Below are positions 1 through 22,828 of a stretch of 22,828 bases of DNA, piece after piece. The notes below the pieces were generated by a model. That model was not told where the DNA came from and did not search any database. It saw only the letters and a list, made by a program, of their open reading frames with translations. Position 1 is the stretch's first letter. Each line of letters opens with the position of its first letter. The DNA is from Candidatus Fermentibacterota bacterium (lineage in GTDB: Bacteria > JAFGKV01): assembly GCA_030620115.1 (NCBI GenBank), contig JAUXFG010000057.1, forward strand, positions 1 through 22,828, written 5' to 3'. The position numbers and the translations under genes are program-made.

Positions 1-49
1 ATGGGATGCAAGAGTGAGAAGTTCGTGTTAGGCCTACGGAGATCCATAC

Positions 50-3001
50 ATGAGCGATGACAGGAAGAGCGAAGAACAATATGGCCGCCTGATAGAGTCG
101 AGTGGTGGTCTGATCTTTTGTGTTAATCGTGCCGGAGTCTTCCGGACGGCGGGGGGCGGGCGTCTCCAGGAATACGGTCTCAGGTCGGAGGACATTGTTG
201 GTCGCTCGCCAGAGGAATTTTTCTCCAAGGAGGAAGTGAATCGTTACTGGAAGCGGCATCGATGGGTTCTCGAGAGCGGCATGGCGCTGACGTACGAACA
301 TATCTTGGACCTCGGCGGGGTGACCAGGTTCCATCTGTCCACGCTCTATCCTATCAAAGATAGGCAGGGGGAGGTCGAGCTGGTAGGCGCCATATGCCGT
401 GACGTCACGGAACGCAAACGGGCTGAGGAGATACTCAAGAAACGGGCTACCCAGCTAGCGATCCTGGGCGAGGTCGGACGGCAGATCACTTCTTTGCTGG
501 AGCTGGATCTGTTGTTGGACCGAGTGGTGCACGTCATCCACCAGGCATTTGACTATCGGTATGTCACCATTCTCCTGGTTGATCCCTCCACTGAGGAGTT
601 GGATGCCAAGGCTGGTGCCGGGTATGAGGTCGAGGCTGTTCGATTGTTGCGCCCCAAGGTGGGCGAAGGGAGCATCTGTGGGCGTGTGGCATCCAGCGGA
701 GAACCACTACTCGTAAATGATGTTTCCCAAGAAGCTTCCTATCGTCTAGTGGATGTATTGGCAGACACATGTTCGGAGTTGGCCGTGCCCATCAAAGTCA
801 AAGGGCGGCTCATTGGCGTGCTCGACGTGCAGAGCACGGAACTACGAGCCTTCGGCGACGATGATCTCTTCACATTGCAGACTTTGGCTGATGAGGTTGG
901 TGTCGCTATCGAGAACGCGCGGCTGTTCGATGAGACCCGTCAACAGGGACGGGATCTTGGATTGCTCTATGAAACAGGGCGGCTTTTTTCCTCGAGTCTG
1001 GAGGCGACCGAGCTGCTGGACCAGATCACCCTGCGCTGTACCGAGGTGGTGGACGCTGATCTGACGTTGGTGCGGCTCATCGAGGATGATTGGTTGGTTG
1101 TGAAAGGGAGTTATTTTCGCGATCCGGCTGAACGGGAAGAGGTCGAGGGATTGCTTCTTGCCCATCCCATCCGGGTGGGGGAGGCCATCGCCGGCCGTGT
1201 GGCGAGCACTGGTGAGGTAGCGATTCATAGGGGCGAGGATGTCGCGGGTGTTACCACGCCCGGGTACGTCGAGTATCTCCGGAGCCGGGAATGGGTAGTA
1301 GTGCCCATGAGGATCGGGGAAATCATCACCGGGGTGCTCACTCTCATCAGAAAGAGCGAGAAGGGGCCCTTTCAGGAGCGGGATGTGGCGCTCATCCAGG
1401 GAATCGCTGATCAGTCGGCGGTGGCCATCGAGAACGCCCGGCTCTACGAGCATGCGCGGAAGGAAATCGCGGAACGAAGACGGACAGAGAAAGAACTCAA
1501 GGAGAGCGAAGAGCGGTATCACATGATTTTCGATCACTCTCCGTTAGGGATCATACACTTTGATCAAGACGGTGTTATTATTGATTGCAACGATAGATTT
1601 ATTGAAATCATTGGTTCTCCGAGAGAAGATCTTGTTGGATATAATATGCTGGAATCAATGAGGGATGGGGAAGCTCGATTGGCGGTAGAGAGAGCTCTGG
1701 CAGAGGGAACCGGCCAATTCGAAGGGGGCTACGAGTTTGCCATCGGGAACAAGAAGGCCACAATCAAGGCAACCTATCGGAGAATAACCTCTGAGCATGG
1801 CAACTTCCTGGGGGCTATTGGTATTATCGAAGACGTCACGGAGAGGAAGAGGTTGGAGGCGCAACTCCATCATGCAGAGAAGATGGAGGCCGTCGGAACT
1901 CTGGCGGGAGGCATTGCCCATGATTTCAATAATCTCCTTCAGGCCGTGGAAGGCTATGCGGAGCTCCTGCTGGCAAGCAAGCAAAGAGACGAGACTGATT
2001 ATCAACGGCTGCAAGAAATCGCCAGGGCCGCCAAGAGGGGAGGGGAGCTGACTCGACAGCTGCTTGCCTTCAGCAGCAAGATGGAACCTGTATCCCGGCC
2101 CATGGACCTCAATCGCGAGGTTCGGCATGCCACGAAGCTGCTGGAGCGGACCATTCCCAAGATGATCGACATCGAGCTCATCCTTGCTGATGGGCTGTGG
2201 GTCATCAGTGCTGATCCGGCTCATATCGAGCAGGTGCTGGTGAACCTGGCAATCAATGCAAGGGACGCCATGCCCGAAGGAGGCCGGTTGACGCTGATGA
2301 CCGAAAACGTCAGTCTGGACGAGGAATATTGCACGTCTCTAACTGGAGTCAGCCCCGGCGATTATGTCCAACTTTTGGTCTCTGACAGCGGCCATGGCAT
2401 GGACAAGGAGGTTGTTCAGCACATCTTTGAGCCCTTCTACACCACCAAGCAGAAAGGCAAAGGTACAGGCCTTGGTCTCGCCATGGTCTACGGCATTGTA
2501 AAAGGCCATGGAGGCCAGATCACGTGCCAAAGTGAGCCCGGAAAAGGAACCACCATCAAGATCCACCTACCTGCCCTGGCACATGGGGCACTCTCTGAAG
2601 AGACGGATGAAGAAGAAAGGCCCGTGGGAGGCAACGAGAGGATCTTGGTGGTGGACGATGAACCATCGCTGGTGCGTCTTGCCGAAGAGATACTCACGGG
2701 GTTTGGTTATACGGTCTTGACAGCCGCCAGCGGCGAAACGGCCTTGGAGCTCTATCATCAAGACAAGGAGCGAATTGACTTGGTGATTCTCGATCTGATC
2801 ATGCCTGGAATCGGCGGGAAGAGATTTCTCGAAGAGCTTCTCCGCATGGATCCGCAAGCGAAGGTTATCATTTCCAGCGGCTATTCAGCTGATGAGCCCA
2901 CAAGACGAGGTGTCGAAGCCGGGGCAAAAAGCACCATCAGCAAGCCCTACAAAGCATGGCAACTGCTCAGGGTGATCCGGGATGTGCTGGATAAAGTATG
3001 A
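50..3001 (+). CDS. Hybrid sensor histidine kinase/response regulator, PAS-GAF-GAF-PAS-HisKA-HATPase-REC
   Basis: A 983-residue signalling kinase, probably cytoplasmic because I see no signal peptide or membrane segment. Domains in order: PAS about 10-125 (ending DVTERKRAE), GAF about 150-295, GAF about 318-466, PAS about 486-602 (ending EDVTERKRLE), HisKA with the phospho-acceptor histidine near residue 624 in GGIAHDFNNLL, HATPase_c with N box (NLAINARDAM, after 725), G1 (DSGHGMD), F box (FEPFYTTK) and G2 (GKGTGLGLAM, about 803-812), and a C-terminal receiver from about 864 with its phospho-accepting Asp near 915 (VILDLIMPG) and a late SKPY lysine. All catalytic motifs are present, so it should be active. 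HDFNNLL followed by a receiver is typical of soluble hybrid kinases that sense small ligands or redox state through PAS/GAF; the signal cannot be read here. The start at 50 has GGAG at 38-41. No DNA-binding output domain is attached, so a separate phosphorelay partner is expected. It overlaps the LysE-type gene. Confidence 0.95.
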   Translation: MSDDRKSEEQYGRLIESSGGLIFCVNRAGVFRTAGGGRLQEYGLRSEDIVGRSPEEFFSKEEVNRYWKRHRWVLESGMALTYEHILDLGGVTRFHLSTLYPIKDRQGEVELVGAICRDVTERKRAEEILKKRATQLAILGEVGRQITSLLELDLLLDRVVHVIHQAFDYRYVTILLVDPSTEELDAKAGAGYEVEAVRLLRPKVGEGSICGRVASSGEPLLVNDVSQEASYRLVDVLADTCSELAVPIKVKGRLIGVLDVQSTELRAFGDDDLFTLQTLADEVGVAIENARLFDETRQQGRDLGLLYETGRLFSSSLEATELLDQITLRCTEVVDADLTLVRLIEDDWLVVKGSYFRDPAEREEVEGLLLAHPIRVGEAIAGRVASTGEVAIHRGEDVAGVTTPGYVEYLRSREWVVVPMRIGEIITGVLTLIRKSEKGPFQERDVALIQGIADQSAVAIENARLYEHARKEIAERRRTEKELKESEERYHMIFDHSPLGIIHFDQDGVIIDCNDRFIEIIGSPREDLVGYNMLESMRDGEARLAVERALAEGTGQFEGGYEFAIGNKKATIKATYRRITSEHGNFLGAIGIIEDVTERKRLEAQLHHAEKMEAVGTLAGGIAHDFNNLLQAVEGYAELLLASKQRDETDYQRLQEIARAAKRGGELTRQLLAFSSKMEPVSRPMDLNREVRHATKLLERTIPKMIDIELILADGLWVISADPAHIEQVLVNLAINARDAMPEGGRLTLMTENVSLDEEYCTSLTGVSPGDYVQLLVSDSGHGMDKEVVQHIFEPFYTTKQKGKGTGLGLAMVYGIVKGHGGQITCQSEPGKGTTIKIHLPALAHGALSEETDEEERPVGGNERILVVDDEPSLVRLAEEILTGFGYTVLTAASGETALELYHQDKERIDLVILDLIMPGIGGKRFLEELLRMDPQAKVIISSGYSADEPTRRGVEAGAKSTISKPYKAWQLLRVIRDVLDKV

Positions 3002-3606
3002 TGACCGACTTCCTTCTTCCAGGCGCCATCATAGGGCTCACTGCGGGGCTGTCGCCGGGACCGCTCTTAACGCTGGTGATCTCGGAGACATTGATGTATA
3101 GCCGAAGCAATGGTATCCAGGTCTCACTTGCCCCGCTCATATCAGACATACCAATACTTCTTGCCACGTATTTTCTTTTTGATCAATTGAGAGATATGAG
3201 CACAATCCTTGGTGCTATTACAATGCTTGGAGGTATCTTCCTTGCCTACCTCGGATATGTCAATCTGAGGGTGAATGAAAGCAAATTCCAAGCGAACCGA
3301 GGAAACAGTCATTCCATGAGGAAGGCTATCATCGTCAACTTATTGAGTCCACACCCATACATATTTTGGTTCTCCGTGGGTGGCTCCTACATGGTCAGAG
3401 GTAATCTCATGGATTGTGGTTCCTTCCTCGTCGGGTTCTATCTCCTTTTAGTGGGATCCAAGGTGACCGTGGCACTGGTCACCCACAAAGGCAAGAGCAT
3501 ACTCCAAAGCAAGTATTTCGTATTCCTGATCCGAGGGTTGGGATGCGTACTGTTTGGATTCTCATTCTTGCTCATAAGAAGTGGTATAGCCTATCTCAGG
3601 CACTAG
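2998..3606 (+). CDS. LysE-family translocator (amino acid/metabolite exporter)
   Basis: A 202-residue hydrophobic protein with about six membrane helices. The N-terminus carries the LysE/RhtB signature GxxxGLSPGPLLTLVI near residues 12-27, followed by a conserved Asp in the second helix region (LISDIPILL). Length is normal for the family (about 200). Known members export amino acids or related small molecules across the inner membrane; the substrate here cannot be inferred. The ATG at 2998 overlaps the stop of the upstream kinase as ATGA, so translation is probably coupled. An alternative in-frame ATG lies immediately after, at 3001. The gene looks slightly more AT-rich than the kinase. Downstream I see only a 7-bp hairpin at 3609-3636 without a T tract. 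Confidence 0.88.
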   Translation: MMTDFLLPGAIIGLTAGLSPGPLLTLVISETLMYSRSNGIQVSLAPLISDIPILLATYFLFDQLRDMSTILGAITMLGGIFLAYLGYVNLRVNESKFQANRGNSHSMRKAIIVNLLSPHPYIFWFSVGGSYMVRGNLMDCGSFLVGFYLLLVGSKVTVALVTHKGKSILQSKYFVFLIRGLGCVLFGFSFLLIRSGIAYLRH

Positions 3607-3687
3607 AGTCAGTTCAGCGATTCCGCACGGAACTGAGCCGCCGCTTCGCGCCGGGAGGACAGATGACAGACGACACAACCGATGCAA

Positions 3688-3722
3688 ACATCGAACATCG
3701 AACATTCAACATCGAACTTCGA
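3688..3722 (+). repeat. Heptad repeat array, ACATCGA type
   Basis: Five consecutive 7-bp units: ACATCGA, ACATCGA, ACATTCA, ACATCGA, ACTTCGA. The same ordered units with a different copy number occur at 9482-9523. Two further units lie in inverted orientation at 3873-3886. Confidence 0.85.
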
Positions 3723-3872
3723 AGTTAAGATGGAAGGCGGCATCATAGCCTTCCGCGTTCTCCTCGCGAACTCAGTTCTTTCGTCCCTTCGAATCCAGGT
3801 AACAGATACCTTCATCAATCCCACCATTTCCCACAAGGGGCGATCGACCTCGCTGGGATCCTCTTCACTCCT

Positions 3873-3886
3873 TCGACGTTCGATGT
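3873..3886 (-). repeat. Inverted heptad pair
   Basis: Read on the minus strand this is ACATCGA followed by ACGTCGA, two units of the heptad family also seen at 3688-3722. The two blocks face each other about 150 bp apart and bracket 3723-3872, where I recognise no gene. Confidence 0.65.
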
Positions 3887-3979
3887 TGGACGTTTAGTCA
3901 CAGCAAATTCTCCTCTCCGAAACGACCGAAGGTCGCCCATCATTCTCTCCTTTGCGCCTTTGCGCGAGAATCCCTTTTT

Positions 3980-4011
3980 TCCGACTTTACCAACATGTTG
4001 GTAAAGTCGGA
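3980..4011. repeat. 32-bp perfect palindrome centred on CATG
   Basis: Each half is 16 bp. The left half reads TCCGACTTTACCAACA and is followed by its exact reverse complement, with the symmetry axis between 3995 and 3996 (CAACATGTTG). T6 precedes it on the plus strand rather than following it, so it is not a classical plus-strand terminator. Other perfect palindromes centred on CATG lie at 9339-9362, 10459-10498 and 10585-10604. Confidence 0.9.
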
Positions 4012-4131
4012 CCCACAAAGCGCCCAGACGGACGTCCGCCGGAATCCCTGCCCTGCCCGTGGGAATGACTACATAGTCTCTCTCGGCGAGATTCCGAGCC
4101 AACGGAGAAGGGCATTCATTCGCCACATGTC

Positions 4132-4159
4132 TTGACAGCTTCTCCCTGAAGCGTATCAA
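4132..4159 (+). promoter_or_regulatory. Candidate sigma-70-type promoter for the secreted transglutaminase-like gene
   Basis: TTGACA at 4132-4137 is a perfect -35 hexamer. A 16-bp spacer leads to TATCAA at 4154-4159 (4 of 6 matches to TATAAT). The predicted start near 4166 leaves a leader of about 45 nt before the ATG at 4212. This is sequence resemblance only. Confidence 0.45.
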
Positions 4160-4211
4160 GGCTGATCGGAGGTCATGTGTTTCTGTTCAACCGCAGCCCT
4201 TGGAGGTGCTC

Positions 4212-6578
4212 ATGCGCGCGAGAACTCCAGTACGACTCCTGATCCTTTTTCTGATCACCGCGGTGCTTCACGGCGCCAGCTCTGTTTCCGCGGATTCTCT
4301 CAAAGGCATCACCGCAGATCCCGAAGAAGGAATGCCCGTCTGTGTCGGAATCGAGCCTGCGGTGAGGATCGGAGATCCTTGTGAGATTCTTGCTGAGCCC
4401 ACGCATCTCACGGTGGGGGAGCTTCTACCGTGCGACAACTGGGAGCCTGTGGAATCTCTGACCACGCATGTCAAGGTCGGCGCGGGTAGCTGCTACACCG
4501 CGTATTTCGACCACCTCGATTTTTCATTAGGTGAGATTGAGCTTCCCAGCCCTCTGTGCGACGAGGCTCGCGAGGCGGTGTTGCGAGCTCCGGGCTGGCT
4601 GAGAGAATCGCTGGCCGATAATTTCGGCAGGTTGGAGGCCTCTCATCAGAGGATCTTCGCAGGACTCATACTCGATGCCGAAGATCCATTGGTGGATGAG
4701 ATCGCTTTCCAGGTGGCGCGGATGGCGCCCGTATCACTGACACACGAGCTCTTTGACCCTGATCTTATCGTGGAGAACGCCCAGTTGCTCTACGAGCATG
4801 ATCAGGTACTGCAGTACGTCGAGATCGTGGACCATGGCTCCGCGGCGGCGGGTGGTGATTACTACTCAACTACTCAATACAGGGTGGTGCATGATGAAGA
4901 CACTACCTGGGTCGAGATACCTAAGGAAATGTACTACTGGTATGTAGTCCATCCGAAGCTCAGCGATGAAACAGTGAAGATGAGTGCGGAGGTGGACTCC
5001 AGGCAGGCCACGTATGGATACTTCTGGCGTTACTTCCTTTTCTCGAATCCCGATACAGAGCATGACTACTCCGACAGCGCTGGGATCCCCGGCGTCTATC
5101 CGGTATTGGGTGAAGTCTTGACCCTTCCCACGGTTTATTGGGACGGGGAACAGCACAATGTTCCCTACGGCCGCCCATTCACGGCCGACGATCTGGCCCT
5201 GGATATTATCGGCAACTGGGTCAGCAGGGTTGTCCCTAATGCGGCCTCAGGCAACCGCCCCATCCAGCCCAACCAGATCGTTTACGAGCACAACGGCAAC
5301 TGTGGGGAGCTGCAGGATGCGCTCGGCGCCGCAGCCCGAACTGGTCTCATCCCTACGGTCTGTGTGTCAAACCATTGCGAGGATCATGTCTGGAACGAGT
5401 TTTTCTGGATGAGACCCGAGGATGATTGGCACGCTTACCAAGTGAGCCTGGGCGGGAGCAGCACCCACATCAACAATCCGGGAATCGCGTACGATTACGA
5501 TGTCGGCGGCAGTAAATCCGTCTCCGGCGTGTGGGTCTGGAGGGGCGATGGGTATACCTACTCTGTGGTGGATAGGTACTCCAACTTCTGTACCCTCGTC
5601 GTTCAGGTGGAAGATGCCAATGGCAAGCCCGTGGACGGGGCGCTCGTATTGCTCTGGTCTGATGCCTGGGGAGGCGGGGGGCTCACCTCCTGCATATGGG
5701 CCTATACCGATTCCAAGGGCTTCTGTTCCCTCAAGCTAGGCGATCTGCAAGACTACTATATGCACGTGCAAAGCTCCATCGGAGACTATCCACCAGGGGG
5801 GCTGGACGCCGTTGTCCAGATCATCGATGATTCCGAGCCGAATCAGCCCTACTTCAAGTCCGTCACGATTGCAGGCGCCGTGCCCCGGCACGAGTGTCAG
5901 GTAGATGCCACCCAAGGCGACCGATATCAGATGCGGATTCAGTTCGACATCCCCCACGAGATCATCTACGGGGCTAATCTCTATGGTGATGATGCCGACT
6001 TCGCGAAATGGGAGCATCCCGGCCTGGCGGATCTTTTTCTGATGGATCAGGCAAACTACGAGCTCTACATCCAAGGCGATGAGTTCACCGCCGCGGTGGC
6101 GGCACAGGATGTGGGATCCGGGGAGGTCATCTTCTCCTTGGCAGACCCCATCACCGACTGGTATCTGATCCTTTCCAATGAAGATCATCTGGTCAACACA
6201 CAAGGGATCGATGCCCACGTGGTGCTCTATCGCAATACCCAGGGGATCTCGGATCTTCCGCTGGTGGACGGCGCCCCCAGGCTGGAACAGAACTGGCCGA
6301 ATCCGTTCTCCCTGACCACCACGATTTACTATGCCGTACCAGCGTTTTTGGACCATACGCCTCGTGCCTCCCTTGAGATCTACAATGTCTTGGGTCACCG
6401 CGTAAGAACCCTGGTGGACGAGCGGAGGGCGCCGGGAAGGCATTCCGTCACCTGGGACGGAATCGGTGGCAGCGGTCTGCCCGTGGGCAGCGGCGTCTAT
6501 TTCTGTCGGCTCGCGGTTTGGCCATCCGACGGCGCGAAGCCAATGGTCACCACTAGAAAACTCATTTACTCGGATTAA
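4212..6578 (+). CDS. Secreted transglutaminase-like protein with C-terminal sorting domain
   Basis: A 788-residue exported protein. I chose the ATG at 4212 because GGAGG lies at 4202-4206; the longer frame opens with TTG at 4200, ahead of that site. Residues 1 to about 28 form a signal peptide (basic MRARTPVR, then a hydrophobic stretch, then SVSA). The middle carries a transglutaminase/protease-like core: GNCGEL with Cys near 364, and DHVWNEFF with His near 392. The family's third residue, usually an Asp after a Trp, is not obvious: the equivalent stretch reads WHAYQVSLGG. About 460-530 looks like a carboxypeptidase-regulatory or CNA-B type beta sandwich (VEDANGKPVDGALVLLW). About 690-788 is a FlgD-like/type IX-like sorting domain (NWPNPFSLTT, LEIYNVLGHRVRTLVD, GSGVYFCRL, TRKLIY). 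The role may be protein crosslinking, proteolysis or only a structural fold; the substrate is unknown. It is probably cotranscribed with the gene 12 nt downstream. Confidence 0.85.
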   Translation: MRARTPVRLLILFLITAVLHGASSVSADSLKGITADPEEGMPVCVGIEPAVRIGDPCEILAEPTHLTVGELLPCDNWEPVESLTTHVKVGAGSCYTAYFDHLDFSLGEIELPSPLCDEAREAVLRAPGWLRESLADNFGRLEASHQRIFAGLILDAEDPLVDEIAFQVARMAPVSLTHELFDPDLIVENAQLLYEHDQVLQYVEIVDHGSAAAGGDYYSTTQYRVVHDEDTTWVEIPKEMYYWYVVHPKLSDETVKMSAEVDSRQATYGYFWRYFLFSNPDTEHDYSDSAGIPGVYPVLGEVLTLPTVYWDGEQHNVPYGRPFTADDLALDIIGNWVSRVVPNAASGNRPIQPNQIVYEHNGNCGELQDALGAAARTGLIPTVCVSNHCEDHVWNEFFWMRPEDDWHAYQVSLGGSSTHINNPGIAYDYDVGGSKSVSGVWVWRGDGYTYSVVDRYSNFCTLVVQVEDANGKPVDGALVLLWSDAWGGGGLTSCIWAYTDSKGFCSLKLGDLQDYYMHVQSSIGDYPPGGLDAVVQIIDDSEPNQPYFKSVTIAGAVPRHECQVDATQGDRYQMRIQFDIPHEIIYGANLYGDDADFAKWEHPGLADLFLMDQANYELYIQGDEFTAAVAAQDVGSGEVIFSLADPITDWYLILSNEDHLVNTQGIDAHVVLYRNTQGISDLPLVDGAPRLEQNWPNPFSLTTTIYYAVPAFLDHTPRASLEIYNVLGHRVRTLVDERRAPGRHSVTWDGIGGSGLPVGSGVYFCRLAVWPSDGAKPMVTTRKLIYSD

Positions 6579-6590
6579 AAGGGGGCGGAA

Positions 6591-9317
6591 ATGACCAGGC
6601 GAATGTTGTATATCGGGATCGCCATAATGATGGGCGTCTCCGGCATGATCGTGTCTTCTTCGGCTATGAACGTGGAGCAGAGCAGCCCAGAGGAACGGAA
6701 CTGGGATACGGGTTGGCATGACGCCGGCTTGATCCGTCTCTACATCACCAATTATGCCCGCCACGGCTATGAGAATGCGTGCGAGTGGCCAGCAGGATCA
6801 GGCGATACCTATATCTTCGGTGCAGGAATCTGGGTAGGCTGCATGTCGGGCGAGCAGTCCCTGGTGACGGTAGGGTACGACCCTACCAACGGCAGCACGG
6901 AATTCGTTCCCGGCAACCTGCCCAATGAACCGGACTATGACGACCCAACCGACCGGATCTACTGGTCGAATGACCCAGACGATTTGGCTGAATGGCCGCT
7001 CATGGACGAAAACGAGAATCCCATTGTGGTCTCGTCGCTTGATTCATGGTGCCAGTTCAACGATATGGATACCACACATCACGCAGCCGGAGATACACGC
7101 CCTATTGGGATCAGGGTGACGCAGACCGGCTATTCGTGGAACTTCCCCGTGTACGAGGACTTCCTGTTTCTCACCTATCAGGTGGAGAACGTCTCAGAGG
7201 TCCCCCTTCATCAGGTTTACCTGGGAGTTGCCTGCGACGCGGATGTGGGCGATTACACCAACGACTTGGTGGGCTTCGACCCTGACCGGAATCTGGGCTA
7301 TGCCTTTACGGAGCGTCCGCCTGGTTCCGATGTGCCCGGTTACATCGGCTATGATTTCCTGGAAAGCCCTTTGGATTCCACGGGAGCACAGCTGGGATTG
7401 ACGGCGTTCAAGATCTTTACGAATCAAGGCGTTCCTCCTGATCCCGGTACTGATAGGGAGCGATACCTGGTCTTGTCCGGCTACAACCATCAGACCGGCG
7501 TTTATGAACCATTCGATGAGATCACGGAAGCGCAGGACATTCGGTTTGTGCAGTGCACAGGGCCCTTTGACCTGGCGCCGGGCGATACGGCAAAGGTGGT
7601 GGTGGCAATCATCGCCGGGGAAGATACGGCTGACCTTTTCTTGAACAGCGATGTAGCTCAGACCGTGTACGACAATGGCTTTGCCACACACGCCGTGACG
7701 ATTCTCACGCCTAATGGGGGCGAAACCCTCAGCGGCATGGCAGACATCACCTGGCAAGCGATTTCCGCAACGGGTGATCCGTTGACCGTGGATCTCTTCT
7801 ACAGCAGAGACCGGGGACGGAGCTGGAATGAGATTGTTACGGGTGAGGTTGATGACGGGACCTATGCCTGGAGCACCACCGAAGCACCGGACGGCGCGTG
7901 GAATATGGTAAGAATCAGGGTGACCGACGGGGTGCTGGTGGGTGAGGATACCTCCGACAGCCTTTTTACCATCAATAATCCAGGAAATGCCGTTCCGGAT
8001 GTATGGCTTGTTTCCCCCAACGTAGGGGAGCTTGATGGGGTCACACCCGTTCTCTGGGAAGCGGTTGACGCAGACGGGGACGAGCTTCTGGTGGATCTTC
8101 ACTATGGATTCCCCGACGGGGAATGGACCGCCATTGCCCAGGGCCTTCCCAACCTTGGAACCTATGACTGGAACACGTATGAGACAATCAATGGGACGTA
8201 CCGCCTCAAGGTGCTGGCCAGTGACGCGGATACCTCAGGAGTCGATCTCTCCGACTATATGGTGACGATTTACAATCACCATGAACTATACGGACATGTC
8301 AGCCGCATCCATGGCGTATGTAACAGCGTGACCTTGCTTCCCTATGTCCATGCTCCGGAAGACACCACGGGGCACGACTATCGAATCGAGTTCAACCCCA
8401 TACGCCGAGGGACTCAAGACAGGCCCATCTACTCCTATGATCTTTTCGACGACAGTACTGAGGAACTGTTGCTGGATGATGTGGAGCTCTCAACCGTTCA
8501 AAATGGCGCCCTCCACACAGACTGGTCTCCCCTCTTTCATGGCATTTCCTTGAAGATCGATAGCCAGGTGGACCAGTTGACCTTCCACTATTTTGATTTT
8601 GAGATGACGATGGATGCTGCAGGCTGTGACGGGGAGCTCTCAATCTCGCCCATTGCGAATTCCAATGCATGGGCGTTCAGGGGTTCTGATCTCCAGCTCA
8701 GGTGGCAGGCCGCCCCAGGCGATAGCCTGACCCTCGAGGTGTGGGATCTCGACAACGATATCGCGGTGCCGTACGCCGAGGAGGTCGGCGATAACTGGGC
8801 ATTTGCCAGGTCGCAGACCGACCTCTCGCCGGTCTACCGGCCAGGCCATGACCGGATGATCTGGGTTTGTGGCGCGTTCTTCGTGTTCGATCTTCATTAT
8901 TCGATGACCGTGCCTCCCCTTCCCGGAGACATGTGGTCCATTGCAGCTTCTGGCGACAGAGTGCCCTGCGCCGGCAACATTTTCCACTTCGGGCGCGGGA
9001 CCCTGGAGAGCGAGAATCAACCCCCGGGGTCCAAGCCGCATTACTGTTCTCTTGCCCAGAACACCCCTAACCCGTGGGCCGAGACCACCCGGATTCGCTA
9101 CGCGCTGTCGCGGCCATCACGGGTTACTCTCAAGGTCTACGATCTTTTGGGGCGTGAGATCACGGTGCTGGTGGACAAGACGCAAGAAGCGGGAGCGCAC
9201 ACGGTGATGTGGTCAGGAAGGAATAGCGTGGATGATCCTGTGGCTTCGGGCCTCTATTTCTACCGGCTTGAAGCCGGGGATTTCGTCGCAACTCGAAAGA
9301 TGGTCTTGCTTCGATAG
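6591..9317 (+). CDS. Secreted Ig-like-repeat protein with C-terminal sorting domain
   Basis: A 908-residue exported protein starting 12 nt after the preceding gene, with a purine-rich GGGGGCGGAA before the ATG. Residues 1 to about 26 form a signal peptide. The first 360 residues are rich in Trp, Tyr and Asp and resemble no family I can name. Two beta-sandwich modules follow: about 371-461 (ILTPNGGETLSG, VDLFYSRDRGRSWNEI) and about 470-562 (VWLVSPNVGE, VDLHYGFPDGEWTAIAQG). Both have the NGGE-x-W pattern common in bacterial adhesin and surface proteins. The C-terminus, about 818-908, is a FlgD-like sorting domain (LAQNTPNPWAETT, LKVYDLLGREITVLVD, ASGLYFYRLEAG, TRKMVLL). No catalytic motif is visible, so a structural or binding role at the cell surface is more likely than enzymatic. 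Its pairing with the transglutaminase-like gene suggests a joint export route. Confidence 0.85.
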   Translation: MTRRMLYIGIAIMMGVSGMIVSSSAMNVEQSSPEERNWDTGWHDAGLIRLYITNYARHGYENACEWPAGSGDTYIFGAGIWVGCMSGEQSLVTVGYDPTNGSTEFVPGNLPNEPDYDDPTDRIYWSNDPDDLAEWPLMDENENPIVVSSLDSWCQFNDMDTTHHAAGDTRPIGIRVTQTGYSWNFPVYEDFLFLTYQVENVSEVPLHQVYLGVACDADVGDYTNDLVGFDPDRNLGYAFTERPPGSDVPGYIGYDFLESPLDSTGAQLGLTAFKIFTNQGVPPDPGTDRERYLVLSGYNHQTGVYEPFDEITEAQDIRFVQCTGPFDLAPGDTAKVVVAIIAGEDTADLFLNSDVAQTVYDNGFATHAVTILTPNGGETLSGMADITWQAISATGDPLTVDLFYSRDRGRSWNEIVTGEVDDGTYAWSTTEAPDGAWNMVRIRVTDGVLVGEDTSDSLFTINNPGNAVPDVWLVSPNVGELDGVTPVLWEAVDADGDELLVDLHYGFPDGEWTAIAQGLPNLGTYDWNTYETINGTYRLKVLASDADTSGVDLSDYMVTIYNHHELYGHVSRIHGVCNSVTLLPYVHAPEDTTGHDYRIEFNPIRRGTQDRPIYSYDLFDDSTEELLLDDVELSTVQNGALHTDWSPLFHGISLKIDSQVDQLTFHYFDFEMTMDAAGCDGELSISPIANSNAWAFRGSDLQLRWQAAPGDSLTLEVWDLDNDIAVPYAEEVGDNWAFARSQTDLSPVYRPGHDRMIWVCGAFFVFDLHYSMTVPPLPGDMWSIAASGDRVPCAGNIFHFGRGTLESENQPPGSKPHYCSLAQNTPNPWAETTRIRYALSRPSRVTLKVYDLLGREITVLVDKTQEAGAHTVMWSGRNSVDDPVASGLYFYRLEAGDFVATRKMVLLR

Positions 9318-9338
9318 CCGCGGAGGGCTGTCGGATGT

Positions 9339-9362
9339 ATGGGCACGGCATGCCGTGCCCAT
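9339..9362. repeat. 24-bp perfect palindrome, copy 1 of a GGGCACGG-CATG-CCGTGCCC element
   Basis: The 20-bp core at 9341-9360 is identical to 10585-10604, and two flanking base pairs extend the symmetry here to 24 bp. It is centred on CATG between 9350 and 9351. It lies about 20 bp after the stop of the Ig-like gene but has no T tract. Confidence 0.9.
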
Positions 9363-9480
9363 GGAGAATCTCACGGACGAGGACCGGCGAGAGATGCGGA
9401 GATCCGCGTACTGTGCGGAATTCCCGACGAAGCTCGGGATGAGGAAAGGGATAATGGCCAATGGCTAATTGCTAATTGTC

Positions 9481-9523
<43 letters not shown>

Positions 9524-9723
9524 AGTTGGAAGGGGAAGTTCGAGACCCGCCTTCGTCGTATGGCTTCGGCGTGGCAAGCGAAGTTCGGGATGAAGTTTTG
9601 GGAAAAGCTCTGTGAAATCGACGAAGCTCCCGATGAAGCTCCCGACGAAGTTGTCCGGCTGACCTTTGATCTCTGACTTCTGACCTCTGGCGATTGCGGC
9701 CGGAGGCCGCCCTGGGAGGGCAT

Positions 9724-10416
9724 ATGATGGAACAACGAAACGATCAGGCGCAGAGAGGAACTCTGGTGATTGCCATTCTGGTGTTAGGCTCGCTCTGGGG
9801 TCTCTCGGAGGTGGTCGTGAATGGAGGGATCCGTGCGGCGGGGCTCCCCTATCGAGCCGGCATCTTGGCCGGAGTGGGCATGGGCATTATGGGTATCGCC
9901 ATGGGTCTCTTTGGCAAGGCGCGGATGCTTGTTTTGATCGGGCTGCTGGCGGTCCTCCTCAAGCAGCTCGTGGTACCGATTCTTCATGTCTCCGTACTAT
10001 GTAAGGCAAACTCCTGCATAGCAGTGATGTTCCAGGGGCTCGCCTTGGCTACCGTGGTGAGCGTCATGGGGCGCCGGTTTGAGAAGAGCGATCTTGCCAG
10101 GATTACTACAGGAGTGTCGGCAGGATTGCTTGCTGCGCTGGCTTTCTATCCGGTGGGCATCCGGGTGGCGCCCTGCCCGTATCTCCTCTCCTTCTGCCGT
10201 CCCGGCGGTTATGGGGCATTCATGGCTGCCGAAGGCCTCATATGGGCGGCCTTCTCAGGCATACTCCTCCCTGCGGGGTACTGGCTGGGGCAACAGATGG
10301 AAGGAGTCATTCTTGTGCCGGGGAGAAAGAAGCCCGTGCTCTACTATGCGGTGTCAGGGGCGGTTGTCGCATGTTGCTGGGTCGCCGGCGCTCTTGCTAT
10401 TGCGGCGGGGATCTGA
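9724..10416 (+). CDS. Unrecognised polytopic membrane protein with two cysteine pairs
   Basis: About 230 residues. GGGAGGG at 9714-9720 supports the ATG at 9724 (or the next codon, ATG at 9727); the longer frame starts with TTG at 9694 and is less likely. About six membrane helices are visible, beginning with the stretch around LVLGSLWGLSEVV. Four cysteines form two close pairs: C93 and C98 (CKANSC), and C151 and C158 (CPYLLSFC). I do not recognise the family. The size and six-helix shape would fit a substrate-binding component of an ECF-type transporter, but no ECF ATPase or T component is nearby, so this is only a suggestion. The cysteine pairs could bind metal or form disulfides. The gene stands alone, convergent with the HD-GYP gene. 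Confidence 0.75.
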   Translation: MMEQRNDQAQRGTLVIAILVLGSLWGLSEVVVNGGIRAAGLPYRAGILAGVGMGIMGIAMGLFGKARMLVLIGLLAVLLKQLVVPILHVSVLCKANSCIAVMFQGLALATVVSVMGRRFEKSDLARITTGVSAGLLAALAFYPVGIRVAPCPYLLSFCRPGGYGAFMAAEGLIWAAFSGILLPAGYWLGQQMEGVILVPGRKKPVLYYAVSGAVVACCWVAGALAIAAGI

Positions 10417-10458
10417 TCGCGGGATCTGCTCGGGAAGAAGCTCCAAATCGCGGCTTTG

Positions 10459-10498
10459 ATAAATCTCTAGTAAATCCATGGATTTACTAGAGATTTAT
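10459..10498. repeat. 40-bp perfect palindrome centred on CATG
   Basis: Left half ATAAATCTCTAGTAAATCCA (10459-10478), followed by its exact reverse complement. The axis lies between 10478 and 10479, inside CCATGG. There is no mismatch. It begins 42 bp after the stop of the membrane-protein gene. The element is far more AT-rich than its surroundings. A single-stranded form would give an 18-bp stem with a CATG loop. No T tract follows, so an ordinary terminator is unlikely. Confidence 0.93.
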
Positions 10499-10522
10499 GT
10501 CAATGAGTCCTTACATCTTTAT

Positions 10523-10539
10523 CCCGCGCAGTACGCGGG
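10523..10539. repeat. Short GC hairpin in the convergent gap
   Basis: CCCGCG at 10523-10528, loop CAGTA, CGCGGG at 10534-10539. The following CGGGACTACGC is shared with the hairpin tail near 12801-12811, so it may be a fragment of a dispersed repeat. Confidence 0.5.
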
Positions 10540-10584
10540 ACTACGCCTCCCGTCTACGCCAAGGCTACGCCGCGACAGGCCGGT

Positions 10585-10604
10585 GGGCACGGCATGCCGT
10601 GCCC
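10585..10604. repeat. 20-bp perfect palindrome, copy 2 of the GGGCACGG-CATG-CCGTGCCC element
   Basis: Identical over 20 bp to 9341-9360, in the convergent gap about 60 bp beyond the stop of the HD-GYP gene. The flanks differ from copy 1, so symmetry stops at 20 bp. Confidence 0.9.
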
Positions 10605-10661
10605 CTACATGGGTGAGACCAATTCTGCGCCAAGAATGCGAACTCATTTCTGCGCGAACAC

Positions 10662-12221
10662 TCAATCTACGACTTCCTGCAGGGCGCGGGCCACTTCAGG
10701 ATCAAACTGCGTGCCCGCGGCAGTCATCACCTCTCTGACAGCCTCCATTGGCCGCTTCGGCGAACGATATTTTCTGGATTCAGAGGTCATGGCCTCATAT
10801 GCATCCGAGACCGCCACAATGGATCCAGCCAGGGAGACTTCTTTCCTCCCTCGTGGGTAGCCTGTCCCGTCCATTCTTTCATGGTGCTCGCCCACGATCT
10901 CTGCTATATCAGGAACTCCAACCCTCTTGAGGATTTCCTCTCCTACGGCGGCATGTTTGTGGAGCTGTTCGACATCTCTGGGCGACAGCGGTCTGATTCT
11001 ATTCAAGAGGGTCCATGGGATCATGAGTTTGCCTATGTCATGAAGCAGGCCCCCGAGCTCCACCTGTTTCAGCCATGTTTCGTCCACCCTTGCTTCGCCG
11101 CGCATTGAGTTGGCGAGTCTCTTGGACAAACCGGCAACACGCTTTGAGTGGTCACTCCCCGTATACCAGTCCTTGCTGCGGAGGAGGTTGAGGAGTTCCG
11201 TGATAATGAGGGCGCCGGAACCCTCCAGCGTCGAAATCCGGCGGCCTTCTCTGGCCATGAGATCGCCCAGCATGTCGAGAGAAACCTCGGCGATGCGCAA
11301 TTCCTGTCTCACATTGATGAATATCAGGCTTGATCGCAGGGCCTTCTTGGACCATAACAAGGCTTGCTCTATGTCTTGGCGCGCAGCCCAGAGCTGTGCT
11401 TTTCTTCTGTACACCTCTGGGAGGAGTCGTTTCAGCTTCTTCTCGGCGCAATCTTCCTCCAAGGAAACGAGGAGTTTCTCGGCGTTGTCTGTTTCACCTT
11501 TCATGAGATACAGTTCCGCAAGATTGCTCATTGTGATGATCCTGGTTCTCGGCCTCAGCTTGGTTTGCAGCGCATGCTCGAACACGTCCATGGCCTGGGC
11601 GATATACGCCCTATCATGGCCGTATTTTCGTGCCCTGCGGAGATGGGACCACCCAAGGTTGTTGCTTACTGCGCCGGCGACCTCCTCCCGCCCCATCCCA
11701 CGCGCCTTCTTGAATCGCTCGGCAGGCACATACTCCAGCGCTTCCAGTGCGCTTGTGTAGAGTACCTCCGCACGGTCGAACTGCTCCAGCTCGGTAAGGG
11801 CATTTGCATAGTTGCTGAGCACTCCGCTGCGGAGGAAATAGGGATCGGAATGCTCTATAAGGCTGAGAGCCTCGACGAAGTAGTCACCCGCCTCATCGAA
11901 TAAGCATTGGTCGGCGCACGAAAGACCCGCCAGGCTCAGGAGATAGATGGCGTCCGCACTCTCTCCGGTCCTCAGCAGAAGACGAGCGCTCCGGCGGGCA
12001 ATGATCTCCGCGGCTGAAGGGTCGCCGATCCTTCTGAGATGCCTTACCGTTCTTCTCAAGAAGGACCCGGAAGGAAGATCATCGACCACCAGACTCTCCA
12101 CCACGTGCAACAGCTCCTCTATCAATCCAGAGGCTTTCCCGTAGGGCCCCGGCGTCAGAGTAGGAAGTGCAGGGAGCCCGTCCACCTGCTTGACCAGGTA
12201 TTCGATTGTCTTACGGTTCAT
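10662..12221 (-). CDS. TPR-repeat protein with C-terminal HD-GYP domain (probable c-di-GMP phosphodiesterase)
   Basis: 519 residues from the ATG at 12221. GGTGG lies about 8 nt upstream; the longer frame opens with TTG at 12236 and is less likely. Residues about 70-330 are helical TPR-like repeats (NLGWSHLRRAR, NLAELYLMKGETDNAEKLL). Residues about 345-519 form an HD-GYP domain with the expected metal ligands and signature: H in GSDHSKRV, HD at 394-395 (LLHDIGK), H in LHKHAAVG, HHE at 446-448, GYP at 454-456 (DGTGYPRG) and D in AVSDAYEAM. Known HD-GYP proteins hydrolyse cyclic di-GMP, and some act on cGAMP. There is no signal peptide or receiver domain, so the TPR part probably senses or docks a partner protein. 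Cytoplasmic. Transcribed alone, convergent with the membrane-protein gene. c-di-GMP often controls pili, and a pilus gene lies upstream in the opposite orientation. Confidence 0.92.
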   Translation of the reverse strand: MNRKTIEYLVKQVDGLPALPTLTPGPYGKASGLIEELLHVVESLVVDDLPSGSFLRRTVRHLRRIGDPSAAEIIARRSARLLLRTGESADAIYLLSLAGLSCADQCLFDEAGDYFVEALSLIEHSDPYFLRSGVLSNYANALTELEQFDRAEVLYTSALEALEYVPAERFKKARGMGREEVAGAVSNNLGWSHLRRARKYGHDRAYIAQAMDVFEHALQTKLRPRTRIITMSNLAELYLMKGETDNAEKLLVSLEEDCAEKKLKRLLPEVYRRKAQLWAARQDIEQALLWSKKALRSSLIFINVRQELRIAEVSLDMLGDLMAREGRRISTLEGSGALIITELLNLLRSKDWYTGSDHSKRVAGLSKRLANSMRGEARVDETWLKQVELGGLLHDIGKLMIPWTLLNRIRPLSPRDVEQLHKHAAVGEEILKRVGVPDIAEIVGEHHERMDGTGYPRGRKEVSLAGSIVAVSDAYEAMTSESRKYRSPKRPMEAVREVMTAAGTQFDPEVARALQEVVD

Positions 12222-12528
12222 GCTGTTTACCACCAAGGGCGGAGCAAAGGGCGGAGGGTAAGAACTCCGGCAAGAACAACTTGAGCATCTTGCATCTCAT
12301 CCCCAAGTCCGAGTGCAATTCTGTCCAACCTATTCTCGCTGACGTCCCCACAGTCGGGCGATCGTATACATCCAAGACCTCTCCAGGAGATCATTTCCAA
12401 GATGGTTCATGGCACCCTTGTCGTCAAGGACAAGAGCGGTGTTCTGCAGGTTGAAACTTGAGACGTGAGGTTTGGAACCTGGGACGAGATACCTGACACC
12501 GATGAATGCTCACATCTCATCCAGGCTA

Positions 12529-12730
12529 GCCCGAACTTCTCATCGGCTTTCGTCGCCTGTCCTGAGCCTGCCGAAGGGCGAGACGGGAGAAATGGTTGTG
12601 GCTGCAAGGCTTGCGACCGAGTCTCCCGCAGGTGTATCCTCTGCGATACGGTGAGGAAGCCGACGGAGCATAACGCAGCAGACAGAACCATTTCGGCTGT
12701 CGCAGCAGGAAGCTGGTGAGAAGTCCGGGC
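12529..12730. repeat. Inverted-repeat element of about 200 bp
   Basis: The left end 12529-12554 and the right end 12705-12730 are imperfect inverted copies (20 of 26 positions by eye; core ACTTCTCA). An inner inverted pair, GAAATGGTT (12590s) and AACCATTTC (12690s), lies inside. The left core at 12535-12556 matches 18580-18601 in inverted orientation at 21 of 22 positions, so the unit is dispersed. No transposase is encoded. Confidence 0.6.
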
Positions 12731-12778
12731 TATGGTTCGCACGGAATAGCCTCACATTCTGACATCCCAGTCTTCATT

Positions 12779-12803
12779 CCGCACCCAACGCTTTTGGTGC
12801 GGG
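12779..12803. repeat. Hairpin repeat, copy 1 (CCGCACCCAA...GGTGCGGG)
   Basis: CCGCACC at 12779-12785 pairs with GGTGCGG at 12796-12802. A closely related hairpin in the same orientation is at 18526-18555, sharing CCGCACCCAA at the left and GGTGCGGGAC at the right. Confidence 0.6.
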
Positions 12804-13478
12804 ACTACGCTCCCTCATTGATCTGAGACATGTGCAGTGATTGATAGTCGCAAACTGCGATTTGCATCGCGCGAAATGCAAAAGGCTCGTGAAAACCTGC
12901 GAGTTGACTTCTCCACACTATGCTTAATTCGTGGCCGAAGGCGTTGATGGACTTCCATTCGTGATAATAATGGTACGGCGGGCATTCCTTACCAAGTCTG
13001 AGGGTGAAGACGCTGGGCCGACAGAGCGTAGCGATTCAGAAAGGATTGCATGAGCTGTTGAGTGGAGTCCCGACAGGTGTTCGAGCCAGATCCTCGGAGC
13101 TCGTGTTTAGAGGATCCTTCTTCCATATCCTGCCAGCGAAATAGAGTCCAACCCCGGCATTCTCTGGTACATTCCAGAGTTAGCAGGAGAGCATGGATGA
13201 GCACATGCTCTCTCTCGTGCAAGTTCCCAACTATGCTCAATCAGGGGTGTATCCGCATCATTCAGGAAGGACAGATGGAACGCATCCCTTCCTTTCTTCC
13301 ACATTATTCCCGGCCTTTGGCAAACCACAAATGCGCTCCTCAGACCGTGACCTCGATCTGTAGAGCAAAGCCAACGAAGTGCTCTCCCGTCGTCCGAGTC
13401 CAATTGGATAGAAGGTGATCAGAATTGCCCCGGCTTCGGGATTTGGCAGCTCAGGACTTACCCATGTAGAAGAGATTT

Positions 13479-13522
13479 GTTAAGAGCATGTTAAGAGCAT
13501 GTTATATTTATGTTAAGAACCG
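13479..13522 (+). promoter_or_regulatory. Four 11-bp-spaced direct units upstream of the pilus gene
   Basis: GTTAAGAGCAT at 13479, GTTAAGAGCAT at 13490, GTTATATTTAT at 13501 and GTTAAGAACCG at 13512, each beginning exactly 11 bp after the last. The spacing is close to one DNA turn, so a protein could bind all units on one face. They lie 70-100 bp upstream of the sigma-54-like element, where activators of such promoters usually bind. Confidence 0.5.
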
Positions 13523-13580
13523 ATTAGGATTGTATTAAGCTCTTCTTCTAAATAATCAAGGGCGAGAGGACATATATTGC

Positions 13581-13596
13581 CGGCATGAATTATGCA
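13581..13596 (+). promoter_or_regulatory. Candidate sigma-54 (-24/-12) promoter
   Basis: CGGCATGAATTATGCA has the invariant GG (13582-13583), exactly 10 intervening bases, and GC (13594-13595). It matches the TGGCAC-N5-TTGCA pattern except at three positions. The predicted transcript start is near 13606, with a leader of about 43 nt. Sigma-54 control of type IV pilin genes is known in other bacteria. Confidence 0.45.
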
Positions 13597-13648
13597 GTAG
13601 CGTCAATGTGAAGATCATTCACCCGAAACCTCTAGACAGGAGGGATTC

Positions 13649-15064
13649 ATGAGAGCACTATTTCAAGGCGGAGTGGGGAGAAAAGGCATGGCATTGATGA
13701 TGGCGATCTTTTCTCTCATAATCCTGGGGGTTCTGGCGGCCGGATTCATGGCCTCGTCCGTGACAGAGTATAAGATGTCATTCAATGCGCAGGAGTCGAT
13801 GTTATCCGGGCAACTCTCAGAGGCCGGGCTGGCGTATGGCTATCAATGGCTCCACAACCAAGACCCGGCGCCGTGTCAAGCCGGGGGGGGCATCCCCCTT
13901 GGGAGCATAAGTGTGGCATCCTGCGGCACGACGAATCCGGTTATTTACGCCGATGCCGCCAACGACTGCAGCGAAGGAGGCTTCGATTGCTCGGACATCG
14001 GAGGCGATGACCGTACGTGGAAGTACACGATCCATGCTGATGGGACCACGGCCCACGGCACACAGGGAGCGGCTGAAATGGATGTTCGTGTCGGGTACGA
14101 CAACTCGGCATGTTATGCACAGTTTTTTGACAGATGCCAAGACTGGTACTGGGACTATGACGTGGTCAAGGGTCCCGTCCACTGCAACGGCCAGATCAAG
14201 ATATATAATCAAGAGCCCCCCCCGTGGATTGGGGCCCGCTTTTGGGGGCCGGTGACCCAGCACCACAACAGCTTCCGGAAATATACAAATGGGCCTGACG
14301 CCTGCGGCGATGCGCCCGAGTGCTACGCCACCTTCTACGAGGGATATGAGACAGGTGTCGACAAGATCGACTACCCGCCCGATTTCGGCAACGCGGTGGA
14401 CGGGATCGATCCGACCTATGTGTGGACGAAAAATACGAGGATCCTGCTCCATGCTGATGGGACCATGGCGGTGTGGAATCATGCGGTAGCCGACAGCACG
14501 GTGCTGCCGATCCCGACCAACCCCGGCGTATGCCACGTCGAATTCACCGCCGGTGAAGGCGATGCCGATGTCAGCGGAACGCTGAACGGGCGGCTTAGCA
14601 TTGTGGCGGACCGGAACATCATCATACGGGATGACATACTCCTGGCCGATGATCCCCGCTTCAACCCGACCAGCGATGATATATTGGGACTGGTGGCGGC
14701 GTTCAAACGTGACGGCGACATCATCATTTCCGACGTTGTTCCGGGTTTTCCGGATGGCGTGGACGGCGATCGTATCATCCAGGCCTATCTGATCGCCCTG
14801 CGGAGTGACGGAAAGGTGCTGGTCGAGGACCTCCATCATCGGTCGCGCGAAGGGATCCTCTATACGTACGGCGGCTGGGTCGTGGCAACGATTGTGGCTA
14901 CAGAGGTCGGCGGGTGGCCACCGCTAAGAGGCTATGGTACGGACACAGAGCAGGACAAGCGCGGGTGCAGGTGCCCGCCACCCGGGTTTCCTCCTTTGAA
15001 AGATCATAACCAGCCGATCACCAAGGTGTCGAAGTGTGAGGGGAGCTGGAGAGAGGTTTACTAG
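13649..15064 (+). CDS. PilX-like prepilin-type pilus assembly protein
   Basis: 471 residues. AGGAGGG at 13638-13644 supports the start. The N-terminus is a class III-type prepilin leader: basic residues ending RKG, cleavage expected between G13 and M14, then the hydrophobic helix MALMMAIFSLIILGVLAAG. This matches the PilX N-terminal family (GMALxMxxxxLxxL). There is no Glu at position +5 of the mature protein, as expected for PilX-type rather than major pilins. Residues after about 35 (EYKMSFNAQES) continue the family pattern. The rest contains a parallel-beta-like region beginning VKGPVHCNGQIKIY and is rich in Cys, Asp and Gly. Such proteins are minor components at type IV pilus or pseudopilus tips. 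It stands alone here: no pilin, PilV, PilW or PilY1 gene is adjacent. It is followed by a clear terminator. Confidence 0.82.
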   Translation: MRALFQGGVGRKGMALMMAIFSLIILGVLAAGFMASSVTEYKMSFNAQESMLSGQLSEAGLAYGYQWLHNQDPAPCQAGGGIPLGSISVASCGTTNPVIYADAANDCSEGGFDCSDIGGDDRTWKYTIHADGTTAHGTQGAAEMDVRVGYDNSACYAQFFDRCQDWYWDYDVVKGPVHCNGQIKIYNQEPPPWIGARFWGPVTQHHNSFRKYTNGPDACGDAPECYATFYEGYETGVDKIDYPPDFGNAVDGIDPTYVWTKNTRILLHADGTMAVWNHAVADSTVLPIPTNPGVCHVEFTAGEGDADVSGTLNGRLSIVADRNIIIRDDILLADDPRFNPTSDDILGLVAAFKRDGDIIISDVVPGFPDGVDGDRIIQAYLIALRSDGKVLVEDLHHRSREGILYTYGGWVVATIVATEVGGWPPLRGYGTDTEQDKRGCRCPPPGFPPLKDHNQPITKVSKCEGSWREVY

Positions 15065-15090
15065 CGCGGCGTCTATAGAAGCGACTGATT

Positions 15091-15128
15091 GAGGGGGCTT
15101 CGGCAGGGCCGAGGCCCTCTCTTTTTGT
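15091..15128 (+). terminator. Rho-independent terminator after the PilX-like gene
   Basis: GAGGGGGCTTCGGC, loop AGG, GCCGAGGCCCTC, then TCTCTTTTTGTCT. The outer stem GAGGG/CCCTC and the inner stem TCGGC/GCCGA pair around a small internal bulge. It ends the pilus transcript 27 bp past the stop codon. Confidence 0.85.
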
Positions 15129-15203
15129 CTCATTCTTCTCATCGTCACGTACCACGAATGGGGGGTCCCTCGTCGCGTCGTGGCATCACGGGTTGACTGG
15201 GCC

Positions 15204-15350
15204 ATGGGGCGCGCATATTCCCTGAGTATACTGAAGGGAGTATTCGATGACACGCGTTATTATCATTTGCTCACTGATCTTTCAATGGTGATCGTGCTTT
15301 TTCTTGTGACATTTGCGGCAGTGGTGTATCAGCGGCATGGACAGGTGTAG
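15204..15350 (+). CDS. Possible small single-helix membrane protein (48 aa)
   Basis: An open frame from ATG 15204 to TAG 15348-15350. The peptide starts MGRAYSLSILKGVFDDTRYY and ends in a hydrophobic stretch, MVIVLFLVTFAAVVYQ, followed by RHGQV. That is one plausible membrane helix with charged ends. The frame stays open upstream to the preceding terminator, and a GTG at 15180 is another possible start. No convincing ribosome binding site precedes either. An internal ATG at 15285 would give 21 residues. I do not recognise the sequence. It may be a genuine small protein or a chance frame. Confidence 0.28.
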   Translation: MGRAYSLSILKGVFDDTRYYHLLTDLSMVIVLFLVTFAAVVYQRHGQV

Positions 15351-15422
15351 GAAGGTGGGGAAATGCTGGAGTGCTGGATTGGGTGAGGATGGAAGCTGAT
15401 AAGCTGTTGAGCTGTTGAGTGG

Positions 15423-15452
15423 GATGGGGAGAAGACAGCGTTCAACGTTCAG
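15423..15452 (+). repeat. 30-nt dispersed repeat with two heptads, copy 1
   Basis: GATGGGGAGAAGACAG followed by the units GCGTTCA (15438-15444) and ACGTTCA (15445-15451). It matches 22799-22828 at 28 of 30 positions. Confidence 0.75.
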
Positions 15453-15475
15453 ATGACAGAACGAGGAGCAAGGAG

Positions 15476-15561
15476 AGATTCTTCGCTCCTTGCAGTCGCT
15501 CAGAATGACAGGGATTGTGCCGAAAACGGATGTGGCGCAGTGTGTCGTTCTGAGGGAGCGG
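15476..15561 (+). repeat. Inverted-repeat (MITE-like) element, copy 1, in the leader of the TPR gene
   Basis: The left arm AGATTCTTCGCTCC...CTCAGAATGACAG (15476-15511) is nearly identical to 18249-18284. The loop (GTGCCGAAAACGGATGTG) and the inner right arm (GTTCTGAGGGAGCGG, 15547-15561) also match that element, but the outer right arm has decayed. It ends about 30 bp before the TPR start codon, so it forms part of the 5' leader. Confidence 0.7.
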
Positions 15562-15591
15562 CCCATGTCTCGTGAGATGAAAGGAGAACTG

Positions 15592-17169
15592 ATGCGTTCT
15601 TTTTATGTGCTCGGAATTGCGTGGGCATTGCTTACGCTCGGTGGCGTGATATCGGCCATCCCCGCTGAGAGCGGCGAGGCAGCATTTCCTTTGGCCGCTG
15701 CACTGGAGGCGGCCGGCGACTATGAGGCGGCGCTGACGCAATACGAAACGTTCATGGAAGAGCATCCCGATGATCCCAAATCGCCCTTGGCCGCATTTGC
15801 TGCGGCCAATATCCGTTACTTGCAGTTCGAAGACTATGAAGCGGCCATAGTGACATACCAGCGGCTCTTGGAGGACTATGCGGCAAGCCAATGGGCTCCA
15901 GAGGCAGCTCGCCGCAAAGGCGAGTGTTTGCAGGTGCTGGAGCGATGGATCGAGGCCGGTGAGGCCTTTGGGCGCGCCCTTGATCACGCGGGCAAGAGCT
16001 CCGAGCCGATCCCCACGGAATGGGTGAACGAGGTCTCGCTCTTGGCAGCGGATTGTTTCTATGAAGCAGGAGATCGGACCGCGGTGATCGGGATGTATGA
16101 AAAGACACTCCGGAGTGACTTGGCGCCTCCCGCCGCGGCTTCGGTGCTCTATCGATTAGGTGATTCGTACGAATCCATGGGGGAAGAAGAACGCGCTGCG
16201 CAAACCTATGCACGCATTGTTCGAGAGTATCCATTCTCGTCTGTCTTTGCACAGGCCATGGCCAAGCGTGGACTTATCGACGAACACGTATCAATGGACT
16301 GGGCACACTACGAGACCTATGCGCGGACTTCCCAGGATTTTGCCCGGGGGGACTACGAAGGCGTTCTTGGCCGGTGTGATACTATCCTTGGTTCCACCGA
16401 CAACAAGATACTGCGCAACTGCACCGCCTTCCGAAGGATAGTAGCGCACATGCTTCTCCATGGCGACTTCAGCCATGGGGTGGAGAGTTTGGAAGCGCTT
16501 TTGGATAGCCTCGTCGATCCCCGAATCTTGCCCAATGCTCCGCGGCAGCTTGAGGGTTTTCGAGTCGTAGCCAACCAAGAGGCTGCGGTGCGCCGGCAAC
16601 CGGAGAATCCGGAAACCGTGAGGGCATTGGGACGATCGTATCTCCGGGCTCGTTCCTATGCCAAAGCCATTGAGACCTTGGAGAGGGTTTTGACCTTGTC
16701 TGAGGAGGATGCAGAGACTCATCTGCCTCTTGGGGTGGCCTACGCATCCGTCGGACGGGCAGATGATGCGGAAGATGCGTTTACGTTCTATCTGGAGCGC
16801 AATCCCACTGAAGCCGGGGCCATGAACTGGATTGGTTACACATTTCTTGGTCAGGGAGATACAAAGCGAGCGCTCTTTTATTTCCAACGCTACGTGGATG
16901 TCGCGCCCGAGGATGCCAATGCGCATGATAGCTACGGGGAAGGACTCCTGAGTGCAGGACGCCTCGAAGAGGCAGCCGGGGAATACGAGCGGGCCATCGA
17001 ATTGGACTCGCTATTCACCAACTCCCATTTCATGCTGGGGACCGTCTACCAGCAGATGGGAGACACGGCGAAGGCATTGGCTGCGTATCGTGGTTTCCTC
17101 GAACTGAGCCCCCAGGGTCGCCAGGCGCAACAGGCGCAGCAGGCGATCCGTGAATTTGATCTTGAGTGA
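15592..17169 (+). CDS. Secreted/periplasmic tetratricopeptide-repeat protein
   Basis: 525 residues from the ATG at 15592, with AAGGAGA at 15581-15587. The open frame extends upstream to 15490, but that part only translates the dispersed repeat and hides the signal peptide. MRSFYVLGIAWALLTLGGVISA is a good signal sequence, with cleavage probably near AIPA. Residues about 32-135 are TPR units (AGDYEAALTQYETFMEEHPDD, EDYEAAIVTYQRLLEDY), and about 325-510 hold at least four classical TPRs (ETVRALGRSYLRARSYAKAI, MNWIGYTFLGQGDTKRAL, AHDSYGEGLLSAGRLEEAA, SHFMLGTVYQQMGDTAKALA). The middle, about 215-310, is less regular. TPR proteins are scaffolds for protein contacts; the partner is unknown. The DUF362 gene follows after 82 bp in the same direction and may share the transcript. 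Confidence 0.88.
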   Translation: MRSFYVLGIAWALLTLGGVISAIPAESGEAAFPLAAALEAAGDYEAALTQYETFMEEHPDDPKSPLAAFAAANIRYLQFEDYEAAIVTYQRLLEDYAASQWAPEAARRKGECLQVLERWIEAGEAFGRALDHAGKSSEPIPTEWVNEVSLLAADCFYEAGDRTAVIGMYEKTLRSDLAPPAAASVLYRLGDSYESMGEEERAAQTYARIVREYPFSSVFAQAMAKRGLIDEHVSMDWAHYETYARTSQDFARGDYEGVLGRCDTILGSTDNKILRNCTAFRRIVAHMLLHGDFSHGVESLEALLDSLVDPRILPNAPRQLEGFRVVANQEAAVRRQPENPETVRALGRSYLRARSYAKAIETLERVLTLSEEDAETHLPLGVAYASVGRADDAEDAFTFYLERNPTEAGAMNWIGYTFLGQGDTKRALFYFQRYVDVAPEDANAHDSYGEGLLSAGRLEEAAGEYERAIELDSLFTNSHFMLGTVYQQMGDTAKALAAYRGFLELSPQGRQAQQAQQAIREFDLE

Positions 17170-17251
17170 GCAGAGCCAGCCGCCCGCCGGTAACAGAAGA
17201 AACGAAGAATCTCGGCGGGGAGAGGGGATGTTGGAATCAAAGTGAGGGATC

Positions 17252-18178
17252 ATGAACGGCACTCGACCATTGTCTAGGAGAGAATTCTTGCGGTGTTCGG
17301 CCGCAGTGGGCGTCAGCACGGTATTCCCGATATCAGTACTCAGTGCCGTGGCTGCGGATCACCCGGGTGTGAGGCTTCTACATCCAGAGGTCGATCTGGC
17401 GGTTGCCAAAGGCGATTCGCCAGTGAAGAACTGCCTTTCGGCCGTGGAGGCATTGGGCGGGTTTTCACGGTTCATCAGAGAGGGTGACCGTGTGGTGGTG
17501 AAGCCTAACCCCGTGGGGCGAGGCGGGCCGGAGCTGGCGACCAGCACGCATCCCGACATGGTAGAGACCGTGGTACGAGAATGTCTCCGTTTGGGCGCCA
17601 CCCGGGTGACGGTCTTGAGTCATGATGATCAGCGCTCATTTCTTATGAACGGCATTGCCGCGGCGGTTGAACGGGGCGGGGGCATTCTGAAACCCCTCAT
17701 GGATGTGGGGCAATATCGTGAGGTTGTGGCGCCGCGGGGAACGATTCTTCGACGGGAGCTCATTGCGGCCGATCTCCTCGATGCGGATGTGTTTATCAAT
17801 ATGCCCATTGCGAAACACCATGCCGGGGCCGAGGTGACGATGGCCATGAAGAATCTCATGGGCCTCAACTGGGATCGTGTCCATTATCACCAGACCGACC
17901 TTCACCAGTGTATCGCCGAGCTGGCGGCCACGGTTCGCCAGAGCTTGATCATCATGGATGCGAACCATGTGCTGCTCACCAATGGCCCTGTGGGACCTGG
18001 TGAGGTCCTCGATGCCCGCATGGTCATCGCAGGTGTCGATCCCGTGGCCGTAGATGCATACGCGACCCGTGCCTTTTTCCGGGAGCCGAATTTGATTCGG
18101 CACATTCGCATTGCTCATGAACTCGGTGTGGGCGAGATTGATCTCGCGAAGCTTGATATCAGGGAGTTTGATGTCTAG
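17252..18178 (+). CDS. Tat-exported DUF362-family protein
   Basis: 308 residues; GTGAGGGA precedes the ATG. The N-terminus is a twin-arginine signal, SRREFLR at residues 8-14, followed by a hydrophobic stretch to about 37 (VAADHPG). The body has the DUF362 hallmarks: VVVKPNPVG near 83-91, THPDMVETVVRECLRLGATRVTV, FINMPIAKHHAGAEVTMAMKNLMGL, and GVDPVAVDAYATR near the C-terminus. Length is normal for the single-domain form. There is no added 4Fe-4S ferredoxin part, which some relatives carry. The family's biochemistry is not settled; Tat export suggests folding or cofactor loading before crossing into the periplasm. It may be cotranscribed with the TPR gene. Confidence 0.9.
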   Translation: MNGTRPLSRREFLRCSAAVGVSTVFPISVLSAVAADHPGVRLLHPEVDLAVAKGDSPVKNCLSAVEALGGFSRFIREGDRVVVKPNPVGRGGPELATSTHPDMVETVVRECLRLGATRVTVLSHDDQRSFLMNGIAAAVERGGGILKPLMDVGQYREVVAPRGTILRRELIAADLLDADVFINMPIAKHHAGAEVTMAMKNLMGLNWDRVHYHQTDLHQCIAELAATVRQSLIIMDANHVLLTNGPVGPGEVLDARMVIAGVDPVAVDAYATRAFFREPNLIRHIRIAHELGVGEIDLAKLDIREFDV

Positions 18179-18248
18179 CCCTGAACTTCGCTTCGCGATT
18201 GGGGTCTCGGAATGATGCAATGGGAGAGCCGGATTTTGGAATAAAGCG

Positions 18249-18347
18249 AGATTCTTCGCTCCTTGTGGTCGCTCAGAATGACAGTGGTAGTGCAAAAGGA
18301 TGTGTAAATACCTGTCATTCTGAGGGAGCGGAGCGACTGAAGAATCT
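18249..18347. repeat. Inverted-repeat (MITE-like) element, copy 2, intact
   Basis: Left arm 18249-18284 and right arm 18312-18347 are imperfect inverted copies, with AGATTCTTC at both outer ends and CTCAGAATGACAG at both inner ends, around a 27-nt loop. The whole unit is 99 bp and encodes nothing credible. A half-decayed copy lies at 15476-15561. Confidence 0.8.
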
Positions 18348-18525
18348 GGGAGGGGGGAAATGGGGAGAGAAGCACAGTACTTGAGTGAAGGAATGAGGGA
18401 TTGAATCCGCCAGCTGGCGCACAGAGGATACGTCTTGGGCTTCCGTCTCCGCTCTTCGAGCTTCGCCGGGACAGGTCGCCACGGCGGAGCCAGGCTACGC
18501 CCTGACAGAGCCGGGGTCCTCGGTC

Positions 18526-18555
18526 GTCCCGCACCCAAAGCGTTGGGTGCGGGAC
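18526..18555. repeat. Hairpin repeat, copy 2
   Basis: GTCCCGCACCCA at 18526-18537 pairs perfectly with TGGGTGCGGGAC at 18544-18555 around the loop AAGCGT. Related to 12779-12803. There is no T tract on either side. Confidence 0.75.
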
Positions 18556-18619
18556 AGCCACAGCCAACTACACCGCTTCGCGACGAAAGCCGGTGAGAAG
18601 TGCGGCCTAGGAACACAAA

Positions 18620-18659
18620 CCAGAAGGGGAACCGGCTTGTTCGCCGATTCCCCTTCTGG
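18620..18659 (-). terminator. Terminator of the minus-strand sorting-domain gene
   Basis: CCAGAAGGGGAA (18620-18631) and TTCCCCTTCTGG (18648-18659) form a perfect 12-bp stem, extended inside by GGC/GCC around TTGTTC. On the minus strand the stem is followed by TTTGTGTTCC. It lies 15 bp beyond the stop of the gene at 18674. Confidence 0.82.
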
Positions 18660-18673
18660 CGCAGTGGGGAGGA

Positions 18674-19591
18674 TCAGTCCACCAGTACCATCCTGTAGCT
18701 CTGCTGCATGCCCCCCGCGGTAAGTCTACAGACATACACGCCGGGGGAAACGTCCCTGCCCAAGGAGGTTTTTCCATCCCATGCGATGGAGTAACGGCCG
18801 GCACTCTGGAAGCCCGAATGAAGGCCCCTGATCAACCGTCCATTCAGATCATACACCGCAGCTTCAACTCTGGTTTCATGGGGAAGATCGTAGGCGATCG
18901 TGGCGGCATTCCTGAAGGGGTTCGGAGTGATATCAGCGCGGAGGATCTCGACTACAGGCGCCTCATCGGCGACCGCTTGGTATTGGATCTGGGCCTCCAT
19001 GATCCATGAATTGGAGTAGCCTAGTTGTGGCATGGTAAACCATGCGCCGCTGGTCCACAGCAGCGATCGGCCCGGATCGCCTCCTCCTCCATCGGCGAAG
19101 AGTGCCAGGGTATCTCCCCAGGCGGATCCCGCCCCTATGGCAAAATGAAAATCGCCGGTCACGTACTGGCCGCTCTCCAGAGTAATCTGCAAGGCCTGCC
19201 CGGAATATAGATTTATGGTGTTGGCGGGGATGCCGCCTTGGGCGAAAATCGGTTCGGCGGGAAGGCCATTCTGATCGGAAGAGATAAGAAATGGTGCATC
19301 ATCGGTCCCGGTGAGCGAGGAGGGCACAAAGGTCACCCAGTTAATCTTGTACGGGTTCATGGGTTGTGAGGGTGAGAATCTCGTATCCGCGGTTTCGCCG
19401 GGGCAGAGCGAGAACGTCGTGTCGTTGGATGTCCAGTCCGGGTTGAAGTAGCTCAGGGTCTCGGTCTGCAAGGGGGTTGTGGTGTCTACAGGGCATAGAA
19501 TCGAGCTGTGGTCGGGGCCTGCCATCGCCATGGCTGTGTGCGGAAGGAGAAAGGCCAAGGTGATCGAAACGGCCATGTTTCGTGTACACAT
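18674..19591 (-). CDS. Secreted protein with C-terminal sorting domain, function unknown
   Basis: 305 residues, start supported by AAGGAG about 8 nt upstream. A signal peptide spans about residues 1-23 (ITLAFLLPHTAMAMA). Residues about 45-205 form one beta-rich domain with aromatic and Gly-Asp-rich segments (GDTLALFADGGGGDPG, SGAWFTMPQLGYS) that I cannot assign. Residues about 216-305 are a FlgD-like/type IX-like sorting domain (ITPNPFRNAATIAYDL, AAVYDLNGRLIRGL, AGRYSIAWDGK, SPGVYVCRL, MVLVD). It is much shorter than the other two sorting-domain proteins here. It is transcribed divergently from the cytochrome c biogenesis gene across a 144-bp gap and ends at a clear terminator, so it is monocistronic. 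Confidence 0.82.
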   Translation of the reverse strand: MCTRNMAVSITLAFLLPHTAMAMAGPDHSSILCPVDTTTPLQTETLSYFNPDWTSNDTTFSLCPGETADTRFSPSQPMNPYKINWVTFVPSSLTGTDDAPFLISSDQNGLPAEPIFAQGGIPANTINLYSGQALQITLESGQYVTGDFHFAIGAGSAWGDTLALFADGGGGDPGRSLLWTSGAWFTMPQLGYSNSWIMEAQIQYQAVADEAPVVEILRADITPNPFRNAATIAYDLPHETRVEAAVYDLNGRLIRGLHSGFQSAGRYSIAWDGKTSLGRDVSPGVYVCRLTAGGMQQSYRMVLVD

Positions 19592-19735
19592 TCCAGAATC
19601 TCCTTATTGACGAATCGAGGATACTACCGAAGCTTTCATGCGTCTCGTGATTCTGCAGAGCACTAGACAAGATATCAAATTACAGGGAAGTATGACATAG
19701 ATCTAATTCTTGGTGTCGGGACTGGAGGACGATGC
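19592..19735. promoter_or_regulatory. Divergent promoter region
   Basis: The 144 bp between two divergent genes must contain both start signals. On the minus strand TTGATA-17-CAGAAT is a weak sigma-70-like candidate; on the plus strand nothing stands out. Both genes have clear ribosome binding sites (AAGGAG on the minus strand, GGAGG at 19724-19728 on the plus strand). Confidence 0.4.
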
Positions 19736-22700
19736 ATGATTCGTATGTTCGTGGAGCCACGCACGGGCTTTTTCCTTTTGATCGTGCTTGCCGTAGTGCT
19801 TGGCCTTCTCACTGTTCTCGAGGCCTCGGATGCAGGGCCTGGCGCCGCAGGCAGCACATACCATCTCTATGGGGCGTGGTGGTTTGTGGGGCTCCTCTTG
19901 CTCCTTTTCGTGAACGTGCTAGGGGTTGCCCTGCGGCGCCGACTGTGGAGAAAGCCCACGCTCCTGCTTCTACACATGGGGGTGGGGCTTCTCCTGCTGG
20001 GGGCCTTTTTGTCGTGGAGGTTCTCCGTTCGCGGCATGATGTATCTATCGGAGGGCGAAGAAGGCAATGCGCTCTATGGTTCCGGAGAATACTGGATCGA
20101 ACTTGCCCGTGAGAACGGCCCGATCAGACGTTTCTCACTACCCCCGCCTAGTCCAGGCGCCGAAGGGGTATCGGTTCCCTTAGGCGATGGGTTCGGAACC
20201 GCGGAAATCATGGGTTTTCTCCCGAATTCAATGGTTCGAAACATTGCCCGCATCCGAGAGGATGGGCGAGGTGTTCAGGCAGTAGAACTGGCGCTTGGCT
20301 TCCAGGAGATGCTCCTGGCCAAGGGATGGAGGGAGAAGCTGGAGGTTTCAGGTGTTTCCGTCTCCCTGGGAGAACCTGGTCCGGCTTCCATTGCCACGCC
20401 GACCCTGGAGGTGTGGAGGGAAGGCGAACTGCGGTCCTTCGACCTCGATCTGCATGAAGATCTGGGAGGAACTCTCAAGACAGAGGATCTCACCATCACT
20501 GTGTTGGAGTATCACCCCGACTTTCGAGTGGGCCAAGAGGCGGATCACACAAGACCGCCCCGGAACCCGGCGCTCAAGGTCGCCGTGCGGGTTGCGCAGG
20601 CAAGCCCCGAAACCCTCTGGGTGTTCAGCCGTTTTTCCGGATTCATTACACCAAAGAGCCCGGGGATCTCGGAGATCGAGTTCCATATGCCCCGCATGAA
20701 CCTGGTGACCATCTTTCTCTATCCTCATCCTCGCCATGATGGATGGAAGTATGCGCTTTTCCGGGGCGAGGAGTCGAGAGCCGGCGCACTTGCCGCGGGC
20801 GATACGCTCTGTCTTGTGACCACTCCCCATGGTCCGGCCTCTCTCATGGTCACTTCCTTGTACAAGAGCGCGGATATCGCGCCACAGCCCGTGCCTGCTC
20901 CCGAGGGCCCCGCGGCGCTCTCTCTGGGTCTCCAAGGTTTTGAGGAGCCACTTTGGCTCATCGAGGACGGCCCCGAGGTGGTAGTTCCCGACGATCAGGG
21001 GGAGATAGGCGTCTTGTGGCTCACGAGCTCATTTCCTCTCCCATTTGTGGTTCGTCTGGAACACGCGGTGCGCGAAGACTACCCGAATAGTACTATTCCT
21101 CGGGTGTACCGATCACAACTGTTGTTGGGTGAGAAACCAGGGCATCTTGCTCCGCCACAGTGGCTTGCCACCAATGCGCCGCTCCTCTACAAGGGGTGGC
21201 GCATCTATCAGTCCGAATATGGGCAGGAAGATGGCGTCTCGTGGAGCGGCCTTCAGTTTGCGCGTGATCCCGGCGCGGGACTTGCGGGGATCGGCACGTT
21301 GTTGGTGTTGGTCGCTTTCTTGGTATTTGCGCTTCGGGCCCTCCTGAGACGGGCCGGGCCCGCGGCCCTGGTGCTGTTGCTTTTCCCTTTGGCGAGCGCT
21401 GATGCGCGCGCTCTCGAGCCTGCCCTGGACCGGCTGATGGTCAGCGAGTCAGGGCGGATCAAGCCCTTGCTTACCCTGGCCAGAGACCAGGAGATTGCGC
21501 TCGGTATCGATTTCCCCGGCTCTCCCCTCCATGGTTTTTTGGGTTTTGCGCTCAATCCCTCTGCATGGGCCGAGAAACGGCTCTTGCCCGTTGATGCCGT
21601 TCTTGCAAGAGAGTTGGGCGTGGAGGCCGGTGGGAAGGTGAGCGTGGCGGATGTTGCCCTGGTCAAGGAGCGGCTGGAGGAGCTCGCCATGAGGCATCAT
21701 GGCGGGGATCCGGAATCGGCTCGAACCACGGACGCAGCACACGCACTCCTGGGCCGTGCAAACGCCTTGCTTCGGCTCGAGGAGCTTATCGCGGTGGCCC
21801 CCATGGGCGCGAACTCGGCGGAGTGGGCGCCCCCCACCAGGGAAGAATGCCCTGAGTGGGCCAGGGCGCATTGGGCAAGAATCAAGCAGTACTACCGCCA
21901 AGGAAACGTGGCGGCCGCCGCCATGGAGGCTGAGGCGCTGGTTGGCGCGCAACGAGAGAGACTCCATGGTCTTCTCCCCTCTCCATTCAAGGTCAATCTC
22001 GAGCTCTTCTGGTTTGGATTACAACCTCGGACGCTGCTTCCATGGATAGTCCTGGCCGTGCTGATGGTTTATCTTCTCGTGTCCATGGGCCGGGCTCCCG
22101 CATGGTGTGGCCAACTAGGCTTGGTTTTTCTCGTGCTGTTTCAGTCGATCCTGCTTGCCATCTGGGTGGTCGTGGCCGGCAGGCTTCCGCTCCTGAATTC
22201 GTGGGAGGTATACTTCCTCGTGCTATTCCTGATTCCGTTGATAGGTCTTGTTGTGGCATGGACTACACATATGCGAAGCATAGCCACCGTGGCCGTGGTG
22301 ATGACGTTTCTCGGGTCTGTGGGGCAGCGCTTTCTTCCCGCCTATGGGAGCGTGATCAAACCTCCGGTTGCCATTCTCCAGAGTCCTTGGCGAGAGATCC
22401 ATATATTGTCTACCATGACTTCATATGCCCTGCTCTTCCTCTCGGCCGGCTTGAGTTTCTACGTTCTGCTTCGGCCGCAGATCCGTGAAGCCAGGCGGGC
22501 AACCTATTTCTCGCTTCTGTGGGGCGAGGTCTTGCTGGGGCTGGGGATTGCCACGGGAGCCGCATGGGCGTACTTCGCCTGGGGAAGATTCTGGGGGTGG
22601 GACCCGAAGGAGGTGTGGGCGCTCATCGCGTGGCTTCTCTATGCGGCATCCCTTCATGGAAGGGTCTTCGGGATACTAGGGAACCGTGGATGGGCGGTAT

Positions 22701-22783
22701 TGAACCTCATAGGATTCGCGGCGCTCCTGTTCACCTTTTTCGGTGTGACGTTTCTGCTCCCGGGCCTTCATAGTTATGGATAG
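19736..22783 (+). CDS. ccsBA: Fused cytochrome c biogenesis protein CcsB(ResB)-CcsA, system II
   Basis: 1015 residues; GGAGG is 7 nt before the ATG. This is the single-chain haem exporter and cytochrome c synthase of maturation system II, in the inner membrane, which attaches haem to CxxCH motifs of periplasmic c-type cytochromes. The ResB/CcsB half, about 1-545, has two N-terminal helix pairs with a conserved His near 80 (LLLLHMGVGLLLLG), a large periplasmic beta domain and a later helix (GTLLVLVAFLVFALRALL). A periplasmic linker, about 550-755, follows (SESGRIKPLLTLARD). The CcsA half, about 760-1015, holds His 889 (EIHILSTMTSY), the WWD haem-handling motif about 949-962 (WGRFWGWDPKEVWA) and His 1012 (GLHSYG). 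All key residues are present. Fusions of about 900-1100 residues are known in Bacteroidetes and epsilonproteobacteria. It implies c-type cytochromes encoded elsewhere; none is in this window. Confidence 0.93.
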   Translation: MIRMFVEPRTGFFLLIVLAVVLGLLTVLEASDAGPGAAGSTYHLYGAWWFVGLLLLLFVNVLGVALRRRLWRKPTLLLLHMGVGLLLLGAFLSWRFSVRGMMYLSEGEEGNALYGSGEYWIELARENGPIRRFSLPPPSPGAEGVSVPLGDGFGTAEIMGFLPNSMVRNIARIREDGRGVQAVELALGFQEMLLAKGWREKLEVSGVSVSLGEPGPASIATPTLEVWREGELRSFDLDLHEDLGGTLKTEDLTITVLEYHPDFRVGQEADHTRPPRNPALKVAVRVAQASPETLWVFSRFSGFITPKSPGISEIEFHMPRMNLVTIFLYPHPRHDGWKYALFRGEESRAGALAAGDTLCLVTTPHGPASLMVTSLYKSADIAPQPVPAPEGPAALSLGLQGFEEPLWLIEDGPEVVVPDDQGEIGVLWLTSSFPLPFVVRLEHAVREDYPNSTIPRVYRSQLLLGEKPGHLAPPQWLATNAPLLYKGWRIYQSEYGQEDGVSWSGLQFARDPGAGLAGIGTLLVLVAFLVFALRALLRRAGPAALVLLLFPLASADARALEPALDRLMVSESGRIKPLLTLARDQEIALGIDFPGSPLHGFLGFALNPSAWAEKRLLPVDAVLARELGVEAGGKVSVADVALVKERLEELAMRHHGGDPESARTTDAAHALLGRANALLRLEELIAVAPMGANSAEWAPPTREECPEWARAHWARIKQYYRQGNVAAAAMEAEALVGAQRERLHGLLPSPFKVNLELFWFGLQPRTLLPWIVLAVLMVYLLVSMGRAPAWCGQLGLVFLVLFQSILLAIWVVVAGRLPLLNSWEVYFLVLFLIPLIGLVVAWTTHMRSIATVAVVMTFLGSVGQRFLPAYGSVIKPPVAILQSPWREIHILSTMTSYALLFLSAGLSFYVLLRPQIREARRATYFSLLWGEVLLGLGIATGAAWAYFAWGRFWGWDPKEVWALIAWLLYAASLHGRVFGILGNRGWAVLNLIGFAALLFTFFGVTFLLPGLHSYG

Positions 22784-22798
22784 GGGGATGGGGATGGG

Positions 22799-22828
22799 GA
22801 TGGGGAGAAGATAGCGTTCAGCGTTCAG
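22799..22828 (+). repeat. 30-nt dispersed repeat with two heptads, copy 2, cut by the window end
   Basis: Matches 15423-15452 at 28 of 30 positions: GATGGGGAGAAGATAG, then GCGTTCA twice (22814-22827). It is preceded by GGGGAT tandem units from about 22784. The array may continue past the window. Confidence 0.72.

What the first reader, a model, noticed from the sequence alone, without database searches (positions are those of the whole stretch)
3980..10604. Four long perfect palindromes of three unrelated sequences, all centred on CATG
3980-4011 (32 bp), 9339-9362 (24 bp), 10459-10498 (40 bp) and 10585-10604 (20 bp) are mismatch-free, and each has CATG at the exact centre although the arms are unrelated (apart from the two identical cores). 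If single-stranded, all give hairpins with the same CATG loop. All are intergenic and none is followed by a T tract. A shared processing or target rule, such as a single-strand transposase, nuclease or binding protein recognising the CATG tip, would explain it better than chance.
Basis: partly seen in the sequence, partly recalled or inferred. Interest (0 to 1): 0.6.

Follow-up and report, generated by a model that had tools for sequence, protein, structure and literature searches.

The report
Three dispersed palindrome repeat families
The four perfect palindromes are real, but they are copies of three separate dispersed hairpin repeats (two of them one well-known kind, the REP) that share the letters CATG at the tip mostly by coincidence; the one unusual part is a 40-bp palindrome repeated more than 60 times in this genome whose arms stay matched while its surroundings drift.

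Summary
All four palindromes exist at the stated coordinates, mismatch-free and centred on CATG; about 0.03 of 20 bp or more is expected per window. They are not one class under a CATG rule. 9341-9360 and 10585-10604 are GTAG-tagged REPs (GTAG + 8-bp stem + 4-nt loop): 46 exact copies in this genome, exact copies in many phyla, sometimes beside RAYT transposase genes. 10459-10498 is one of about 61 copies of a genome-specific 36-40 bp palindrome, 'TAG40'. 3980-4011 has two copies. CATG dominates long palindromes by copy number only because two families are abundant: by family it is 4 of 15 (P about 0.07 against this genome's own background). Other long palindromes centre on GCGC (22 copies) or AGCT, and 19 of 52 TAG40 tips are not CATG.

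The single-strand transposase idea fits the REP but not the shared tip. TAG40 is the real surprise: the core is invariant between copies whose flanks are only 65-83% identical; arm changes are compensatory while the tip varies freely; one copy carries a template-switch-like scar lengthening its arms to 29 bp. Best reading: a REP-like hairpin repeat, arms kept complementary by hairpin template switching, core constrained, mobiliser unknown.

The parts
3980..4011 (.). 32-bp perfect palindrome TCCGACTTTACCAACATGTTGGTAAAGTCGGA; low-copy repeat (one other copy, C211:28180-28211, sharing a 3' flank CCCAC[A/T]AAGCG)
9339..9362 (.). REP copy: core GGGCACGGCATGCCGTGCCC at 9341-9360, palindrome extended by AT on each side; GTAG foot degenerate (GTAT on the left)
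9393..9421 (.). degenerate companion hairpin segment (inverted copy of 10521-10549), part of the same composite repeat as the REP at 9341
   Evidence: inverted repeats I6 and I8
10459..10498 (.). 40-bp perfect palindrome ATAAATCTCTAGTAAATC-CATG-GATTTACTAGAGATTTAT; one of about 61 TAG40 copies in the genome; lies between convergent ORFs (9694-10416 + and 10662-12236 -)
10523..10544 (-). second GTAG-footed hairpin (GTAG T CCCGCG-TACTG-CGCGGG read on the - strand) beside the REP; the pair forms a composite, BIME-like unit
   Evidence: same arrangement in L001 and other copies
10585..10604 (-). REP copy GGGCACGGCATGCCGTGCCC with intact GTAG foot (CTAC at 10605-10608 on the + strand)

Best explanation
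The four palindromes are members of three unrelated families of short dispersed hairpin repeats that share a CATG centre largely by coincidence. (1) 9341-9360 and 10585-10604 are a GTAG-tagged REP: GTAG foot, 8-bp perfect stem, CATG loop. REPs of this kind are thought to be miniature elements moved as single-stranded hairpins by RAYT/TnpA-REP transposases; the RAYT serving this REP here is not identified. (2) 10459-10498 (TAG40) is a genome-specific hairpin repeat of at least 61 copies. Its arms appear to be kept complementary by replication template switching within the hairpin, or by selection for the hairpin; its inner core (pairs 3-13) is held nearly invariant between copies by selection or by conversion between copies. 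How it spreads is unknown. (3) 3980-4011 is a two-copy repeat of the same shape. Shown: copy numbers, GTAG foot, compensatory arm changes, free tip, core-versus-flank contrast, the C21 (L050) arm replacement. Inferred: mobilisation by a single-strand transposase, template switching as the process, selection on the core.
For: REP: 46 exact copies and 69 with up to 2 mismatches in 4.1 Mb, control 0; at least 118 stretches in genomes of many phyla; GTAG on at least one side in 69 of 90 foreign and 22 of 25 own copies; REP beside RAYT genes in a few other genomes: L272, about 55 bp away; L140, L183, L215, L219, within 350 bp; own copies carry compensated variants such as GGGCATGG-CATG-CCATGCCC. 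TAG40: 61 copies at up to 3 mismatches of a 22-mer; half-sites practically never alone (1 of 88); 38 compensatory cells against 12.8 in shuffles, 93.8% of cells paired; pairs 14, 15, 16 and 19 switch both sides while the tip pair 2 is mismatched in 19 of 52. Core identity 100% against mean flank identity 65-83% within flank types, and searches made with flanks alone still find the core in 14 of 15 places, so this is not a search artefact. In L050 the stretch next to the core is replaced by the complement of the other arm up to the shared CGTTG. No shared tip rule.
Against: No RAYT in this genome is flanked by the CATG REP. The intact short RAYT (L018) is flanked by another hairpin, GTCGGGTTACGC. 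TAG40 has no GTAG or CGTC foot, and its only near Y1 neighbour (L019) is frameshifted and looks incidental. Template switching explains matched arms but not an invariant core, so a second process must be assumed. Compensatory changes were partly inherited within subfamilies, so independent events are fewer than the counts. A weak CATG excess by family (4 of 15, P 0.07; about 0.01 against a flat 1/16) is not excluded.
Confidence: 0.8

Rival explanations
1. One reading: one single-strand transposase, nuclease or binding protein recognises a CATG-tipped hairpin whatever its arms are, and all three families are its substrates.
For: Three sequence families in one window share the CATG centre, chance about 0.008. 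Published TnpA-REP work shows that the loop base can be decisive for recognition (PMC8266576).
Against: 19 of 52 TAG40 tips are CATA/TATG. Other long palindromes of this genome are GCGC- or AGCT-centred and also dispersed. Family-level CATG count 4 of 15, P 0.07. Related genomes have RAYT-linked GTAG hairpins with other tips.
Confidence: 0.07
2. TAG40 is the binding site of a host DNA-binding protein (a dyad-symmetric site used in nucleoid organisation or regulation), and its core is conserved because the host needs it.
For: Core invariant across copies with diverged flanks; more than 60 copies, mostly between genes, in all orientations of neighbours.
Against: Both arms change together at pairs 14-16 and 19 and the centre is free, which fits a hairpin better than two half-sites. 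The conserved stretch is longer than usual dyads. Copies lie in repeat-rich spacers and share flank modules, so they spread by duplication. Absent from the two other genomes of the same family.
Confidence: 0.2
3. The palindromes are transcription terminators or RNA-stabilising hairpins between convergent genes.
For: Window copy of TAG40 and one REP lie between convergent ORFs; convergent spacers are somewhat enriched (12 of 30 TAG40 against 21% of random intergenic positions).
Against: No T tract; terminator scan no better than shuffles and does not pick them; 8 of 30 TAG40 lie between divergent genes; no Rfam match. REPs may affect RNA secondarily.
Confidence: 0.08

Closest known systems
GTAG-tagged REP elements and RAYT/TnpA-REP transposases (PMC3733652, PMC2817692, PMC8266576)
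   Same: GTAG foot, short perfect stem with small loop (same layout as the perfect-palindrome group, e.g. the 8-bp stem and 3-nt loop of S. maltophilia REPSm), high copy number, extragenic, composite with a second REP; sometimes next to RAYT genes in other genomes
   Different: For the REP: nothing essential, except that the cognate RAYT in this genome is not identified. For TAG40: no GTAG/CGTC foot, much longer AT-rich stem (17-29 bp), no linked transposase
TIRYT-associated TIR repeats (PMC3733652)
   Same: Repeats, partly self-complementary, dispersed in moderate numbers and linked to tyrosine transposases; one TAG40 copy lies about 200 bp upstream of the Y1 gene in L019
   Different: TIRs flank both sides of the gene; TAG40 is on one side only of a frameshifted gene, so the association is not shown
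Quasipalindrome template-switch correction (E. coli reporters, PMC7202029)
   Same: Imperfect inverted repeats become more perfect when the nascent strand copies its own arm; predicts paired arm changes and arm extension, as in L050 and L030
   Different: Here it is read from standing variation between copies, not from mutations observed as they occur
ERIC/IRU-type intergenic palindromic repeats (from memory, not tested)
   Same: About 100-200 bp intergenic repeats built round an inverted repeat, without their own transposase
   Different: Sequence not compared here; TAG40 has a short invariant core and mixed flank modules

Membership tests
GTAG REP (9341-9360, 10585-10604) | unpaired GTAG tetranucleotide at one end of the hairpin | tested here: met
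   22 of 25 own and 69 of 90 foreign copies; window copy 10585 has it, copy 9341 has GTAT
GTAG REP (9341-9360, 10585-10604) | 20-40 bp hairpin in high copy number, outside genes | tested here: met
   69 copies at up to 2 mismatches; most between ORFs
GTAG REP (9341-9360, 10585-10604) | linked RAYT gene flanked by the same REP | tested here: inconclusive
   Found beside RAYT genes in some other genomes (L272, L140, L183, L215, L219), not in this one, where four Y1 genes exist without it
GTAG REP (9341-9360, 10585-10604) | cleavage of the single-stranded hairpin by its TnpA-REP | not testable with these tools
   needs purified protein
GTAG or CGTC REP, applied to TAG40 (10459-10498) | GTAG or CGTC foot | tested here: not met
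   position-wise consensus of 53 copies shows no such foot
TIRYT/RAYT-linked repeat, applied to TAG40 | copies flanking a Y1 transposase gene on both sides | tested here: not met
   one copy upstream of the L019 Y1 gene, none downstream within the locus
Intrinsic terminator | G+C-rich stem followed by a T tract | tested here: not met
DNA uptake sequence pairs (hairpin of two uptake words) | the single word also occurs alone in high number | tested here: not met
   half-site outside the palindrome in 1 of 88 cases for TAG40

The most novel reading that the evidence does not exclude
TAG40, together with the GCGC-centred family of the same genome, is a foot-less class of long, AT-rich, perfect-hairpin repeats whose arms are continuously re-matched by template switching and whose core is recognised by a dedicated, still unknown hairpin-binding factor (a single-strand transposase acting in trans, or a host protein).
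Probability: 0.25. Interest if true: 0.55.

Novelty: new member of a known kind. Interest (0 to 1): 0.33.

Why it matters
It disposes of a supposed CATG tip code and places half of the finding in a known class. What remains useful is TAG40: dozens of copies that record, in one genome, how a palindrome stays perfect. Paired arm changes, a free tip and an arm replaced up to a microhomology make it a natural record of hairpin template switching, and the invariant core points to a factor that could be sought.

Tried and rejected
CATG rule: rejected by census and by the tip variation. Terminators: no T tract, no scan hit. Known RNA family: none in Rfam. DNA uptake word: half-sites not found alone. 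Phage origin: no TAG40 or 3980-type core in IMG/VR. TAG40 as the REP of the L019 Y1 gene: one-sided, gene frameshifted, and the flank there is a module shared with other copies. Coding ends on both sides of TAG40: a few open frames end at or near the palindrome, but no shared product was seen. Insertion of the core into older repeats: flank types X, Z and V are almost never found without the core, although R1 and W modules are; so a larger, diverged unit and not only the core was duplicated. A full-text search for interspersed perfect palindromes in bacterial genomes found nothing.

Full report
What was checked. The four palindromes are present at the given coordinates, without mismatches and with CATG at the centre. 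They are the only perfect palindromes of 16 bp or more in the window; a Markov model of the window expects 0.03 of 20 bp or more. As single-stranded DNA each folds into the expected hairpin with a 4-nt CATG loop.

They are three families. The window is contig C258 of a 4.1-Mb, 296-contig genome. GGGCACGGCATGCCGTGCCC (9341-9360 and 10585-10604) has 46 exact copies there and 69 with up to two mismatches, with none for the reversed control. CTCTAGTAAATCCATGGATTTACTAGAG (inside 10459-10498; here called TAG40) has 55 copies at up to three mismatches, and 61 with a shorter 22-base probe. TCCGACTTTACCAACATGTTGGTAAAGTCGGA (3980-4011) has two copies.

The first family is a GTAG REP. GTAG stands next to the stem on at least one side in 22 of 25 own copies and in 69 of 90 copies from other genomes. 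The sequence occurs exactly in at least 118 stretches from many phyla (Chloroflexota, Planctomycetota, Cyanobacteria, Acidobacteria, Omnitrophota and others). In a few genomes it lies beside a RAYT-like gene: L272 about 55 bp away, and L140, L183, L215 and L219 within 350 bp. In the window it is paired with a second GTAG-footed hairpin (10523-10544), and the pair recurs in inverted, degenerate form at 9341-9421, which is how REPs form composite units. A GTAG foot, a perfect stem and a small loop are the published description of the perfect-palindrome REP group, where TnpA-REP reads the loop and the stem (PMC8266576; PMC3733652). This genome has four Y1 genes, but none is flanked by this REP; one (L018) is flanked by hairpins of another sequence. 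So the class is clear and the active partner here is not.

No CATG rule. In about 1.06 Mb of this genome, palindromes of 18 bp or more fall into 17 cores. Merging one REP variant and one GCGC variant with their parents leaves about 15 families: 4 centred on CATG, 3 on GCGC, 3 on AGCT and 5 on others. Against the frequency of CATG in short palindromes of the same genome (0.11) the chance of 4 or more is 0.07; against a flat 1/16 it is 0.01. The excess by copy number comes from two abundant families. A family built like TAG40, AAACTGATTAAGTTCC-TGCGCA-GGAACTTAATCAGTTT, is centred on GCGC and has 22 copies at up to three mismatches. TAG40 itself carries CATA or TATG in 19 of 52 copies. A GTAG hairpin beside a RAYT gene in a genome of the same family has a different stem and tip (L266).

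TAG40 in detail. Arms are complementary to 17-20 bp in most copies and to 23-29 bp in six. Counting pairs over 49 aligned copies gives 93.8% paired cells and 38 cells changed on both sides, against 12.8 in shuffles, with all slid controls far lower. Pairs 14, 15, 16 and 19 occur in two matched forms (C-G/G-C, T-A/A-T, A-T/T-A, T-A/G-C), whereas pair 2, in the loop of a hairpin, is mismatched in 19 of 52. A sub-family of about five copies keeps an unmatched arm (GATTTAGTGGAG), so a perfect match is not required for copying.

Core against flanks. Grouped by flank type, positions 3-13 of the arm are 100% identical while positions 21-75 are on average 65-83% identical. To exclude that this only reflects searching with the core, the genome was searched with flanks alone: 8 of 9 places for type X and 6 of 6 for type Z still carry the core; the one exception (C86) is joined to another repeat. 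Other flank modules (R1, W) are mostly found without TAG40, so TAG40 stands at junctions of a mosaic of intergenic repeats. The core is therefore constrained or homogenised in a way its neighbourhood is not.

A template-switch scar. In L050 (C21) the sequence beside the core reads GGCGTTG-TCCGCT-AAATC, where a sister copy (L049) reads GGCGTTG-GAAT-AAATC. The new stretch is the exact complement of the opposite arm (GATTTAGCGGACAACG), and the change ends in the shared CGTTG. In L030 one base is changed on both arms at once relative to its sister copies. This is what copying of one's own arm in a hairpin predicts; in E. coli such events make imperfect palindromes more perfect (PMC7202029). It is an inference from standing variation.

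Mechanism. REP: single-strand hairpin recognised by a RAYT acting in trans, now or in the past (class membership shown; mobilisation inferred). TAG40: hairpin repeat, arms re-matched by template switching (inferred, moderate confidence), core held by selection or conversion between copies (inferred, cause open), spread by an unknown route. Neighbouring genes are convergent in 12, tandem in 10 and divergent in 8 of 30 cases, against a terminator or promoter role. TAG40 was not found in 40 related genomes by exact 20-mer, in two genomes of the same family at up to three mismatches, or in IMG/VR.

Limits. ORFs were chosen by length alone. The sequence of the two-copy palindrome at 3980 is too rare to interpret.

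Noticed in passing
G000 contigs C17:23242, C37:4216, C64:4163, C90:20654, C99, C209 and others (L252-L256, L049:13237): Second long-palindrome family, AAACTGATTAAGTTCCTGCGCAGGAACTTAATCAGTTT, 22 copies at up to 3 mismatches, outer arms covarying (CTGATT, CTATTT, CTAATT with matching partners), flanks mostly unrelated; some copies join two different arms.
   Followed up: partly
L076:10056 (C110): A TAG40 copy is interrupted after TGGATT by a long hairpin GAGCCACTTGCAAAACC...GGTTTTGCAAGTGGCTC.
   Followed up: no
L018 (C200:12766-13119): Intact short RAYT gene flanked by hairpins GTCGGGTTACGCTGGGCTAACCCGAC, four within 3.4 kb: a likely complete REPtron of a different REP.
   Followed up: partly
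L019 / L045 (C241:39862-40391): Apparently frameshifted Y1 transposase gene with a TAG40 copy about 200 bp upstream.
   Followed up: partly
window 3687-3724, 9481-9532, 12526-12556, 12774-12805, 15465-15520, 18238-18347, 18526-18610: Spacers are mosaics of further dispersed repeats (AACATCGAACATCGAACATT..., GTGAGAAGTYCGGG..., TTCTTCGCTCC...TCAGAATGACA, CCGCACCCAA...TTGGGTGCGG), several of them seen again elsewhere in the genome sample.
   Followed up: no
G000 C78:4, C83:6, C104:24, C293:15: Several contigs begin inside or right beside a TAG40 copy, so the repeat probably breaks the assembly and true copy number may be higher.
   Followed up: no
L003 (C7:51593-51646): Two REP copies 34 bp apart (start to start), one with and one without GTAG foot.
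   Followed up: no
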